Source: Ruminococcus sp.
GTDB taxonomy: Bacteria > Bacillota > Clostridia > Oscillospirales > Acutalibacteraceae
Assembly: GCA_017457955.1 (NCBI GenBank)
Contig: JAFTGL010000001.1
Location: 30,703-94,702 of the forward strand
Direction: 5' to 3'
Length of the DNA: 64,000 bases
Each line of letters begins with the position of its first letter. Position 1 is the first letter of the stretch. The notes beneath the pieces were generated by a model. The model searched no databases, was not told where the DNA came from, and was given only the letters and a program-made list of their open reading frames with translations. Made by a program: the position numbers and the translations under genes. Of the stretch, positions 1 to 64,000 are shown piece by piece.

Positions 1-1
1 C

Positions 2-481
2 GGCGCGGTGAACCGCATCGGTGCGAATCTCTCTAAGCTCGGGCTGACCATGCGCGGACTATACGGCGAGAGCACCAAGCCCGCAGGAGCGTTCTTCCAG
101 CTTTCCAATCAGGTCACCCTCGGTATCTCCGAGAAGGCGGCGATCGACAATCTGCAGAACATCACCACCCAGCTGATCGCGCAGGAAATGCGCGCGAGAG
201 AAACCGCCCTGAGCAACATCGAGGTCGAGGACAGGATCCACCGCGCTTTGGGCATTTTGAAAACCGCGCGGCTGATGGATCACAACGAGGCGATGCGCCT
301 GCTGTCGCTGGTGCGCTTGGGCGTCAGCGAAAAGAAGCTCGAATCCCTCTCCACCGACAGCATCGACACGCTCTTGGTCGAGATACAGCCCGCTTCGATC
401 ATGACGAAATACGGCGACGATATGAGCCCCCGCGACCGCGATATCAAGCGCGCGGAAATCATACGGACGAAATTTAACTGA
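2..481 (+). CDS. mcsB: Protein arginine kinase McsB, C-terminal part
   Basis: This is the 3' end of a gene cut by the left window edge; the frame is open from base 2. About 159 residues remain of a family usually near 350. The visible part matches the C-terminal half of ATP:guanido phosphotransferase-like McsB, including the stretch GLTMRGLYGE and the QLSNQVTLG segment followed by a helical tail. McsB phosphorylates arginines and marks proteins for the ClpC unfoldase. The clpC gene follows 52 bases downstream, which is the usual ctsR-mcsA-mcsB-clpC order, so the first two genes probably lie left of the window. Confidence 0.9.
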   Translation, partial: GAVNRIGANLSKLGLTMRGLYGESTKPAGAFFQLSNQVTLGISEKAAIDNLQNITTQLIAQEMRARETALSNIEVEDRIHRALGILKTARLMDHNEAMRLLSLVRLGVSEKKLESLSTDSIDTLLVEIQPASIMTKYGDDMSPRDRDIKRAEIIRTKFN

Positions 482-533
482 AACAACATGAATAGATGAA
501 TTGCGCACAGCGCATGAAAAGGAGGTAAGGTAT

Positions 534-2981
534 ATGAAATACACATTCAAGGGTTTTACGGAAAAGGCGAACAGAGCGCTGAACCTCGCGATCGAAAGCG
601 CGGAGAAGCTCGGCGCGTCCTACATCGGTTCGGAGCATATTCTGCTCGGACTGTGTCAGGAGAACAGCGGCGTGGCGTACACCGCCCTGAGTGACAGCGG
701 CGTGACTGCCGACAAGCTCGAAGCGATGGTACAGAGAGACTCCGACAACGCGGGCAGCGGTTCCCTGAACCCCGACGATTTCACCCCGCGCACCAAGCGC
801 GTCATGCAGACCGCCGTGATGTATTCCGCACGTACCGGCTCCGGTTACGTCGGCACGGAGCATCTGCTGGTCGCGCTCCTGTCTGACCGCGACAGCTATG
901 CGATCCGCTATCTGCGCGCCTTAGGCGTCAGCCCCCAGACGATCGCCGACCACATGAGCGCCCGCTTACAGGGCGAGGAGCAGGGCGGCTATGAGAACGC
1001 GGGCGGCGCTCAGAACGCCCCTGACGGCGACAGCAAGACGCTGGACAGCTTTTCCCGCGACCTGACAAAAGCCGCGAAGAACGGCGAGATAGACCCCGTG
1101 ATCGGCAGGGATGAGGAGATCAAGCGTATCATCCAGATCCTCTCCCGCCGCACCAAAAACAATCCCTGCCTGATCGGCGAGCCGGGCGTCGGCAAGACCG
1201 CTATCGCCGAAGGTCTCGCATTGAAGATCGCCAACGGCGAAGTGCCCGAGCACCTGCGTGACAAGCGCGTCGTCGCCCTCGACCTCACCGGCATGGTAGC
1301 GGGCACCAAGTACCGCGGCGATTTTGAGGATCGTATCAAGAACGCCATTGAAGAGGTCAAGAAGAGCAAGAACATCATCCTCTTCATCGACGAGCTGCAC
1401 ACCATCATCGGCGCAGGCGCGGCAGAGGGCAGCGCGGACGCGGCAAATATCCTCAAGCCCTCGCTGGCACGCGGCGACTTCCAGGTCATCGGCGCGACCA
1501 CTCTTGAAGAGTACCGCAAGTATATCGAAAAGGACGCCGCCCTCGAACGACGCTTCCAGCCCGTCAAGGTCGGCGAGCCGAGCGAAGAGGACGCCATCGA
1601 GATCCTGAAAGGTCTGCGCGACCGCTATGAAGCCCACCACAAGGTGAAGATCTCCGACGAAGCGATCGACGCCGCGGTGAAGCTCAGCTCCCGCTATATC
1701 GCCGACCGCTATCTGCCTGACAAAGCCATCGACCTGATCGACGAGGCGGCTTCCAAGGTGCGCCTGAGCGCCCTGACCTATCCGAACGAGATCAAGGACC
1801 TGGAAGCGGAGCTGGAGCAGCTTGAAAGCGAAAAGACCGCCGCCATCAACGAGCAGGACTTTGAGCGCGCCGCCCAGCTGCGCGACGAGCAGAAGAACAT
1901 CACCGCTCAGCTTGAAAAGGCAAAGAACAGCTGGCAGGAGAGCGCGAAGGAAAGCTCCCATGAGGTCACCTCTGAGGACATCGCCGCGATCGTATCCTCG
2001 TGGACGAAGATCCCCGTTGTGGAGCTGACCCGCGAGGAAAGCGAACGCCTGCTGAATATGGAAAAGATCCTGCATGAGCGCGTGGTCGGTCAGGAAGAAG
2101 CGGTATCCGCCGTTTCCCGCGCCATCCGCCGCGGCAGGGTCGGTATCAAGGACCCGAAGCGCCCCATCGGCTCATTCATCTTCCTCGGTCCCACCGGCGT
2201 CGGTAAGACCGAGCTGTGCAAGGCGCTGGCACAGGCGATGTTCGGCGACGAAAATGCCATGCTGCGTCTCGACATGAGCGAGTACATGGAGAAGCATACC
2301 GTGTCCCGCTTGGTCGGTTCGCCTCCCGGCTACGTTGGCTACGACGAGGGCGGTCAGCTGACCGAAGCGGTTCGCCGCAAGCCCTATTCCGTCGTCCTCT
2401 TTGACGAGATCGAAAAGGCTCACCCCGACGTGTTCAACATGCTCCTGCAAATTCTCGAGGACGGCAGATTGACCGACAGTCAGGGTCGTACGGTGGACTT
2501 CAAGAACACCATCATCATCATGACCTCGAACGTCGGCGCACGCCGCATTACCGAAAAACAGACCGCTTTCGGCTTCACTCCCGAATCGGAAACTGCCGAG
2601 AATGTCAGCATCCGCGACCTCGTGATGGGCGAACTCAAGCAGGTGTTCCGTCCCGAGTTCCTCAACCGTGTGGACGACATCATCGTGTTCAGCAAGCTGA
2701 CAAAGCCCGAGATCAAGGAGATCGCCGGCAAGATGCTCGAGACTCTTTCTAAGCGTCTGGACACCCTCGGCGTGAAGATCACCTTCACCGACAAGGCGGT
2801 CGAGAAGATCGCCGACGAAGGCTTTGACGATACCTACGGCGCGCGTCCCCTGCGCAGGGCGATCGTCACCAACATCGAGGATCAGCTCAGCGAAAAGATG
2901 CTCGAAGCCGACTTCGACAGCACAAAGCCCCTTGTCTGCGACCACGACGGCGAGCGGTTCACCTTCAACGCGGCAGAGTGA
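534..2981 (+). CDS. clpC: ATP-dependent Clp protease ATP-binding subunit ClpC
   Basis: This hexameric AAA+ unfoldase delivers substrates, including McsB-phosphorylated proteins, to ClpP. In order it has an N-terminal Clp_N double repeat (about 1-140), a first AAA module with Walker A GEPGVGKT near residue 215, a UVR-type middle segment ([15 protein letters not shown] near 440), and a second AAA module with GPTGVGKT near 552 followed by the C-terminal small domain. The start is placed at ATG 534 because AAAAGGAGG lies 8 bases upstream; an earlier in-frame TTG at 501 has no such site. Length is 815 residues, normal for the family. It is probably co-transcribed with mcsB. Confidence 0.96.
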
Positions 2982-2996
2982 TCTGTACACAAACTA

Positions 2997-3026
2997 CCCC
3001 TCAGCTTCACGGCTGAGGGGTTATTG
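2997..3026 (+). terminator. Intrinsic terminator after clpC
   Basis: A 9-bp stem, CCCCTCAGC pairing with GCTGAGGGG around a short loop, starts 15 bases after the clpC stop and is followed by a modest T-rich run. Confidence 0.8.
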
Positions 3027-3037
3027 CTTGTCCGAAC

Positions 3038-3066
3038 TTGACAGAAGTCATCAAAAGTATTATCAT
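3038..3066 (+). promoter_or_regulatory. Sigma-A-type promoter for the DegV gene
   Basis: TTGACA (3038-3043) and TATCAT (3061-3066) are separated by exactly 17 bases, directly after the clpC terminator and about 57 bases before the DegV start codon. Confidence 0.75.
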
Positions 3067-3122
3067 AGGCTTGTTTGTGAAAATACACATGTGTGTAATA
3101 ACTGATTGATATGGAGGGGTAT

Positions 3123-4013
3123 ATGAGACCTGTCAAGATCGTTTCCGATTCCTGTTCGGATCTGGATAAGCATTTACGTGAGAAGTACGACATCGACTAC
3201 CTGCGCATGAAAACCATCATGGACGGCAAGGAGCAGTGGGCGTCACTGGATTTTGAATATTATTCTCCAAAAGAATTATACGATTACATCCGCGCGGGCA
3301 ACCGCGTCTATACCGATCAGGTGCCGACCGCGGAGTTTGAGCGCGTGTTCGGCAAGTACGCGCAGCAGGGGATGGACATCGTCTATATCGGCGTGTCGGA
3401 TAAGCAGAGCGGCACCGTCGGCGCGGCTCAGATCGTCGCGAAAGAGATGATGGACAAGGACCCCGATCTGACCATTCATTGTATCAATTCCCTCAACGCC
3501 TGCATGGGCGAGGGACTGTTGGCGATCCGCGCGGCAGGCTATCGCGACGCGGGTATGAACGCCGACGAGATCTGCGAGAAGATCATGTCCGAGCGCAACA
3601 ACATCCTCGAGTATACCACCGTCCACAACCTCGACACCCTGCGTCGTACCGGACGCGTGAAGGCTTCCGCCGCCTTTTTCGGCAACATGCTGGGCATCAA
3701 GCCCATCAACATTGCCGACGCCGCGGGTTACCAGACGCCGATCAAGAAGGTCAAGGGCCGCTACAACTCCCTTTGCGAGCTGGTGAATCTGATGAAAGAG
3801 AACGTCATCGCTCCCGAGGAGCAGTGCATTTACATCGTGCATTCCGACTGCCTTGACGAGGCGGAACAGCTCCGCAACATGGTCATGAAGGAGATCCCCT
3901 TTAAGGAGTCCTATATCAGCAACCTCGGTCCGATCATCGGCGGCGCGATGGGTCCCGGCTCTCTCGCTCTGCTCGCCTACGGAAAAGAAGTCACCTATAA
4001 GGTGGCTGACTGA
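3123..4013 (+). CDS. DegV family fatty-acid-binding protein
   Basis: This 296-residue protein fits the DegV family (usually 280-300 residues), whose members bind a fatty acid and in Firmicutes serve as FakB subunits presenting fatty acids to the FakA kinase. Seen here are the N-terminal VKIVSDSCSDL strand, the loop SDKQSGTVGAAQI that holds ligand-contacting Ser/Thr residues in the family, and a C-terminal GPIIGGAMGPGSLAL segment. ATG 3123 was chosen because GGAGGGG lies just upstream (3113-3119); an in-frame ATG at 3111 overlaps that site. It has its own promoter and terminator, so it is monocistronic. Which fatty acid it binds cannot be read from the sequence. Confidence 0.92.
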   Translation: MRPVKIVSDSCSDLDKHLREKYDIDYLRMKTIMDGKEQWASLDFEYYSPKELYDYIRAGNRVYTDQVPTAEFERVFGKYAQQGMDIVYIGVSDKQSGTVGAAQIVAKEMMDKDPDLTIHCINSLNACMGEGLLAIRAAGYRDAGMNADEICEKIMSERNNILEYTTVHNLDTLRRTGRVKASAAFFGNMLGIKPINIADAAGYQTPIKKVKGRYNSLCELVNLMKENVIAPEEQCIYIVHSDCLDEAEQLRNMVMKEIPFKESYISNLGPIIGGAMGPGSLALLAYGKEVTYKVAD

Positions 4014-4023
4014 TCGATCATGA

Positions 4024-4060
4024 AACCTGCTTTTGACGAAGCAGGTTTTTATTTTTTTTG
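4024..4060 (+). terminator. Intrinsic terminator after the DegV gene
   Basis: AACCTGC pairs with GCAGGTT across a 10-base loop and is followed by a long T-rich tract. Confidence 0.85.
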
Positions 4061-4069
4061 ATGTCAACC

Positions 4070-4099
4070 GCATATCGTTTTCTTTGCGGAGCATACTAT
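4070..4099 (+). promoter_or_regulatory. Sigma-E-like sporulation promoter
   Basis: GCATATC (4070-4076) and CATACTAT (4092-4099) with a 15-base spacer resemble the mother-cell sigma-E consensus (roughly KMATATT-N14/15-CATACAMT). The site lies 29 bases before a two-gene spore-coat-like unit, which fits mother-cell expression. Sigma-K recognition is also possible because its -10 is similar. Confidence 0.5.
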
Positions 4100-4127
4100 C
4101 ATTACCAAATCACATGGAGGTAATGAT

Positions 4128-4301
4128 ATGACCGACAAAGAGTTGCTCTATATCGAGGACGCCCTCGGACATGAGCAGTATTTTCAACAGAAGTGCAAAG
4201 AGACCGCACAGAGTCTGACCGACCCTGAGCTGAAAACCTGCGTAGAAAATCTCAGCACCCGCCACTCCCAGATTTTCAACCGCTTTTATTCACTGCTGTA
4301 A
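4128..4301 (+). CDS. Small protein partner of the CotF-type coat protein
   Basis: This 57-residue ORF starts MTDKELLYIED and is rich in charged helical segments (EQYFQQKCKETAQ, FNRFYSLL). It begins 8 bases after a good GGAGG site, stops inside the next gene's ribosome-binding site, and sits behind the sigma-E-like promoter. In Clostridia, CotF-family genes are often preceded by a short ORF like this one; that is general knowledge, not a database match. Its role is unknown, but the arrangement suggests a spore-coat component made together with the CotF-like protein. Confidence 0.7.
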   Translation: MTDKELLYIEDALGHEQYFQQKCKETAQSLTDPELKTCVENLSTRHSQIFNRFYSLL

Positions 4302-4313
4302 GGAGGTACGATG

Positions 4314-4565
4314 ATGGACGACAAGAATCTCATGCAGAATTTACTGTTTCTCGAAAAGGGCTGCTGTGACCTGTACCTGCACGGCGCGGTAGAATCATCC
4401 ACCCAAAACGTCCTCGGCGCGTTCAACTCCGCGCTCGACGACTCCCTGTCCATGCAGGACGAGATCTACTCGAAGATGACCAACAAGGGCTGGTACAACG
4501 TCGCTCAGGTCGAACAGCAGAAGATCGACCAGCTGCGTCAGCAGTATTCCGCTTCGCAGGGCTAA
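4314..4565 (+). CDS. CotF-family spore coat protein
   Basis: The 83-residue protein has the compact alpha-helical layout of clostridial CotF-like coat proteins: an N-terminal DDKNLMQNLLFLEKG helix, a central SMQDEIYSKM segment and a WYNVAQVEQQKIDQ helix. AGGAGGT at 4301-4307, which overlaps the stop of the upstream small gene, gives 7-base spacing to ATG 4314; ATG 4311 is an in-frame alternative with tight spacing. It is expected in the coat layer of the forespore, made in the mother cell. A terminator follows at once, so the unit is bicistronic. Confidence 0.85.
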   Translation: MDDKNLMQNLLFLEKGCCDLYLHGAVESSTQNVLGAFNSALDDSLSMQDEIYSKMTNKGWYNVAQVEQQKIDQLRQQYSASQG

Positions 4566-4586
4566 GTCAAAATACAGGCATAACAA

Positions 4587-4620
4587 AAGAGGTAATGGCT
4601 TTCGTCATTACCTCTTATCT
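4587..4620. terminator. Bidirectional terminator between cotF-like gene and gpsA
   Basis: AAGAGGTAATG pairs perfectly with CATTACCTCTT (11 bp, 8-base loop). T-rich DNA follows on the plus strand and the stem is preceded by AAAA, so it can stop both convergent units. Confidence 0.8.
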
Positions 4621-4665
4621 TTCTCATAAAGAATTAAAACGTTGGTATATTATTCTGAATATGAA

Positions 4666-5628
4666 TTAAAACTCCTCTTTGATCGAGCGGGTGAACAGGG
4701 CGGAGAGTTCTGTTTTAGCGTCACCGTTTTCGAAGAGGATGTTGTACACCGCCGTGGTGATGGGCAGGTCTACATCTAACTGCTTACCGAGCTTGACCAT
4801 TGCCTTGGATGTCATCACGCCCTCGGCGAGCTTTTCGAATTTCTCGCCCTTTATGTACGCTTCGCCGTAGCGGCGGTTGTGACTCCACGGGGAGAATAAG
4901 GTCGCTTCATAGTCGCCGAGGTGGCACAGTCCGTAGGCGGAGATCTCGTTGCCGCCCGCGGCATGGATCAGCCTTGCGACCTCGCGCGTGCCGCGCGCCA
5001 TCAGCGCACCCTTAAGGGATGTATAGCCCGCTCCGTCCAGCATGCCCGCGGCGATACCGACGACGTTCTTTGCCGCCGCGCCAATCTCGGAGCCGATCAG
5101 GTCGGTGCCAAGGTAGAAGCGGATCAGCTCGCTGTTGAAGCTGTGCACCAGCTTGCTTTTGACCTCTTCGTTATCGGAGTCGATGACCATGCAGTTCGGG
5201 ATACCCTTGACATAGTCCTGCGGATGACCGGGACCGACCCATACGGCGACAGGCGTTTTATCGGTATCGACAAAGTCTGAGACGACCTGCGTCAGGCGCT
5301 TGCCGGTCTTTTCCTCGATGCCCTTCATGCACAGCACGATGACTTTGCCGTCAAGGTCGAACTGTGAGATCGTCCGCATGTAACCGCGCAGGTACTGCGA
5401 CGAAATGGAGATCACGATGACCTCGGCGCGTTCCACGGCGAGCTTGTGGTCATAGGTGACGGTAATGCTGTCGGGGAAGGTGAGGTAATCGTTGTGATGC
5501 GTTTTCAAAAGCTGCTGCAGCTCGGGGGCGTTTTCAAGACCGCAGGAGTATACCTCGTGACCGATACGGTCGAGATACCACGCGATACAGCTGCCCCATC
5601 TGCCGCAGCCTAAGACAGAAATCTTCAT
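4666..5628 (-). CDS. gpsA: Glycerol-3-phosphate dehydrogenase [NAD(P)+]
   Basis: GpsA reduces dihydroxyacetone phosphate to sn-glycerol 3-phosphate, the backbone of membrane phospholipids. The 320-residue protein starts with the Rossmann signature ISVLGCGRWGS, carries VWVGPGHP in the middle, and has the catalytic-lysine segment GAAAKNVVGIAAG. The start is the ATG at 5628, with AAGGTGA 5 bases upstream; an in-frame ATG five codons earlier overlaps that site. Within the window it stands alone on the minus strand, downstream of an apparent structured RNA. Confidence 0.95.
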   Translation of the reverse strand: MKISVLGCGRWGSCIAWYLDRIGHEVYSCGLENAPELQQLLKTHHNDYLTFPDSITVTYDHKLAVERAEVIVISISSQYLRGYMRTISQFDLDGKVIVLCMKGIEEKTGKRLTQVVSDFVDTDKTPVAVWVGPGHPQDYVKGIPNCMVIDSDNEEVKSKLVHSFNSELIRFYLGTDLIGSEIGAAAKNVVGIAAGMLDGAGYTSLKGALMARGTREVARLIHAAGGNEISAYGLCHLGDYEATLFSPWSHNRRYGEAYIKGEKFEKLAEGVMTSKAMVKLGKQLDVDLPITTAVYNILFENGDAKTELSALFTRSIKEEF

Positions 5629-5662
5629 CGGAATCACCTTCAATATATTTCGAAAATAGAAT

Positions 5663-5835
5663 TATAATAAAAGAATCCCACCTGACCGTAACGGTCTTGA
5701 GATAACCTGCCTACAGAATGACAGGTGGGTGCCAGCCCTGCGGCTTTAGGCTCCCTTCTTCCATACGGATGGGAGGTCTGCACACCGCCGAAGGAGCGAA
5801 GCTCCCGATTTAAGGGTTGTAGGGTTATTTGCGAC
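5663..5835 (+). ncRNA. Structured RNA candidate (family not certain)
   Basis: The non-coding gap between gpsA and the DUF1292 gene folds extensively. CCCACCTG (5677-5684) pairs with CAGGTGGG (5722-5729) and encloses a GACCG-TAA-CGGTC hairpin. AGCCCT pairs with AGGGTT around inner stems that include CTCCC...GGGAG and GGAGC-GAA-GCTCC. A TATAAT at 5663-5668 sits about 10 bases before the first stem on the plus strand, and the AGCCCT/AGGGTT stem needs a G-U pair that works only on that strand. On the minus strand, however, the outer stem is followed by TTCTTTT, like a terminator. It recalls clostridial stand-alone RNAs such as the raiA motif or 6S RNA, but I cannot assign a family. Confidence 0.5.
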
Positions 5836-5887
5836 CGATACGCGAATCAGGCAGGATATTGACTTGGTTATGGTTGATATCTGAGGA

Positions 5888-6190
5888 TCATTCCTCGTCC
5901 TCGACGTCGTCGAAGAGCTCTTCGAAGTGCTGCTCGAACACGGCGGCTAACTCATCCAAGAGAGCGTCATCTTCGACCTCGGCAAGCTGTTCCTCGCCGT
6001 CCTCTTCGATGACCTCCATGATGTAATACTCGCCGCTGTCCTCGACGGATTCATCAGCGCTGTCGAAGATGGGATACAGAGCGTAGAACACGCCCTTCTC
6101 GTTCTCAATGGTATCGAGGATCTCAAAGTTATGCTCGACGTTGTCTTCATCGATCAGGGTGATGAGGTCGGGCTTGTATTCGTTGTCCAT
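5888..6190 (-). CDS. DUF1292 domain protein
   Basis: A very acidic 100-residue protein (many Asp and Glu, tail ELFDDVEDEE) with the DUF1292 pattern: DLITLIDEDNVEHNFEILDT, then a strand ending in YALYPI, then EYYIMEVIEEDGEE. The function of DUF1292 is unknown; its genes are widespread in Firmicutes, often near yrrK/ruvX. ATG 6190 is supported by AAGGGAG about 8 bases upstream; the longer frame upstream has no support. Here it is isolated, with the structured RNA region downstream and a divergent sugar-transferase unit upstream. Confidence 0.85.
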   Translation of the reverse strand: MDNEYKPDLITLIDEDNVEHNFEILDTIENEKGVFYALYPIFDSADESVEDSGEYYIMEVIEEDGEEQLAEVEDDALLDELAAVFEQHFEELFDDVEDEE

Positions 6191-6295
6191 GGGACTGTCT
6201 CCCTTCTGTTTTTCTACTCTCATTTTACTATCATCAGGGCATGAAGTCAAGGGATTTTGCGAAGATTTCATGATACAGTATTTTTCGATAATATA

Positions 6296-6324
6296 TTGAA
6301 AAAACAGCCAAAATATAGTATAAT
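6296..6324 (+). promoter_or_regulatory. Sigma-A promoter for the sugar-transferase unit
   Basis: TTGAAA (6296-6301), 17-base spacer, TATAAT (6319-6324). It lies in AT-rich DNA about 80 bases before the start codon at 6405. Confidence 0.85.
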
Positions 6325-6404
6325 AAATAAGATTGCAGGCCGTTGATTCATAAGCCTGTTTTGCAGACGCATATAATGATATGATTTCTTCGTTTGGAGG
6401 AAGT

Positions 6405-7100
6405 ATGTTTCTCTTGCCTTTTGAACGTTTACCTCGGGAGTTCCGATGCGACGAGGTAAAGAAATATTATGATATTTTAGATAAGAAACGTCCGAGCCTT
6501 TTCCTCAAGCGTGTGATGGATATTTTTCTGGCTCTGATCATGATCGTCCTGCTCCTGATCCCGATGGCGGTCATCGCCGTCATCATCAAGGCGACGTCGA
6601 AGGGACCCGTGCTGTATAAGCAGGAGCGCGTGACGACCTATAACAAGCACTTCATGATCTGGAAGTTTCGCACGATGAGGGTCGGCGCCGATCAGGCAGG
6701 CGCGCTGGTGACCTCGGCGCACGATAACCGCGTCACGGGGATCGGCGGCACGCTCCGCAAATTCCGCCTTGACGAGCTGCCGCAGGTGTTCCACGTGCTG
6801 TCGGGCAAGATGAGCTTTGTCGGCACGCGTCCCGAGGTTCCGAAGTTTGTGGAGCGTTACACGCCCGAGATGATGGCGACGCTCCTGATGCCCGCGGGTA
6901 TCACCTCGCTCGCGTCGATCCGCTTCAAGGATGAGGACGCGATCATCGGCGACGTCAGCGACCCCGACGAGGTCGACCGCATTTATGTGGAAAAGGTCCT
7001 GCCCGAGAAGATGAAGTACAATCTGAAATACATCTACCGTTTCGGTTTTCGCAGAGACATCTATCTGATGTTGTCGACCGTAAAACATGTGATCTCATAA
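6405..7100 (+). CDS. Undecaprenyl-phosphate sugar-1-phosphate transferase
   Basis: This initiating transferase of the WcaJ/RfbP (bacterial sugar transferase) type moves a sugar-1-phosphate from a nucleotide sugar to undecaprenyl phosphate at the cytoplasmic membrane, starting a repeat unit of capsule, exopolysaccharide or glycan. The 231-residue protein has one hydrophobic helix (about 36-60), then the family motifs KFRTM, LRKFRLDELPQ and SFVGTRPEVPKFV. It is the short form without the N-terminal four-helix domain. ATG 6405 follows TGGAGGAA; an earlier ATG at 6381 lacks a site. The next gene is a polymerase/ligase-like membrane protein, which supports a surface-polysaccharide role. Confidence 0.9.
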   Translation: MFLLPFERLPREFRCDEVKKYYDILDKKRPSLFLKRVMDIFLALIMIVLLLIPMAVIAVIIKATSKGPVLYKQERVTTYNKHFMIWKFRTMRVGADQAGALVTSAHDNRVTGIGGTLRKFRLDELPQVFHVLSGKMSFVGTRPEVPKFVERYTPEMMATLLMPAGITSLASIRFKDEDAIIGDVSDPDEVDRIYVEKVLPEKMKYNLKYIYRFGFRRDIYLMLSTVKHVIS

Positions 7101-7157
7101 GGGAGTTTTTAAGGGTTAGCTTCTTTATGACGTTCTGATGATCCAAAGAGGATGGTT

Positions 7158-8624
7158 ATGAGTAAGTTCAAAAAAGCTGTTCTGGACACCTCATTGTTCC
7201 GGCGCAGTTATGTGATCTGCCTGTTTTGCAGTAATATCTCCTTTGTGCTGATACCGGCGTATTTTTTGCTGATATTCCTGTTTCTCTGGGGCGTATTTCT
7301 GCTCATTTATAATGAGGCAAAGTACCGTACCGTTCTGAAAACGCGTTACGGCTTCTGGCTTCTGGCGTTTCTTCTAACGTCGCTGATCACGGTGATCGTC
7401 CACTTGGCAAGCACATTTCTCTATAACGCCTACAATTTGATCATGCTCCTGCATATGGCGATATGCTTCTTTGTGCTTTACTCGGTGCATACCGAAAAGC
7501 ACCTGAATTTCCGACGGGAGCTGTATTCCATCTGCCGTTTTATCGTATACGCCACGACGGTGCTGGGAATTCTCGGACTGTCATTCCTGATGGCTGAGAT
7601 CAGCTTTGAGGTGCTGTGGTTCAAGTTCATCGTGTATGAAAACCGCTTTGACGGCATGTTTATCAATCCGAACCAGCTCGGCTTTGTCGCCGTGGTCGCG
7701 ATCTTCTGCTCCCACATGCTGCTGAAAAAGGATTTTATCTCTATCTCGGGACGCGAGCGCGTCAGCCGTATCTGGATCGGCTCCTGCGTTGCGGTCAACG
7801 CGATCTCGCTGCTGCTTTGCGACAGTAACGGCGCGATGATCCTGATGATAGGATACGCGATTTTCTTCGTGATATACAAGATGTTCGGCTCGGAGAGCAA
7901 ATTCAGCTTAAGACAGATCGTCACCAAGTCGGCGGCATGCTTATTGGCAGGACTGGTCATCGTAGCGTCGGTATTCTTTGTGCGCAACATCACGCAGGCG
8001 GGCTTTGTACAGATCATGAAAACCGCTTCCGCGTCAAAGATCGTCTCGACCGACAGCCTGACCGACAGGATCGCTCACGACGAGGCTGCCGTGACCTTCG
8101 AGCATGAAAACAAAAACCTCGATTCGGGACGCTTCAAGCTGTGGCAGCAGGCGGCGAAGATGTTCATGCAGAACCCCGTCATCGGTATCGGCAAGGGCAA
8201 TATCTATGAATACGGCAACCGCATGTTTGAGGACGGTATCAAGTTCTCGAAGAGCTACGGGATACTCGCTCCGATCATGACGGATTTCCACAACGGATAT
8301 ATCACGATTCTGGTGTGCTCGGGCGTTATCGGATTCGTGCTGTTCTGTATCTTCGGACTGCGGTTCTTCAAGCACATCACCATCCACGTGTTCCGTGACG
8401 ACAGTTTACACGAAAGCGTTCTGCCGTGCATGTACTCGTTCCTGTGCTCTTATGTGATCTACTCGTTCATCGAAGTAGGGCTGCTGTATAACCTGAACTT
8501 CATGGTCATTTTCTTCTGGCTGATCCTCGGCTATACCTCCTGCTTCCTTGTCAAATATGAGCCGTCAAGGGCATTGGGAACCTTCGTGGTATTCGGCAAG
8601 ACCTTCAGAAGAACCTTATTATAA
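7158..8624 (+). CDS. O-antigen ligase/polymerase-like membrane protein
   Basis: A 488-residue polytopic protein with about 10-12 hydrophobic segments and a large outer loop around residues 285-370 that contains SGRFKLWQQAAKMFMQNPVIGIGKGN, a pattern typical of the Wzy_C/O-antigen ligase family just before the last helices. Such proteins polymerise lipid-linked repeat units or transfer a polymer to an acceptor. ATG 7158 fits AGAGGA just upstream; ATG 7152 is in frame two codons earlier. It follows the sugar transferase by 57 bases and probably acts in the same pathway, but other glycosyltransferases expected of a full cluster are absent here. Confidence 0.8.
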   Translation: MSKFKKAVLDTSLFRRSYVICLFCSNISFVLIPAYFLLIFLFLWGVFLLIYNEAKYRTVLKTRYGFWLLAFLLTSLITVIVHLASTFLYNAYNLIMLLHMAICFFVLYSVHTEKHLNFRRELYSICRFIVYATTVLGILGLSFLMAEISFEVLWFKFIVYENRFDGMFINPNQLGFVAVVAIFCSHMLLKKDFISISGRERVSRIWIGSCVAVNAISLLLCDSNGAMILMIGYAIFFVIYKMFGSESKFSLRQIVTKSAACLLAGLVIVASVFFVRNITQAGFVQIMKTASASKIVSTDSLTDRIAHDEAAVTFEHENKNLDSGRFKLWQQAAKMFMQNPVIGIGKGNIYEYGNRMFEDGIKFSKSYGILAPIMTDFHNGYITILVCSGVIGFVLFCIFGLRFFKHITIHVFRDDSLHESVLPCMYSFLCSYVIYSFIEVGLLYNLNFMVIFFWLILGYTSCFLVKYEPSRALGTFVVFGKTFRRTLL

Positions 8625-8669
8625 TAAAAATGTATTTATCCGCAAATATTTCCGATAATATCCGTGGTG

Positions 8670-9158
8670 ATGACAGTGAAATTATATTTACAATGTGATA
8701 CATCCGATATTAACGCGCGCTATACGGTGGCGGATGAAAAGGGCTGTCTGCGCTACACGGTGACAGGCAAGCGCAATCCCTCGGGCGAGACCATCCGTAT
8801 TTGTGACACGCACGGCGAGACGGTCTGCAAGATCCGCGGGCTGGGCTTTTCGGCGCTGTCGGTGTACAGTATCAGCGCGGGCGGCGAGAGCATGCGGCTG
8901 AATATCGCGGTCGGAACGGACCGTGCCGCGGTGCGCTTCCGCGGGATCAGCTTCTTTGTCCGCGGCGACGTGCTGATGGGCTCCTACTCCATCCTCGACG
9001 CGGATACCGCGGCGGTGTGTACGGTGGGCAGGGACTTTGCCCGCGGGTGCACACAGCTTTTGATAGAACAAGAAGAAAGAGAGATCTTCTGCCTGGCGGC
9101 GGCAATATGCATCAACAGTCTCAACGTCGGTCATATCCCCGCTTTGCAGATGTCATGA
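8670..9158 (+). CDS. LURP-one/tubby-C-like beta protein, unknown role
   Basis: The 162-residue product is predicted to be mostly beta strands: KLYLQCDTSDINARYTVAD, then repeated strand-turn units, and a C-terminal hydrophobic helix EIFCLAAAICINSL. This layout recalls the LURP-one-related/tubby C-terminal-like fold found in many small Clostridia proteins. That assignment rests on pattern only. The start is uncertain: GTG 8664, GTG 8667, ATG 8670 and GTG 8676 are all in frame, and none has a strong ribosome-binding site. It lies 45 bases after the O-antigen-ligase-like gene and may be read through from it. Confidence 0.55.
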   Translation: MTVKLYLQCDTSDINARYTVADEKGCLRYTVTGKRNPSGETIRICDTHGETVCKIRGLGFSALSVYSISAGGESMRLNIAVGTDRAAVRFRGISFFVRGDVLMGSYSILDADTAAVCTVGRDFARGCTQLLIEQEEREIFCLAAAICINSLNVGHIPALQMS

Positions 9159-9215
9159 TAAAATAAGAACTAAGAACTTAAGAATAAGAAAGAATAGAAA
9201 GGTAAGGTATATCGT

Positions 9216-9692
9216 ATGGACAAGTTATTACAGTTACTCAGCGAGAATTCTTCACTGACCACCGCTCAGCTTTCGCTGATGCTCGGCGAGCCTGAGGATT
9301 ACATCAAGGCGCAGATCGCGGAATATGAGAACAGCGGCGTGATCCGCGGTTATCAGGCGGTCGTCAACTGGGACGAGGTCCCCGACGCGGGCGTTATGGC
9401 GATGATCGAGTTAAAGGTCGCGCCTCAGCTGCAGAAGGGCTTTGACGAGATTGCCGAGAGGATCCTCGAGTACGATGAGGTCGAGTCCGTATACCTGATG
9501 GCAGGCTCTTACGACCTGCTTCTGACCGTCAAGGGCAAGACGATACAGGACGTCTCGTCCTTTGTCGCGAAGCGTCTCGCCGCGATGAACGGCATCCTTT
9601 CGACCGCGACGCACTTCATGCTCAAGCGCTATAAGGAAAAGGGCGTTTCGCTGATCGACGCGAAAAAAGACGGAAGGGAAATGATTTTTTGA
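9216..9692 (+). CDS. Lrp/AsnC family transcriptional regulator
   Basis: A 158-residue regulator with an N-terminal winged HTH (about 1-55: LLSENSSLTTAQLSLMLG then VIRGYQAVVNWDEV) and a C-terminal RAM/AsnC ligand-binding domain (VESVYLMAGSYDLLLTVKG). Such proteins form octamers or dimers that respond to amino acids. GAAAGGTAAGG lies upstream of ATG 9216. Its stop overlaps the start of an aminotransferase gene (TGATG), so the two are translationally coupled, and the regulator probably senses a substrate or product of that enzyme. Confidence 0.92.
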   Translation: MDKLLQLLSENSSLTTAQLSLMLGEPEDYIKAQIAEYENSGVIRGYQAVVNWDEVPDAGVMAMIELKVAPQLQKGFDEIAERILEYDEVESVYLMAGSYDLLLTVKGKTIQDVSSFVAKRLAAMNGILSTATHFMLKRYKEKGVSLIDAKKDGREMIF

Positions 9693-10876
9693 TGGATTAT
9701 TCCGATAAGCTGACGCAGTCGATCCAATCGGTGAAGCCCTCGGGAATCCGCCGCTTTTTCGACATCGTCAATGAGATGGATAACGTGATCTCCCTCTCGG
9801 TCGGCGAGCCTGATTTCCAGACGCCGTGGCATGTGCGCCAGGCGGGTATCACCTCGCTCGAACAGGGCAGGACTTGGTACACCCCGAACCGCGGCTTCAA
9901 GGAGCTGTGCAGGGAGATTTCAAATTTCTATAAAAGAAAATACAATCTTACATATGACCCGACCGAGGAATGTGTTGTCACGGTCGGCGGCAGCGAGGCG
10001 ATCGACATCGCTATCCGCTGTCTGGTATCCCGCGGCGACGAGGTGCTGATACCCCAGCCGTCCTTCGTCTGCTACGAGCCGCTGACGATCATGGCGGGCG
10101 CGACGCCCGTGATTATCGAGACAAAAGCGGAGAACGCCTTCCGTCTGACCCCCGAGCAGTTGGAGGAAAAGATCACCGACAAGACAAAGCTGCTGATCCT
10201 GCCGTTCCCGAACAATCCGACCGGCGGTATCATGGAGCGTGATGACTTGGAAGCGATCGCGAAGGTCATCAGAGACCACGATCTGATGGTGCTGTCCGAC
10301 GAGATCTACTCCGAGCTGACCTATGAAGGAAAACGGCACGTTTCCGTCGCGTCCATTGACGGTATGCGCGAGCGCACGGTGGTCATCAACGGCTTCTCGA
10401 AGTCGTACGCCATGACCGGCTGGCGGCTGGGATATGCGCTCGGACCGAAGGAGATCATCTCCATGATGGTGAAGCTCCACCAGTTCTGCATCATGTCCGC
10501 GCCGACGACCGCGCAGTACGCCGCGATCGAGGCGCTGCGCAACGGTGACGTCGATATCGAGAACATGCGCAATGAATACGACATGCGCCGCCGTTTTGTG
10601 GTAGGCTCGCTCAATGAAATGGGGCTGACCTGCTTTAACCCCGAGGGCGCGTTCTACTGCTTCCCGTGTATCAAGTCGACAGGGCTCAGCAGTGAGGAGT
10701 TCTGCACACGCCTGCTCCATAGCAAGCGCGTCGCGCTCGTACCCGGCTCCGCGTTCGGTGAATCGGGCGAAGGTTATGTGCGCCTGAGCTATTCGTATTC
10801 TATCCAGCACCTGATCCGCGCGATGGAATTGATCAGAGATTTTTTGAAGGAACTGAAAGATGAAAGCAACGGTTAA
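9692..10876 (+). CDS. PLP-dependent aminotransferase, class I/II
   Basis: A 394-residue fold-type I aminotransferase of the AspC-like group (COG0436). Visible motifs are ISLSVGEPDF near the N-terminus, the FPNNPTGG loop, LSDEIYSEL and the PLP lysine in NGFSKSYAMTGWRLGY. These enzymes transfer amino groups between an amino acid and 2-oxoglutarate or another keto acid; the exact substrate cannot be told. ATG 9692 overlaps the Lrp stop by one base, with AAGGGA upstream. Its 3' end overlaps ispE by 17 bases. Confidence 0.92.
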   Translation: MDYSDKLTQSIQSVKPSGIRRFFDIVNEMDNVISLSVGEPDFQTPWHVRQAGITSLEQGRTWYTPNRGFKELCREISNFYKRKYNLTYDPTEECVVTVGGSEAIDIAIRCLVSRGDEVLIPQPSFVCYEPLTIMAGATPVIIETKAENAFRLTPEQLEEKITDKTKLLILPFPNNPTGGIMERDDLEAIAKVIRDHDLMVLSDEIYSELTYEGKRHVSVASIDGMRERTVVINGFSKSYAMTGWRLGYALGPKEIISMMVKLHQFCIMSAPTTAQYAAIEALRNGDVDIENMRNEYDMRRRFVVGSLNEMGLTCFNPEGAFYCFPCIKSTGLSSEEFCTRLLHSKRVALVPGSAFGESGEGYVRLSYSYSIQHLIRAMELIRDFLKELKDESNG

Positions 10877-11747
10877 AGCGCCCGCGAAAATCAACCTGAC
10901 GCTCGATATCGTCGGCAAACGCGCCGACGGCTATCACGATGTGGCGATGGTCATGCAGGCGGTTTCTCTGTACGATACCGTTACCGTAGAGCTTTTGGAC
11001 GGCGAGGGCGACACGATCGCGGTTTGCTGTCCCGCTTATCCCGACGTGCCGACGGATGAAAGCAATATCGCGTGTAAGGCTGTCAGGGCGTTTTATCAGG
11101 CAACTCAGGTGAAACCCTCTCCTCTGTCCATCACCATCGACAAGGTGATCCCGACGCAAGCGGGCTTGGCGGGCGGTTCCGCTGACGGCGCGGCGGTCGT
11201 GCTCGCGCTCAATCAGCTTTTTGAGACCCATCTGAAAATGGAAGAGATGGCGGATATCTGCTCTCACTTCGGTTCCGACGTGCCGTTTTGTCTGTTGGGC
11301 GGCACCATGCTCGCGACAGGGACAGGCACGACGCTGAAAAAACTGCATCCCCTGCCGAACTGTCATATCGTCATCTGCAAGCCCGATATCTCCGTCTCCA
11401 CCGCGGCGGCATACGCGGCTTGCGACGCTCGACCGCCGAAGGGCTTTCTCTATACCGACGAGCTGATCAAGCGGCTGTACAGCCGTGATATCCGAGGGCT
11501 TTCCACCTGCCTGTACAACGAGTTTGAACAGGTGATGGAGCTGCCCGAGATCAACGCGATCAAGCGCGACATGCTGTCCTGCAAGGCGCTGGGAACGTCT
11601 ATGAGCGGCTCAGGGTCGGCGGTGTACGGCATTTTCATCAGCGAGAAAAAGGCGCAGGCATGCGTTGAATTTCTGAAAAAGAATTATAACCATGTGTTCC
11701 TGACCAAACCGCTGAAAGACGGCTGTAGAGTCGAAGCTGTAAGTTAA
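10860..11747 (+). CDS. ispE: 4-diphosphocytidyl-2-C-methyl-D-erythritol kinase
   Basis: IspE phosphorylates the 2-hydroxyl of CDP-methylerythritol in the MEP route to isoprenoids. The 295-residue GHMP kinase has the N-terminal KAPAKINLTLDIVGKRADGYHD (lysine of the active site), the ATP loop PTQAGLAGGSADGAA with the catalytic Asp, and the C-terminal GTSMSGSGSAVYG motif. ATG 10860 lies inside the end of the aminotransferase gene, with GAAGGA 9 bases upstream, so it is coupled to that unit. Clustering with spoIIR downstream is a common order in Clostridia. Confidence 0.95.
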   Translation: MKATVKAPAKINLTLDIVGKRADGYHDVAMVMQAVSLYDTVTVELLDGEGDTIAVCCPAYPDVPTDESNIACKAVRAFYQATQVKPSPLSITIDKVIPTQAGLAGGSADGAAVVLALNQLFETHLKMEEMADICSHFGSDVPFCLLGGTMLATGTGTTLKKLHPLPNCHIVICKPDISVSTAAAYAACDARPPKGFLYTDELIKRLYSRDIRGLSTCLYNEFEQVMELPEINAIKRDMLSCKALGTSMSGSGSAVYGIFISEKKAQACVEFLKKNYNHVFLTKPLKDGCRVEAVS

Positions 11748-11765
11748 ACTGAATAAACCCATAGT

Positions 11766-11807
11766 TACCTGCCAAAGATGATAATAACCGAACATTGAAA
11801 GGCAGGT
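11766..11807 (+). promoter_or_regulatory. Inverted repeat over the spoIIR ribosome-binding site
   Basis: ACCTGCC (11766-11772) and GGCAGGT (11801-11807) can pair across a 28-base loop. The right arm includes the Shine-Dalgarno-like GGCAGGT just before the TTG start of spoIIR, so folding would hide it. The loop contains GATAATAAC, which with CATA 16 bases upstream could be a sigma-F promoter; if so, most transcripts from that promoter would lack the left arm. Confidence 0.35.
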
Positions 11808-11814
11808 AATTCTT

Positions 11815-12405
11815 TTGAAGAAATATATTCACCTCTTTGTCGCGTCCGTGATCCTCGCGGGGATGCTCTTGAGCATACCGTTTTTTGATTCTTGTGAAGA
11901 CCTGACCGAGGATGTACTGCGCGTACATATCCTCGCGAATTCCGACTCCGCCGCTGATCAGAGCCTGAAGCTCAGCGTGCGCGACAGGGTCGTTTCGGAG
12001 TGCTCCGCGTACTATGACGCCTGCTCCGATAAGGACGAAGCGCTCGCGGTGACCCGTGAGCACCTCAGCGAGATCGAAGAGATCGCCGAACAAGAGATCA
12101 GGGATCACGGTTTTTGCTATCCCGTGCATGCGCAGATCGGCGAGATGCGCTTTGACACCCGCTATTATGAGGACTTCACCATGCCCGCGGGTCGGTATGA
12201 CGCCCTGCGGCTGACCATCGGCGGGGGAGAGGGTCAGAACTGGTGGTGCGTGATGTATCCGTCGCTGTGCGTCGGCGCGGCGTGCAAAGACGAAATGCGC
12301 GACAAGCTCGACGACGGCGAGTACAAGGTGGTGACCTCCGACAAATTCGACTTTCGCTTCAAGATCGTCGAATACTGGGAGGATATCAAAGGGTGGTTTC
12401 AATGA
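11815..12405 (+). CDS. spoIIR: Stage II sporulation protein R
   Basis: SpoIIR is made in the forespore under sigma-F, exported to the intermembrane space, and triggers SpoIIGA to process pro-sigma-E in the mother cell. The 196-residue protein starts with a signal-anchor (KKYIHLFVASVILAGMLLSIP), followed by the family hallmark VLRVHILANSDSAADQSLKL and the conserved GGGEGQNWWCVMYPSLC segment. The start is TTG 11815, preceded by AAAGGCAGGT; no ATG is near. The product matches the family's size. Confidence 0.95.
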   Translation: MKKYIHLFVASVILAGMLLSIPFFDSCEDLTEDVLRVHILANSDSAADQSLKLSVRDRVVSECSAYYDACSDKDEALAVTREHLSEIEEIAEQEIRDHGFCYPVHAQIGEMRFDTRYYEDFTMPAGRYDALRLTIGGGEGQNWWCVMYPSLCVGAACKDEMRDKLDDGEYKVVTSDKFDFRFKIVEYWEDIKGWFQ

Positions 12406-12468
12406 TATCCCTTTTTAGGGACATCAAAAGAGATATGATACATTTGAGAATCGGGAGGTTCAGATCAG

Positions 12469-12963
12469 ATGGATGAAGTGAAATTAAGGCGGTACCGCAA
12501 TCTGCTGACCATCAGCGGTACTGGCGTGATCGCGTTCGGCGTATGGAGCGTTATCAAGACGATCCTGTTTATGACGCTTACCCCCGATTATCTGCGGCTC
12601 AACGACATCGGCGACATCGGGGACATCGGGGAAGCAGGGATGACGGTGGTCAAGATCTTTGCTTTTACTGTTCTCGGCGTGATCATGGCGATCGAGCTGT
12701 TATTGCGCCTGTACATAGGGCTTTCGGCGCGCGCCGAGGGCAATGGCAAAAAGAAGCGCATCGTGTATGTCGTCGTTGCCGCAAGCCTTCTCCTGCTCTC
12801 GCTGTGGTCGATCATCACCAGCCTGCATGTGAGCGAATATGGCTCTCTGCTCGATATGGCTGTCTCTCTCTTGTTGGAGCTGACCTCCGCGGCGGCGTTC
12901 TTTGAGACGATCTATGCCTCCTGCATGGTCAGGAGACTGCAGAAGAAAGCGAAAGAGGGGTGA
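12469..12963 (+). CDS. Four-helix membrane protein, unknown function
   Basis: A 164-residue protein with four hydrophobic segments (about 14-34, 60-80, 96-115 and 125-148) and a basic tail (RRLQKKAKEG). I do not recognise a family. GGGAGG lies 10 bases before ATG 12469. The DNA at 12605-12631 repeats a 9-base unit encoding GDI three times in the loop between helices 1 and 2, suggesting recent expansion. It is followed 4 bases later by the DUF6765-like gene, so the two and the DUF308 gene form one operon. Confidence 0.75.
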   Translation: MDEVKLRRYRNLLTISGTGVIAFGVWSVIKTILFMTLTPDYLRLNDIGDIGDIGEAGMTVVKIFAFTVLGVIMAIELLLRLYIGLSARAEGNGKKKRIVYVVVAASLLLLSLWSIITSLHVSEYGSLLDMAVSLLLELTSAAAFFETIYASCMVRRLQKKAKEG

Positions 12964-12967
12964 GGGG

Positions 12968-14140
12968 ATGAACAAGGATTTTCATTACTACGCCACCTAC
13001 TGCGCCGCGTACCTTGCGGGCTATTCGCATGAAGAGAGCCTTGCGATCTGCTACAGCGCTCAGTTTGTCGACTGGTGCACCGTCACCTACCTCTCCACGC
13101 TGAAAGCGCCGCGTTCCGCCGCGACGACCCAGCTGCAGCTCGAGATGATGGACGTCAAGATGAACGCCGTCGGCTTACAGGATATCACGCGTATCTGGGC
13201 GTCGTTCCATTTCCTGCCTTATGATCTTTATGCGCAGAAGCCGCATTGCTCCAAGCGCTATCTTAACAAATACCGTCTGATCTGCAAGCCGAACGGCGAT
13301 CTGCTGGTCGATACCGTCAAGCTGGCGAAGGATAAGAGCCTGCAGGCGGTCGGCGTCGCGATGCACGTCCTCGCAGATACATGGGCGCACAGCAACTTCG
13401 CGGGCACGCCGTCTCTGGTCATCAACAACACCGATCATTATTTTTATGAGCTGATCCCTGACGGCGACGGCTTCAGGGAGCGCCCCATCAAGTTCAGCCA
13501 CAACCCCGGCGCGGGGGACGACATCGAGAAGGGCGTGTATGTCAACACCCTTTACCGCACTGAGGAAAACACTATCATGAACCTCGGTCACGGACGCGCG
13601 GGACACCTGCCCGACTACAGCTTCATCCGCTACAAGTACCTGCCCGCGTGGGGCGATTATGAGGAGGTCGTCAAGGACAACCCTTCGGACTATTATCATG
13701 CCTTCTGCCAGATGGTCTGCGCGATGCGTTATCTGCGCGGAGAGCTGCCTGAGTTTGAAAAGGATACATATGATACGGAAAAGACCGCTCCCTGGGAGAA
13801 AGAGATCAAAGCGATCATCACAAAGCGTCAGCCCGATTCCTGCGGCGACTGGCGCGCGCTGGGCGAGAAGCTGTCGGGGCGGGCGATAGAGGACTTTGAC
13901 CTCGACAAATACCGTGACGAGTATCTCGCCGCCGATAAGGACGGAAAGGACGATACCTTCCTCGGCAGATTCATCCTCGCCGCGCTTTCTCAGAAAAGCA
14001 TGGTCACGGGAAAGATCTTCCGCTCGGGCAACAAGCTCGCGGGCTATTCGGTCGATATGAAAAAGGGTTTTCGCGGGATCCGCGATTACCGCAAGCTGAT
14101 AAAAGAAACAAAGGGGGCGCAAAAGGATGACAGGCGGTAG
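12968..14140 (+). CDS. DUF6765-like protein, probable metal-dependent hydrolase fold
   Basis: A 390-residue soluble protein beginning MNKDFHYYATYCAAYLAGYS. His and Asp residues cluster in DFHYY, AQFVDWC and AMHVLADTWAHSNFAG, a spacing reminiscent of zinc-dependent phospholipase C/S1-P1 nuclease helices. From memory it matches the DUF6765 family, whose function is not established. ATG 12968 follows GAGGGG closely; an upstream ATG at 12902 lies inside the previous gene and would add a very basic, unlikely leader. The next gene starts 14 bases before this one ends. Activity on phospholipids is only a guess. Confidence 0.65.
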   Translation: MNKDFHYYATYCAAYLAGYSHEESLAICYSAQFVDWCTVTYLSTLKAPRSAATTQLQLEMMDVKMNAVGLQDITRIWASFHFLPYDLYAQKPHCSKRYLNKYRLICKPNGDLLVDTVKLAKDKSLQAVGVAMHVLADTWAHSNFAGTPSLVINNTDHYFYELIPDGDGFRERPIKFSHNPGAGDDIEKGVYVNTLYRTEENTIMNLGHGRAGHLPDYSFIRYKYLPAWGDYEEVVKDNPSDYYHAFCQMVCAMRYLRGELPEFEKDTYDTEKTAPWEKEIKAIITKRQPDSCGDWRALGEKLSGRAIEDFDLDKYRDEYLAADKDGKDDTFLGRFILAALSQKSMVTGKIFRSGNKLAGYSVDMKKGFRGIRDYRKLIKETKGAQKDDRR

Positions 14141-14660
14141 ACGTGTGACGGATATTCTTGTCGGCGTGCTGACAATGCTGCTGGGATTTGCGCTGATCCT
14201 TTTCCCCAAACACGGTCTGTCGATCGTGGCAGGCATCCTCAGCATGACGATGATCGTTTACGGCGTCCGCATGCTGATCTATTACTGCTCCATGGCGCGC
14301 CATATGGTCGGCGGCAGGACGATGCTGTACATCGCCGTGATCGTGCTGGATCTGGGCGTGTTCGCGTGGACGCTGACGGATATCCCCAAGATCTATATCG
14401 TCCTCTATCTGGCGGTAGTACACGCTTTCTCGGGAGTGATCGATATCATGCGCGGACTGGAAGCAAAGAAGTATAAGGCGCCGTCGTGGAGACTGAGCGC
14501 TCTATCCGGCGCGGTGAATCTCACCGTCGCGATATTGTGTATCGTTTTCCTCGGCTCAACCGATATGATCGTGTATATCTACAGCGCGGGACTGATCTAC
14601 TCCGCCGTGACCCGCATCATCACCGCGTTCCGCAAGACGGCGATCGTATATATCCAATAA
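14127..14660 (+). CDS. DUF308/HdeD-like membrane protein
   Basis: A 177-residue protein with six hydrophobic helices arranged as three hairpins, as in the HdeD/DUF308 family (for example DILVGVLTMLLGFALILFP at the N-terminus and LSGAVNLTVAILCIVFLG later). HdeD is linked to acid resistance in Escherichia coli, but the role in Firmicutes is unknown. The start ATG 14127 overlaps the preceding gene by 14 bases, with AAGGGGG upstream. A second family member lies at 41519-42028. Confidence 0.8.
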   Translation: MTGGRRVTDILVGVLTMLLGFALILFPKHGLSIVAGILSMTMIVYGVRMLIYYCSMARHMVGGRTMLYIAVIVLDLGVFAWTLTDIPKIYIVLYLAVVHAFSGVIDIMRGLEAKKYKAPSWRLSALSGAVNLTVAILCIVFLGSTDMIVYIYSAGLIYSAVTRIITAFRKTAIVYIQ

Positions 14661-14679
14661 ATACATAACGGAGAGAATT

Positions 14680-17600
14680 ATGCTGCGTTTTATCCTCGGC
14701 CGTTCCGGCTACGGAAAAAGTGAATATCTGCGCCGTCGGTTTGCCGACCTCGCTGGGGCGGGGGAGACCAAACTGCTGTTCCTCGTGCCCGATCAGATCT
14801 CGTTCGAGACCGAAGCGGCGCTTCTGAACATGCTCGGACCCGCTTTGTCGCGCAACATTCTGGTGCTGGGCTTTTCGCGCTTGTGTGATTATGTCTTTGA
14901 AGCGACAGGCAACCGCTACGCGGCGTTTGCCGACGACGGCGTGCGCCATCTGATGATGAGCCTTGCGCTCGAGCAGGTGCGCGATCGGCTGACGGTGTTC
15001 GACAAGCGCTCCGACGCGTCCGATACGCGCGAGCTGATGCTCTCCGCGGTGAAGGAGTACAAGAAGTGCGCGATCTCTTCCGATACTCTGCGTAAAGCCG
15101 CAGAGGCCGTCGGCGACGATACCCTGCGCGGCAAGCTGAACGACACCGCGCTGGTGTACGACGCGTACAACGCCGTGATGGAGCGCAGTTACATGGACCC
15201 GCTCGATTCGCTGACGAAGGTGTATGAGCTGCTGCTCGACAACAGACTGTTCGCGGGCTATACGATCGCGCTCGACGCGTTTTACGGCTTCACCTCACAG
15301 GAGTACGATGTGGTAGAGCTGTTGATGGCAATGAGCGCCGAGACCTATGTCGCCCTGACCGACGACGGACGCGCTGACAGCGAAAGCCTGTTCTTTGTAC
15401 CGCGCCGAACCCGCGCGCGGCTGACGCGCTTTGCACGCGAGAACGGCATTGATATCGCGCCGATCGTGACGATGACAACGCCGTATCGCTTCGCAAATGA
15501 GACGCTGATCACGCTCGAAGAAAACGCCTACCGCATGAACAAAGAGCCGTATCCCGAGGAAACGGACGCGGTGACGGTATACCGCGCGTCGGGTATCTAT
15601 GATGAATGTGACTTCGTCGCGCGTACCATCCGCGCTTTGACAGAGAAGGGTTACCGCTACCGTGATATCGCGGTCATTTCTCGCTCCGCGGAGCCGTATA
15701 TCGGCGTTCTCGACGCGTGTCTGGATAAATACGACATCCGGTACTTCATGGACAGACCGCAGGACATCGACGCCATGCCTATCGTCCGTCTGGTGACCTC
15801 AGCCTTTGAGATCGTCAACCGCGGTTTTCAGCGCGAGGATATCCTGACCCTGCTGAAAACGGGTCTGTGCTCCTACAGCGTTGAAGAGATCGCGGATTTT
15901 GAAAACTATCTCTTTGTATGGGACGTTGGCGGCAGGGGCTTTTACGACCCCTTCACCGCCCCGCCCGACGGCTTCTCCGATCAGATGACCGATGAGGACA
16001 AAGAGAAGCTGGATCGGATCGAGACGCTTCGCGCCGATATCATCGGCAAGCTCAGACGCTTTGCGAAAGCGGTCAGGGATACCGAAGGCAGAGCGGTTTG
16101 CGCGGCGCTGATGAAGCTGCTGTACGATCTGAAGGTCGATGAAAATATCAACGCTTTATGCGATACATATGAGGATGACGGCGAGCAGGAGCTTGCTCAG
16201 GATCTGATCCGCAGCTGGAATGTGCTGTGCGAGATCCTCGACAAAACCGTCGCGGTCATCGGTGATTACGCGATCACGCCGAAGCGTTTTGCCGAACTGC
16301 TGCACACCAACTTCGCCGCGTCGCAGGTCAGCACCATTCCCCGCTCGATGGACGAGGTGGATATCGCGACCGCCGACCGTTCGCTGATCTCGGACAAGAA
16401 GATCGTATTCCTGATCGGCGTCTTAGAGGGCGAATTTCCGCATACTCCCGTGGAAGCGGGCGTGTTCACCGACAGCGAGCGTGTGCGTCTGAAAGATTCG
16501 TTTCATCTGCCGCTGTCCGACTCCATCGAAGAGCTGATCGCGACGGAGCGCTACTATGCCTATTCCGCGCTGACCGCCGCAAGCGATCAGCTTTATATCA
16601 GCTTCTCTGCCGCCGATATGCGCGGCGAGATCCTGACCCCGTCCGACATGATCGGCGAGGTCGAGACGAGCTTGCCAAAGCTGAGTTTCATCAATTATGA
16701 TATGGTTCCGACAGAAGAACGCCTGCGCAGTAGACGCGCCGCGTTCGATTACCTCGTCAGCCGTTATCACAGCTGTTCTCCCGAGATCACTGCATTGAAA
16801 GCCTATTTCGGCACGGACGGCGAATACGGCGACAGGATCGCGTCGATCGAAGCGGCGCTGGACCGCCGTGCCCGCAGGATCAGCGATCTGAAGCTGACGC
16901 GTGAGCTGTACGGCAAAGAAATGCGCCTGTCCTCGACCAAGATCGACGTCTATCACAAGTGCCCGTTCCGCTACTTCTGCGAGTATGGTCTGAAGATCCG
17001 TGAACGCCGCAAAGCCGCTGTCGACGCGCTGGAATACGGCACGCTCATGCACCATATCTTTGAGTGCTTTTTCAGCCGCTTTACGCGCGAAGAGTATGTC
17101 GATATGGACGAGACCGTGATCGCCGAGACTGTCTCCGAAATCCTTGACGAGTATATCGACACCCACTTCGGCGGGACAGAGGATAAGTCCGACCGCTTCT
17201 TATACCTGCTGTACCGTATCAAATCCACCGCGGCAAAGCTGGTGTACCATATGACGCGGGAGCTTTCTCAGAGCGATTTTACACCCGTTGATTTTGAACT
17301 TGGCGTCGGTACGGACATCCCCGATTATACGGTGGAATTGCAGGACGGCTTGAAGCTGACCGTGCGCGGCAGTGTTGACCGTGTCGACCGCTGTGACGCC
17401 GACGGCGTCAGCTATATCCGCGTCATCGACTACAAGACAGGCACCAAAGAATTCAACATCAATGATATTCTGTACGGCTTGAACCTGCAGATGTTTATAT
17501 ACCTGTACGCGATCGAGCATAACGGCAAGGAGCGTTACGGTGAGATCACGCCTGCGGGCGTACTGTATATGCCCGCGGTGTCGCCTGTGATCCCTGCCGA

Positions 17601-18033
17601 TCCCGATACGTCCGAGGCGAAGATCCGCGCCGAGGTGATGAAAAAATACGCGATGAAGGGCGTTGTCCTTGCGGACGCCGATGTGGTGGAACACATGGAG
17701 CACGACGGTAAGGGCGTCTATATCCCCGCAAAGCTCAAGGACGGCACCGTCAGCGCAAGTCCCGGCAGTATCGCGACTTTAGCCGAGCTTGGAGCTATCT
17801 TCCGCCATATCAACGTATTGATGGCGCAGATGGCACAGTCGCTGTACGACGGCGACGTCGACGATCTGCCGCTGAAGGGAAAGAAGTATGACGGCTGTGC
17901 CTACTGTGTGTATCAGTCGGTATGCCTGCACACGGAGGACGATCCCTGCCGAGAGGCTGAGGATCGCTCTGCCGCCGAGGTATTTGAAGAATTGACGCGA
18001 GAGGGGGATGACCATGCCGAGAAACTGGACTGA
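14680..18033 (+). CDS. addB: ATP-dependent nuclease subunit B
   Basis: AddB pairs with AddA to resect double-strand breaks and load RecA at Chi. The 1117-residue protein starts with the ATP-binding motif LGRSGYGKSEYL, continues as a degenerate UvrD-like helicase, and ends with a RecB-type nuclease (VRGSVDRVDR, then VIDYKTG). Four cysteines likely hold the 4Fe-4S cluster: one in YHKCPFRYFC near residue 765, and three in CAYCVYQSVC near 1085. GGAGAG precedes ATG 14680. addA overlaps its end. Confidence 0.95.
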   Translation: MLRFILGRSGYGKSEYLRRRFADLAGAGETKLLFLVPDQISFETEAALLNMLGPALSRNILVLGFSRLCDYVFEATGNRYAAFADDGVRHLMMSLALEQVRDRLTVFDKRSDASDTRELMLSAVKEYKKCAISSDTLRKAAEAVGDDTLRGKLNDTALVYDAYNAVMERSYMDPLDSLTKVYELLLDNRLFAGYTIALDAFYGFTSQEYDVVELLMAMSAETYVALTDDGRADSESLFFVPRRTRARLTRFARENGIDIAPIVTMTTPYRFANETLITLEENAYRMNKEPYPEETDAVTVYRASGIYDECDFVARTIRALTEKGYRYRDIAVISRSAEPYIGVLDACLDKYDIRYFMDRPQDIDAMPIVRLVTSAFEIVNRGFQREDILTLLKTGLCSYSVEEIADFENYLFVWDVGGRGFYDPFTAPPDGFSDQMTDEDKEKLDRIETLRADIIGKLRRFAKAVRDTEGRAVCAALMKLLYDLKVDENINALCDTYEDDGEQELAQDLIRSWNVLCEILDKTVAVIGDYAITPKRFAELLHTNFAASQVSTIPRSMDEVDIATADRSLISDKKIVFLIGVLEGEFPHTPVEAGVFTDSERVRLKDSFHLPLSDSIEELIATERYYAYSALTAASDQLYISFSAADMRGEILTPSDMIGEVETSLPKLSFINYDMVPTEERLRSRRAAFDYLVSRYHSCSPEITALKAYFGTDGEYGDRIASIEAALDRRARRISDLKLTRELYGKEMRLSSTKIDVYHKCPFRYFCEYGLKIRERRKAAVDALEYGTLMHHIFECFFSRFTREEYVDMDETVIAETVSEILDEYIDTHFGGTEDKSDRFLYLLYRIKSTAAKLVYHMTRELSQSDFTPVDFELGVGTDIPDYTVELQDGLKLTVRGSVDRVDRCDADGVSYIRVIDYKTGTKEFNINDILYGLNLQMFIYLYAIEHNGKERYGEITPAGVLYMPAVSPVIPADPDTSEAKIRAEVMKKYAMKGVVLADADVVEHMEHDGKGVYIPAKLKDGTVSASPGSIATLAELGAIFRHINVLMAQMAQSLYDGDVDDLPLKGKKYDGCAYCVYQSVCLHTEDDPCREAEDRSAAEVFEELTREGDDHAEKLD

Positions 18034-21000
18034 GCACCAGCTTGACGCGATAACGGCGCGGGGCGGTTCGGTGATCGTATCCGCGGCGGCGGGCTCGGGC
18101 AAGACCGCCGTGCTTGTCGAGCGCGTCATCCGCCTGATCACCGACAGCGAAAGCGGCGTTGACGCCGACCGACTGCTGGTCGTGACCTATACCCGCAAAG
18201 CCGCCGCTGAGCTGAAAGGCAGGCTCAAAGAGGCGCTGACCGAATGTATTCGTCAGAACCCAACCGACCCGTTCCTGATCCGTCAGCAGTCGCTGTTGTC
18301 CAAAGCGAGTATCTGCACGGTCGACTCGTTCTGTATGTCGCTGTGCAAGGAGTACTTTTATCTTTTGGACATCGACCGCAATATCCGTATCGCGGATGCG
18401 GGCGAGCTGAGCGTCCTGCGCTCCGACGCGATGCGCCTGACGCTCGATACCCTCTATGCAGAGAAAGACCCCCGTTTCCATAATTTGGTGGAGACCTTTG
18501 CTTCCGCGCGGGACGACAGCCGTCTGGAGAACAATATCTTCCAGCTGTACGACTTCCTGCGCTCACATCCGTTCCCTGAAAAATGGCTCAGCGAGAAGCT
18601 GTCCTACTACACCGACTTCCGCGACGTTTCGGATACGGTATGGGGGAAGATCATCGCCGAGTATACGACCGAAGCGGTCGAGTATCTCGGACAGCTGTAC
18701 GAACGCGGCTGTGACGCGATCTCGCTCGACGATAAGCTGTATGAAAAGCTGTTCCCGCTGTTCGATACCTACCGCGTGTTTCTGGAACGCCTTAACGACG
18801 CTGTGGAACAGAAGAGCTGGAACGCTGTTCGCGGCGTATTGCAGTCCTTTGAAGCGGGCAAGCTCCTAACGCCCAAGGGCTATAAGGATCATCCCTTGAA
18901 GATAGCCGCGGCGTCCGCGCGCGACGTTTTTAAAGATACCGTCAAGACCCTGCAAAAGCTCTATACGCAGGAAGAAGCGATGTGTCTCTACGACATTGAA
19001 CGGCTCAAGGATTATGCCGAGCAGATCTTTCGCGCGGTCACCCTGTTCGGAGAGAATTACGCCATGCTGAAGAAGGAGCACGGCGTAGCGGATTATGCCG
19101 ACATCGAGCACTGGGTGCTCTCGCTGATCGTCGACAGGGACAGTATGGAAAAGACCGCCGTCGCCGAGGAGATCTCTTCCCGCTTCGACTATATCATGGT
19201 CGACGAGTATCAGGACGCGAACGAGGTGCAGGACACCATCTTCAAGACCGTGTCCCGCGGCGAGACCAATCTGTTTGTCGTCGGCGACGTGAAGCAAAGT
19301 ATCTACGGCTTTCGTCAGGCAATGCCGGAATTGTTCTTAAAAAGAAAAAACGAAGCCGCTTTATTTCAAAAAGAAAACGCGGAGTTTCCCGCAAAAATAA
19401 TTCTTGAAAAGAATTTCAGAAGCGACAGCGCCGTATTGTCGGCGGTCAACTTCTTTTTCACCAAACTGATGTCGCCCGCTGTCGGCGATATCGAATACAA
19501 CGAAGAAGAAAGGCTCGTCGCGGGCGCGGAGTACGCGCCGCAGAATGAGCCTGCCGTAGAGCTGAACATCATCGACAAAGAAGTTGTCGGCGAGGAGGAC
19601 GCCGCCATAGCCGAAGCGCGGTATATTGCCGAACGGATCTTACAAATGACGGCGGACGGCTATCCCGTGAAGGACGGCGACGGCTACCGTCCCGCGACCT
19701 ACAGCGATTTTGCGGTGCTGATGCGCAACCTGTCGAGCTACGGCGCGGTGTACCGCGAGGTGTTCGAGCAGTACGGCATCCATGCCCACAGCGAGAGCAG
19801 TGCGGGCTTCCTCGGCGCGAGGGAGATCATGCTGCTCACCAACTTCCTGAGGGTCATCAACAACCCCGCTCTGGACATCGAACTACTCAGCGTGGTGATG
19901 AGCCCGATATTTGCCTTTGACGAGGACGATCTGGCGCGAATCCGTATCGGCTCGCGGAACAGCTCGCTCTACACGGCGATCACACTCGACGCGGAAAACG
20001 GCAGTGAGAAGAGTCAGGCTTTCCTGAAAGAGCTGAGCTACTACCGCGGCTTATCGGTGACGCTGCCGCTGTATCGGCTGATCGCGGTGATTTTTGAGCG
20101 GTCGTCGTTCCTGTCGATCATTCCGGCGTCCGACAGCTCCGGCGGGGCGGTCAATAACCTGAGACTGCTTCTCGATTACGCCCGCGCCTTTGAACAGAAC
20201 ACCCACCGCGGACTGTCCTCCTTCGTCAACTACCTTGACCGCCTGTTGGAGGACGGAACCGACCTGCCCTCTGCGGCGCGCGACAGCGGCGGCGACTTCG
20301 GCGTGGAGCTGATGACCGTCCATTCCTCGAAGGGTCTGGAGTTCCCGATCTGCTTCATCGCGAACACCGCCCGCAAATTCGTCTCCGACGCGTCAAAGCC
20401 CGTATTGCTCCATTCGCGTTACGGCTACGCGCAAAAGCTCTTTGATCCTGCCCTTTCCGCGAGCTTCAACACCATGCCGCGCACTGCGCTGGCGATGGAG
20501 ATCAGCCGCGATGAAATGAGCGAGGAACTGCGTATTTTATACGTCGCGATGACGCGTGCAAAGCAGAAGCTGATCATGCTTGCAACGCCCTCGCGCGGCG
20601 CGGGGAGCTATATTTCCTCTGTCGCGAAAAAGCTCGCCGGTCAGCGCGATATCTCGCCCTTCGCGGTGCGCTCCGCAAATTCGCCTGCCGACTGGCTGAC
20701 GATGTGCGCGCTGCTTCATCCCGACGGTGAAGTATTGCGAAGCTATGCCGAGTCGGAAACCGACTTTGAGCCTGAGTCGGATTTCCGCTTCACCTGCCGC
20801 GTGATCGATACGCCCTTTGACAGCGGCGAAGATGCGGGTCAAAAAGCTGACTTTGAACTCCCCGACGGCGATCCTGCCGTACTGCAGGCGCTGAAACAGC
20901 ACGCGGATTACCGCTATCCGTATGAGGGGCTGAACCGCCTGCCTGTGAAGGTCGCGGCGTCTGTTCTGGCGCATCAGCTGACCGAAAAAACTTATGACCG

Positions 21001-21559
21001 CTATCTGAACCGCCCCGCTTTTCTGAGTCATGAAAAGCTCAATTCCGCCGAAAAAGGCACTGCCCTGCATACGTTCATGCAGTTTGCCGATTTCGCGGCG
21101 GCGAGAGCGGATATGGATGGTCAGTTGAAAAAGCTGACGGCAGACGGCTACCTGACCGAAGTACAGGCAGACAGCGTGGACAGGGAACGCGCGAAGCGCT
21201 TTATCGAAAGCTCCCTTGTTACACGCTGTCTCAAAGCGGATGAAGTCTATAAGGAATACCGCTTCAACGTGAAGATTCCTGCCCACATGGTGGACGAAGA
21301 GATGGAAGATGCCTTCCGCGAGGAAGAGATCATTCTGCAGGGCGCTGTTGACTTGGCGTTTGTCGAGGACGGCGAGCTGGTCATCGTGGATTATAAAACT
21401 GACCGTGTGAAAAAGCCCGAGGTTCTCGCCGAGCGTTACGCAAAACAGTTGCTGCTGTACAAGGACGCGATGGAAGCGTGTCTCGGATTGCCCGTGAAGG
21501 AATGTCTGATCTATTCCATCTATCACAGCGCCGAGGTTGAGGTATATCGGAAATCCTAA
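18014..21559 (+). CDS. addA: ATP-dependent helicase/nuclease subunit A
   Basis: AddA is the motor and 5'-strand nuclease of AddAB. The 1181-residue protein has Walker A SAAAGSGKTAVL near residue 20, motif II MVDEYQDANEVQD, motif III VGDVKQSIYGFR, the later helicase motifs TVHSSKGLEFP and LYVAMTRAKQK, and a C-terminal nuclease with GAVDLAF and IVDYKTD. GAGGGGG gives 6-base spacing to ATG 18014; the in-frame ATG 18008 abuts it. The gene overlaps addB by 20 bases, so the two are coupled. Confidence 0.95.
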   Translation: MPRNWTEHQLDAITARGGSVIVSAAAGSGKTAVLVERVIRLITDSESGVDADRLLVVTYTRKAAAELKGRLKEALTECIRQNPTDPFLIRQQSLLSKASICTVDSFCMSLCKEYFYLLDIDRNIRIADAGELSVLRSDAMRLTLDTLYAEKDPRFHNLVETFASARDDSRLENNIFQLYDFLRSHPFPEKWLSEKLSYYTDFRDVSDTVWGKIIAEYTTEAVEYLGQLYERGCDAISLDDKLYEKLFPLFDTYRVFLERLNDAVEQKSWNAVRGVLQSFEAGKLLTPKGYKDHPLKIAAASARDVFKDTVKTLQKLYTQEEAMCLYDIERLKDYAEQIFRAVTLFGENYAMLKKEHGVADYADIEHWVLSLIVDRDSMEKTAVAEEISSRFDYIMVDEYQDANEVQDTIFKTVSRGETNLFVVGDVKQSIYGFRQAMPELFLKRKNEAALFQKENAEFPAKIILEKNFRSDSAVLSAVNFFFTKLMSPAVGDIEYNEEERLVAGAEYAPQNEPAVELNIIDKEVVGEEDAAIAEARYIAERILQMTADGYPVKDGDGYRPATYSDFAVLMRNLSSYGAVYREVFEQYGIHAHSESSAGFLGAREIMLLTNFLRVINNPALDIELLSVVMSPIFAFDEDDLARIRIGSRNSSLYTAITLDAENGSEKSQAFLKELSYYRGLSVTLPLYRLIAVIFERSSFLSIIPASDSSGGAVNNLRLLLDYARAFEQNTHRGLSSFVNYLDRLLEDGTDLPSAARDSGGDFGVELMTVHSSKGLEFPICFIANTARKFVSDASKPVLLHSRYGYAQKLFDPALSASFNTMPRTALAMEISRDEMSEELRILYVAMTRAKQKLIMLATPSRGAGSYISSVAKKLAGQRDISPFAVRSANSPADWLTMCALLHPDGEVLRSYAESETDFEPESDFRFTCRVIDTPFDSGEDAGQKADFELPDGDPAVLQALKQHADYRYPYEGLNRLPVKVAASVLAHQLTEKTYDRYLNRPAFLSHEKLNSAEKGTALHTFMQFADFAAARADMDGQLKKLTADGYLTEVQADSVDRERAKRFIESSLVTRCLKADEVYKEYRFNVKIPAHMVDEEMEDAFREEEIILQGAVDLAFVEDGELVIVDYKTDRVKKPEVLAERYAKQLLLYKDAMEACLGLPVKECLIYSIYHSAEVEVYRKS

Positions 21560-21589
21560 AGAGAATTGGACTTGACATGGAATAAATAG

Positions 21590-21632
21590 AAAAGTCATTG
21601 CACGACGAACTCGAGCTGCAATGGCTTTTGTT
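21590..21632 (+). terminator. Intrinsic terminator of the addBA operon
   Basis: AAAAGTCATTGCA pairs with TGCAATGGCTTTT (13 bp with one G-T wobble), followed by TTTTGTTT, 30 bases after the addA stop. Confidence 0.85.
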
Positions 21633-21636
21633 TATA

Positions 21637-21688
21637 TTGACAAACGAGCGACAGCGTGTTATAATTAAACTGGTTAGCTCATGCTAAC
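21637..21688 (+). promoter_or_regulatory. Strong promoter with GTTAGC-N4-GCTAAC operator
   Basis: TTGACA (21637-21642), a 17-base spacer and TATAAT (21660-21665) form a consensus sigma-A promoter. A perfect palindrome, GTTAGC-TCAT-GCTAAC (21673-21688), covers the expected start point, a classic repressor position. The same half-sites occur at the promoter of the ZIP metal transporter (63592-63607). The half-site resembles the core of DtxR/IdeR-type iron boxes, so metal control is inferred. The first gene downstream is the lipoprotein at 21807, about 135 bases away. Confidence 0.75.
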
Positions 21689-21806
21689 ACTGCGGTTTTA
21701 AGATGGTGCTTTGATAGAACGAATTGTCATAGCTTTTGTTTTATATGCAACACTTTAATGGACTTTTTTACTATATTAGCAGACGATAAATGGAAAGCAA
21801 GGTTTT

Positions 21807-22736
21807 ATGAAAAGACGTATCGCATTTTTGCTTGTTTTGGTTTTGATAATGTCTATGGCGGCAGGCTGTACGCCGCCGGAGATTCTCTCTCCGACTGAGG
21901 CGGCAGCCGTAGCGGCAACGGAGAGAGAAAAACTTCCGTTCGATGAAACAGAGTGGGAGCACGTTGTCGACCAGTATGATGACGACATCGGTATCGGCGG
22001 CAGTGTGATCCCCGATTTATATGATTACTGCCTTGCTGCTATTGTGGCTAAGGTGACGGAGTGGACAGAGCACGGCTGTGAGGCTGAGGTAATAGTGCCG
22101 TACGAGGTGGATTATTACACAGACGTGCGGCAGGAACACTACTTTTTGCAGGAAATCTGCGGACGGCTCAAGGCGGGCGATACGGTATCGGTCAGCTTTG
22201 CGGACAGGAGCTTGATCGTTAATGGTGATCATCGTTATACGGCGTGGGAGCACGGCGTACCGAACGACGGTGATTTTCCCGCGGGTACGGTTGTGTCACT
22301 CGGCGTAAGCAGGATAGAAGCCGATCATCAGATTATTTCGGATTTTATTGCCAATAACGGCTATGTAGGAGAAAATGATATCAGTGTGGCGCGGGTCGAT
22401 TTACAGGAGTGGAATATGGAGGACGGCTGGGGTGCGACGATGAAGCCGTTGTCCGAACTGCCGTACGCTGTCGTCAGGCTGAGAAGCTGGTCGGTCAACA
22501 ATCAACGTGTGTTCAGTTTTTCCTGCGATATCTTGGATAAGAGTGATAACCTTACATGGACTCCCCTCAGCGTAATCAATCAGGGTAATATTATGTATGC
22601 CCTGCCCGAACAGGATATCGTTGGGTTCAACCCCCCGTCCCCGGACGATTTCCCCGAGGGCACGGTGTTGAAGATTTACTATGTAGAGGATACCCGACAG
22701 CCGGTGTATATCGAACCGATAGAATGGAATGAATAA
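21807..22736 (+). CDS. Secreted lipoprotein, unknown function
   Basis: A 309-residue protein with a lipoprotein signal peptide: KRR, a hydrophobic core, and the lipobox MAAGC with Cys near residue 21. The mature part has alternating beta strands, and two segments recall the loose pattern of extracytoplasmic domains in clostridial lipoproteins (EVIVPYEVDYYTD and GDTVSVSF). No family recognised. The ribosome-binding site is weak (GCAAGG). It lies about 120 bases downstream of the operator-controlled promoter. Its stop codon overlaps the left end of a MITE-like repeat, and base use is more AT-rich than its neighbours, so it may be acquired. Confidence 0.7.
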   Translation: MKRRIAFLLVLVLIMSMAAGCTPPEILSPTEAAAVAATEREKLPFDETEWEHVVDQYDDDIGIGGSVIPDLYDYCLAAIVAKVTEWTEHGCEAEVIVPYEVDYYTDVRQEHYFLQEICGRLKAGDTVSVSFADRSLIVNGDHRYTAWEHGVPNDGDFPAGTVVSLGVSRIEADHQIISDFIANNGYVGENDISVARVDLQEWNMEDGWGATMKPLSELPYAVVRLRSWSVNNQRVFSFSCDILDKSDNLTWTPLSVINQGNIMYALPEQDIVGFNPPSPDDFPEGTVLKIYYVEDTRQPVYIEPIEWNE

Positions 22737-22890
22737 TACCAATCATTAATAACTTTTATCGTTTATGGGGCTGAATTCCGCATAGCTTTGTTGGATTCTT
22801 TGACATACGTCAGTATGCTTGCGTCATCTGCCGCGTTCTGTGAAATTTATCCTTCATATCTGATTAAATCTTTTTATTAAGGATTAGTAT
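22736..22890. repeat. MITE-like repeat, copy 1
   Basis: About 155 bp beginning ATACCAATCATTAATAA and ending TTATTAAGGATTAGTAT, so the ends are imperfect inverted repeats. Inside is CATACGTCAGTATG, a short palindrome. A second copy at 41261-41420 shares the blocks GCATAGCTTTGTTGGA, TTGACATACGTCAGTATG and the terminal repeats. It has no coding capacity. The left end overlaps the lipoprotein stop codon. Confidence 0.75.
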
Positions 22891-22896
22891 AAGCGA

Positions 22897-22932
22897 AGGC
22901 TCCCCGAAATTGGGGAGCCTATTTAATGTTTC
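22897..22932. terminator. Hairpin terminator between convergent genes
   Basis: AGGCTCCCC and GGGGAGCCT form a perfect 9-bp stem with a 6-base loop, followed by ATTTAATGTTT on the plus strand. It lies between the lipoprotein (plus) and the flavoprotein operon (minus) and may serve both. Confidence 0.65.
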
Positions 22933-22939
22933 TATATTT

Positions 22940-24523
22940 CTATGAAAGAATGATTTTTTCAGCGACCTTGATACCGTCCACCGCGGCGGATACGATACCG
23001 CCCGCGTAGCCCGCGCCTTCGCCGCAGGGATACAGTCCTTTCAGACTCACGCTCTGCAGGCTGTCGTCGCGCGTGATGCGGATGGGGGAGGAACTGCGGC
23101 TTTCCACGGCGGTGAGCACCGCGTCGGGATGGTTGAAGCCGTGCAGCTTGCGGTCGATCAGCGGGATCGCTTCACGCATGCTGTCGGTGACGAACCGCGG
23201 CAGGATATCTTCCATCCTCGCAAACCGCGTACCAGGCTGATAGCTTGGTAAAACCTCGCCGAAGCGGTCGGACTTTTCGCCTTTGAGGAAATCGCCGACC
23301 CTTGTCACAGGCGCGTGATAATCACCGCCGCCCGCGATGAACGCCTTGCGTTCCAGCTCTCTTTGCCAGTACATGCCCTTGAGCGCGTGTTCCCCGGGGA
23401 TATCCTCGGGATTCACCGATACCAACAGCGCCGCGTTGGAGTTTACCTTGTCGCGGGCAAATTCGCTCATGCCGTTGGTGACGACGCTGTCCATCTCGCT
23501 CTGTGCCGCGACGACAACGCCGCCCGGGCACATGCAGAAGGTGTATACGCCGCGCCCGTCCCTCAGATGGACGCTTTGCTTATAATACGCGGCGGGCAGC
23601 TGTTTGTATGCCGCGCCGTACTGGGAGCGGTCGATGTTCTCCCGCAGATGTTCGATACGCGCGCCGACAGAAAAAGGCTTCGGCGCAGTATGGACTCCCA
23701 TGCCGTGGATCAGCTCAAAGGTATCGCGCGCGCTGTGACCGATAGCGAGGACGATCTCACTGCAGTCGATCAGCCGCTTTGCGCCGTTGTGCTCGACCTC
23801 GGCGGCGGTGATTTTGCCGTCGACCGTTTTGATGTCGGTCAGCTTGGTGTCGAAGTAAACGTCCGCGCCTGAAGCGATCAGCTCCTCGCGGATATTTTTG
23901 ACCGTGTCGCGCAGCTTATCCGTGCCGATATGGGGCTTTGCGTTGTAAAGAATTTCTTCGGGAGCGCCGTGCGCGGCAAATTCCAACAGCACCTTGCGCG
24001 CTCTGCTGTCCTTCGTACCCGTGTTGAGCTTGCCGTCCGAGAAGGTGCCCGCGCCGCCCTCGCCGAACTGCACGTTACATTCGGTGTTCAGCTCCGCGTT
24101 CTCCCACAGACAATGGATGACCTTCGTGCGTTCCTCTACGCACGATCCGCGTTCGATGACGATGGGGCGAATTCCGCTCTGCGCGAGCGTAAGCGCGCAG
24201 AACAGCCCCGCGGGGCCTGTGCCGACGATCAGCGGGCGTTTGCTTTTGTCCTTTGGAGTAAGCGGGATGTAGCGGTATTCTTCGGCAATGGCGGCGTTCT
24301 TGTTTTTCGCTTTGTTCAGAACCGCCTTTTCGTCGCTGTTCAGATAGACGTCCACGCTCGTTGTGTAGTGGATATTGTCCTTGTGCCGCGCGTCGATCGA
24401 GCGGCGGTAAAGCGCGGTTTTCGCGATCGCTTTCGGGGAGACTCTCAGCTCCTTTGAGCAGGCTCTGACGATATCTTCATCGTCGTAGCCGATCGGGAGC
24501 TTGACGTTATTGATACGGATCAT
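22940..24523 (-). CDS. FAD-dependent dehydrogenase (COG2509 type)
   Basis: A 527-residue flavoprotein of the 'uncharacterised FAD-dependent dehydrogenase' group. An N-terminal domain of about 90 residues (IRINNVKLPIGYDDEDI) precedes the Rossmann motif PLIVGTGPAGLFCALTLAQSG with ERG at the strand end. Further marks are FGEGGAGTFSDGKLNTG, VLAIGHSARDT and the C-terminal LYPCGEGAGYAGGI. The substrate is unknown. The start ATG (24521-24523) overlaps the stop of the upstream flavoprotein gene (ATGA) with GGGAGA upstream, so the two are co-translated; an earlier ATG at 24541 lies inside that gene. Confidence 0.88.
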   Translation of the reverse strand: MIRINNVKLPIGYDDEDIVRACSKELRVSPKAIAKTALYRRSIDARHKDNIHYTTSVDVYLNSDEKAVLNKAKNKNAAIAEEYRYIPLTPKDKSKRPLIVGTGPAGLFCALTLAQSGIRPIVIERGSCVEERTKVIHCLWENAELNTECNVQFGEGGAGTFSDGKLNTGTKDSRARKVLLEFAAHGAPEEILYNAKPHIGTDKLRDTVKNIREELIASGADVYFDTKLTDIKTVDGKITAAEVEHNGAKRLIDCSEIVLAIGHSARDTFELIHGMGVHTAPKPFSVGARIEHLRENIDRSQYGAAYKQLPAAYYKQSVHLRDGRGVYTFCMCPGGVVVAAQSEMDSVVTNGMSEFARDKVNSNAALLVSVNPEDIPGEHALKGMYWQRELERKAFIAGGGDYHAPVTRVGDFLKGEKSDRFGEVLPSYQPGTRFARMEDILPRFVTDSMREAIPLIDRKLHGFNHPDAVLTAVESRSSSPIRITRDDSLQSVSLKGLYPCGEGAGYAGGIVSAAVDGIKVAEKIILS

Positions 24524-25740
24524 AGGCTGTCTCCCGCGCACAATCCGCTCGCAAAGGCGAATTGCAGGTTGTAGCCGCCGCAGTCGCCGTCGATGTCCAG
24601 CGCTTCACCGAGGATGTACAGTCCGCGGTGGCGTTTGCTCTCAAAGGTGCGCGGGTCGATCTCGCTCAGCCTTACGCCGCCCGCGGTGACCTGCGCTTTT
24701 TTGAAATCCCTGCTTTCTTCACAGGTAAAGCGCCAGTCGGAAATATGGCGGCAGATGAATTTAATTTCTTTATCAAAAATATCTTTGCACGGTAACGAGG
24801 GCTTTATCCCGCTTGCTTTCAGGATCGCAAGCCCGAGGTTTTTATGGAACATGCCTGTGAAGATCTCGCTTGCGGGCGCGTCGGGATCACGCTGTACACG
24901 CGCGTAGATCTCATTCCTGATCTGCTTGTCGGTACACTCGGGCAGAAGGTTCAGGCTGATTTCACACCCGCCCTTGTTCGCTTCGCGCGACAGGTTGAAG
25001 ATGCAGATACCCGACAGCGCGTTTTCGGTAAACTGTACCTCGCCGCGTTCGGTTTTGATGATGTGATGATTCTGTACCAGACTCGCTTGTGCCTGCGCTC
25101 TGATCCCTTTCAGAGAACGTAAGAGATCGCTTCTGACCTTGACGGGGGACAGGGACGGCGTCAGCTTCGTCAAGTTCAGTCCGAGCGAGCGCAGAAGTTC
25201 CCTGCCGCCGCTTTCACGCCCCGCGTAGTCGGCTTTTCCGCCGAACGCGGCGACGCATTTTTTTGCGTAAATGCGCATATCCGCCGCGGCTATCTCATAG
25301 CCCTCGGCGGTTTTTTGGATGCTTTGGATATCGGCATTGCAGATTTCTTCAATGTTGAGCTCCGCCATCCGCTTGCGCAGGACGTCGAGAACGGAGCTTG
25401 CCTGATTGGACAGGGGATAGACCCTATTTTCGCTGTCGGCATGCGTCAGCAGTCCGAGACCGTGAAAATGTCGAAGGACGACCTCAGAGTTATATTTCGA
25501 AAAAAGAATATTGATCAATGCGTCACTGCCCTCACCGTGGTAGCTCTTTTCATCTGCCCCGACGTGGCTGAGGTTGCACCTGCCGTTGCCGGTGACCAAC
25601 AGCTTTTTGCCGACGCGGTCGGCTTTTTCGAGGATGACGATCTTTTTATCCCTGTGGTTCTCTGCGGCGCGGATGGCGCACAGCATTCCTGCCGCGCCGC
25701 CGCCGATGACTGCCGCGTATACGCTCTTCTTTTTCATCAT
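24520..25740 (-). CDS. NAD(P)/FAD-dependent oxidoreductase, BaiN/HI0933 family
   Basis: A 406-residue flavoprotein with an N-terminal FAD site VIGGGAAGMLCAIRAAE, then KKLLVTGNGRCNLSH (the family hallmark), and a C-terminal GEALDIDGDCGGYNLQFAFASG. Family members include BaiN, implicated in bile-acid 7-dehydroxylation, and reductases of unknown substrate; this gene is too general a member to assign. It starts by overlapping the stop of the small export protein gene and ends by overlapping the next flavoprotein, forming a three-gene minus-strand operon. Confidence 0.88.
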   Translation of the reverse strand: MMKKKSVYAAVIGGGAAGMLCAIRAAENHRDKKIVILEKADRVGKKLLVTGNGRCNLSHVGADEKSYHGEGSDALINILFSKYNSEVVLRHFHGLGLLTHADSENRVYPLSNQASSVLDVLRKRMAELNIEEICNADIQSIQKTAEGYEIAAADMRIYAKKCVAAFGGKADYAGRESGGRELLRSLGLNLTKLTPSLSPVKVRSDLLRSLKGIRAQAQASLVQNHHIIKTERGEVQFTENALSGICIFNLSREANKGGCEISLNLLPECTDKQIRNEIYARVQRDPDAPASEIFTGMFHKNLGLAILKASGIKPSLPCKDIFDKEIKFICRHISDWRFTCEESRDFKKAQVTAGGVRLSEIDPRTFESKRHRGLYILGEALDIDGDCGGYNLQFAFASGLCAGDSL

Positions 25741-26243
25741 GCCTGAGGAACGCTGGTGGTGAAGATGTTCGCCAGGAATCCGAAGGTTTCGGGCAGCAGT
25801 ACCACCAGAGAAACGATGACGCCCGCGATCAGTACGCCGCAGAACACAGCCAGCATGGATTTTTTGAAACCCATATCGAGGATGGACGCCGCCAGCGTAC
25901 CTGTCCAGGCGCCCGTTACGGGGAGCGGGATACCGACAAAGAACATCAGGGCGACAAAGAGTCCCTTGCCGCTTTTCGCTTTCAGCTTTTCGCCGCCCTT
26001 CTCACCTTTTTTCAGGCAGAAGGTAAAGAATTTGCCGATGTACTTTTTATCCTTGCCCCATTCAAGCACCTTGCGGGCAAAGAGATAGATGAACGGCACA
26101 GGGATCATATTGCCGATCACGGCAATGATATAGGCGACGATGGGATGGATATGATATCCCCACACCGCGGCGGGGATCGCGCCTCTGAGCTCAAAAATCG
26201 GGATCATGGCAAAGCCTATCGTCAGAAGGTAATATTTCAGCAT
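25737..26243 (-). CDS. Small multidrug export-like membrane protein (COG2426)
   Basis: A 168-residue protein of the putative small multidrug export family. It starts LKYYLLTIGFAMIPIFELRGAIP, has the conserved NMIPVPFIYLFAR segment, a Lys/Gly-rich loop (KKGEKGGEKLKAKSGKG), and GIPLPVTGAWTGTLAA before the last helices. AAGGAG precedes ATG 26243 and a consensus promoter lies upstream. Despite the name, transport activity is not well established. It is the first gene of an operon with two flavoproteins. Confidence 0.88.
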   Translation of the reverse strand: MLKYYLLTIGFAMIPIFELRGAIPAAVWGYHIHPIVAYIIAVIGNMIPVPFIYLFARKVLEWGKDKKYIGKFFTFCLKKGEKGGEKLKAKSGKGLFVALMFFVGIPLPVTGAWTGTLAASILDMGFKKSMLAVFCGVLIAGVIVSLVVLLPETFGFLANIFTTSVPQA

Positions 26244-26290
26244 ATCGTTACTCCTTACAGATCAATGATATCGAATCGCATACACTTAGC

Positions 26291-26319
26291 ATTATAACTG
26301 AAAAACGACTCTATTTCAA
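26291..26319 (-). promoter_or_regulatory. Sigma-A promoter for the flavoprotein operon
   Basis: On the minus strand TTGAAA (26314-26319), a 17-base spacer and TATAAT (26291-26296) lie about 50 bases before the start at 26243. Confidence 0.85.
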
Positions 26320-26358
26320 CTCTTATTTAGATTATCCTTAAAACTTATATGAATCCGT

Positions 26359-26387
26359 TTGACATCTTATACGGAATTGATTAAAAT
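26359..26387 (+). promoter_or_regulatory. Sigma-A promoter for the VanZ-MATE operon
   Basis: TTGACA (26359-26364), a 17-base spacer and TAAAAT (26382-26387), about 30 bases before the VanZ start codon and back to back with the minus-strand promoter. Confidence 0.85.
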
Positions 26388-26417
26388 ATTACCGTATTAA
26401 ATGAAACGGGTATAACT

Positions 26418-26897
26418 ATGGGTAATCGTAAATCCACTGCCGCGCGGATCATCCTGACCGTGCTGACGGTCACGGCTGTCGCGGCGATCTTTTATAATTC
26501 TTCTTTGAGCGCGGTGGAATCCACCGAACAGAGCTCTCCGCTGACGGAGTTGATCAACAGCTTTTTGAGTTCTCTGCACATTCCGCTGACGTTGGAGGAA
26601 ACAGTGATCCGCAAGGCGGCGCATTTTACGGAGTACGCGGTGTTGGGCACACTGCTGACCGTGACTGTCCATCTGTATGTGAAAAAGCGGAGCAGGACGC
26701 TGTTGCTGGCGCTGCCGCTGGGAGCTGTTGTCGCGGTATGTGACGAGCTGATCCAGCTCTTTCCCGCGGGACGGTCATGTGAAGTGCGGGACATGCTGAT
26801 CGACTTCTGCGGTATTTTATTCGCCGCGCTGATCGTAACATTGATTATTTCTAATATAGAAAAAAGACGAAACAAAAAGGGAATGAAGGAAGGGTAA
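26418..26897 (+). CDS. VanZ family membrane protein
   Basis: A 159-residue VanZ-like protein with four hydrophobic segments and the family signature: RKAAHFTEYAVLG, then CDELIQLFPAGRSCEVRDMLIDFCG. VanZ proteins give modest teicoplanin resistance in enterococci; most homologues are uncharacterised. The ribosome-binding site is poor (AACGGG). It is followed 3 bases later by a MATE transporter gene, with GAAGGAAGGG across the junction, so the pair is one operon. Confidence 0.9.
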   Translation: MGNRKSTAARIILTVLTVTAVAAIFYNSSLSAVESTEQSSPLTELINSFLSSLHIPLTLEETVIRKAAHFTEYAVLGTLLTVTVHLYVKKRSRTLLLALPLGAVVAVCDELIQLFPAGRSCEVRDMLIDFCGILFAALIVTLIISNIEKRRNKKGMKEG

Positions 26898-26900
26898 AAC

Positions 26901-28292
26901 TTGAGTGAAGTAACACAGAACAAAATGGGCGTCAAGCCGATGCTTCCGCTCTTGATGGGGATGTCGCTGCCCGCGATGTTCTCGATGATGATACAGGCGC
27001 TGTACAACGTGGTCGACAGCATTTTTGTCGCGCGGTTCCATCCCGACGCGCTGCAGGCGGTGTCGCTGGCATATCCGCTGCAGATGATCCTGATCTCGTT
27101 CGGCGTCGGTACGGCGGTGGGCGTCAACTCGCTGATAGCAAGGCGTCTGGGCGCGAAAAATTATCAGGAGGCGAACGCCGCCGCGACGACAGGCTTGGTA
27201 CTGGCGGTGATCAACTGGCTGGTATTCCTGGTGATCGGACTTGTTCTTGCGCGTCCGTTCATCGCGCTGTTCACCTCGGATGAAACGGTCATCGGCTACG
27301 GTCACCAGTATCTGACCGTGGTGCTGTGTATCTCCTTCGGTATGCAGATCTCCTGCATGGGTGAGAAGATCCTCCAGTCGACCGGCAACATGATCTTCCC
27401 GATGATCACCCAAATGCTCGGCGCTGTGATCAACATTATTTTCGACCCGCTGCTGATCTTCGGTATCGGCTTTTTCCCGCGCTTAGGCGTTCTCGGCGCG
27501 GCGATTGCGACGGTGCTCGGACAGATCTGCTCGATGATCTTTATACTGATCGTCCTCTTTGCCCGCAAGCATGAGGTGAAGATCTCCTTCAAAGGCTTCC
27601 GCATGCAAAAAATAGTTTTGAAAAACATCTACGCGGTCGGGTTTCCCGCGATCATCATGCAGAGTATCGGCTCGGTGATGGTCTCGGGTATCAACGCGAT
27701 CATTTCCATGGCGGATATCACCGCCGAGTATGCCGCGGCGTATATCAACGCTTTCGGTATCTACTTCAAGCTCCAGAGCTTCATCTTCATGCCCGTGTTC
27801 GGTCTGAATCAGGGCGTTTCGCCGATCATCGGCTACAACTACGGCGCCCGCAATAAGAAGCGCATGTACTCCGCGTTCCGTCTTGGAATTATCATCGCAG
27901 CGCTGATCATGGCGGCGGGAACACTGCTGTTTCATCTTGCTCCCTCATGGCTGTTGTCGCTCTTTGAGTCCGACGCTGCCGCCGATCTTGCGGCGAACGC
28001 GCTGTTGGGCGAAGTCGGCGTTCCTCTGCTTCGTATCATCAGCCTGTCCTTTATCTTCGCGGCGCTCGGTATCATGTTCTCCACGCTGTTCCAGGCGGTC
28101 GGCAAGGGACTGTACAGCATGGTGATGTCGGTATCCCGACAGCTGGTCGTGCTGCTGCCTGTCGCTTTCGCGCTGTCAAAGGTCAACATGATCGTGATGT
28201 GGTACGCGTTCCCCATCGCGGAGGTCGTGTGCTTAGGTATCGCTGTCGTATTCTTTATTCTGTTGCAGAAAAAAGAACTCAGCCGATTGTAA
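26901..28292 (+). CDS. MATE family efflux transporter
   Basis: A 463-residue, 12-helix cation-coupled efflux protein of the DinF/NorM-like group. The N-terminal half shows PAMFSMMIQALYNVVDSIFVAR, the central part has NIIFDPLLIFGIG, and the second half starts with NQGVSPIIGYNYGARN. Such proteins export drugs, lipid precursors or metabolites; the cargo is unknown. The start is TTG 26901, preceded by GAAGGAAGGG. It ends the VanZ operon. Confidence 0.92.
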   Translation: MSEVTQNKMGVKPMLPLLMGMSLPAMFSMMIQALYNVVDSIFVARFHPDALQAVSLAYPLQMILISFGVGTAVGVNSLIARRLGAKNYQEANAAATTGLVLAVINWLVFLVIGLVLARPFIALFTSDETVIGYGHQYLTVVLCISFGMQISCMGEKILQSTGNMIFPMITQMLGAVINIIFDPLLIFGIGFFPRLGVLGAAIATVLGQICSMIFILIVLFARKHEVKISFKGFRMQKIVLKNIYAVGFPAIIMQSIGSVMVSGINAIISMADITAEYAAAYINAFGIYFKLQSFIFMPVFGLNQGVSPIIGYNYGARNKKRMYSAFRLGIIIAALIMAAGTLLFHLAPSWLLSLFESDAAADLAANALLGEVGVPLLRIISLSFIFAALGIMFSTLFQAVGKGLYSMVMSVSRQLVVLLPVAFALSKVNMIVMWYAFPIAEVVCLGIAVVFFILLQKKELSRL

Positions 28293-28333
28293 TATTAAAA
28301 AGCATCATCTCATAGAATTTACGGGGTGATGTT

Positions 28334-28699
28334 ATGAGTGAGATACAACGCAGCGAGATCATCTACGAAGAGGGATGGCATGACGCCGCTCCTCCCGCTG
28401 AACCTGAGATTCCTCTTGATGAAGCGGAAAAGAAGCCCGAAGGCGAGCCCGAGATCAGGGAAACGTCAAAGCCCTTGCTGATCAGTATTCAGCTGGCGCT
28501 GTGCCTGTTGGCGGCGCTTGCGCTGTTTTTGCTCAAGGCGATGGACAGCGTCGGGTATCACGAGTTCATGGACTACTACCATGAGGAGCTGAATAAGCCC
28601 GTCGTGTCGCAGGGCGTATTTGAAGCGCTGGATATCAGCAAGCTGTTCACAGAGGATGTGACCGTACAGGCGACGCCCGATGAAGCTCAGGATCGCTAA
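28334..28699 (+). CDS. Single-pass membrane protein beside a SpoIVFB-like protease
   Basis: A 121-residue protein with an acidic, proline-rich N-terminal part (about 1-45), one hydrophobic helix (SIQLALCLLAALALFLL, near 51-68) and an outer tail of about 50 residues. No family recognised. The start codon follows GGGGTGAT. The next gene, a SpoIVFB-like protease, begins inside its last codons. In Bacillus, spoIVFA precedes spoIVFB and encodes a membrane inhibitor/anchor, so this gene may be a much reduced functional counterpart; that is inference from position only. Confidence 0.7.
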   Translation: MSEIQRSEIIYEEGWHDAAPPAEPEIPLDEAEKKPEGEPEIRETSKPLLISIQLALCLLAALALFLLKAMDSVGYHEFMDYYHEELNKPVVSQGVFEALDISKLFTEDVTVQATPDEAQDR

Positions 28700-29249
28700 G
28701 TTACAAATTTATTTAGGCTATGAGGTCGTGGCGGCGATGACCGCCGTTCTCCTGCTCGACCGCGAGAACCGTGTGATCTGCTGTTTTATAGCGGCGCTGC
28801 TGCATGAGCTGGGACATATCCTGATGATGCGGCTGTTCGGCGTGAGGGTACGAAGGCTCAGACTGCGGCTGTTCGACGTGCTGATCGAAGCGGATGAGCC
28901 CGCGGATTTTTTGTCCGATGTCTGGATCACCCTCGGCGGCGTGATGATGAATTTCCTCTGTGCCGCTTTCTTTTGTCCGTTCAGCCTGAAGCTCGGATTG
29001 CCGCACCTTTTGCTCGGCATATTCAATCTCTTGCCCGTGATGAGTCTGGACGGCGGACACCTGCTGACGATCTGCTTATCCCGACGGTTTTCTCCGCGCG
29101 TCTGCGATACGGCGCTGAAAATCACTACCTTTGTCTTTCTCCTGCCGCTGATGACGGCAGGCTTGTATATACTGTTTCAGAGCGGATATAACTACTCGCT
29201 TCTGCTGATATCCCTCTATCTGTTGGCATTGTTACTTTTGAAAAAATAG
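28680..29249 (+). CDS. Site-2 protease of the M50 family, SpoIVFB-like
   Basis: A 189-residue intramembrane metalloprotease. HELGH (near residue 42) gives two zinc ligands and the glutamate, and NLLPVMSLDGG (near 120) gives the Asp ligand. It has about six hydrophobic helices and no PDZ or CBS domain, so it is shorter than typical SpoIVFB (about 290). SpoIVFB frees pro-sigma-K in the mother cell. The overlap with the preceding single-pass gene favours a sporulation role, but a housekeeping M50 role is possible. Confidence 0.8.
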   Translation: MKLRIAKLQIYLGYEVVAAMTAVLLLDRENRVICCFIAALLHELGHILMMRLFGVRVRRLRLRLFDVLIEADEPADFLSDVWITLGGVMMNFLCAAFFCPFSLKLGLPHLLLGIFNLLPVMSLDGGHLLTICLSRRFSPRVCDTALKITTFVFLLPLMTAGLYILFQSGYNYSLLLISLYLLALLLLKK

Positions 29250-29258
29250 GAGAAGTCT

Positions 29259-31118
29259 ATGTATCCCGAGAAAATCGAAAAATTGCTCCTGAAGGTGCAG
29301 AAGCCGGGACGCTACGTCGGCGGCGAGATGGGAGCGGTGATCAAGGACAAGCAGGATGTGGACGTGCGGTTCGCGTTCTGTTTTCCCGATACCTATGAGA
29401 TCGGCATGTCGCACCTCGGCATCAAGATCCTGTACAGCCTTTTCAACGAGAAGCCGTACATCTGGTGCGAGCGTGTTTTTGCGCCGTGGCTGGATATGGA
29501 GGAGCAGATGCGTGCGCACGATATCCCGCTCTACGCCCTCGAGTCCGGCGACCCGATCTCCGACTTTGACTTCATCGGCTTCACCCTGCAATATGAGCTG
29601 AGCTACAGCAACATCCTCAACATGCTGAGCTTGGGCAATATCCCTGTTCTGTCAAAGGACAGGCATGACCTCAACCATATCGTCGTCGCGGGCGGTCCCT
29701 GCGCCTGCAACCCCGAGCCGATCACCGATTTCATCGATATCTTTTTCCTCGGCGACGGGGAAGAGGTCGACCTCGAGGTCATCGAGCTGTACCGTCAGTG
29801 CAAAAAGGACGGCAAAAGCCGTGAGGAATTCTTACAGCTTGCTTCTCAGATCAAGGGCGTCTACGTGCCCTCGCTCTACGACGTGAGCTACAATGACGAC
29901 GGCACCGTAGCAGCTGTCACGCCCAAGAACGGCGCTCCCGCGGTCATCGAAAAGCGCGTGATGATGAACATGGACGAGAGCTACTATCCCGATAATTTCG
30001 TCGTTCCGAATATCGAGATCGTTCACGACAGAGCGGTCGAAGAGATCTTCCGCGGCTGTATCCGCGGCTGCCGCTTTTGTCAGGCGGGCTTTTTGTACCG
30101 CCCTGTCAGAGAGAAGTCGGTCGAATGTATCAGCAAGCAGTGCCACGCCCTGTGTCAGAACACGGGCTATGACGAGGTGTCGCTGTCCTCGCTCAGCTCC
30201 AGCGATTACACGCAGGTCGTGCCCATGCTCCGCGAGCTGAACTCGTGGGCAAAGCCTGAGAACGTCAGCCTGTCCCTGCCGTCTCTGCGTGTGGACGGCT
30301 TTTCCGACGATATCCTCAACGAGATCAAAACCGTGCGCAAAAGCGGTCTGACCTTCGCTCCCGAAGCGGGCAGCCAGCGTCTGCGCAACGCGATCAATAA
30401 AAACGTCTTTGAGGATGAGCTGATGAACACCTGCCGCGTCGCGTTCGAGGGCGGCTACACCACCGTGAAGCTCTATTTCATGATCGGCTTGCCGACCGAG
30501 ACGATGGACGACGTTGCCGATATCCCGCTCCTCGGCAAAAAGGTGCTGGATACCTTCTACAGCACGCCCAACCGCCCGAAGGGCAAGTCCCCCCGCGTGA
30601 CGGTATCCGCGTCCTCCTTTGTGCCTAAGCCCTTTACCCCCTTCCAGTGGGAGCCGCAGGACACGATGGACGTCTTGCGTGAAAAGCAGCAGCACATCAA
30701 AAAGACGATGGCGGAGAATCATATCTCTCCGAGCAAGATGTCATATAACTATCATGACTCCGATACCTCGTATCTTGAGGCGGTGTTCGCCCGCGGCGAC
30801 CGCAGGCTCAATAAGGTCATGTATGAAGCCTACAAGCGCGGCATGCACTTTGACGGCTGGAGCGACTGCTTCTCCCTGCAGGCATGGTTCGACGTCTTTG
30901 AAGCCTGCGGTATCGATCCGTCCTTCTACGCGAACCGCCGCCGTTCGTTTGACGAGGTTCTCCCGTGGGATCACCTTGACTACGGCGTGTCCAAGGCGTT
31001 TTTGCGCCGCGAGTGCGAGCGCGCGTACCGCTCCGAGGCTTCTCCCAACTGCCGTGAAAAGTGTATGGGCTGCGGCGCGATGAAATACGGCGGAGGTGTG
31101 TGCTATGAAAAACGTTAG
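29259..31118 (+). CDS. Radical SAM protein, TIGR03960 family
   Basis: A 619-residue protein with a B12-binding-like N-terminal domain (ISDFDFIGFTLQYELSYSNILNML) and a radical SAM core holding the cluster motif CIRGCRFCQAG near residue 268. The C-terminal part ends in CREKCMGCGAMKYGGGVC, a likely extra metal site. The family almost always precedes a DUF2344/TIGR03936 gene, as here, and its reaction is unknown; links to ribosome or tRNA modification are suggested from genomic context in Clostridia (rng and rplU are often near, but are not in this window). Confidence 0.92.
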   Translation: MYPEKIEKLLLKVQKPGRYVGGEMGAVIKDKQDVDVRFAFCFPDTYEIGMSHLGIKILYSLFNEKPYIWCERVFAPWLDMEEQMRAHDIPLYALESGDPISDFDFIGFTLQYELSYSNILNMLSLGNIPVLSKDRHDLNHIVVAGGPCACNPEPITDFIDIFFLGDGEEVDLEVIELYRQCKKDGKSREEFLQLASQIKGVYVPSLYDVSYNDDGTVAAVTPKNGAPAVIEKRVMMNMDESYYPDNFVVPNIEIVHDRAVEEIFRGCIRGCRFCQAGFLYRPVREKSVECISKQCHALCQNTGYDEVSLSSLSSSDYTQVVPMLRELNSWAKPENVSLSLPSLRVDGFSDDILNEIKTVRKSGLTFAPEAGSQRLRNAINKNVFEDELMNTCRVAFEGGYTTVKLYFMIGLPTETMDDVADIPLLGKKVLDTFYSTPNRPKGKSPRVTVSASSFVPKPFTPFQWEPQDTMDVLREKQQHIKKTMAENHISPSKMSYNYHDSDTSYLEAVFARGDRRLNKVMYEAYKRGMHFDGWSDCFSLQAWFDVFEACGIDPSFYANRRRSFDEVLPWDHLDYGVSKAFLRRECERAYRSEASPNCREKCMGCGAMKYGGGVCYEKR

Positions 31119-31770
31119 AGTCTTTTACCGCAAGTTCGGACCTTGCAAGTATATCTCCCACCTTGATACCAACCGCGTGATGATCCGCGCCATCGGAAAA
31201 AGCCGGCTGAACATCTGGCGCACCGAGGGCTTCAACCAGCACGCCTATATCACCTTCGCGCTCCCGCTGTCCCTCGGCTTTGCCTCCGAGTGTGAGAGCA
31301 TGGATTTCCGTGTGCTGGACGATGACGAGGATCTCTCGGCGATCCCCGCACGGCTGAACGAATGTCTGCCCGAGGGCATTCGTGTGTTCCGCTGTGCCGA
31401 AGCGGTGTATAAGCCCGCCGCGATCGACTCCGCGAAATACGCTGTGACACTGGAGCCGATGAACGAAAGTGAAATTTCTAATATAGAATTATCAGAGAAA
31501 TGGGAAGCCTTCTTACAGCTCCCCGAGATCAACGTCGAGAAAAAGACGAAGAAGGGCATGAAAACCGTTGATTTAAAGCCCTATATCCTCGCGTATGAAG
31601 CGCGACAGGGGGAGAAGGTCTGCTTTGATCTGACCCTGCCCGCAGGCTCTACGCTGAACATCAACCCGAACCTGCTGATCCAGGCGTTTTCCGACTCCAT
31701 CGGTACGGAGCTGTATGCCGACATCACCCGCGTCGGTATCTACACCAAGGAGGGCGAGGACTTTGCGTAA
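31105..31770 (+). CDS. TIGR03936/DUF2344 radical-SAM-associated protein
   Basis: A 221-residue partner of the preceding radical SAM protein, with the family start VRVFYRKFGPCKYISHLDTNRVMIRA and the SRLNIWRTEGFNQH segment. ATG 31105 follows GGAGGTG at 31092-31098 and overlaps the upstream gene; the in-frame GTG 31096 lies in that site. The function is unknown. The HAD gene downstream starts within its last codons. Confidence 0.92.
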   Translation: MKNVRVFYRKFGPCKYISHLDTNRVMIRAIGKSRLNIWRTEGFNQHAYITFALPLSLGFASECESMDFRVLDDDEDLSAIPARLNECLPEGIRVFRCAEAVYKPAAIDSAKYAVTLEPMNESEISNIELSEKWEAFLQLPEINVEKKTKKGMKTVDLKPYILAYEARQGEKVCFDLTLPAGSTLNINPNLLIQAFSDSIGTELYADITRVGIYTKEGEDFA

Positions 31771-32455
31771 GCGTTTCGATATCGTTCTGCTCGACGCGGA
31801 CGAAACGGTCTATGACTTCAGGCTCGCCGAAAAGACCGCCGTCAGCCTTGCGCTCGCTGAATTCGGCGTTGATCCGACGGATGCGGTGACCGCGGAATAC
31901 AGCGCTATCAATCTGCGTTGCTGGAAGGCGCTCGAACTGGGCGAGCTGAGCCGCGAGAGTCTGAAACCCACCCGCTTCCGCATGTTGTTCGAAGCCATCG
32001 GCGCACCGCCGTGCGATTATTACGCGGTCAACATGACCTACGAGCATAACCTCGCTCAGCAGTCCTTTCTTCTCGACGGCGCGCCGGAATTTGTGCAGAA
32101 GCTCCATGAGCACTGCAAAATCTACCTCGCTACCAACGGTCTGACCATTCCCCAGACAGGGCGGTTCAGCCGCAGCGCGATCAAGCCCTATGTCGACGGT
32201 ATCTACATCTCCGAGCAGATCGGTCACAGTAAGCCCGACGCGGCGTATTTCGACTATATCTTCCGTGATCTGGACATCACGGACAAGAGCCGCGTCATCA
32301 TCCTCGGCGACAGCCTGACCTCCGACATGCAGGGCGGCCGCAACGCAGGGATCACGACCTGCCATTTTCTGAACGGAGAGTGTCCCTCAAACAGCGATCT
32401 CTGCGATTATGAGATACAGGATTACGACGGGTTTTTCGACATTCTATTTCAATGA
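31763..32455 (+). CDS. HAD hydrolase, YjjG-like nucleotidase
   Basis: A 230-residue HAD-IA phosphatase. Motif I is LLDADETVYDF (DxDxT type with Asp-Ala-Asp), motif II is ATNGLTIPQTGR, motif III is the lysine in GHSKPDAAYF, and motif IV is ILGDSLTSDMQGG. YjjG enzymes clear non-canonical pyrimidine nucleotides such as 5-halo-dUMP. The likely start is TTG 31763, with GGAGGGCGAGG upstream; it overlaps the end of the DUF2344 gene by 8 bases. A longer frame from 31715 would add a basic tail with no site. Confidence 0.88.
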   Translation: MRKRFDIVLLDADETVYDFRLAEKTAVSLALAEFGVDPTDAVTAEYSAINLRCWKALELGELSRESLKPTRFRMLFEAIGAPPCDYYAVNMTYEHNLAQQSFLLDGAPEFVQKLHEHCKIYLATNGLTIPQTGRFSRSAIKPYVDGIYISEQIGHSKPDAAYFDYIFRDLDITDKSRVIILGDSLTSDMQGGRNAGITTCHFLNGECPSNSDLCDYEIQDYDGFFDILFQ

Positions 32456-32456
32456 T

Positions 32457-32495
32457 AAAACGCCTGCTGTGAAAGAAATCACAGCAGGCGTTTCT
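32457..32495. terminator. Bidirectional terminator
   Basis: A perfect 15-bp stem around GCCTGCTGTGA with a 6-base loop, flanked by AAA on one side and TTT on the other, between a plus-strand HAD gene and a minus-strand phage-like gene. Confidence 0.9.
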
Positions 32496-32518
32496 GCGTT
32501 ATTCGTTTGTCAGACAAG

Positions 32519-32818
32519 CTACTGACGGATCTCGAGCTTTTCCACCGCGTTCATGACCCTCTCGGCTGTTCCGTCGCCGCCGCAGTCGCGGTACGGTATC
32601 CAAAGATAGTCATGCAGGGTTTCATATTCGTCTTTGGTGATCCATCCGCGGTTGATGTAGGTCATACCGAGGTGTACGATCCGATCACACGCCAGTCCGA
32701 GGAGCAGTTTTGTTTCCGTACTCTTTTTGTCCATCCGTTTCATGATGAACGCCCAAAACCCCGATGAAGCGATCACAGCCGTGACAATGGCTGCGGATAT
32801 CTGCCATACTTCAAGCAT
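32519..32818 (-). CDS. Phage-derived holin-associated small protein (orphan)
   Basis: A 99-residue protein with one N-terminal hydrophobic helix (VWQISAAIVTAVIASSGFWAFI), a basic stretch KRMDKKS, and a soluble part CDRIVHLGMTYINRGWITKDEYETLHDYLWIPYRDCGGDGTAERVM. This pattern is frequent in small membrane proteins of Firmicute phages, next to holin and endolysin genes. AAAGGAT precedes ATG 32818. No other phage gene is visible nearby, so it is an orphan, either a prophage relic or a domesticated protein. Confidence 0.7.
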   Translation of the reverse strand: MLEVWQISAAIVTAVIASSGFWAFIMKRMDKKSTETKLLLGLACDRIVHLGMTYINRGWITKDEYETLHDYLWIPYRDCGGDGTAERVMNAVEKLEIRQ

Positions 32819-33118
32819 TTGCGTCCTATCCTTTCTATATGAATGAATACCCCTCTATCTATGGCGCGATAATCGAAAAAATTGCATAAAACTATGCAAC
32901 TGTATAAATATGTATTTTATTTCGGGAATACAAGAAGTGAAACCGATCACAAGTGATTCTATGCTTTGTAACAGAAAACGCGAGGAAATACTCCCTCGCG
33001 TTGATCCGTTTTCTTATTTTATATCGGCGTCAGGACTTTTTGATTGATGGCAAATCCCGACGGGGAGACCATGTCAGCCGTTTTGGATGAGCGGTGTCGA
33101 TGACGCTGGCTTCTGCTT
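32819..33118. other. Non-coding gap before the partner-switch operon end
   Basis: This 300-base gap holds a stem AACGCGAGG/CCCTCGCGTT at 32978-33003. On the minus strand it is followed by TTTTC, so it probably terminates the operon ending at 33119. A short palindrome, TTGCATAAAACTATGCAA, lies near 32881-32898. Between 33017 and 33118 I see no gene, although a stop-free minus-strand frame of about 33 codons runs there. Confidence 0.5.
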
Positions 33119-33544
33119 TCAAGTTGATAATTGAAAACACTTTTTGATTGTAAGAATATTTCTGCCGTCCTTATATTCGTATGAGACGTTATCCATCAGC
33201 TTCTTGGTCATGAAAATGCCCAAGCCTCCGATCGGGCGATCCTGAGCATTAAGCGTAACATCAGGGTCGGGTTTCTTGAGCGGATCATACGGGATCCCGC
33301 TGTCGATCAAGGTGATCTCCGCGAATTCAGAGCTGATACTCACGCGGATCACCGCTTTGCCTGTGCTGTCAGGATAAGCATACTGCGCGATGTTGACGAA
33401 CAGCTCTTCGAGCGCGACGTCGATCTGCATCTGCGCCTTTATAGGGCAGTCGTGCTCTTCGAGCAGATCATCAACAAAGGCGAGGACGTCATGCAGTTGA
33501 TCGACGTCGGCACAAACCGTCAGTTCATGGGTTTTAGGCTCCAT
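33119..33544 (-). CDS. RsbW/SpoIIAB-like anti-sigma serine kinase
   Basis: A 141-residue GHKL ATPase of the HATPase_c_2 type. The N box is EELFVNIAQYAY, the G1 box is IDSGIPYDPL and the G2 box is IGGLGIFMTKK. Such kinases phosphorylate a STAS antagonist and, when free, bind a sigma factor or another target. The gene is the last of the STAS/NRPS/phosphatase operon and overlaps the phosphatase gene by 11 bases, which shows tight coupling. No sigma factor gene is adjacent, so its target is open. Confidence 0.88.
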   Translation of the reverse strand: MEPKTHELTVCADVDQLHDVLAFVDDLLEEHDCPIKAQMQIDVALEELFVNIAQYAYPDSTGKAVIRVSISSEFAEITLIDSGIPYDPLKKPDPDVTLNAQDRPIGGLGIFMTKKLMDNVSYEYKDGRNILTIKKCFQLST

Positions 33545-35015
33545 CCTGTTTGCCTCCTCTGTATTCCAGACAAAGCATCGTCAGATCATCGAACTGCTCC
33601 GCTTCCCTGACAAAGCCGTCTACGGCAGATCGCACCTGCTTTAGGATATCCTGAGGCGCCGCTGAAGTGTCTTTGTTGAGCGCTTCCAGCATGCGTTCGG
33701 TGCCGAACAGCTCCTGACTTGCGTCGGTCGCCTCGGGAACGCCGTCGGTGTACAGGAACAGCTTGGAGCCCGGTTCCATCTGCAGCTCATATTCCTTGTA
33801 TCTGAGTCCGTCCATGCCGCCGATGACGAAGCCGTGTTTATCCTTGATCAGCTCAAACTGACCGTTCGCGCTGCGCATCACGGGATATTCGTGACCTGCG
33901 TTAGCGGCGGTGAGCTTTCCTGAGGACAATTCAAGGATACCCAGCCATACCGTGACGAACATTTCCTCACGGTTATTGGAGCAGATCGCGGCGTTTGCGT
34001 CCGTCAGTATCTGCGCGGGGGACTTTCCGAGCATGGCGTTATTGGCGAGGATGATTTTTGCGGCCATCATAAACAGCGCGGCGGGAATGCCCTTGCCGGA
34101 TACATCCGCCATTACCATACACAGATGATCGTCGTCAACGAGGAAGAAGTCGTAGAAGTCGCCGCCGACCTCCTTCGCGGGGTCCATAGAAGCATAGATA
34201 TCGAACTCCGGACGGTCGGGAAAAGCGGGATAGATATTCGGCAGCATATCCGCCTGTATCCGCGTGGCAACACGCAGATCAGACTCGGTAGCCTCCACTT
34301 TTGCGCGGGTCTCTAAAAGGGTATGGGTGCTGACGTTGGTAGTCAGGTACACCAGAGATACGGAAACCGCTAAGCTGAGGGCAAGATAGTTGCTGTCTGC
34401 TCCCAAAAGGATGATTTCCAGTACATAGACGGCGGGCGCCAATACACCGAATACGATCATGTTGTAAGATACGCGAGTTGCCGCAGAGTTTTTTCGCCGA
34501 CCTCTGACAGCATATTCCACAGCGCTGATCAGCGCTGTCAGAAGGTATAACCCCATCAGCGGAGTAAACAGCGCGTCGAAAAGAATTTCCTCGTGCAGCC
34601 CCCCTGTTTCGTCCACTCTTACAACCCAATGGGTCAAAGGCGTGGTAACGCAAAGCAGGAAGAAGATCCCTAACGGAACGATATAGAACAGCACGTTCAT
34701 CCATATAGCTTTCGGCAGACGGTCAAACCGGTTCAAAATGTAGCGGTTTAATAAAGCGGTAAATGAAACAAACGAAATCATATAGCCGCAGACGCCAAGA
34801 TAAGTAAGCGCCGATAGCTGAGGACGATTTTCACAGAAGGTCCAGAGGATCTCAAAGCTGCACATAATGACTCCAAACAGCAGCATGAGCGAGAGACGGT
34901 CTTTGAGCTTTTGCTTATACAGCACAAGATTGTTAAAGAGAAGGATGCCGAGCAAGATCATCGCTACAAAGAGCAATTCCCGATATAATCCGTTGATGAT
35001 CGCTTGATCTGTCAT
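33534..35015 (-). CDS. Membrane SpoIIE/RsbU-type PP2C phosphatase
   Basis: A 493-residue protein. Residues about 10-225 form six to seven hydrophobic helices, like a 7TM sensor. The rest is a PP2C-like phosphatase with DPAKEVGGDFYDFF, MADVSGKGIPAALFM and FDDLTMLCLEY, whose aspartates bind the two metals. It should dephosphorylate the STAS protein at the end of a signal path that begins in its membrane domain. AGGAAGGAAA precedes ATG 35015. It overlaps the kinase gene downstream, and a STAS fragment lies just upstream. Confidence 0.9.
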   Translation of the reverse strand: MTDQAIINGLYRELLFVAMILLGILLFNNLVLYKQKLKDRLSLMLLFGVIMCSFEILWTFCENRPQLSALTYLGVCGYMISFVSFTALLNRYILNRFDRLPKAIWMNVLFYIVPLGIFFLLCVTTPLTHWVVRVDETGGLHEEILFDALFTPLMGLYLLTALISAVEYAVRGRRKNSAATRVSYNMIVFGVLAPAVYVLEIILLGADSNYLALSLAVSVSLVYLTTNVSTHTLLETRAKVEATESDLRVATRIQADMLPNIYPAFPDRPEFDIYASMDPAKEVGGDFYDFFLVDDDHLCMVMADVSGKGIPAALFMMAAKIILANNAMLGKSPAQILTDANAAICSNNREEMFVTVWLGILELSSGKLTAANAGHEYPVMRSANGQFELIKDKHGFVIGGMDGLRYKEYELQMEPGSKLFLYTDGVPEATDASQELFGTERMLEALNKDTSAAPQDILKQVRSAVDGFVREAEQFDDLTMLCLEYRGGKQDGA

Positions 35016-35044
35016 ATTATTTCCTTCCTGCAGCTGCTGCCGGA

Positions 35045-35131
35045 TTACAGCAGCTGCGTGTTATTCGATGGTTGAATATCCGAGAAGCCGGTGACCGCAA
35101 AGATCTGCTTGACCGTATGGAGCCAAATCAT
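35045..35131 (-). pseudogene. Remnant of a second STAS antagonist gene
   Basis: On the minus strand between the NRPS-like gene and the phosphatase gene, a 28-codon frame reads TVKQIFAVTGFSDI in its middle. It aligns with TVMEIFEVTGFSDI at the end of the intact STAS protein at 38161-38469. Only this C-terminal helix and strand remain; the rest of the domain, including the phosphorylated serine, is gone. It is best read as the tail of a duplicated STAS gene that was truncated. It could still be translated, because ATG 35131 opens the frame, but no ribosome-binding site is seen. Confidence 0.7.
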
Positions 35132-35168
35132 TTCTTTGATGTTTATCGATGATCGGTTCCGTCACTCA

Positions 35169-38159
35169 TTATTTTTTTCTTCTGAATATGCTGACAAATT
35201 CAGTAAAGAAATTCTTTTTATCAGCGATCTTCTTTTTGATCTCTGCGATCGTGACGTCAGCCTGCGAGTTATGGGTCACCATAGCCTGCGCGAGTCTGAC
35301 ATAGATGCTCTTGAATCTCTCGATGCTTGCTTCGTCATACAGGCTCGCGGCAAAGTCGATCATCACCTGCAGTCCGTCCGCGCCGTCGAGGATCTCGATG
35401 TCGAGGATCGTCTGGGACGCCGCCTGATTCTGGCGCACTTCGACCGGCTCGATGTCAAAGCCCTCGAGACCGCCCATGTCGCGGATATCCTGCTGATAGA
35501 GCAGATATGCTGCCTCGCCGCTGCCGACCTGGTTGACCGAGTCGACGTAGGGGTAACAGCTGTGCTCGATGCCCTTCTGTACCTGCTCATGCACGTCGGC
35601 AAAGACGTTGCGCAGGGTGTCGCTGTCCTTGAAACGGATACCCACCGGCAGATCGCGGAACATCAGGCCCACGGAGCTGAGCATCTGCATATCCTCTCTG
35701 CCGTTATAGATCCACGACAGCTTGATATCGGGCGCGTCGTTGTAGATCGAGATCGCAAGTGCCGCCACGGTGATGAAGAACTCGTTGCGGCTGATCTTAT
35801 AGGCGCGTTCTACCGCCTTCATCTGCGCTTGCTCGATGTCCAGCTCGCCGAACAGCTCGCCCATCTCGTTCTCGCGGGATTCATGGTCGGTCTTGGGATA
35901 GCATGACCAGTCGATATTGTCGTATCTATCCTCAAAGTACTTCTTGCTTTCTTCATAGAACGCGGTATTCACAGCATCCTCACGCCGCTTGAGCATGAGA
36001 TAGTAGTAGTCCTTGTCCATATCCATGCCCATGTACGCCTTGCCGACGTCGCCGAGGAACACCTTCAGCGAGGTGCCGTCGAACAGCGAATGATGGACGT
36101 CGAAGAAGATATAGCCGGCTTTTTCGGTCTGGAAAACACGGCAGCGGAACAGCTTGCCGCCGACGATCTTGAAGGGATACACCAGCGTATCCTTCACGAA
36201 TCTCATTTCGAATTCGGACAGCTTCTCGACATGGATATCCGTCAGGTTCTCGGGAGTATATCTCTGGATCAGCTCGCCGTCCTCGTTCCACGCGAAGGTG
36301 GTCAAGAGGGCAGGGTGATTCATGATCGCTTTTTTCAGCGCTGCCGCCATCTGTTCCATATCAAAGAGATCGGTGCTGACCTTCATCATCGAGAAAAGGT
36401 TGTACATCGTGGAGTTCGGGGTGTACAGCTGATAGTCGACCATATACAGCTGTTCGGTCGTCAGCGGGTGCTCCTCCTTCAGCGACGCGTCGTTCTTCTC
36501 ATCAGGGCTTTCACCGTCGTTGTTCTCGAGTATCTCCTGATACAGCGCGGCGATCTTCGCGGGCGTTCTGCCGCGAAAGACTTCGGATGTATTCAGTCCG
36601 GGCAGATCGGCTTCGGTGATCAGATCGATAGAGCCGAGCGAATCGCCGCCCATCTCATAGAAGTCGTCGTTGATACCGACCTGCGAGAGCTTTAAGACCT
36701 TTTCCATCGCGTGACAGATCTTTTCTTCGATCTCGTTCGTGGGCGCGGCATAGTCGCTCTTGAAATCGTCTATATTAGGCGCGGGCAGGCCTTTTCGGTC
36801 GAGCTTGCCGGTCGCCTTGAGGGGTACCTTATCGATCTTGATGTAATAGGCAGGGATCATATAGTAGGGCAGACGCTTCAAAAGCTCCGCGCGGAGCGAC
36901 TCGGCGTCGACCTGTATATCAGCGGTGTAATAGGCGCAAAGGTAGCTTTTGCCTGCGTCCTCAAAGCCGCGTACAGCCGCCCATTCGATACCGAGCGCCT
37001 GCTTGACGGCGGCTTCGATCTCGGCGGGTTCGATGCGGTTGCCGTTGATCTTGATCATATCGCCCGATCTGCCGAGCAGTACATAGTTGCCGTTCTCGTC
37101 CTTCTTGGCAAGGTCGCCGGTGTGATAGACGCCGTTTACGAACGCCTTTGCACTTTGTTCAGGCAGGTTGATGTATCCGCGGACATACGGATTCTCAAAG
37201 CACAGCTCGCCTGTCTCGCCGTCAGCGACCTCTCTGCCGTCCTCGCCGATGAGAGTGATCTTGGTGTCGATCTCAGGCTTGCCGATCGGGCAGGTCTCAT
37301 AGGAACGGTCGATCTTGAAAATGCCTACCGCAAAGCCGCTCTCGCTGGCGGCGTATACGTTGATGAGATCTACATTCTTATTATATACGTTGTTTGCGGG
37401 CTCGCTTCCGACGATCAGTATTCTGAGGAACGGTCCCGTCTGATTTCCCAGCTTACGCACATAGGAAGGCGTCAGGAAGGTGACGGTGATGCGCTTACTG
37501 ATGAAGAATTTCGCGAGAGCGCCGGGATTTTTGATGACGGCGTAGGATACGACAAAGGTCTTTCCGCCGAAGATGCTCAGCGCTTTCAAAATGACGATGA
37601 CAGAGGCGACGAAGTTCATCGGCGCCAGCAGCGCGAGCCTGTCGGAGCTTTTGAAGGGGGTCTCGCCGTCGATCTTGATGGATTCGATCGCGCGGCTGAG
37701 GTTGCCGTATTCATGCAGAACGCCCTTGGGGTTGCCTGTGGTGCCGGAGGTGTAGATCGCATAGGCGGCGTCGTGATCGCCGTGCGCTTCATAGCCTTTC
37801 AGCGGCTCGGTGTGCATGATCTCGTCCCAGTTGTCGGCACTAAGCTCCAGCTTGCAGCCGCAGTCAGAGCGGATGAAGTTGATGCGCTCCGGCGCGTAGG
37901 TGTCCTCTACCAGCGCCCACGCCGCACCTGCCTTCCAAACGCCGATCATCGCGATGATCGGGAGGATGCCTCTCGGAAGGTCGATGAGGACAAAGTTCTC
38001 TTTACCGATATTGTTCTGCTTCAGATACGCATAGACGCGTCCGCTCATCTCGTCAAGCTGAGCATAGGTGACGCCTTTGGCGTGCGCGTCGTCAAACAGG
38101 ATCGCTCCGTTGGGGTTTTCAGCGGTATACTGTTCCAGCAGTTCTAAAATGTTGATCAT
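35169..38159 (-). CDS. NRPS-like protein: adenylation, carrier, condensation domains
   Basis: A 996-residue single-module protein. The adenylation domain (about 1-470) has TSGTTGNPKG at 137-146, NVYAASESG near 267, YHTGDL near 345, GRSGDMIKINGNRIEP near 363 and the late lysine in TGKLDRKGLP at 452. A carrier domain follows, with GGDSLGS and the pantetheine serine near 507. The C-terminal condensation-like domain (about 565-985) has the active-site motif HHSLFDG at 689-695. No thioesterase or reductase is present. At the position aligned with PheA Asp235 there is Val184 (FVAS), so the substrate may lack an alpha-amino group. GAAGGGG precedes the start; the STAS gene ends one base upstream. Confidence 0.88.
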   Translation of the reverse strand: MINILELLEQYTAENPNGAILFDDAHAKGVTYAQLDEMSGRVYAYLKQNNIGKENFVLIDLPRGILPIIAMIGVWKAGAAWALVEDTYAPERINFIRSDCGCKLELSADNWDEIMHTEPLKGYEAHGDHDAAYAIYTSGTTGNPKGVLHEYGNLSRAIESIKIDGETPFKSSDRLALLAPMNFVASVIVILKALSIFGGKTFVVSYAVIKNPGALAKFFISKRITVTFLTPSYVRKLGNQTGPFLRILIVGSEPANNVYNKNVDLINVYAASESGFAVGIFKIDRSYETCPIGKPEIDTKITLIGEDGREVADGETGELCFENPYVRGYINLPEQSAKAFVNGVYHTGDLAKKDENGNYVLLGRSGDMIKINGNRIEPAEIEAAVKQALGIEWAAVRGFEDAGKSYLCAYYTADIQVDAESLRAELLKRLPYYMIPAYYIKIDKVPLKATGKLDRKGLPAPNIDDFKSDYAAPTNEIEEKICHAMEKVLKLSQVGINDDFYEMGGDSLGSIDLITEADLPGLNTSEVFRGRTPAKIAALYQEILENNDGESPDEKNDASLKEEHPLTTEQLYMVDYQLYTPNSTMYNLFSMMKVSTDLFDMEQMAAALKKAIMNHPALLTTFAWNEDGELIQRYTPENLTDIHVEKLSEFEMRFVKDTLVYPFKIVGGKLFRCRVFQTEKAGYIFFDVHHSLFDGTSLKVFLGDVGKAYMGMDMDKDYYYLMLKRREDAVNTAFYEESKKYFEDRYDNIDWSCYPKTDHESRENEMGELFGELDIEQAQMKAVERAYKISRNEFFITVAALAISIYNDAPDIKLSWIYNGREDMQMLSSVGLMFRDLPVGIRFKDSDTLRNVFADVHEQVQKGIEHSCYPYVDSVNQVGSGEAAYLLYQQDIRDMGGLEGFDIEPVEVRQNQAASQTILDIEILDGADGLQVMIDFAASLYDEASIERFKSIYVRLAQAMVTHNSQADVTIAEIKKKIADKKNFFTEFVSIFRRKK

Positions 38160-38160
38160 A

Positions 38161-38469
38161 TCAGTCTGCCCCTTCTATATCAAGGATATCCGAAAATCCT
38201 GTGACCTCAAATATTTCCATGACTGTTTCGTTCACATTGCGGACCGTCATTTTGCCCTGCTTGTTCATGATCTTCTGGGCAGAGAGCAGTACCCTGAGTC
38301 CCGCGGAAGAAATGTAGACCAGATCCTTCATATCCAGCGTAAGTGCTGTGACGCCGTTCAGGGAGCTTTTCAGTTCCTGATCGAGCTCGGGTGCCGTCGA
38401 TGTGTCCAGACGACCCTCAAGAGTAAAGATAGCTGCGGCGTTTTCGATCGTTTTTTTGATGTTGAGCAT
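38161..38469 (-). CDS. STAS-domain anti-sigma-factor antagonist
   Basis: A 102-residue SpoIIAA/RsbV-like protein, with a beta start LNIKKTIENAAAIFTLEGRLDT, the switch segment VYISSAGLRVL (phosphorylatable Ser54 or Ser55), and the tail FEVTGFSDIL. In a partner switch it is phosphorylated by the RsbW-like kinase and dephosphorylated by the SpoIIE-like phosphatase, both in this operon. It is the first gene after a sigma-A promoter and a leader with two hairpins. AAGGAG lies 12-13 bases before the start, a long spacing. Confidence 0.92.
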   Translation of the reverse strand: MLNIKKTIENAAAIFTLEGRLDTSTAPELDQELKSSLNGVTALTLDMKDLVYISSAGLRVLLSAQKIMNKQGKMTVRNVNETVMEIFEVTGFSDILDIEGAD

Positions 38470-38522
38470 AAGTATTGGATTCTCCTTTTCTTAATATTAT
38501 TGTTTTGACAGTATGTGCTATA

Positions 38523-38589
38523 GTGCTTCGGTGTTCGAAAGCACGACAGTTCTGAGCAGATGATTGATGATCAGCGGTCCGCGCTGATC
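38523..38589 (-). promoter_or_regulatory. Leader of the STAS/NRPS operon with two hairpins
   Basis: In the roughly 125-base leader, GATCAGCG pairs with CGCTGATC (38569-38589), and GTGCTT pairs with AAGCAC (38523-38544). Neither is followed by a T-run, so they are not simple terminators; they may protect the message or control translation. Confidence 0.4.
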
Positions 38590-38601
38590 TCTTTCAGATA
38601 T

Positions 38602-38630
38602 ATTATAACGGCATTGAAGGCATAAATCAA
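38602..38630 (-). promoter_or_regulatory. Sigma-A promoter of the STAS/NRPS operon
   Basis: On the minus strand TTGATT (38625-38630), a 17-base spacer and TATAAT (38602-38607). No stress-sigma-type promoter is evident here, so basal transcription is probably by the main sigma factor. Confidence 0.75.
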
Positions 38631-38713
38631 TATAAGCATTTTCCGATCCCGTTCAAACTGATCGGATCATTGATAATGGAGTCATTTCGATTTGTATGGA
38701 TCCTGAGAGCCTG

Positions 38714-39475
38714 TTATTGATTGAATTCAAAGAAATTCATTTGCGCGAAGCCCGTTGGCAGCGGTATCGTACACATGTAGATGAAAGCCAAAATCAGACA
38801 CGCGACCGCGATCGACAAGACTGCGATACGGTTCGGCATGTTTTTGAAGGTGCCGACGATACCGAGCAGGAAGAGCGTCAGCGAGTAAATGACGGTTACA
38901 AGCTGGTATGAATCGCCTTTTGTGTTATCCCGCTTTCCTTCTTCAAGCAGTTCCTGTGACTGAGCGGACGTGCCTTGTGCCGACTCAAAGTATTTTCCCG
39001 TTATTCCGGGCATATTGAACGGATTGTCTTCGCCGTTTTCCTCCATCCATTTGATGCCTTCGGCAAGAATATCGCTGATACTATTTTTCTTGAAAGTCTC
39101 GATCTTATCGTTGATGAGATCGATCTTTGTCTGATCACTGTCAGCCTTTGCCAAATCCAGTTCATAGGTATAATCCTTCAAGGTGTTCCATGCCATATAA
39201 TCGGCAAGGAACGCTTGCGTTCCGAGGTTGTATTCTGCGGTACTCTGTGACGCCGTGTTATTGCTCTCTGTAAAATGGATGGATTGGAGTCCGCCGTGCA
39301 GATGTGCGATCCATGAAGCCCACGCCGAGAGCAGCGTCGTGATGCCGAGCAGCACCGCAACGACCGTTTCAAGCCTTTTGGCGGTCAGGATGGTTTTTTT
39401 GCCTTTGACCGCGTTGTCGGGAGGAGTATCACCGCGTTTAGCGGATTTGCCTTTTGTTGATTTGGATTGATTCAT
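38714..39475 (-). CDS. Three-helix membrane protein, unknown function
   Basis: A 253-residue protein: a Lys-rich cytoplasmic start (KSTKGKSAKRG), one hydrophobic helix (VAVLLGITTLLSAWASWIAHL, near 40-60), an acidic, helical soluble part of about 120 residues, and two closing helices (LVTVIYSLTLFLLGIVG and IAVLSIAVACLILAFIYM). The layout vaguely recalls DUF4337-type proteins, but I do not assign it. ATG 39475 begins the recognisable protein, with only TAGGGAT upstream; the frame extends upstream without support. It follows the glycerophosphodiesterase gene by 11 bases, so the two are an operon. Confidence 0.7.
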   Translation of the reverse strand: MNQSKSTKGKSAKRGDTPPDNAVKGKKTILTAKRLETVVAVLLGITTLLSAWASWIAHLHGGLQSIHFTESNNTASQSTAEYNLGTQAFLADYMAWNTLKDYTYELDLAKADSDQTKIDLINDKIETFKKNSISDILAEGIKWMEENGEDNPFNMPGITGKYFESAQGTSAQSQELLEEGKRDNTKGDSYQLVTVIYSLTLFLLGIVGTFKNMPNRIAVLSIAVACLILAFIYMCTIPLPTGFAQMNFFEFNQ

Positions 39476-39486
39476 ATTGATGATCC

Positions 39487-41238
39487 CTACTGTACCAAAG
39501 AGTACGCCTTTTGGAGAATGATTTCGAGCAGGGAGCGATTTGAAAGCTGTTCCTTTATCTCGCCTGACAATTTCACGGAATCGGTTATGATCGCGTCGGC
39601 GTCGCTTGTCATGAAATACTCGATATCGTCTTCTTCGTTGACCGTCCATACCATGATCTTCTTGCCCTTGTCATGGATCGCGGCGATGGTCTCGTCGGTC
39701 GAGATCTCTTCCTCGAGAGCCAGATAATCGAAGGGGGTGTTCTCGATCTGACCAAAGGAGATAAAAGCGAGATAGCCGGTCTGCATTTCGGGGTATTCCT
39801 GCTCGATATACTCCAGTATATCATATTTCAGCGAGATTAGCACTACCTGATTTTCCATGCCTTTTTCCTTGATGATCCTGACGGCGTCATCCGCCATCTG
39901 ATCGTCGGCAGTCGCGCCTTTCAGCTCCACAAAGAGGATCACCTTGTCGCGGGACGCGTCGAGCATTTCTTCTAAGGTCGGTACAGGCTCTCCGTCCACA
40001 CTCAGCTCCTTGACCTCGCTGAGCGTCATTTCTTCCGGCGTTTTTTCAACGCCCGCGACACGCGCAAAGTCCGCGTCATGGTTGACGACATAGTATCCGT
40101 CAGAGGTGCGCTGGATGTCGATCTCACAGCCCATGGCGCCGAGCTCATAGGCGGCCTCGATACCCTTTACGGTGTTTTCGGGCGCTTCGATACCGCCCGC
40201 GCGGTGAGCGATGATCTCAGCCGTGATCTGCGTATGGAAGATCTCATCAAAATGATTGACTCCGACGACGGAGAACGCGACACAGAGGATCAGCACCAGC
40301 ACGACCGCGGTTATCACGAACGGATGGCGCTCCTTATCCTGCTTCCGATACTGCCATTCTCCCTCGCTGCTGTACTTTTTGTAAAGCATCGTCAGCTTGA
40401 GTACGAAGAACGATACAGACATCAGTGCCGCGAACAAAAGGACGATAAGCGGGATAAGGGTGAATAAGATATCACAGAATCTCAAAGCCGTTTCTCCCAT
40501 CGGGATCAGCTGTACGATCAGCAGGGGAAGGGCGGCGCATGCCGTCAGCAGGACTGCCGCAAGCGTCGCGATCACAAGAAAGCAGATCAACTCAAAAAGG
40601 AAGTTTTTCAGGTTGCCCTTGACCAGCTTGCGGGAATTGACGCTTGCTTGTTTCATCGTCATGCCGTCCGTCAGCGCTCCGTGCAGGATGAAGCAATAGA
40701 TGAACGCGACCACCGTCAATAAGATAATAACAACGGTATAGCCGATCGAAAACAACGGGGTGTTGTTGATGACGGACATGATAAAGCGCGGCATGTAGAA
40801 TGACGAGGTCAGCGATACGGAAAAGCCGAGTCCGAGGATCGGCGCGAGAACGACCGCATACAGAACAACCGCCAGTCCGCGGAGATTGAGATACTTTTTC
40901 AGCGCCGCGAAGCCGCCTTTGACGCTCTGCCACACGGACGTTTTTTCCCCGTCAAGGAGCTTTGAGCTGTAGATGAGAAGAGCGTTCAGCTCGACCGCGA
41001 CGTATGAGATCACCATCAGCAGGATCAGCGCGATCATCACATAGCCCTGCCAGTGGGTGAACACAAAGCTTAGATCGCCGCTGGTGACAGCCGTTTTGCC
41101 TGTCAATCCTAACAGCAGACCGCACAGAGCGGATATGCCCCATGTCAAAAGCGACAGGAGAAGAAACGACACGAGCTGAAACGTCAGCAGTTTCGGGATC
41201 GCCTGATAAAACGGACGGATTCGGTTTTTCAGTTTCAT
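39487..41238 (-). CDS. Membrane glycerophosphodiester phosphodiesterase
   Basis: A 583-residue protein. The first 320 residues form about eight hydrophobic helices (membrane domain often fused to GDPD), and residues about 335-570 form a GDPD TIM barrel. Catalytic marks are IAHRAGGIEAPENTVKGIEAA, then CEIDIQRTSDGYYVVNHDADFARV (metal ligands and His) and LFVELKGA. Such enzymes cleave glycerophosphodiesters, or lipoteichoic-acid-type chains, at the outer membrane face. GAGGTAC precedes ATG 41238. A MITE-like repeat lies just upstream. Confidence 0.9.
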   Translation of the reverse strand: MKLKNRIRPFYQAIPKLLTFQLVSFLLLSLLTWGISALCGLLLGLTGKTAVTSGDLSFVFTHWQGYVMIALILLMVISYVAVELNALLIYSSKLLDGEKTSVWQSVKGGFAALKKYLNLRGLAVVLYAVVLAPILGLGFSVSLTSSFYMPRFIMSVINNTPLFSIGYTVVIILLTVVAFIYCFILHGALTDGMTMKQASVNSRKLVKGNLKNFLFELICFLVIATLAAVLLTACAALPLLIVQLIPMGETALRFCDILFTLIPLIVLLFAALMSVSFFVLKLTMLYKKYSSEGEWQYRKQDKERHPFVITAVVLVLILCVAFSVVGVNHFDEIFHTQITAEIIAHRAGGIEAPENTVKGIEAAYELGAMGCEIDIQRTSDGYYVVNHDADFARVAGVEKTPEEMTLSEVKELSVDGEPVPTLEEMLDASRDKVILFVELKGATADDQMADDAVRIIKEKGMENQVVLISLKYDILEYIEQEYPEMQTGYLAFISFGQIENTPFDYLALEEEISTDETIAAIHDKGKKIMVWTVNEEDDIEYFMTSDADAIITDSVKLSGEIKEQLSNRSLLEIILQKAYSLVQ

Positions 41239-41260
41239 AACAGTACCTCTTTGATGTTTT

Positions 41261-41420
41261 ATACTAATTTCTAATAAAACCCTTTAACATCTATTGCGTA
41301 AAATTCTGCATAGCTTTGTTGGACTCCTTGACATACGTCAGTATGCCTGCGTTGTCCGCCTCGCTCTGCGAAATTTTCCGTTAATATCTTATTAAAGCTT
41401 TTTATTAGAAATTAGTATTA
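41261..41420. repeat. MITE-like repeat, copy 2
   Basis: About 160 bp with terminal inverted repeats ATACTAATTTCTAATAAAA and TTTTATTAGAAATTAGTAT, better matched than in copy 1 (22736-22890). The interior shares GCATAGCTTTGTTGGA and TTGACATACGTCAGTATG with copy 1. It lies between the starts of a minus-strand operon and the end of the DUF308 gene, and it has no ORF. Confidence 0.78.
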
Positions 41421-41518
41421 CGCGAAGCGGGGAAGAACCGCGTGAATAAAGTCATGTATCCGCCGTGTATAACGGCATACGCGGCGGATACGGATAATCG
41501 GGGTAAAATATTGATTGA

Positions 41519-42028
41519 TCAGTCGTTGGCGGCAACGCCGGTGAACATCAGGGTAAAGCCCGTTTCGATAAAAAAGATACCGATCAGAACGCCGAGCGAT
41601 ACTGCCATGAGCGTAGGCTGGAAGAACGAGTAACATCCGATCAGAACAGCGAGTATGCCGAAAATCAGCTGCAGTATCCATAACTTGGAGCCGGTCGCTT
41701 TTGTCACCGATACGGAATTGATGATCGAAACGATACCCATCAGTACAAACCATACGGCGGTCAATATCAGCATGATGCCTTCGGCGAAGAGCAGGGATTG
41801 GGGGAACGCCATCATGACGCCGCCCAGCAGAACGCTCAGGATACTGAACACAAAGTTGACGCCGAATCGTTTTTCAACAATGGCTTTGATAATGCCGACG
41901 ATACCGAAAGCAGCCATCAGTATCACGACAAAATAACCGGTGTTCATAAAGGTAAGCAGCGGCGTGAAGATACAGGAAAAACCTCCTGCAACTAACAAGA
42001 TCCCTAAAATAATGAATAATACGGTCAT
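41519..42028 (-). CDS. DUF308/HdeD-like membrane protein
   Basis: A 169-residue protein with six hydrophobic helices in three hairpins (FIILGILLVAGGFSCIF first, then VFSILSVLLGGVMMAFP and LQLIFGILAVLIGCYSFFQP). It resembles the protein at 14127-14660 and fits the HdeD family. GAGGTG lies upstream of ATG 42028. Its promoter (minus strand, 42149-42177) carries a 21-bp palindrome directly upstream, which it shares with a promoter near 47.3 kb, so the gene is probably under a specific activator. No function is known. Confidence 0.82.
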   Translation of the reverse strand: MTVLFIILGILLVAGGFSCIFTPLLTFMNTGYFVVILMAAFGIVGIIKAIVEKRFGVNFVFSILSVLLGGVMMAFPQSLLFAEGIMLILTAVWFVLMGIVSIINSVSVTKATGSKLWILQLIFGILAVLIGCYSFFQPTLMAVSLGVLIGIFFIETGFTLMFTGVAAND

Positions 42029-42148
42029 AAAAACACCTCACAAAAAATTTATCTGAATCCGGATCCTGATGGGCATGAACACAGGACACGGACTGACAGA
42101 GCGTTGCATATCACTTTTTATTAAATGAATACTACATAAACCCACTTT

Positions 42149-42201
42149 ATTTTACTATTTTTATTTGTTTTATCCAATGGGATGTTCCATAATGGAACAT
42201 C
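42149..42201 (-). promoter_or_regulatory. Activator-type promoter with 21-bp palindrome (site 1)
   Basis: On the minus strand TTGGAT (42172-42177), a 17-base spacer and TAAAAT (42149-42154). A perfect palindrome with the core TGTTCCATAATGGAACA (42183-42199; it extends to 42181-42201) begins 5 bases upstream of the -35. The -35 is weak and the palindrome position suits an activator. The same arrangement recurs at 47271-47322. Confidence 0.75.
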
Positions 42202-42219
42202 TGAATTTTACAAAAAATC

Positions 42220-42249
42220 TTGTTTTTGTATATCGTTTTTGTTTATAAT
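42220..42249 (+). promoter_or_regulatory. Promoter of the ABC exporter operon
   Basis: TTGTTT (42220-42225), an 18-base spacer and TATAAT (42244-42249). The leader would be about 205 bases. The 21-bp palindrome ends about 19 bases upstream of this -35, so one regulator could act on both divergent promoters. Confidence 0.6.
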
Positions 42250-42349
42250 AATTTGGAAAACGACTGAAGTTTCAACAAAAAACTACGGAATATAACAAAA
42301 TGGGTCAGTTTTTTCTAAAATCTTGAGAAAACTGCGGGGATTTTCACTG

Positions 42350-42407
42350 ACAGCCGTAATGCTTCGGTCAAGGATCGGTATTAAGACGATACCGCGTATC
42401 CGGCTGT
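42350..42407 (+). promoter_or_regulatory. Folded leader of the ABC exporter operon
   Basis: ACAGCCG (42350-42356) pairs with CGGCTGT (42401-42407), enclosing a CGGTAT/ATACCG hairpin (42376-42394). The fold lies in the long leader, 55 bases before the start codon. I recognise no known riboswitch class. Confidence 0.45.
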
Positions 42408-42462
42408 ACGGATCGAGCGGTGTTGCCTGAGAGATACATAATACTTTAAAAGAGGGGATGTC

Positions 42463-44220
42463 ATGTTCAAATTACTCTTCAAAAACATGAAGGCTAAAAA
42501 CTGGATCTCAGTCATCGCGATTTTTTTGCTGACGCTGGGAGAGGTTTTCTTCATGATGCAAATCGTCAGCTACATCAGCTTGCTGACCGGCGCTGTGCAG
42601 TCCAGCAGAGAAAACGGTGTAGCCGAGATCTGGTGGTATGGTCTGTATATGGTCATATGCGCTATTATGATGGCGGCAGTCGAGGTCGTTATCCGATTTG
42701 TAGCCAGCGCGACCGCCAGCAGTACCGTTACCGGTATCAGACAGAAAATGTATGAGAGAGTCAACGAGTTCGCTATCTCGGACTTCGCTTCTTTCTCTAC
42801 CGAGTCTTTGATCACCCGAACCACCAACGACATGCAGAATGTCCATCTTGCGTGGCTCACATTCTTAAAGACCGCGTTTTTAGCGCCTGTCGTAATGATA
42901 TGGTCTGTCATTCTTCTGCTGCAATACGCCAGTACGTCTCTGACGATCGTCACCGCGATCTGGCTGGTTCTCCTTGTCGTTGCGGTCGTCGTTCTGCTGA
43001 TGATGCTCACGCCGAAGTTCAAGATCGTCCAGAAACTGACCGATATGCTCAACGTCGCTTCCAGAGAGAACCTGACCGGCGTCAGAGTCGTCAGAGCGTT
43101 CAACGCCGAATCCTATCAGGAAAACAAGTTTGAAAAGGTCAATACCAACTTTACCAAGGTACAGATCTTTGCCGGCAGAGTGATGTCTTTCTTTACACCG
43201 TTTGTAATGATGGTCATGTCGGGACTGTCCCTGTCCATCCTGTGGGCAAGCGCCTACGTCCTCAACGGCATGAATATGGAAGCTGCCGCGCAGTCTTTCA
43301 GCGCGACGAACGCGTTCGTCATGCTCGCCAGCCAGATCATTATGTCTTTCGTTCTGATGGTCACGCTGATCGTTATCTGGCCGAGAGCCGCAGTCAGCGC
43401 AAAGCGTGTCCACGAGGTCATCACTCACGAGGTCTCTGTTCTGGATCCCGAGAATCCCGCAGCTTTCAAGGAAGCGGGTACGATCGAATTCAAGAACGTC
43501 GGCTTTGCTTATCCCGGTTCGGATAAAGAGGCTGTTTCCGATATCAGCTTCAAGGTCAAAAAGGGTGAGTCCATCGCGTTTATCGGCGCTACCGGCAGCG
43601 GTAAAACCACCATCATCAATATGATCCCGCGTATGGCAGACTGTACACGGGGCGAAGTGCTCGTCGACGGCGTCAACGTCAAGGACGTTCTCCAGAAGGA
43701 TCTGAGAGACCGCATCGGTTACGCGCCGCAGAGAGGCTTCCTGTTCAAGGGCAATATCAAGGATAATATCGCGTTCAAGGATTCCGATATGTCGCTGTCC
43801 GACGTCAGATGGGCGGCAGAGATCGCGGACGCCGACGGCTTCGTTATGAAGAAGAGAAACGGATATGATTCCGAAGTGGCTCAGGGCGGCTCCAACTTCT
43901 CCGGCGGTCAGAAGCAGAGACTCTGTATCGCGAGAGCAGTAGCCACCAAGCCTGAGATCCTGATCTTTGACGACTCCTTCTCGGCGCTCGACTATAAGAC
44001 CGACAAAACGGTCAGAGGCCGTATCGCCGAGCAGCTCCCCGATACCACAAGAGTCATCATCGCGCAGCGCGTCGGTACCATTATGGACGCTGACCAGATC
44101 GTCGTACTGGATAACGGTAAGATGGTCGGTATCGGCAAGCACTATGACCTTGTCAGAAACTGTCCTGTTTATCAGGAGATCGCTTTATCACAGCTTAGTA
44201 AGGAGGAGTTAGGATTATGA
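42463..44220 (+). CDS. ABC exporter half-transporter with degenerate ATP site
   Basis: A 585-residue type IV ABC half-transporter: six hydrophobic helices (about 15-310), then an ATPase with Walker A GATGSGKTT near 378, signature FSGGQKQR and Walker B ILIFDDSFSALD near 503. The residue after Walker B, normally the catalytic Glu, is Asp, as in the degenerate subunit of heterodimeric exporters (for example TM287/288 or BmrCD). The next gene supplies the canonical Glu, so the two make one transporter. Cargo is unknown; drugs, lipids or peptides are all possible. Arginine is mostly encoded by AGA, unlike the CGC-rich genes around it. Confidence 0.92.
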   Translation: MFKLLFKNMKAKNWISVIAIFLLTLGEVFFMMQIVSYISLLTGAVQSSRENGVAEIWWYGLYMVICAIMMAAVEVVIRFVASATASSTVTGIRQKMYERVNEFAISDFASFSTESLITRTTNDMQNVHLAWLTFLKTAFLAPVVMIWSVILLLQYASTSLTIVTAIWLVLLVVAVVVLLMMLTPKFKIVQKLTDMLNVASRENLTGVRVVRAFNAESYQENKFEKVNTNFTKVQIFAGRVMSFFTPFVMMVMSGLSLSILWASAYVLNGMNMEAAAQSFSATNAFVMLASQIIMSFVLMVTLIVIWPRAAVSAKRVHEVITHEVSVLDPENPAAFKEAGTIEFKNVGFAYPGSDKEAVSDISFKVKKGESIAFIGATGSGKTTIINMIPRMADCTRGEVLVDGVNVKDVLQKDLRDRIGYAPQRGFLFKGNIKDNIAFKDSDMSLSDVRWAAEIADADGFVMKKRNGYDSEVAQGGSNFSGGQKQRLCIARAVATKPEILIFDDSFSALDYKTDKTVRGRIAEQLPDTTRVIIAQRVGTIMDADQIVVLDNGKMVGIGKHYDLVRNCPVYQEIALSQLSKEELGL

Positions 44221-46004
44221 GTACAAACGTAAATGCTCCTGCTAAAGAAAAGAACAAGCTGGGAAGCCTTGTAAAAGCATTCAGAAGTTACTATGTTCCC
44301 TTTGTTATCTCGATCATACTGCTGATCACATCCGTTATTTTCACGATCCTGACCCCGGGTACGATCCGCAGCCTGACCAACGAGATCTCGCCGGTCGGCA
44401 AAGAGGCGGTAGCCGGTAACTTCGTTATCGACATGGGAAACGTGACCCATTATGCCCTGCTTCTTGTCGCATACATAGGCATCGCGTTCCTTTCGGGCTT
44501 TATCTCCGGTTTTATCCTCAATACCATCATCCAGAGATTCTCCAAGGATATCAGAAGGCAGATCTCTTCCAAGATCAACAAAATGCCTCTGGATTATTTT
44601 GACACGACTCAGACCGGTGATATCCTCTCCGTTATCACCAACGATGTCGATATCCTCAGCACCTCGCTGCAAAACTCCGTTAGTATGCTGGTGCAGTCCG
44701 GCGTCATGCTGGTCGGCGTGTTTATCGCGATGTTTCTCGCCTGCTGGCAGATGGCGCTTGTCGTCGTATGCTCGCTGCCCATCATGCTGATCATCATCGG
44801 GCTCACCTTCAAGTACGCGCTGCCGCTGTTCGATAAGAACCAGCAGCTCCTCGGCGACGTCAACGCTACCGTTGAAGAAAACTACTCCGGTCAGCTCATT
44901 ATCAAGGCGTTCAATGCCGAAGACAAAAAGGTCAAGGAATTCAAAGAGAAAAACGATCTGTTCGGTACGATCCTGTACAAGTCTCAGGCTATCGGTACTT
45001 TGATCGAGCCTGCTATGCAGTTTGTATCCTACCTGACCTATGCCGCGGTTCTGATCGTCGCGGGTCTGCTCTTTGCCAACGGCGTTATCTCCGATATCGG
45101 CGTTATCACCGGCTTTATCGTATATGTATCGCTGTTCCAGGAGCCTCTGGCGCAGATCGGTCAGGCGAGCTCCACCATCCAGCTCGGTACCGCCGCGTGC
45201 AACAGAGTATTCACCTTCCTCGAGCAGGAAGAGCTTCCCGACGAGGGAGATAAGAAACAGCTTCTTGACCACAACCACATCCGCGGCGAGGTCGAATTCA
45301 AGGACGTATGCTTCGGCTACGATCCCAAGAAGCTGACGATCACCAACTTCTCCGGTAAGATCAAGCCCGGTATGAAGGTCGCGATCATCGGACCTACCGG
45401 CGCCGGCAAGACGACGCTGGTCAACCTGCTGATGCGTTTCTATGAGATCACCAGCGGCGATATCCTGGTCGACGGCGTGTCCATCAAGGATATGTCGCGT
45501 CAGGAGCTCAGAGATATCTTCGGTATGATCCTGCAGGAGACCTGGGTTATCAACGGCACGCTCAGAGAGAACATCGTCTACAACCTCAAGAATGTTGACG
45601 AAAACAGACTTCAGGAGATCCTCGAAGAGACCAACCTGAGCCACTATGTATCCACCCTGCCTCAGGGACTTGATACAGAGATCCAGAAGGAGAGCGCGCT
45701 TTCAGCCGGTCAGAAACAGCTCGTCACCATTGCGAGAGCCATGACCGAGAACGCTCCGATGCTGATCCTCGACGAAGCGACCAGCAACGTCGATACCAGA
45801 ACAGAGATCCTGATCCAGAAGGCGATGGATTCTCTGACAAGCGGCAGAACCAGCTTTGTCATCGCGCACAGACTTTCTACCATCAAGAACGCTGACCTGA
45901 TCTTTGTTATGAAGGACGGCAACATCGTAGAGACCGGCGATCACGACTCCCTGATGGAGCTCGGCGGACTCTACAGCGAGATCTACAATTCTCAGTTCAA
46001 CTGA
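44217..46004 (+). CDS. ABC exporter half-transporter with catalytic glutamate
   Basis: A 595-residue partner of the preceding half-transporter, overlapping it by four bases (ATGA) with AAGGAGG upstream. It has a six-helix membrane domain, Walker A GPTGAGKTT near 395, signature LSAGQKQL (Ala replaces the first Gly of LSGGQ) and Walker B LILDEATSNVD with a normal catalytic Glu. The asymmetry matches heterodimeric exporters in which one ATP site is active. As in its partner, AGA codons dominate. A strong hairpin terminator follows. Confidence 0.93.
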   Translation: MSTNVNAPAKEKNKLGSLVKAFRSYYVPFVISIILLITSVIFTILTPGTIRSLTNEISPVGKEAVAGNFVIDMGNVTHYALLLVAYIGIAFLSGFISGFILNTIIQRFSKDIRRQISSKINKMPLDYFDTTQTGDILSVITNDVDILSTSLQNSVSMLVQSGVMLVGVFIAMFLACWQMALVVVCSLPIMLIIIGLTFKYALPLFDKNQQLLGDVNATVEENYSGQLIIKAFNAEDKKVKEFKEKNDLFGTILYKSQAIGTLIEPAMQFVSYLTYAAVLIVAGLLFANGVISDIGVITGFIVYVSLFQEPLAQIGQASSTIQLGTAACNRVFTFLEQEELPDEGDKKQLLDHNHIRGEVEFKDVCFGYDPKKLTITNFSGKIKPGMKVAIIGPTGAGKTTLVNLLMRFYEITSGDILVDGVSIKDMSRQELRDIFGMILQETWVINGTLRENIVYNLKNVDENRLQEILEETNLSHYVSTLPQGLDTEIQKESALSAGQKQLVTIARAMTENAPMLILDEATSNVDTRTEILIQKAMDSLTSGRTSFVIAHRLSTIKNADLIFVMKDGNIVETGDHDSLMELGGLYSEIYNSQFN

Positions 46005-46059
46005 TATCAGTCATGCGCAAAATCTACGCCTGATTCACGCTGAATAGAAAACAGTCATA

Positions 46060-46105
46060 AAACGAACAACACCACCTGATCCGGATCAGGTGGTGTTCGT
46101 TTGTT
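46060..46105. terminator. Bidirectional terminator
   Basis: AAACGAAC and ACCACCTGATCC pair with GGATCAGGTGGT and GTTCGTTT, with a 3-base bulge (AAC) on the left arm, between convergent genes (ABC exporter and a minus-strand lipoprotein). Confidence 0.88.
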
Positions 46106-46119
46106 TATCCGTATTCAAT

Positions 46120-47082
46120 TCAGTTTCTTGCGGTCATGTCGTAGACGAACACTTCGCTGATCTCGTGGTCGTAACCGTCGTAAAAGCCTTTCGGCATGCC
46201 CAGTACGATACGCGCGCCGCGGTTGTAGAGCAACAGCAATTGGTTTTTGTCATGGTCAAAGGTCAGTCCCTCGATCTCGCCCTGGAGTGTCACATCATCA
46301 AAGGTACGCTCCAGCGTTACGATACAGTCGGTCGCGCCATCTTCGATCTTGGTGCGATAGAGGTGATCCGGCTCACTGTCGTCAGCCGTGCCGTCGTCGG
46401 CGGTCATATAGAAACAGCCGTTGTAGTAGGCAATGCCCTGCAGCCACTGCGGCGGCATCTGCATATGCACCTTGCCCTGATACTTGCCCGATTCCAGATC
46501 ATAGCCGTACAGATAGCGGCCGCTCTCTTCGCCGACCCACGAGCACATCCACACGGTGCCGTTATCGGGATTGACGGCGATTCCCGAGCACTCTAACTGA
46601 CCGCTGTCGGGCTCAAAGGGGAAGGTGCGCTTGAGTTCCAGCGTATCGCCGTCGTAGACCGCGACCTGGATGTTCTTGCCCACGCCGTCCATAAAATACT
46701 CGGCGCCGATATAAAGCTCATTGTTGTATACGTCAATGTCGCCGATATGGTTGACCTCAATCTCATATCCCTTGAACGGATCTTCGTTCAAGCTGATCAG
46801 GTTCCAGTTCTTGTCGTACTTTGCCAGTGTAGTCGAGCCGCTGACCCAGTAGTAGCCGCCCTCGCTGCACACGCCCTGTCTGCCTTTTACCTCGTGAGAG
46901 CTGTCGAGCGTATACTGATACTGCGGCAGCATTTGTGCCGCGTTATCCTCGGGACGCGCGGATGTGACGGCAGCTTCGTCCTCAGTCGCATTAGTTGCTT
47001 CGGTCGCGGTGTTTTGCCCTGCGCTGCATGCGGTGAGCAGCAGGATCATCGTACACAGGATCAATAGTAAGATTCTTTTCAC
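46120..47082 (-). CDS. Secreted lipoprotein with a beta-propeller-like pattern
   Basis: A 320-residue protein with a lipoprotein signal (LLLILCTMILLLTACS, lipobox Cys near 19), a short Thr/Ala/Glu linker, and then repeated strand units ending in residues such as GDIDVYNNELYIGAEYF and SGIAVNPDNGTVWMCSW, the rhythm of a propeller of NHL or quinoprotein type. No enzyme motif is seen. The start is GTG 47082 with GGAGG 7 bases upstream. It is monocistronic, and its ligand is unknown. Confidence 0.8.
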   Translation of the reverse strand: MKRILLLILCTMILLLTACSAGQNTATEATNATEDEAAVTSARPEDNAAQMLPQYQYTLDSSHEVKGRQGVCSEGGYYWVSGSTTLAKYDKNWNLISLNEDPFKGYEIEVNHIGDIDVYNNELYIGAEYFMDGVGKNIQVAVYDGDTLELKRTFPFEPDSGQLECSGIAVNPDNGTVWMCSWVGEESGRYLYGYDLESGKYQGKVHMQMPPQWLQGIAYYNGCFYMTADDGTADDSEPDHLYRTKIEDGATDCIVTLERTFDDVTLQGEIEGLTFDHDKNQLLLLYNRGARIVLGMPKGFYDGYDHEISEVFVYDMTARN

Positions 47083-47270
47083 AGTGTATCCTCCGTTTCA
47101 ATTTTTGTTATTTCGATACCTCATCAAGAGAGCCGCACTCGGATATGTTTTGTGCGCCCCGTTTTGAAAGGCATATTTGCTGAATCGGGATAATTGCATG
47201 TTTATTGATTTTTTCGGTGAAATTATACCATAGGCTTCAACGTGTTTCAACGCTCCGGAAGAAAAAGGGA

Positions 47271-47322
47271 GTGTTCCATTATGGAACACCCCATTGGAGA
47301 AAATGATGAAAAATAGTAAAAT
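47271..47322 (+). promoter_or_regulatory. Activator-type promoter with 17-bp palindrome (site 2)
   Basis: TGTTCCATTATGGAACA (47272-47288) lies 5 bases upstream of TTGGAG (47294-47299), with a 17-base spacer to TAAAAT (47317-47322). The spacing, the weak -35, the -10 and much of the spacer (AAATAGTAAAAT at its end) match site 1 on the opposite strand at 42149-42201. Confidence 0.75.
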
Positions 47323-47481
47323 ATGAAATAAATTTATGTTCTTTTTAGATAGGATAATGGAGCGATATGAATAGCTCCCTTTGACAGGAACAGTGAGCGA
47401 AAGGCTTGATGATACCAGTATTCCGAATGCCGGACAATGACATTCCGCATTTTGTATTAATCTTATATCAATCTGAACGGC

Positions 47482-47511
47482 TTGGCGGAACGATGACATA
47501 TATATTATAAT
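47482..47511 (+). promoter_or_regulatory. Candidate promoter of the HAD/FGGY operon
   Basis: TTGGCG (47482-47487), an 18-base spacer and TATAAT (47506-47511). It lies about 210 bases before the HAD gene. A longer transcript from the upstream palindrome-promoter is also possible. Confidence 0.5.
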
Positions 47512-47721
47512 GATAAAGAGGCATATATGGAATTACGGAGTTACGCCCGTTTGTGACAAGCAGGGCACCGCTTTTCGGGGCGTGGTTTTTGCCCGGACAC
47601 AGGAAGAAAACGTGCTGATGGGAGTTGCCTCCAACAGTGCGATCACCCGCATGATCCTTTCCGGAGAGCGATCAGGAGCGGGTCGGGCGGCGTCTTAGCA
47701 AGAAAAAGGAGAGGAACCATT

Positions 47722-48360
47722 ATGAATGTCTACGATTTTGACGGAACGATTTTTCCCGGGGATTGCTCGATAGGCTTTGGCTTCTGGTGCATGAACCGGC
47801 ATCCCAAGCTGTGGTTCACCTTTTTTCCGAAGGTGATCAGAAATCTGATCCTGCGAAAAGCAGGAAAAATGCCGGAGTATCTGATGCAGCGCAAGCTCTT
47901 CAGCTATCTGACACTGATCGATGATTTTGATGAACAGATCGAACGGTATTGGGATAAGAATGAGAAGAAGATCGCCGCATGGTATCTCAGGCAAAAGAGA
48001 CCTGACGATCTGATCATCAGCGCGTCGCCTGACTGCATCATTGAGCCGATCGCAAGGCGGCTCGGCGTGAATTTCATGGCTACGGAATTTGACCGTGAAT
48101 ACGGGGTGTTTCTGAATAATATGATGTACGCAAAGGAAAAGGCAAAGTACATCATTGACCGCGGCTTTCCGCTGATCGAGAATTTTTACTCCGACTCTCT
48201 TGCCGATACGCCGCTTGCGTTGTGCGCTGAAAAAGCCCATCTGGTAAAGGATAAGGCAAGCACCGTGGTCGATTGGCCTGACCTGGATGAGGAAACCATG
48301 GGTAAGGTCAAGAGCAAAATCGACACAGGATGGAATATCCATCTGAAAGAGGAAGAATAA
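47722..48360 (+). CDS. HAD-IB family phosphatase
   Basis: A 212-residue HAD-superfamily protein with motif I YDFDGTIFPGD, motif II IISASPDCIIEPIARRLG, a lysine in AKEKAKYI and motif IV NFYSDSLADTPL. It belongs to the phosphoserine-phosphatase-like IB group with a helical cap. AAAGGAGAGG precedes ATG 47722. It ends immediately before the FGGY kinase start, so it may act on a phosphorylated intermediate of that sugar route; the substrate is unknown. Confidence 0.9.
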   Translation: MNVYDFDGTIFPGDCSIGFGFWCMNRHPKLWFTFFPKVIRNLILRKAGKMPEYLMQRKLFSYLTLIDDFDEQIERYWDKNEKKIAAWYLRQKRPDDLIISASPDCIIEPIARRLGVNFMATEFDREYGVFLNNMMYAKEKAKYIIDRGFPLIENFYSDSLADTPLALCAEKAHLVKDKASTVVDWPDLDEETMGKVKSKIDTGWNIHLKEEE

Positions 48361-49950
48361 ATGTATATCATCATTTATGACTTCGGAACAAGCAGTGTGA
48401 AAACCTGCCTGTTTGAGATCGATTCAAAAATACGTCTTGCGGCAAGCTCTACCGCCGGCTACGGTCTTTATATTTCTGACGACGGAGGCGCGGAGCAGGA
48501 TACTCAGGAATGGTGGGCGGCGCTGTGTTCGACCACGCGTGACCTGTTTCAAAAGTCGGACGTCAAGCCTGCCGAGATAGAAGGAATGGCTTTCTGCTCG
48601 CAGATGCAGGGATCTGTTTTTGTGGATGAGAACGGAAACGCCCTGAGACGACCGATGAATTACTTGGATCAGAAGGGCGTCAAAGAGTATAAAGAATGTA
48701 TGGGATCGGGCTTGATCAAGGTTTCCGGCTGCAGCCTGTATAAACTCCTTCGGAACCTGATCGTAAATTTTGCCGCCTCAACCAGCGCAAAGGACCCTGT
48801 CTGGAAGTACAAATGGGTTGAAAATAACGAGCCTGTCGTTTATAATAGAATTTATAAGTGGCTGGATATCGGCGACTATCTTGTGTTGCGCTGCACGGGC
48901 AGATTTGTAAGGACTGCCGATTCCGCCTTCGCGACTTTCCTTTATGACACGCGCAAGGGAAAGGAAGGCTGGAACAAAGGGCTTTTGAAGATGTATCAAG
49001 TTGACCCTGACCACATGCCGGAGATCATTGATTGCACGGATCCGGTCGGCGGGCTGACTGAGAAGGCGGCACAGGATCTGGGGCTGGTAAAGGGTATCCC
49101 TGTTTTCGGAGGCGGCGGCGACACGACCTTTGTCAATATCGGCGCCGGATGTACGAAACCGGGCGATACCCATATCTACGTCGGGACGTCGGGATGGGTG
49201 TCAACGTATCTGGATCATCAGACGGTCGATATCAACGCGATGATAACAGGCGTTCTGTCAGCCAAACACGGATACTTCAATTATTACGCGGAACTGGAAA
49301 CAGCCGGAAAGTGTTACGAATGGGTCATGGATCATCTTGCGCTGGATGAGATCAATTTGTATCTTGACCAAACCAAAGTCACGGATGTTGAGAGCAAATA
49401 CCTGAGCCTTTATGATTATCTTTCTCAAGAGGTCAGCAAAGTTCCTGCGGGAGCGAACGGCGTCATCTTTACCCCGTGGCTCCACGGTAACCGCTGTCCG
49501 TTTGAAGATTCCAATGCGGGCGGAATGTTCTTCAACCTCAGGATCGAGAACGGCAAAAGAGATATGATACGCGCAGTCCTTGAGGGGATTTGCTATCACC
49601 TGCGCTGGCTTCTGGAAAGTGAAATGAGAAAGGTGAAAACCTCCGACACCATCCGTTTTGTCGGCGGCGGCGCTTTGTCGCCTGTCACCTGCCAGATGCT
49701 GGCGGACATCACCGGACGGACGATCGAGACGGTAAACAATACTCAGGAGGTAGGCGCAATAGGAACTGCTCTTGTTGTAGCGGCTGGTGTCAAAGACGCG
49801 GATGTGCTTGAATTATCGCGAAGCCTTGTAAAAGCCAATCATACCTACGTTCCCGATCCTGAAAATAAAGAAGTATATGAGCGCAATTACAGGGTTTTCA
49901 AAAATCTCTACAAGGCAAACGCAAAGTCCTTTAAAGAATTAAACGCCTAA
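48361..49950 (+). CDS. FGGY-family carbohydrate kinase
   Basis: A 529-residue sugar kinase of the xylulokinase-like group. The N-terminal phosphate loop is YDFGTSSVKTCLFE. QMQGSVFVDENGNALRRPMNYLDQK marks the substrate side, GGGGDTTFVNIGAG holds the second domain's ATP-contact, and GGGALSPVTCQMLADITG is the adenosine motif. The family phosphorylates pentuloses, glycerol or related polyols; this sequence does not reveal which. It begins directly after the HAD stop, with AGAGGAAG upstream. Confidence 0.92.
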   Translation: MYIIIYDFGTSSVKTCLFEIDSKIRLAASSTAGYGLYISDDGGAEQDTQEWWAALCSTTRDLFQKSDVKPAEIEGMAFCSQMQGSVFVDENGNALRRPMNYLDQKGVKEYKECMGSGLIKVSGCSLYKLLRNLIVNFAASTSAKDPVWKYKWVENNEPVVYNRIYKWLDIGDYLVLRCTGRFVRTADSAFATFLYDTRKGKEGWNKGLLKMYQVDPDHMPEIIDCTDPVGGLTEKAAQDLGLVKGIPVFGGGGDTTFVNIGAGCTKPGDTHIYVGTSGWVSTYLDHQTVDINAMITGVLSAKHGYFNYYAELETAGKCYEWVMDHLALDEINLYLDQTKVTDVESKYLSLYDYLSQEVSKVPAGANGVIFTPWLHGNRCPFEDSNAGGMFFNLRIENGKRDMIRAVLEGICYHLRWLLESEMRKVKTSDTIRFVGGGALSPVTCQMLADITGRTIETVNNTQEVGAIGTALVVAAGVKDADVLELSRSLVKANHTYVPDPENKEVYERNYRVFKNLYKANAKSFKELNA

Positions 49951-49979
49951 GCAGACACTGAGTAATGTTTGGACTGATA

Positions 49980-50005
49980 TGTCCGAGGCGATTTTGACTC
50001 GGACA
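49980..50005. repeat. Inverted repeat between the FGGY and cstA genes
   Basis: TGTCCGAG (49980-49987) and CTCGGACA (49998-50005) can form an 8-bp stem. The plus-strand run after it is A-rich, so it is not an intrinsic terminator for the upstream gene on that strand; it could be an operator or an RNA processing site. Confidence 0.4.
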
Positions 50006-50072
50006 AAAAACAGGCTAAAAAAACGGAGATTCATTTTTATGGTTTATCGGATTCATAAGGAGTTACAGTAAC

Positions 50073-51515
50073 ATGATCTCACTGCTGATATCTTTTGTTG
50101 TTTTGATCGTAGGATATATCGTGTACGGCAGGGTAACGGAAAAAATCTTCGCTCCCGATGACCGCCAAACGCCTGCGATCGCGGTGGGCGACGGCGTTGA
50201 CTTCGTCCCCATGAAAACGTGGAAAGCGTTTTTGGTGCAGCTCTTGAATATTGCCGGCACAGGACCGATATTCGGCGCGCTGATGGGCGCGGTATTCGGA
50301 CCTGTGGTGTTTTTATGGATCGTGTTCGGCTCGATCCTCGGCGGCGCGGTGCATGATTATATGAGCGGCATGATCAGCTCGCGTCATAACGGCGCGTCGA
50401 TAGCCGAACTGTCAGGCACTTATTTAGGAAAAGCCGCAAAGTGGTTTATGAGACTGTTCTCGGTCGTTCTTTTAGTGCTGTGCGGTACCGTTTTTGTGAC
50501 CAGCCCCGCCGGATTGCTCAATAAGCTTACGCCCGACTGGATGAACGGAACTTTTTGGGCGGTCATCATTCTTGTGTATTATTTGCTGGCTACTCTTCTG
50601 CCGATCGACAAGCTGATCGGCAAGGTGTACCCGATTTTTGGCGTCCTGCTCATTGTCATGGCAACTGCGGTAATGGGCGGTATCATTTTCTCGGGCGGCA
50701 AATATTCCATTCCCGAACTGTCGCTAGAGAATCTCCATCCCGAAGGAACGCCGGTATGGCCGTATATGTTCATCACGGTCGCCTGCGGCGCAGTATCGGG
50801 TTTTCACGCGACACAGTCCCCGATGATCGCCAAGTGCATCAAGTCCGAAAAAGAAGGCAGAAGCATATTCTACGGCGCGATGATCAGTGAGTCGGTGATC
50901 GCGCTCGTATGGGCGGCGGCGGGCGTATCCTTCTACGGTACGACGCAGCTTCTCAACGAAGCGCTCAAAGGCGGCGCGTCCAATGTCGTTTATGAGATAT
51001 CCACCGGTGTTCTCGGGGTCGTCGGCGGCGTGCTTGCCGTCGCGGGAGTCATCATTTGTCCGATCACCTCAGGCGATACCGCGTTCCGCAGCGCAAGGCT
51101 GATCCTCGCGGAGACTTTCCATCTGGATCAGAAAAAGATCAAGAACCGTCTTTTGATCACCATTCCGCTGCTTGTCGTCGGAGGTCTGCTGACATGGTTT
51201 GCTATGGTCAACGACGACGGATTTCAGACGATATGGCGCTACTTCTCATGGAGCAATCAAACGCTCGCGATGGTCGCGCTTTGGGTAGCGACCGCATATT
51301 TGCTCAAAAAAGGAAAATATCGCTTCGGGTCTCTGCTTACCGCCCTGCCGGCGGCCTTTATGACTGCGGTGAGTGTGACATATCTCCTTATGGCTGAGGA
51401 AGGCTTCCAATTGGATCAGACCGTTTCCTATATCGCGGGATCAGCCGCAGCGGCGGTTCTGCTGATCGTTTATCTGATCTTCCTGATAAAGAAAAATCGG
51501 TCGGTAAAGCAATAG
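50073..51515 (+). CDS. cstA: Carbon starvation protein A family transporter
   Basis: A 480-residue membrane protein with about 12-13 helices. Family marks are LLNIAGTGPIFGALMGAVFGP, then ILGGAVHDYMSGMISSRHNGASIAE, and GFHATQSPMIAKCI and ITSGDTAFRSARLI later. CstA and its paralogue BtsT import pyruvate or peptides in enterics; short Firmicute forms probably do the same. AAGGAG lies 10 bases before ATG 50073. It is followed by a HAD phosphatase 66 bases later. Confidence 0.92.
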   Translation: MISLLISFVVLIVGYIVYGRVTEKIFAPDDRQTPAIAVGDGVDFVPMKTWKAFLVQLLNIAGTGPIFGALMGAVFGPVVFLWIVFGSILGGAVHDYMSGMISSRHNGASIAELSGTYLGKAAKWFMRLFSVVLLVLCGTVFVTSPAGLLNKLTPDWMNGTFWAVIILVYYLLATLLPIDKLIGKVYPIFGVLLIVMATAVMGGIIFSGGKYSIPELSLENLHPEGTPVWPYMFITVACGAVSGFHATQSPMIAKCIKSEKEGRSIFYGAMISESVIALVWAAAGVSFYGTTQLLNEALKGGASNVVYEISTGVLGVVGGVLAVAGVIICPITSGDTAFRSARLILAETFHLDQKKIKNRLLITIPLLVVGGLLTWFAMVNDDGFQTIWRYFSWSNQTLAMVALWVATAYLLKKGKYRFGSLLTALPAAFMTAVSVTYLLMAEEGFQLDQTVSYIAGSAAAAVLLIVYLIFLIKKNRSVKQ

Positions 51516-51581
51516 AACTCTTTTGGTATTCAGGATCAATTGCAAGACTGCAATAAAATAATAACAGAAAGAAGAATCACA

Positions 51582-52772
51582 ATGGAAAAAACAAAGAAGC
51601 AAATGAAGGTCTGGCGCGTTGTCGCCATCATAACGATCTGTGCGCTGCTGACGGTCAGTATACTTTACGCCGCCGGCGTGGGCTGGAAACAGACCGCCCC
51701 TGTCCCTGCCGGCGATACTGTCACCGCTGACGGGAATGCTACCGTTGATGAGACTGTTTCCATTGACGGGAACAAAGCGCTTTCGCTCTGGAACGACGGT
51801 ACCGGTGCGAAGAAAAACCTGATCGACTACGTCAGCGCCGTCACAAAAGATGGCTCAGACGATTATATTCCGGTCAATGACCGTATCGCGGTGTTCGACA
51901 TGGACGGTACGCTCGCCTGCGAGACCTTCTATACCTACTATGATACGATGATGTTCATTGAATACTGCCTGCACGACCATCCCGAGCGCGTTTCCGACGA
52001 GCTCAAAGAGGTCGCTGCGTCGATCGAACCCGGCTACGTCGCCGATGAAACGCTTGCGAGAAACTTTGCAAAGGCTTACGCGGGTATGACCGTCGAGGAA
52101 TTCTATAACTACGCGGTGGAATTCGGCAAGAAGGAGACCGCGAGCTTCAACAATATGCGCTACATCGACAATTTCTATCTGCCGATGGCTGAGCTGATCG
52201 AATATCTTTATGAAAACGACTTCACGATCTGGGTCATCAGCGGCACGGAGCGTGCCACCACCCGCGCTATCGTTGCCAACTCTCCGATCAAAGACTACGT
52301 TGAGCCGGAGCACGTGATCGGTACCGATTTTGAGGTAAAGGTAAAGGGTCACGAGGACGAACCGTCCAATATGGACTTCAAATACGAGAACGGCGACGAG
52401 CTTGTTCTCACCGGCGGCTTCATACAGAAAAACCTGAACGCTAATAAGTCCATCTATATTGAGCGTGAGATCGGCAAACGTCCGGTGCTGGCATTCGGCA
52501 ACAGCGGAAGCGACACCAGTATGATGAACTACGCCATTGACGAGAGAAATCCCTACAAAGCGCAGGCGTATATGGTCGTTGCCGACGACAATGTCCGTGA
52601 ATGGGGCACACAGGACTACGAAGAAAAATCCGCGGACTATATCGCTAAGGGCTTTATCCCGATCTCGATGAAGGACGATTTCGCGAAAATCTATCCCGAC
52701 GGTATCACTAAAGCGGAACAGCAGTACGTCCCCGCCGAATCTCAGTCTGAGGATACCGATAAGGCGGCGTGA
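51582..52772 (+). CDS. Secreted or membrane-anchored HAD phosphatase
   Basis: A 396-residue protein with an N-terminal signal-anchor (VWRVVAIITICALLTVSILYAAGVGW, near 10-35), a Thr/Asp-rich linker and a HAD domain: motif I VFDMDGTLACE, motif II WVISGTERATTR, motif IV LAFGNSGSDTSMMNYA. The pattern resembles extracytoplasmic phosphorylcholine-phosphatase-like HADs, which would let the cell free phosphate or alcohols outside. ATG 51582 follows AGAAAGAAG; a longer frame from 51540 is not supported. It lies 66 bases downstream of cstA. Confidence 0.85.
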   Translation: MEKTKKQMKVWRVVAIITICALLTVSILYAAGVGWKQTAPVPAGDTVTADGNATVDETVSIDGNKALSLWNDGTGAKKNLIDYVSAVTKDGSDDYIPVNDRIAVFDMDGTLACETFYTYYDTMMFIEYCLHDHPERVSDELKEVAASIEPGYVADETLARNFAKAYAGMTVEEFYNYAVEFGKKETASFNNMRYIDNFYLPMAELIEYLYENDFTIWVISGTERATTRAIVANSPIKDYVEPEHVIGTDFEVKVKGHEDEPSNMDFKYENGDELVLTGGFIQKNLNANKSIYIEREIGKRPVLAFGNSGSDTSMMNYAIDERNPYKAQAYMVVADDNVREWGTQDYEEKSADYIAKGFIPISMKDDFAKIYPDGITKAEQQYVPAESQSEDTDKAA

Positions 52773-52827
52773 TCACGATCGGAAAGGCGAAATATCTCAC
52801 TGCAAATAAAAGGGAGGGTACAATGCC

Positions 52828-54306
52828 GTGATGAACAAGATCGAGGAAGCCATCATCTATGCCACCGTCATGCACCAGGGAAAGGTGCGCAAGCTGGGGA
52901 ACACCCCGTACATCCTGCACCCGCTGGAGGTGGCGCAGATCCTTTCGGCAATGACCAATGATCAGGACGTTATCACCGCGGGTATCCTGCACGACATCAT
53001 AGAGGACACCGACGGCACGCTGGAGGAGATCGAAAAACGTTTCGGCGAGCGTGTGGCGTTTCTGGTGTCCTCCGAATCGGAGAATGCTTATCCGGGCGAG
53101 AGTAAGGACGCCAGCTGGAAGCGGCGCAAGGAGGAATCCCTGAAGGTCTTGAAAAATACCGACGATCAGGGTGTTCGGATGCTCTGGCTGGCGGATAAGC
53201 TGGCTAACATACGCTCCCTTGCGAGCGGCTATTCGGAATACGGAGAGCAGCTGTGGGAGAGCTTCCACCAGCGTGACCCCGAGATGCACCACTGGTACTA
53301 CCAGACCGTCGCCGAGCAGCTGGAGCTTTCACTGAACAAAACCGGTGCGTTCAAGGAATTCATCAAGCATATCAATTTCATCTGGCCGGGCTCTTTCGAT
53401 TCCGAAAAGGCGCGGTACAGAAAGTACCGTGAAGTGTCCGTTGAGGGCTGCAGGCGCATCGGACGCGGAGCCAAGGGCGACGTGTACCGCTACGACGACG
53501 AGCTGGTGATCAAGGTCTACAACCGGAACAATACCTACAGCGATGTAGAGCGTGAAATCGCCATGGCGCGCAAAGCCTTTATCCTGGGAGTCCCCACTGC
53601 CATCTCCTTTGGCATCGTTTCGGTGGGGGATAAGTACGGGGCAATGTACGAGTTGGTCGATTCTGAGACGATCTCACGCTGTATCGCGCACAATCCCTCT
53701 CAGGTAGACGCTTACGCAGAAATGATGGCGGATCTTGCCCGCGTGATCCACGGCACAGAGGTCACAGCGGAGGACGGCTTCCCGTCGGCCTTAGATCGGG
53801 TGCGCAACTACATCGAGGGAGGTGTCGGACTGGAGGACGCCGCCCTGGCCGAGAAGGTTATGGCGCTTCTCGAGACGCTCCCTGATACGGGCACCCTGCT
53901 GCACGGCGATTTTCACACAGGAAACGTGTTTTTACAGCGCGGCGAGCCTCTGCTGATCGATATGGATCGGCTCGCCGTGGGACATCCTATCGTGGAGCTC
54001 AGCGACCTGTATTATTTTTATGTGATCCTGGGAGAGGATGACCCCACTGTGGTCGAGAGGTTCATGGGCTTTTCCTACGATACCGCGAGCCGTTTTATGA
54101 AGCTGTTTCTGAAATACTATCTGGGAACGGAGGATGAAGAACGGCTGAAAGAGGTCGAGGAAAAGGCGTCGATCATCGGCTACAGCCGTTTGATCCGGAA
54201 GATCCGCAAGCAGAGAAAGCCCTCCGAAGCGGATCACATGCTTGTCCGCCGGTGCGTGGAGCGGATCGCCGAACTGGCGGAAAAGCTGGATAACTTAGCC
54301 TTCTGA
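52828..54306 (+). CDS. Fusion of an HD hydrolase domain and an APH-like kinase
   Basis: A 492-residue protein in two parts. Residues about 1-180 are an HD domain like the ppGpp hydrolase part of RelA/SpoT: HQGKVRKLGNTPYILHPLEVA and ILHDIIEDTDGT, then WLADKLANI with its Asp. Residues about 210-490 are an aminoglycoside-phosphotransferase-like kinase, with RIGRGAKGDVYRYDDELVIKVY (nucleotide loop and lysine), LLHGDFHTGNV (catalytic loop) and LLIDMDRL (metal Asp). Neither part has a membrane segment. GTG 52828 has the best spacing (9 bases) to AGGGAGGG; ATG 52831 follows. The substrate of each half is unknown. Confidence 0.85.
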   Translation: MMNKIEEAIIYATVMHQGKVRKLGNTPYILHPLEVAQILSAMTNDQDVITAGILHDIIEDTDGTLEEIEKRFGERVAFLVSSESENAYPGESKDASWKRRKEESLKVLKNTDDQGVRMLWLADKLANIRSLASGYSEYGEQLWESFHQRDPEMHHWYYQTVAEQLELSLNKTGAFKEFIKHINFIWPGSFDSEKARYRKYREVSVEGCRRIGRGAKGDVYRYDDELVIKVYNRNNTYSDVEREIAMARKAFILGVPTAISFGIVSVGDKYGAMYELVDSETISRCIAHNPSQVDAYAEMMADLARVIHGTEVTAEDGFPSALDRVRNYIEGGVGLEDAALAEKVMALLETLPDTGTLLHGDFHTGNVFLQRGEPLLIDMDRLAVGHPIVELSDLYYFYVILGEDDPTVVERFMGFSYDTASRFMKLFLKYYLGTEDEERLKEVEEKASIIGYSRLIRKIRKQRKPSEADHMLVRRCVERIAELAEKLDNLAF

Positions 54307-54522
54307 CCGAAATCGGCTTTGATGATCGTTAGGATGACAGGAGTAATCCGAAAAAAAGATTGAATAACCGGAAATAAGTATTTGAAATACCGTTCAGCTC
54401 TGCTGCGGTGAAGGACGACTCCTTGCATCGTTGCGGGGCTGATGTTTTCATCCTGCCGCATAAGGGCGGAAGGTTCACAGAAGTAAGGAATGGTATATTA
54501 GACGTTTTGGAGGAAACCGATC

Positions 54523-54960
54523 ATGGATTATAGAAAATTAGGCGATACGATATATATTCGAATGGACAGAGGGGATGAAATAATAGGATGTATTCTGGAC
54601 GTCTGCAGGAAAGAAGGCGTCATGTCAGCCGTCTTCAGCGGTATCGGCGGATGCAGCGAGGCGCAGATACAGACCTTTTTGCCGGAAACCAATACATTTG
54701 AATCTCAGACGCTTCGCGGTATGCTGGAGCTTGTGTCGTTGACCGGTAACATTGTCAACGGCGATCAGAAAGAGCTTTATCACCACACACATGCAGTGTT
54801 TTCCTATAAGGACGGAGAAAAGCACTGCGTCGCAGGCGGACATATCAAATCCATCACCGTTTTATATACGGCTGAGATCGAGCTCAGACCGGTCGTCGGC
54901 GGTATGATCAACCGGCAGTTTGACCCTGAGACGGGTACCGGCTTCTGGAGTTTCCGATAA
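54523..54960 (+). CDS. PPC/DUF296 domain protein
   Basis: A 145-residue single-domain PPC (PCC/DUF296) protein: YIRMDRGDEIIGCILDVCRKEGV, GIGGCSEAQI, LVSLTGNI and GGHIKSITVLYTAEIEL. The His in the HHTHAVFS segment is typical. Bacterial members form trimers and may bind metal or nucleic acid; in plants the domain sits beside AT-hooks, which are absent here. GGAGGAA precedes ATG 54523. It is monocistronic in a 215-base-wide AT-rich setting; the gap upstream (54307-54522) shows no gene or RNA I can name. Confidence 0.88.
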   Translation: MDYRKLGDTIYIRMDRGDEIIGCILDVCRKEGVMSAVFSGIGGCSEAQIQTFLPETNTFESQTLRGMLELVSLTGNIVNGDQKELYHHTHAVFSYKDGEKHCVAGGHIKSITVLYTAEIELRPVVGGMINRQFDPETGTGFWSFR

Positions 54961-55046
54961 ATTCCGTTTATCATTTTATCAGTATTCAATCTGCTTTGCG
55001 AATAAGTGACTGCATACAATCTAACAGAAAGGAAACACATATCGCC

Positions 55047-56588
55047 ATGAAAAGAACCGTCTCTCTGCTGCTCTGCCTGTGTCTGATACTCAGTCTGTTC
55101 ACAGTGATCCCGGCGTCAGCTTCTGCCGAAACGATCTATTCTGTTCCGCGCATTACGATCACCACCGAAAACGGCAACGGCACTGCTCTGGAAAAAGCCG
55201 ACGGCTATGTCAACGCTGAGATCACCATAGCCGACGTCAACGGCGAATCTATGACCGACAGCGCCCTGTTCAAGGTGCGCGGACACAGCACCGCGCTTTC
55301 CTTTGTTACGAAGAAAGCATTCACTTTCAAATTCAGTAAGAAAAAAGATGTTCTCGGTATGGGCGCGGGGAAAAAGTGGGCGCTTCTCGCAAACACCTTC
55401 GATCCCACGCTGCTGAGAAATTACATAGCCTTTGACCTTGCGCAAAGGATGGGGTTAGCGTATACGAGCGAACAGCGTTTTGTTGAGCTATGGGTTGACG
55501 GAAGCTGCCGCGGCTGTTATACCCTTATGGAACCGGTGCAGGAGGGCAAAAATCGCGTTGACATTGACATTGAATCGAACGACGGTATGAACGACTTTCT
55601 GCTGGAGCTCGAGGCTTCGCGGGCTGAGAGCGACGTCACCTATTTCAGGACCGATGGTATCCGCTTCGCTGTCAGCGAGCCTGAGGAACCGAACGCCGAA
55701 CAGCTCTCCTATATCAAGTCCACGATGGACGATATTATGGCAGCTGTCAAAACCGGTGACCGCGACGCTGTCTCAGCAAAAATCGACATACCTTCCTTTA
55801 CGAAATTTTATCTGCTCAACGAACTGTATAAAACGGTAGACTTCAATTTCAGTTCCGTGTTCTTTTACTATAAGGACGGCGTTCTTTATGCCGGACCCGC
55901 GTGGGACTATGATCTTGCCGCGGGCAACAGCAACGCTGCCTATTCTGCCACCGCGGCGGCATGTGCCGCTTCTGACGGACTCTCTGCGGCAAACTGCCAT
56001 CTGTATCAGTATCTGTGTTCTTACGACTGGTTCAATGATGAGGTACGGAAAGCCTTCCGCGTGTATTATGACGATTTTTCGGATATAGCGGCAGAAGGCG
56101 GTATGATCGATCGTCTGCTTGAAGAATACCGTCCTCTTTTTGACCGCAACTATTCCGACGCGGGCTGGAACGTCAGCAAGTGGTGGGTGAACGTGCAGAA
56201 AAAGCCGCTGTCTACCTACGACGAGAACGTCGGATATCTTCGCGATTGGCTTTCTGCCCGTGTCAGCTGGCTGAACGAGTATTACCCGCCGCTTGACGAG
56301 CCGGTTGCCGCTTATGTCCGCGGCGATTCTAATGACGACGGCACGGTGACGGTACTTGACGTGACCTTGATCCAAAGAAGGCTCGCTGAGCTGACGATCA
56401 CAACTTTTAATGAAAAGGCTGCCGATGTAGACGATGACGGCTTGAATATTGCCGACGCTACAAGGATACAAAGATATTTAGCCGGATTTGATAACATCTA
56501 CCATATCGACGAAGGGGTTTTTGACGATGATCCGACAAAACAGCAGCTTGCGCGCGATCCGTATGAATCACCGTTTGTTCCGGAATAA
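55047..56588 (+). CDS. Secreted CotH kinase-like protein with C-terminal dockerin
   Basis: A 513-residue protein with a signal peptide (KRTVSLLLCLCLILSLFTVIPASASA), a CotH kinase domain (about 60-400, with VRGHSTALSFVTKKAFTFK, LMEPVQEGKNRVDID and GPAWDYDLAAGN, which holds the metal Asp residues) and a type I dockerin (about 424-485). The dockerin has two calcium loops, GDSNDDGTVTVLDVTLIQRRL and ADVDDDGLNIADATRIQRYL. CotH phosphorylates spore-coat proteins in Bacillus; here the dockerin points to docking in a cellulosome-like surface complex. ATG 55047 follows AAAGGAAA; the upstream frame is not supported. Confidence 0.93.
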   Translation: MKRTVSLLLCLCLILSLFTVIPASASAETIYSVPRITITTENGNGTALEKADGYVNAEITIADVNGESMTDSALFKVRGHSTALSFVTKKAFTFKFSKKKDVLGMGAGKKWALLANTFDPTLLRNYIAFDLAQRMGLAYTSEQRFVELWVDGSCRGCYTLMEPVQEGKNRVDIDIESNDGMNDFLLELEASRAESDVTYFRTDGIRFAVSEPEEPNAEQLSYIKSTMDDIMAAVKTGDRDAVSAKIDIPSFTKFYLLNELYKTVDFNFSSVFFYYKDGVLYAGPAWDYDLAAGNSNAAYSATAAACAASDGLSAANCHLYQYLCSYDWFNDEVRKAFRVYYDDFSDIAAEGGMIDRLLEEYRPLFDRNYSDAGWNVSKWWVNVQKKPLSTYDENVGYLRDWLSARVSWLNEYYPPLDEPVAAYVRGDSNDDGTVTVLDVTLIQRRLAELTITTFNEKAADVDDDGLNIADATRIQRYLAGFDNIYHIDEGVFDDDPTKQQLARDPYESPFVPE

Positions 56589-56709
56589 GCTGTTGCAGAG
56601 ACGCCGAGGAAAGGACATGGGTATATTTACAGACGCAGTCAGCTATTTGTTCCGTCTTAAAGAATAAAATATCGGAATGATTCGGTTTGAATTCAGACAC
56701 GCTATTGTA

Positions 56710-56738
56710 TTGAAATAAAGCAGATATTCAGTTATAAT
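56710..56738 (+). promoter_or_regulatory. Sigma-A promoter of the LuxR-type gene
   Basis: TTGAAA (56710-56715), a 17-base spacer and TATAAT (56733-56738), about 50 bases before the start codon. Confidence 0.85.
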
Positions 56739-56793
56739 ATTTTAATAAACCGAAAAATCGGCAATAAGAATCGATCGGATAACGGAGAAACAT

Positions 56794-58149
56794 ATGATAA
56801 AAGCAATAAAACGCCCGATTTTCAAATGCTCATTGACAATATTCCTTTGTTTTCTGCTGACTTCCACGGGACATTTATCGTGGGTGTATCATATGATGGA
56901 TCTGACTTCTGCCGCATTATCGCAGCAGATAACGATGGCGGCGGGTTATACCGCTCAGGCGGCAGGAATCGGAATATTTTCGGCTTTTCTGCGATACCGT
57001 CATATCGCGCCGCGCACGATCTTCATTTCAACCGTGATCGCATATACGGTTTTCTTGTTTCCGGCAGTTTTATCCACGAGCCTTGTCGGTACTGTTATCT
57101 TCGGATTGCTGATCAGTTTGCTTTGCGGAGCGATAGCAGGATACTATCTCTATGAGCTTACCGAAACAGCGGGCAATGACCGACGCGTGGTTTCGTTCGG
57201 AATCGGATACGGTTTAGCCACAGTGGCCGCATGGCTGCTCTCGCTGATCGACGGCGGTTCACTTTATTACGGCAAAGGCGTGATTTTCATCTGTCTTGCG
57301 CTCGCCTTATTATCTGTACTCGGCACGTTTATCAAAGGCTCAGTCGAAGAATCCGAACAAAAGCCGCAGACGTCCAATCAGCCGCTGATTCGTCTGCGCA
57401 CACTGATTATTTTATCCGGTGGTGTTGTGCTCCTGTTCAGTCTTTTGAACAATATCGGATTTTCTTTTTCCACCTCGGAGCTACAAGGCGGCTTTCGGGT
57501 GGAGTCCTCTCGAGTTTTCTACGGCGTTGGGTTAATCACAGCGGGCTTCGTGACAGATAAAAGCCGAAAGTACGGCGCGGTATGCGCGCTTGCGGCGTTG
57601 GTGATCCCGTTCATTGTGCTGGCGCTCAGAGGCGAACCGGTCTCCTATACGGTATTCTGGGCTATTGGGTATCTTGCGTTCGGGTTTTACTCTGTCTATC
57701 GGATCATCCTGTTTTCGGATATTGCAAAGAATCGAAGACTGCTGTATTTATCCGGTTTCGGCTTGCTGATCGGGCGGATCGGCGACGCGCTCGGCTCGGA
57801 GTTATCCGTATTTCTTGAAGGAAACGAGAAGATCAAGGTTATCCTTGCCGCGATGCTGTTCATGGGGTCTGTATTTCTGTTCATCAAACTGTTTCAGTCA
57901 CTATACATGCCCACTGCCCGCCAAAAAAGCGAACGTGAGATATTTCACGACTTTTCGGCGGAACATGATCTTTCCGCACGCGAGCGTGAGGTGCTGAGAC
58001 TGCTTCTGGAGAATAAAACAAACAAAGAGATATCCGAAGTCATCTGCGTGTCCGAAAGCACCGTCAAGTTTCATATCCATAATCTTCTGTCGAAAACCGG
58101 ATGTAAAAACCGAACAGATCTAATTGATTCCTATAACGGAAAAAGATAG
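56794..58149 (+). CDS. Membrane-anchored LuxR-family regulator
   Basis: A 451-residue protein with about 12 hydrophobic helices (residues 1-370, MFS-like in layout) and a C-terminal LuxR HTH (about 390-450): LSAREREVLRLLLENKTNKEISEVICVSESTVKFHIHNLL. Such fusions, common in gut Actinobacteria and some Clostridia, act as membrane sensors or transport-linked regulators. GGAGAAA precedes ATG 56794. It lies between two dockerin-protein genes and might control the large one downstream. The helices could sense an outer ligand; that is inference. Confidence 0.9.
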   Translation: MIKAIKRPIFKCSLTIFLCFLLTSTGHLSWVYHMMDLTSAALSQQITMAAGYTAQAAGIGIFSAFLRYRHIAPRTIFISTVIAYTVFLFPAVLSTSLVGTVIFGLLISLLCGAIAGYYLYELTETAGNDRRVVSFGIGYGLATVAAWLLSLIDGGSLYYGKGVIFICLALALLSVLGTFIKGSVEESEQKPQTSNQPLIRLRTLIILSGGVVLLFSLLNNIGFSFSTSELQGGFRVESSRVFYGVGLITAGFVTDKSRKYGAVCALAALVIPFIVLALRGEPVSYTVFWAIGYLAFGFYSVYRIILFSDIAKNRRLLYLSGFGLLIGRIGDALGSELSVFLEGNEKIKVILAAMLFMGSVFLFIKLFQSLYMPTARQKSEREIFHDFSAEHDLSAREREVLRLLLENKTNKEISEVICVSESTVKFHIHNLLSKTGCKNRTDLIDSYNGKR

Positions 58150-58431
58150 CAAAACAGATATGGCGATATTGCGAAGTGCCTCGCGATATCGCCTTTTTTG
58201 CTTTACAGGAAACTGCTCGTTTCCCGTAAAGTAAAAAAGATTTGTATGCCCTCCCGGTTTGCTGCCGGCGCAGCAACGGGAGATGGCTATGCGAAATGCG
58301 CGCATCATCACGACCTAACCTAAAACTAACCCTGATAAACAGCGGATTCTACTACAATTAGATTGCTCGGCGAAAGGTTGACATGCTATGATATATATGT
58401 GTAATTATATTTACTGATAGGAGGATTTTTT
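58150..58431. other. Gap with three hairpins and the promoter of the LRR gene
   Basis: This gap has three stems: GGCGATAT...ATATCGCC followed by TTTTTT (58162-58199, a good terminator for the LuxR gene), CTTTAC-N-GGAAAC/GTTTCC-N-GTAAAG (58201-58231) and CTCCCG...TTGCTGC...GCAGCAA...CGGGAG (58251-58282). After them come AT-rich DNA and the LRR promoter. No gene is seen. Confidence 0.6.
58378..58406 (+). promoter_or_regulatory. Promoter of the BspA-like LRR gene
   Basis: TTGACA (58378-58383) with a 16-17-base spacer to TGTAAT/GTAATT (58400-58406); the -10 is imperfect but has an upstream TG. AGGAGG stands before ATG 58432. Confidence 0.6.
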
Positions 58432-61400
58432 ATGACAAAACGATTACTGAGTCTGCTGTTGACGCTTCTGTTGGTCGCGACGGTTCTGCCGATGAATGCT
58501 GTCACCGCAGGCGCAGCGACGTTGACCGACGGTGACTACACCTATGAGCTGCGCGGCGACGGTACCGCTGAGATCAAAAAGTACAACGGCACAGACACGC
58601 AGATCATCGTCCCCACAGAGCTGGGCGACACAGCGGTCTCCTCGATCGGCGCGTATGTGTACGAAAACAACAAAACGATCGAGAGCGTGACTATCCCGGA
58701 CGGGATCAAGTCGATAAGCGACCGCGCGTTCAAAAACTGTTCCGCGCTGTCGGGCTGTGAGATTGGTGCGGACGTCAGTTATATCGGACCGAACGCCTTT
58801 GAAAACTGCACGGCATTAACGTCAGTCGATATCCCGTCTAACGTCAAGATCATCGACCAGTATGCGTTTGTAGGCTGCACCGCTCTCACCGAGATCACAC
58901 TGCATGAGGGCTTAGAGAGCTTAGGGTACGATTTCTTGTATGGGACGGCGGTTTCTTCCGTATATATCCCTTCGACGCTTACATCGGCGAACACCGCGTT
59001 CTACGGGGCGGCGGCGCTTGAGGACGTCACTTTCGGTGAGGGCTTCTCTTCGATCCTGTACGGTATGTTTAAAGCCAGCTCTCTGAAAACTTTGACGATC
59101 CCCGACTCGGTGACGAAGATCGACCGAGCCGCCTTCGCGGATATGCCCGAGCTCGAGTCGCTCGTGATCCCCGACTCGGTCACCGAGATCGCGTTGGATT
59201 TGGCGTCCAACTGCCCGAAGCTGACCTCGTTCTCCTTCGGCACGGGCGTCAATTACGTTCCCGCGTGTGCATTCTCGCGTTGTACCGGACTTAAGGAAAT
59301 CAACATTCCTGCGAACATTACAGAAATCCGCTATGATGCTTTTGCCTACTGTACCGGTCTGACAGAGGTCGAGATCCCCTCGAATGTTAAAAAGCTGGAA
59401 AGCTTCGCTTTCGGCGGCTGCACGAACCTTTCAGGTGTTACACTGAACGAGGGCTTGACCGAGATCGGAGAGGGAGCTTTTGAGAGTACGGCTATCACAG
59501 AGGTAACGATCCCGAGCACCATAACGAACGGCAGATCGCCGTTCCTGCGCTGTTCCAATCTCAAGACGATCAACCTCCCCGACGGGATCACGACGATCTT
59601 TCACGGCCTGTATGAGGGCACGGGCGTTGAAAGCGTGACGATCCCCGAGGGCGTCACCCTGCTGAAAGACTCCGCTTTCCGCAATTGTTCGGAGCTTACA
59701 GAAGTTATTCTGCCCTCTACTTTGGAAACGATCGAACAGGGCGCCTTTGTGAACTGTACCGCACTGACTTCGATCGATATTCCCGAGAGCGTCAAGACGA
59801 TCGGTTCATGGTCGTTCAGCGGCACGACTGCTCTGACAGAATGTACGCTCCATGAGGGAGTAGAGACGATGGGCATCGCCGTTTTCGAAAACAGCGCGCT
59901 GACCTCGATCTACGTCCCCGCGTCGCTCAAGCGTACCCAATGGCCGTTTGACCGCTCCAACATCAGTGAATTCACCCTCGGCGAGGGTATCACGGAGCTT
60001 CCCGGCGAAATATTCAAGGGCTGTACGCTGATCACCGAGTTCAATATTCCGTCCTCAGTCACCAAGATCGGCGATTACGCGTTCTCCGGCTGTACCGCGC
60101 TCGAAAAGATCACCATTCCCGACAGCGTCAAGGAGATCGGAAACGGCGCTTTCGAGGGCACCACATCCCTAAAGAACATCACCTTACCCGAGGGCTTGGA
60201 AGTTCTGGGCTCTCAGGTATTCCGCTACAACAGCGGCGTTACTTCCATCAGATTCCCCGCATCCCTGACGCGGACGAACAGTCCTCTTGATGACTCCAAT
60301 ATTTCTACGGTTACCTTTGCGGAAGGTATCACTGCCCTGCCCGCCGATATGTTCCACGGCGCGGATTTTGTTACAAAGGTGAAGATCCCCTCTACGGTGA
60401 CCGAGATCGGAAACGACTGCTTCAGACGATCCGGACTCGAATCCGTCACGATCCCCGACAGCGTGAAGACCATCGGCAAAAATGCGTTTTATGACTGCTT
60501 CAATTTGTATGCCGTAAAGATAGGGTCGGGAGTCGATTATCTCCCGAGCTACTGCTTTGCAAATTGCACCCTCCTGCAAAATGTCGTAATTCCTGAGACG
60601 GTATCCGATATGGCGGACGGCGTTTTCTACCATACCGGACTCACCTTTGTCCGTCTGCCGCAGTCGCTCAGCTATATCCCGATGCACATTTTCGAAAACT
60701 GCGCCGATTTGACAGAGGTAGAATGTTCTGATGAGATTACCGCAGTAGGAGACAACGCGTTCTATAACTGTACGAGTCTCACGACCCTGCGTTCCTCCGC
60801 TGAGGACGTTGATTTCTCCAATACCAGCTTCGGCAACTGCCCGAAATTCTATGATAAGCGATTTGACGTATTCAACCGCGCCAAGACGGGGATCGAGTCG
60901 ACCGGCAGCATCGGTATCAATGAGACCCTGATTCACTTTACGCTGAGGTACGATATCCGCGACGACTGGGCGGATGAGGATATCGTGATGAATAAGCTCT
61001 ATCTCAACCTGCCCGATAATATTGAGATCGTGCCCGCGTCCTTCTCGGCGGACGGCTTTGACTTTGACGCCGATACCTATCACGGCGACTACAAGAGCTT
61101 CGATATGACTGACGGCAGGACGAGCGGCGTCATGCGCTTCTCCGCATATCTCAAAGGCGCGAATGACAGCCTTAAGGAGCTCAGCGCAAGCGTGGATTTC
61201 CGTTACAAAGGAAAATATTTCAACAAGCCGCTGGGCGAGGTTGAGCTGACCACCTCGAAGCTCTCTCTGTTCGCATCGAATAAGGTCACCGATACGACAA
61301 CCGTTGTATCAGGCTATTCTGCCTTCTCCGACAAGAAAGTGAACATCCACATTACGCACCTGAACAGCGACGGCACAAAGGGTGATTCGGTCAGCTATAC

Positions 61401-63147
61401 CGTTGCCCCCAACAAGTACACCGGCAAATATATCTCTGAACCGCTCAGCATCATCGGTGAGGACGATACCGCGACCGACGGCGATCAATTCGAGGTTTAC
61501 GCCGAGTGCAGCGGTGAAAAGACCGACGTTGTTTCCTTTATCTATCTGGCAAACGCCGTTACGGTGGAAAAAGCGGTTGAAACCGTCAACATCACGAAGT
61601 TCATCGCACCGGGCAAAACCAATATTTCCCATGGCGGTCAGGCGAACGTATTTGATATCACGGATGTTTTCACAAGGGGCGCAAGCCCTGTCGTGGTGCT
61701 CAACCCCTCTGAAATGCTGCAGTTCAAGTTCCGACTGAATAATGACGAGAATGTCTCCGACGTCATCCTTATGAGCAACAACGACGGCAACTGGCAGTTT
61801 ATGGAGCTGTATTATGATGCTCAAAGCGACTACTGGATCGGCGAAGGCAATTTTGATGTCAAAGATCATGTGCCGGTACCCGGTCAGTACAACCTGCCGG
61901 GTGAGCTGCACCTGTTCTATTACTACGGCGAACGCCTCGATACCTATCAAGCTCACTACTATGGCAAAAAATCCACGGTCACTCCTACCTCTTCTGACGC
62001 GAAGACCCCTGCGCCGGTGGGCGCTACCGAGCCTCCCGAGGATGAAGATGATGAGGACGAGCCCTTCTATTACGATAAAGACGGTAAACCCCATGGTAAG
62101 CTCGGCGATTATAACGAGACCATTCGTGACGCCGCTAAAGACATATTCATTGATATTGTTCAGGGAGATGTTTCGGGTGCCCTGAGCGACACTGCCGTAG
62201 GCGGACTCAAGGCGCTCTGGGAGTGGGGCAATAAAGATGACAACTTCTTCAGGGCTACTCACCACGGCTACAGCATCGGACCCGACGGCATGATCGTCTT
62301 CCCCGAGGACCATGTCGGTATGGTTGACCCGAACAGCAAACAGCGAAACGCCATCGACCCCTCCGGTATCGTCTTTGAGGCGGTAGAGGGCAACCGCGTA
62401 GAGGGCGCGACCGCTACCATCTATAAGCTGAACACCGCGACCGGCGAGTGGGAAGAGTGGAACGCTTCCGACTTTGAGCAGCAGAACCCCTTAAAGACCA
62501 ACAACGAGGGCGCCTATGCATGGTTTACCGATGAAGGCAGATTTAAGGTAACGATTTCGAAGGAGGGCTACGAGACGCAAACTTCCGAGGAATTTGACAT
62601 TCCGCCCGAGAAGCTGGGTCTCAACTTCAGTCTTGTCGATAATACCACCCACCCGACCGCAACCGTAGAGAAGGATGATGAAACAGGCGCGTATATGCTG
62701 AGATTCAGTAAGTTCATGCAGGTCGATACTGTCAATACCAACACCGTAAAGATCGAAGGTCTCGACAATATCACGATTACCCCTGTATATCTCAGCGACG
62801 GTGACGCCTATGCCGATACCTTCGCCGTTGACGGAACCCCGAACGGAGACGACGTCACGTTCACCCTGTCCGAATCATCGCTCAGCTACAGCGGCATGAG
62901 CGCCATAGCCGATACCATCAGCTATGAGGAGTCCATTCTCGGCGATGTGGACAGCGACGGCGACGTGACGATCATTGACGCGAGCATGATACAACGCCAT
63001 CTTGCGGATATCCAGACATTTGCGTATGATGAAAGTGTTGCCGATACCGACTTGGACGGATCGATTACGATCATTGACGCAACATATATTCAGCGCTGGC
63101 TCGCAAGCCTTAAAACCAACGATAAAATCGGCAAGTCATTCAGCTGA
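58432..63147 (+). CDS. Giant secreted BspA-like LRR protein with dockerin
   Basis: A 1571-residue protein. A signal peptide (KRLLSLLLTLLLVATVLPM) ends near 30. About 80-800 hold some thirty BspA-type leucine-rich repeats of 22-24 residues with the phrase 'FxxCTxLTxVxIPxxVxxIGxxAF'. About 810-1260 is a beta-rich outer region, then a Thr/Pro/Asp/Glu-rich linker (PPEDEDDEDEP). Two beta modules follow (one with GATATIYKLNTATGEWEE). The end (about 1503-1565) is a type I dockerin with GDVDSDGDVTIIDASMIQRHL and TDLDGSITIIDATYIQRWL. BspA-type LRRs bind host or bacterial surfaces; the dockerin would fix the protein to a cohesin on the cell. Confidence 0.93.
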   Translation: MTKRLLSLLLTLLLVATVLPMNAVTAGAATLTDGDYTYELRGDGTAEIKKYNGTDTQIIVPTELGDTAVSSIGAYVYENNKTIESVTIPDGIKSISDRAFKNCSALSGCEIGADVSYIGPNAFENCTALTSVDIPSNVKIIDQYAFVGCTALTEITLHEGLESLGYDFLYGTAVSSVYIPSTLTSANTAFYGAAALEDVTFGEGFSSILYGMFKASSLKTLTIPDSVTKIDRAAFADMPELESLVIPDSVTEIALDLASNCPKLTSFSFGTGVNYVPACAFSRCTGLKEINIPANITEIRYDAFAYCTGLTEVEIPSNVKKLESFAFGGCTNLSGVTLNEGLTEIGEGAFESTAITEVTIPSTITNGRSPFLRCSNLKTINLPDGITTIFHGLYEGTGVESVTIPEGVTLLKDSAFRNCSELTEVILPSTLETIEQGAFVNCTALTSIDIPESVKTIGSWSFSGTTALTECTLHEGVETMGIAVFENSALTSIYVPASLKRTQWPFDRSNISEFTLGEGITELPGEIFKGCTLITEFNIPSSVTKIGDYAFSGCTALEKITIPDSVKEIGNGAFEGTTSLKNITLPEGLEVLGSQVFRYNSGVTSIRFPASLTRTNSPLDDSNISTVTFAEGITALPADMFHGADFVTKVKIPSTVTEIGNDCFRRSGLESVTIPDSVKTIGKNAFYDCFNLYAVKIGSGVDYLPSYCFANCTLLQNVVIPETVSDMADGVFYHTGLTFVRLPQSLSYIPMHIFENCADLTEVECSDEITAVGDNAFYNCTSLTTLRSSAEDVDFSNTSFGNCPKFYDKRFDVFNRAKTGIESTGSIGINETLIHFTLRYDIRDDWADEDIVMNKLYLNLPDNIEIVPASFSADGFDFDADTYHGDYKSFDMTDGRTSGVMRFSAYLKGANDSLKELSASVDFRYKGKYFNKPLGEVELTTSKLSLFASNKVTDTTTVVSGYSAFSDKKVNIHITHLNSDGTKGDSVSYTVAPNKYTGKYISEPLSIIGEDDTATDGDQFEVYAECSGEKTDVVSFIYLANAVTVEKAVETVNITKFIAPGKTNISHGGQANVFDITDVFTRGASPVVVLNPSEMLQFKFRLNNDENVSDVILMSNNDGNWQFMELYYDAQSDYWIGEGNFDVKDHVPVPGQYNLPGELHLFYYYGERLDTYQAHYYGKKSTVTPTSSDAKTPAPVGATEPPEDEDDEDEPFYYDKDGKPHGKLGDYNETIRDAAKDIFIDIVQGDVSGALSDTAVGGLKALWEWGNKDDNFFRATHHGYSIGPDGMIVFPEDHVGMVDPNSKQRNAIDPSGIVFEAVEGNRVEGATATIYKLNTATGEWEEWNASDFEQQNPLKTNNEGAYAWFTDEGRFKVTISKEGYETQTSEEFDIPPEKLGLNFSLVDNTTHPTATVEKDDETGAYMLRFSKFMQVDTVNTNTVKIEGLDNITITPVYLSDGDAYADTFAVDGTPNGDDVTFTLSESSLSYSGMSAIADTISYEESILGDVDSDGDVTIIDASMIQRHLADIQTFAYDESVADTDLDGSITIIDATYIQRWLASLKTNDKIGKSFS

Positions 63148-63165
63148 ATCATCTGCAAATAACTT

Positions 63166-63206
63166 TACCGCGTACAGGGCATATGACCTTGTACGCGGTA
63201 TTTCTT
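63166..63206 (+). terminator. Intrinsic terminator after the LRR gene
   Basis: TACCGCGTAC (63166-63175) pairs with GTACGCGGTA (63191-63200) and is followed by TTTCTT. Confidence 0.85.
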
Positions 63207-63216
63207 ATATAAACTA

Positions 63217-63590
63217 AGCCCCGTTCCATTCTTTTTTATGTACGTGGGAATGGCAGCGGGGCGTTTCATGGTTTTCATGTATGCAGAAGACAGTCGGCTT
63301 TAGTTTACTGATTGCCTTTTTTCTGCTCCTCTTTCATTCCCAAAGAAGTTATAGTCGGCATCACTTAAGTATCGTTTTCGGTAAGCGCCAGCGAGTATGG
63401 GGTGGTTTTTATTTTTGCGGTCTGACCATGTGTGTCTCCGGTATTTATAGCTTAGATGGCGTGTCAAGTATTTCTCTTTTTAATATAATCCAATTTTTAA
63501 CCCGTCGAATTCGAAGGGGTTAGAAGTCAAACAGGATTTTCATAAAAATCAAGAGGATATTGAGTTTTTGATTAGGTTGTGCTATAATCG
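63217..63590. other. AT-rich gap before the metal-regulated unit
   Basis: This gap starts with a second hairpin (GCCCCG-TT-CCATTC pairing with GAATGG-CAG-CGGGGC, 63217-63266, followed by GTTTC). From 63281 to 63523 an 80-codon plus-strand frame without a ribosome-binding site exists. A minus-strand frame of about 55 codons (from a TTG near 63473 down to near 63300) is rich in Arg, Lys and aromatic residues. I support neither as a gene. Confidence 0.45.
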
Positions 63591-63607
63591 AGTTAGCGAT
63601 AGCTAAC
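63560..63607 (+). promoter_or_regulatory. Promoter with GTTAGC-N4-GCTAAC operator (ZIP unit)
   Basis: TTGAGT (63560-63565), a 17-base spacer and TATAAT (63583-63588) with the palindrome GTTAGC-GATA-GCTAAC (63592-63607) at the start point. The half-sites are identical to those at 21673-21688. A ZIP metal transporter follows, so the binding protein is probably a metal-sensing repressor, with a DtxR/IdeR-type half-site as the closest known comparison. Confidence 0.78.
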
Positions 63608-63628
63608 TTTACGGGGCGATGTAAATGA

Positions 63629-63784
63629 AAAACAAAAGATCATCTGCCGTTCCTTTACTGGGCGGTTCTTACCATCCTGTTGAAGCAAACGGAAGAGAAG
63701 TGGCTTCGGGAACTCTACGGCGAAGCGTACGTGGAGTATTGCAGAAAGGTGAACCGCTGTATCCCATGGTTTCCGAAGCGGTAA
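63629..63784 (+). pseudogene. Fragment of an isoprenylcysteine-methyltransferase-like gene
   Basis: A frame closed by TAA at 63782 and open only from 63629 reads a hydrophobic stretch (PFLYWAVLTILL) and then TEEKWLRELYGEAYVEYCRKVNRCIPW. This is the typical C-terminus of ICMT/PEMT-like small methyltransferases (EExxLxxxYGxxYxxYxxxVxRxIPW). No start is available and the N-terminal helices are missing, so it is the tail of a deleted gene joined to the metal-regulated promoter. An overlapping ATG-opened frame (63625 onward, 58 codons) is composed of the same DNA and is not conserved-looking. Confidence 0.7.
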
Positions 63785-63809
63785 ACAGATCACGATAAGG
63801 AGTATATCT

Positions 63810-63857
63810 ATGTCAAAGAAAGCGTTTATCATTCAGCACAGGAAGGTGAGCTTATGA
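63810..63857 (+). CDS. 15-codon leader ORF before the ZIP gene
   Basis: MSKKAFIIQHRKVSL, preceded by AAGGAG, ends in TGA that overlaps the ATG of the ZIP gene (ATGA). It may couple translation to the transporter or be a remnant. Its size makes any peptide role a guess. Confidence 0.4.
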   Translation: MSKKAFIIQHRKVSL

Positions 63858-64000
63858 CTGCATCTGTGATATCAGGGTTAATGATCCCGTTTATCGGTAC
63901 GACGCTCGGTTCTGCTGTTGTTTTCTTTATGAAACGATCGCTGAGTGTGAATGTTTCGAGGGCGTTGACAGGCTTTGCGGCGGGAGTGATGACAGCGGCA
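63854..64000 (+). CDS. ZIP family metal transporter, N-terminal part
   Basis: The gene runs off the right edge after 49 codons. The visible part is the first helix and the start of the second: SGLMIPFIGTTLGSAVVFFMK, then ALTGFAAGVMTAA, the hallmark of ZupT-like ZIP proteins, which bring zinc, iron or manganese into the cytoplasm. AAGGTGA precedes ATG 63854. The promoter upstream has a metal-type operator, so expression likely rises when the metal is scarce. Confidence 0.88.
   Translation, partial: MTASVISGLMIPFIGTTLGSAVVFFMKRSLSVNVSRALTGFAAGVMTAA

Follow-up and report, generated by a model that had tools for sequence, protein, structure and literature searches.

A SpoIIE, STAS and RsbW-like switch beside an NRPS-like enzyme in Ruminococcus suggests control of small-molecule production or export

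Gene content of the locus

The window analysed here is a stretch of 64,000 nucleotides from a Ruminococcus sp. genome (GCA_017457955.1; contig JAFTGL010000001.1, positions 30,703 to 94,702). An earlier note, made from the sequence alone, described four genes on its minus strand, and the coordinates together with Pfam searches confirm that these are real (Table 1). The tight spacing described for them holds at two junctions, with 1 nt between the STAS and NRPS-like genes and an 11-nt overlap between the SpoIIE and RsbW-like genes, but not at the third, where 153 nt separate the NRPS-like and SpoIIE genes. Likewise, the single promoter proposed for the unit corresponds to a consensus match with nothing beyond the consensus, and 12 such sites were found in the region compared with 5.7 expected; terminator-like hairpins number 5 compared with 5.1 expected.

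Table 1. Features of the switch locus, in window coordinates
Feature	Position	Strand	Basis
STAS protein (anti-sigma-factor-antagonist type), YISSAGLR motif	38161..38469	-	Pfam STAS and STAS_2, TIGR00377 over cut-off
NRPS-like protein, adenylation-carrier-condensation, 996 aa	35169..38159	-	Pfam AMP-binding, PP-binding, Condensation over cut-off
Decayed gap, 153 nt	35016..35168	-	blastn: STAS 3' remnant and weak esterase match
Membrane SpoIIE-type PP2C phosphatase, 493 aa	33534..35015	-	PF07228, 172 bits
RsbW-like HATPase_c_2, kinase candidate, 141 aa, EELFVNIAQY and GGLGIF boxes	33119..33544	-	PF13581, 88.8 bits
Sigma-70-like promoter match TTGATT-17-TATAAT, 133 nt before STAS	38602..38630	-	consensus match only
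Terminator-like hairpin 3' of RsbW-like gene	32977..33002	-	consensus match only
Flanking block: 311 aa ORF, GDPD (39487-41238), 169 aa ORF	38714..42028	-	comparison with G035, G062, G052

In blastn searches the gap of 153 nt retained a remnant of a STAS 3' end (around 35116-35059), which matches the STAS 3' ends of three other loci, L061 (91% over 43 nt, E 1.5e-9), L040 (94% over 33 nt) and L166 (79% over 57 nt), and a weak match (around 35146-35112) to the 5' region of an esterase gene (83% over 36 nt in L089, E 0.005). All four window genes are under purifying selection, with dN/dS of 0.13-0.26 for the STAS gene and 0.04-0.10 for the NRPS-like gene against five close relatives, and 0.18 for the RsbW-like gene against L040; these ratios do not support reading them as pseudogenes. 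A defence system was also considered and set aside, as PADLOC gave no match at 1e-5 for the four window proteins and the esterase.

Switch proteins

The STAS protein scores 60.3 bits against the Pfam STAS model (cut-off 22.6), falls in the ant_ant_sig superfamily, and has an anti-sigma-B antagonist and SpoIIAA among its PDB relatives. Judged by motif presence only, its serine motif is shared widely, SSAGLR being found in 30 of the 33 STAS proteins of the sampled loci, and we take the serine of YISSAGLR to be the phosphorylation site by analogy with SpoIIAA and RsbV. The N-terminal sensor of the SpoIIE protein has five hydrophobic segments in a simple hydropathy scan, and the metal-binding motifs of the phosphatase are conserved among 20 sampled proteins (GGD-YD in 19, YTDG in all 20, FDD-TML in 15). 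The kinase boxes of the candidate kinase are conserved as well, with the N-box in 16/16 and GGxGxF in 14/16 sampled RsbW-like proteins. However, the label of RsbW-type kinase given in the earlier note was too specific: the NCBIfam RsbW equivalog model yields 36.8 bits against a cut-off of 145, and the SpoIIAB model yields 18.9 against 135. The protein is thus described here as an RsbW-like HATPase_c_2 protein; its single PDB match is RsbW (E 8e-5).

Switches of this type commonly act on sigma factors. In the RsbU/V/W system, the phosphatase dephosphorylates the STAS serine on signal and the kinase rephosphorylates it. The window holds the same three kinds of proteins, with intact motifs, as RsbU/RsbV/RsbW and SpoIIE/SpoIIAA/SpoIIAB of Bacillus. 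Unlike the Bacillus switches, the switch described here is linked to an NRPS-like enzyme, an esterase and, at some of the loci, HATPase-tailed MATE exporters, and its unit has no sigma factor; as previously remarked, no sigma factor gene was found in the four-gene unit. Neither mark used to recognise a sigma-B or sigma-F switch is seen here, whether a sigma gene within the unit or orthology to RsbW or SpoIIAB above the cut-off. By the classical route, the RsbW-like protein would serve as anti-sigma factor to a sigma factor whose gene lies elsewhere, and cluster transcription would be under the control of the switch. The superfamily of the STAS protein agrees with this, and candidate sigma factors are plentiful: SigBFG matches at E <= 0.001 occur in 100 of 100 genomes (87 over the cut-off), and the window genome has a sigF-like gene in a spoIIA-type operon on another contig and keeps a second SigBFG protein. 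That sigF-like gene, however, stands next to SpoIIAA- and SpoIIAB-like genes of its own, the RsbW-like protein falls well short of the cut-offs of both models, and the HATPase tails on exporters would have no obvious place. The unit itself also has no sigma gene. We regard the classical route as unlikely.

NRPS-like enzyme

The adenylation, carrier and condensation domains of the NRPS-like protein have their catalytic motifs intact (TSGTTGNPKG, GGDSL and HHSLFDG in the window protein). Across 70 aligned rows, the carrier serine and the DG of the condensation domain are present in all 70, and each condensation histidine in 69. The position of Asp235, by which an alpha-amino-acid-activating module is recognised, is occupied by Val184 in the window protein (Val in 67 rows, Ile in 2, a gap in 1), while Asp235 is present in 10 of 13 adenylation domains from five other NRPS loci of the genus and missing in 3 first domains. 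With Asp235 missing from its adenylation domain, the enzyme probably activates something other than an alpha-amino acid. Residues 6-957 align to residues 207-1184 of LgrA, the linear gramicidin synthetase with solved structures; LgrA differs in keeping the Asp where the window protein has Val184 and in having further modules.

Conservation of the gene set

Among 100 sampled genomes of the genus, 47 contain the NRPS-like gene. The STAS gene lies directly upstream on the same strand in 39 of the 44 loci with flanking sequence, lies downstream in one, and was not found directly upstream in four. A second tally of named loci gave STAS in 28/35 and esterase in 27/34, and overlaps the genus sample, hence it is not independent. 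SpoIIE and RsbW-like genes are less constant: of 24 loci with good flanks, 13 have both within 8 kb and 11 do not, and their order and distance vary. Even among five relatives with 91-95% identity in the NRPS-like protein, G054 has SpoIIE and RsbW-like genes, whereas none was seen in the examined stretches of G035 (a short contig), G062, G052 and L089. The earlier note had held that a functional link would fail if the NRPS-like gene stood beside switch genes only sporadically; the link is not sporadic and largely passes this test, though SpoIIE and RsbW-like genes are near in only about half of the loci.

A clade titled mostly Bacilli or Erysipelotrichaceae has STAS directly upstream in 8 of 9 loci; the esterase follows downstream in all but one, whose contig is cut. 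In eight relatives from other families of the class, the fetched stretches, some of them short, contain one STAS, one esterase, one MATE-like and no SpoIIE or RsbW-like gene. The gene association is confined to part of the family. Among the matches listed in searches of the open-access literature, we found no description of the STAS/NRPS-like/SpoIIE/RsbW-like combination.

A carboxylesterase with a predicted C-terminal membrane segment, which lay outside the view of the earlier note, belongs to the gene set. It is present in 43 of the 100 genomes, all within the 47 with the NRPS-like gene, and 0/100 have the esterase without that gene (Fisher 5e-24, relatedness ignored; the co-occurrence holds also when the two are on different contigs). 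Because 36 of 43 orthologous loci with flank have an adjacent esterase that is missing in the window, the window unit is not a complete four-gene system; the tallies of STAS, SpoIIE/RsbW-like and esterase neighbours omit L082-L084 (no orthologue, or their own second NRPS) and the orthologue fragments in G063 and G076. The common core is rather STAS, NRPS-like protein and carboxylesterase, with SpoIIE and RsbW-like genes, and sometimes a MATE-HATPase gene, on either side. The earlier interpretation is thus supported in part: the link is conserved, but the gene order in the window is a derived state from which the esterase was lost.

The esterase is not lost for good from the window genome, since it was found on contig C15, where it follows a STAS gene and a short remnant of an NRPS-like gene. 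Esterase and NRPS-like genes are apart in five sampled genomes (the window's and four more) and in the isolate Ruminococcaceae bacterium P7; G092 was not counted because both of its genes are at contig ends. An assembly or binning artefact in the window MAG, which is 74 percent complete, is not favoured, because the split recurs, no genome among the 100 has the esterase alone, and the partner of the C15 esterase is the one from G049, whose genome is likewise the closest by marker protein. On the same question, G+C contents are similar (53.0 and 52.3 percent).

Other NRPS loci and the switch target

The comparison covered 40 loci with other NRPSs, hand-chosen from the matches at one or two per genome. 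In 27 of them that are well flanked, STAS was present in 25, SpoIIE in 22, RsbW-like in 23 and MATE in 26, and 7 of 9 MATE exporters tested have an RsbW-like HATPase tail over the Pfam cut-off. As the same kit adjoins other NRPSs together with HATPase-tailed MATE exporters, these exporters offer a possible switch target that was absent from the earlier note. No MATE-HATPase of this cluster's type was found in the window genome at its 74% completeness, so an exporter target alone does not explain the window locus. Ruminopeptin-type peptide-aldehyde NRPSs of gut Ruminococcus (PMC12327764) resemble the other NRPSs of the genus, which end in a reductase domain (3/3 tested); most of these other NRPSs have the switch kit beside them. 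The window protein differs in being adenylation-carrier-condensation only, with neither reductase nor second module.

The STAS protein may instead be a direct regulatory partner that turns the NRPS-like enzyme on and off. Besides its position in 39 of 44 loci, STAS immediately precedes the gene of another NRPS in 11 of 41 loci, STAS and the NRPS-like gene are transferred between species as a pair (see below), and in P7 the two are together on another contig, neither being between MATE and esterase. L111 further provides one adenylation protein with a C-terminal HATPase_c_2-like domain, below the Pfam cut-off, near an NRPS-like gene; no second such protein was found, as a search of 398 genomes at 1e-70 gave matches in two, both confined to the adenylation part. 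On the other hand, some loci have no STAS, we know of no STAS/NRPS interface, and an intact STAS remains at 5/5 sampled esterase loci without the NRPS-like gene, so STAS is not only an NRPS subunit. This direct partnership seems doubtful, though it can overlap with the reading preferred below.

The switch and NRPS genes might also share mobile genomic sites with no functional link. The varying order and distance of SpoIIE and RsbW-like genes would fit, as would the window SpoIIE, which looks chimeric (its sensor shares 74% identity with the P7 sensor, its phosphatase domain 87% with the L040 domain), and the NRPS-like relative in L111, which lies near a relaxase gene. That the genes are mere neighbours by recombination is nevertheless very unlikely, given the purifying selection on all four genes and the recurrence of STAS adjacency for several NRPS types, even though the search of the window genome gave no more than four STAS genes (two directly before NRPS genes, one in the spoIIA-type operon, one before the esterase).

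Proposed mechanism

Taken together, the switch beside the NRPS-like enzyme suggests control of small-molecule production or export, and the reading we prefer, with moderate confidence, is that a partner switch without a sigma output serves a nonribosomal pathway to a small molecule and is dedicated to it. By extension from RsbU/V/W, the membrane SpoIIE phosphatase would strip phosphate from the STAS serine on signal, and the RsbW-like kinase would restore it. Unphosphorylated STAS would engage HATPase domains (the kinase's own and, in clusters that have one, the tail of the MATE exporter) and perhaps the NRPS-like protein as well. Product synthesis or export would thereby be gated after translation. 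The enzyme would probably load a carboxylic acid that lacks an alpha-amino group and condense it with an amine or alcohol, and the esterase may release or remodel the product.

SiaC is part of a partner switch, and indigoidine is an NRPS-made product. In SiaABCD of Pseudomonas, the small protein SiaC binds SiaD directly and thereby activates it; the enzyme there is a diguanylate cyclase (PMC8457831). The SiaA phosphatase model matches the window SpoIIE weakly, at 50 bits against a cut-off of 700. In TciK/TciR of Vogesella, indigoidine production is regulated by a gene whose product has an RsbW-like domain, which can be compared with the RsbW-like gene beside the NRPS-like gene here; in Vogesella this domain forms a fusion with a response-regulator receiver, the paper's text has no SpoIIE, and the passages on the system mention no STAS partner (PMC12826045).

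If the preferred reading is true, a SpoIIE-STAS-RsbW switch directly controls assembly-line metabolism and its exporter, which would be a direct output for partner switches without a sigma factor. The SpoIIE sensor, not transcription alone, may then decide product synthesis or export, which would offer a way into the silent NRPS clusters that Clostridia of gut and rumen carry.

Exchange between species

The NRPS-like protein and STAS of the window are 92% and 82% identical to those of G052, with the marker at 75%, whereas against G049 the values are 74% and 60%, with the marker at 95%. These identities, at odds with the marker, show that the STAS-NRPS pair was transferred between species. An NRPS-like clade foreign to the genus was considered on the basis of an AU test on 27 of 70 rows (p 5e-105) and not retained, since several outsider rows (L090, L091, L116, L092 and Bacilli-titled ones) are without known kinship to the genus; when the outsiders were restricted to four rows from families proven to be different (19 of 70 rows in all), a single genus clade was not rejected (p 0.117). 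On the marker comparison we accordingly claim transfer between species and not an origin outside the genus; the strength given to the readings above does not depend on this point. The trees were built after removal of duplicates and of rows of <700 aa or <240 aa.

A broader and more tentative proposal is that nonribosomal pathways of the Ruminococcus group may in general be gated post-translationally, with STAS moving between RsbW-like kinases, HATPase-tailed MATEs and synthetases, and that STAS and the NRPS-like gene may form an exchangeable cartridge repeatedly displacing the resident synthetase, the resident esterase and usually its STAS staying. Synthetase and esterase have come apart repeatedly while the genome retained both, which amounts to a natural gene-swap experiment. 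The block flanking the window pair also adjoins STAS-NRPS in G035 and G062 and, as fragments, in G052; the window GDPD is 91-92% identical to that of G035 and G062 over the part present there (about residues 284-583), and 50% identical to that of the nearest relative, G049.

Composition of the locus

The earlier note had described a STAS gene, an NRPS-like gene, a SpoIIE phosphatase gene and an RsbW-type kinase gene on one strand, and gene calls and domain searches recovered all four, the last as an RsbW-like HATPase gene (see table). The NRPS-like protein, of 996 aa, has an adenylation-carrier-condensation architecture, the SpoIIE phosphatase is a membrane protein, and the catalytic motifs of the window's proteins are intact at the sequence level. 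Between the window and five close relatives dN/dS was 0.04-0.10 in the NRPS-like gene and 0.13-0.26 in STAS; in the comparison with locus L040, the SpoIIE phosphatase domain gave 0.13 and the RsbW-like gene 0.18. For the sensor region of SpoIIE (N-terminal 235 aa), a single other match turned up among the loci searched, a protein of Ruminococcaceae bacterium P7 (74 percent), where the gene order is SpoIIE-RsbW-STAS-NRPS. Since the phosphatase domain is closest to the L040 copy (87 percent), the window's SpoIIE gene looks chimeric. The 153-nt gap 5' of it contains a decayed STAS end and a weaker match to the start of the carboxylesterase gene that usually lies downstream of the NRPS-like gene.

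Coordinates of the features in the window and in fetched loci (L-numbers)
Feature	Location	Strand	Remarks
STAS, NRPS-like, SpoIIE and RsbW-like HATPase genes	window 38469-33119	minus	gene calls and domain searches
169 aa ORF, GDPD, 311 aa ORF	window 38714-42028		block apparently moves together with STAS-NRPS; similar block in sampled genome G037, with no NRPS-like gene in the stretch examined
Adenylation-HATPase_c_2-like protein, MATE-HATPase, relaxase gene	L111 5408-11523		close together
Cation-efflux family protein	L183 4773-5669; L184 3538-4425		directly upstream of the NRPS-like gene in two divergent relatives
STAS domain fused with APH-type phosphotransferase/kinase-like domain	L040 2876-4009		Pfam
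Same protein cluster as the L040 fusion	L042 15626-16753		cluster membership only
BaxI_1 family (PF12811) membrane protein and relatives	L042 11331-12179		near the cluster; 8 proteins in 8 loci
Protein family, L042 copy (248 aa) without Pfam match	L042 1837-2583		17 copies across 16 of the loci examined

Distribution and neighbours of the NRPS-like gene

Among 100 genomes of the genus, 47 contain the NRPS-like orthologue group: 41 full-length copies, including the window's own, are 69-100 percent identical, fragments in 5 further genomes are 65-77 percent identical, and one copy stands at 49 percent. The group is sharply bounded, the remaining matches among those listed being at most 38 percent. 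In a class-wide search of 391 genomes (E <= 1e-130), a relative, 33-73 percent identical, was found in 8, the window's own genome not counted. Sixteen of 37 loci are titled Ruminococcus and one Ruminococcaceae bacterium P7, the remainder bearing less specific names, among them Clostridia, Bacilli and Erysipelotrichaceae, and many come, by title, from goat, deer, sheep or reindeer.

The association of NRPS-like and switch genes that the earlier note proposed held for STAS, which in 39 of 44 loci with an upstream flank is the next gene upstream, in the same orientation (none found in 4, downstream in the copy at 49 percent identity), and only partly for the other two. Within 8 kb, SpoIIE and RsbW-like genes were each found in 14 of 24 loci with long flanks on both sides (both in 13), and MATE-HATPase, a MATE exporter with a HATPase tail, in 7; the L042 copy tested bears a C-terminal HATPase_c_2 domain. 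At nine loci from a clade mostly titled Bacilli or Erysipelotrichaceae, STAS and the esterase each occur in eight (one contig is cut) and SpoIIE with RsbW-like in two. Next to the eight relatives that belong to other families within the class, some on short stretches, STAS, esterase and a MATE-like match were each seen once, and no SpoIIE or RsbW-like gene. We consider it very improbable that switch genes and NRPS-like gene have no functional link.

The esterase (PF00135, 329 bits) directly follows the NRPS-like gene in 36/43 loci with a downstream flank; all 35 copies carry GESAGG and a histidine motif, and 32 a hydrophobic C-terminal segment. It occurs in 43 of the 100 genomes, each of them one of the 47 carriers of the NRPS-like gene (Fisher 5e-24, relatedness ignored). 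The other four carriers are G072, G039, G078 and G076, and in the last two a contig end truncates the NRPS-like gene.

A switch kit at NRPS loci of the genus

The window's genome encodes a second NRPS, composed of two condensation, two adenylation and two carrier domains plus a reductase; STAS immediately precedes its gene, and MATE-HATPase and a SpoIIE-HATPase lie downstream of it. Of 41 other-NRPS loci examined, 27 had good flanks, with STAS in 25, SpoIIE in 22, RsbW-like in 23 and MATE in 26; eight of nine MATE proteins tested matched HATPase_c_2, seven over the cut-off. The switch kit is general to NRPS loci of the genus. The adenylation protein near the NRPS-like gene at L111 has a C-terminal HATPase_c_2-like domain (22.9 bits, below the cut-off of 27.4), and no second such protein was found among 398 genomes. 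A relaxase gene close by suggests that the L111 region is part of a mobile element.

Four STAS genes over the cut-off were found in the window's genome: two directly precede NRPS genes, one precedes the esterase, and one shares a spoIIA-type operon with a sigF-like gene. That the switch acts through a distant sigma factor seems unlikely to us. Direct control, with the NRPS itself as the STAS target, is a less likely possibility that may overlap with the reading towards which we lean somewhat, a non-sigma partner switch dedicated to the NRPS-like pathway. Gene content, linkage, co-occurrence, selection and domain fusions are the directly observed parts of that model; STAS would undergo a phosphorylation cycle and act on putative targets in the pathway, whose product chemistry is likewise predicted. 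The parts are of known kinds, and no description of their combination was found in searches of open-access literature.

Adenylation pocket

In an alignment to LgrA (linear gramicidin synthetase), with position numbering transferred to GrsA by a mapping made in this analysis, Val184 of the window occupies the Asp235 site, which is Val or Ile in 69 of 70 NRPS-like rows (one gap). The ten mapped pocket positions read VAIFFGIFAK in 47/70 rows and VAIFIGVFAK in the window. Five other NRPS loci supplied 13 adenylation domains for comparison, of which 10 keep Asp and three, all first domains, lack it, one having Val. As Asp235 binds the alpha-amino group (PMC11355689) and position 235 is typically aliphatic in keto-acid adenylation domains (PMC10949194), an alpha-amino acid is an unlikely substrate; keto, hydroxy, aryl or fatty acids are candidates.

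Probable movement of the STAS-NRPS pair

The NRPS tree and one AU test favour an origin of the window's NRPS-like clade outside the genus, both resting on rows of unestablished kinship, and an AU test whose outsiders were four rows proven to belong to other families did not reject a single genus clade (p 0.117); such an origin is therefore not established. Identity of a marker protein places the window's genome nearest to G049 (95 percent), followed among others by G035 (90), G062 (85), G054 (77) and G052 (75). With the G035, G062, G054 and G052 copies the window's NRPS-like protein shares 92-95 percent identity, with the G049 copy 74 percent; the corresponding values for its STAS are 82-88 and 60 percent.

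In the window's genome (1.83 Mb in 15 contigs, estimated 74 percent complete) the esterase lies on another contig, C15. It is preceded there by STAS, which is intact, and by a short stretch that on visual inspection resembles the C-terminal tail of an NRPS-like protein; genes for a SpoIIE-HATPase fusion and for a 4'-phosphopantetheinyl transferase follow further along. An intact STAS likewise precedes the esterase, with no NRPS-like gene there, in G035, G062, G052 and G087; inspection by eye revealed an NRPS-like remnant in G062 and G052 and none in G035 and G087. In P7 the esterase directly follows MATE-HATPase, with neither STAS nor NRPS-like gene in between, and lies on a different contig from the NRPS-like gene. 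The esterases of the window's genome and of G035, G062, G052 and G087 fall in five separate places of the esterase tree, where that of the window's genome pairs with that of G049. The simplest reading of these comparisons is that the STAS-NRPS pair, with flanking GDPD genes, moved between species, and that several losses of the resident NRPS-like gene left the resident STAS and esterase in place.
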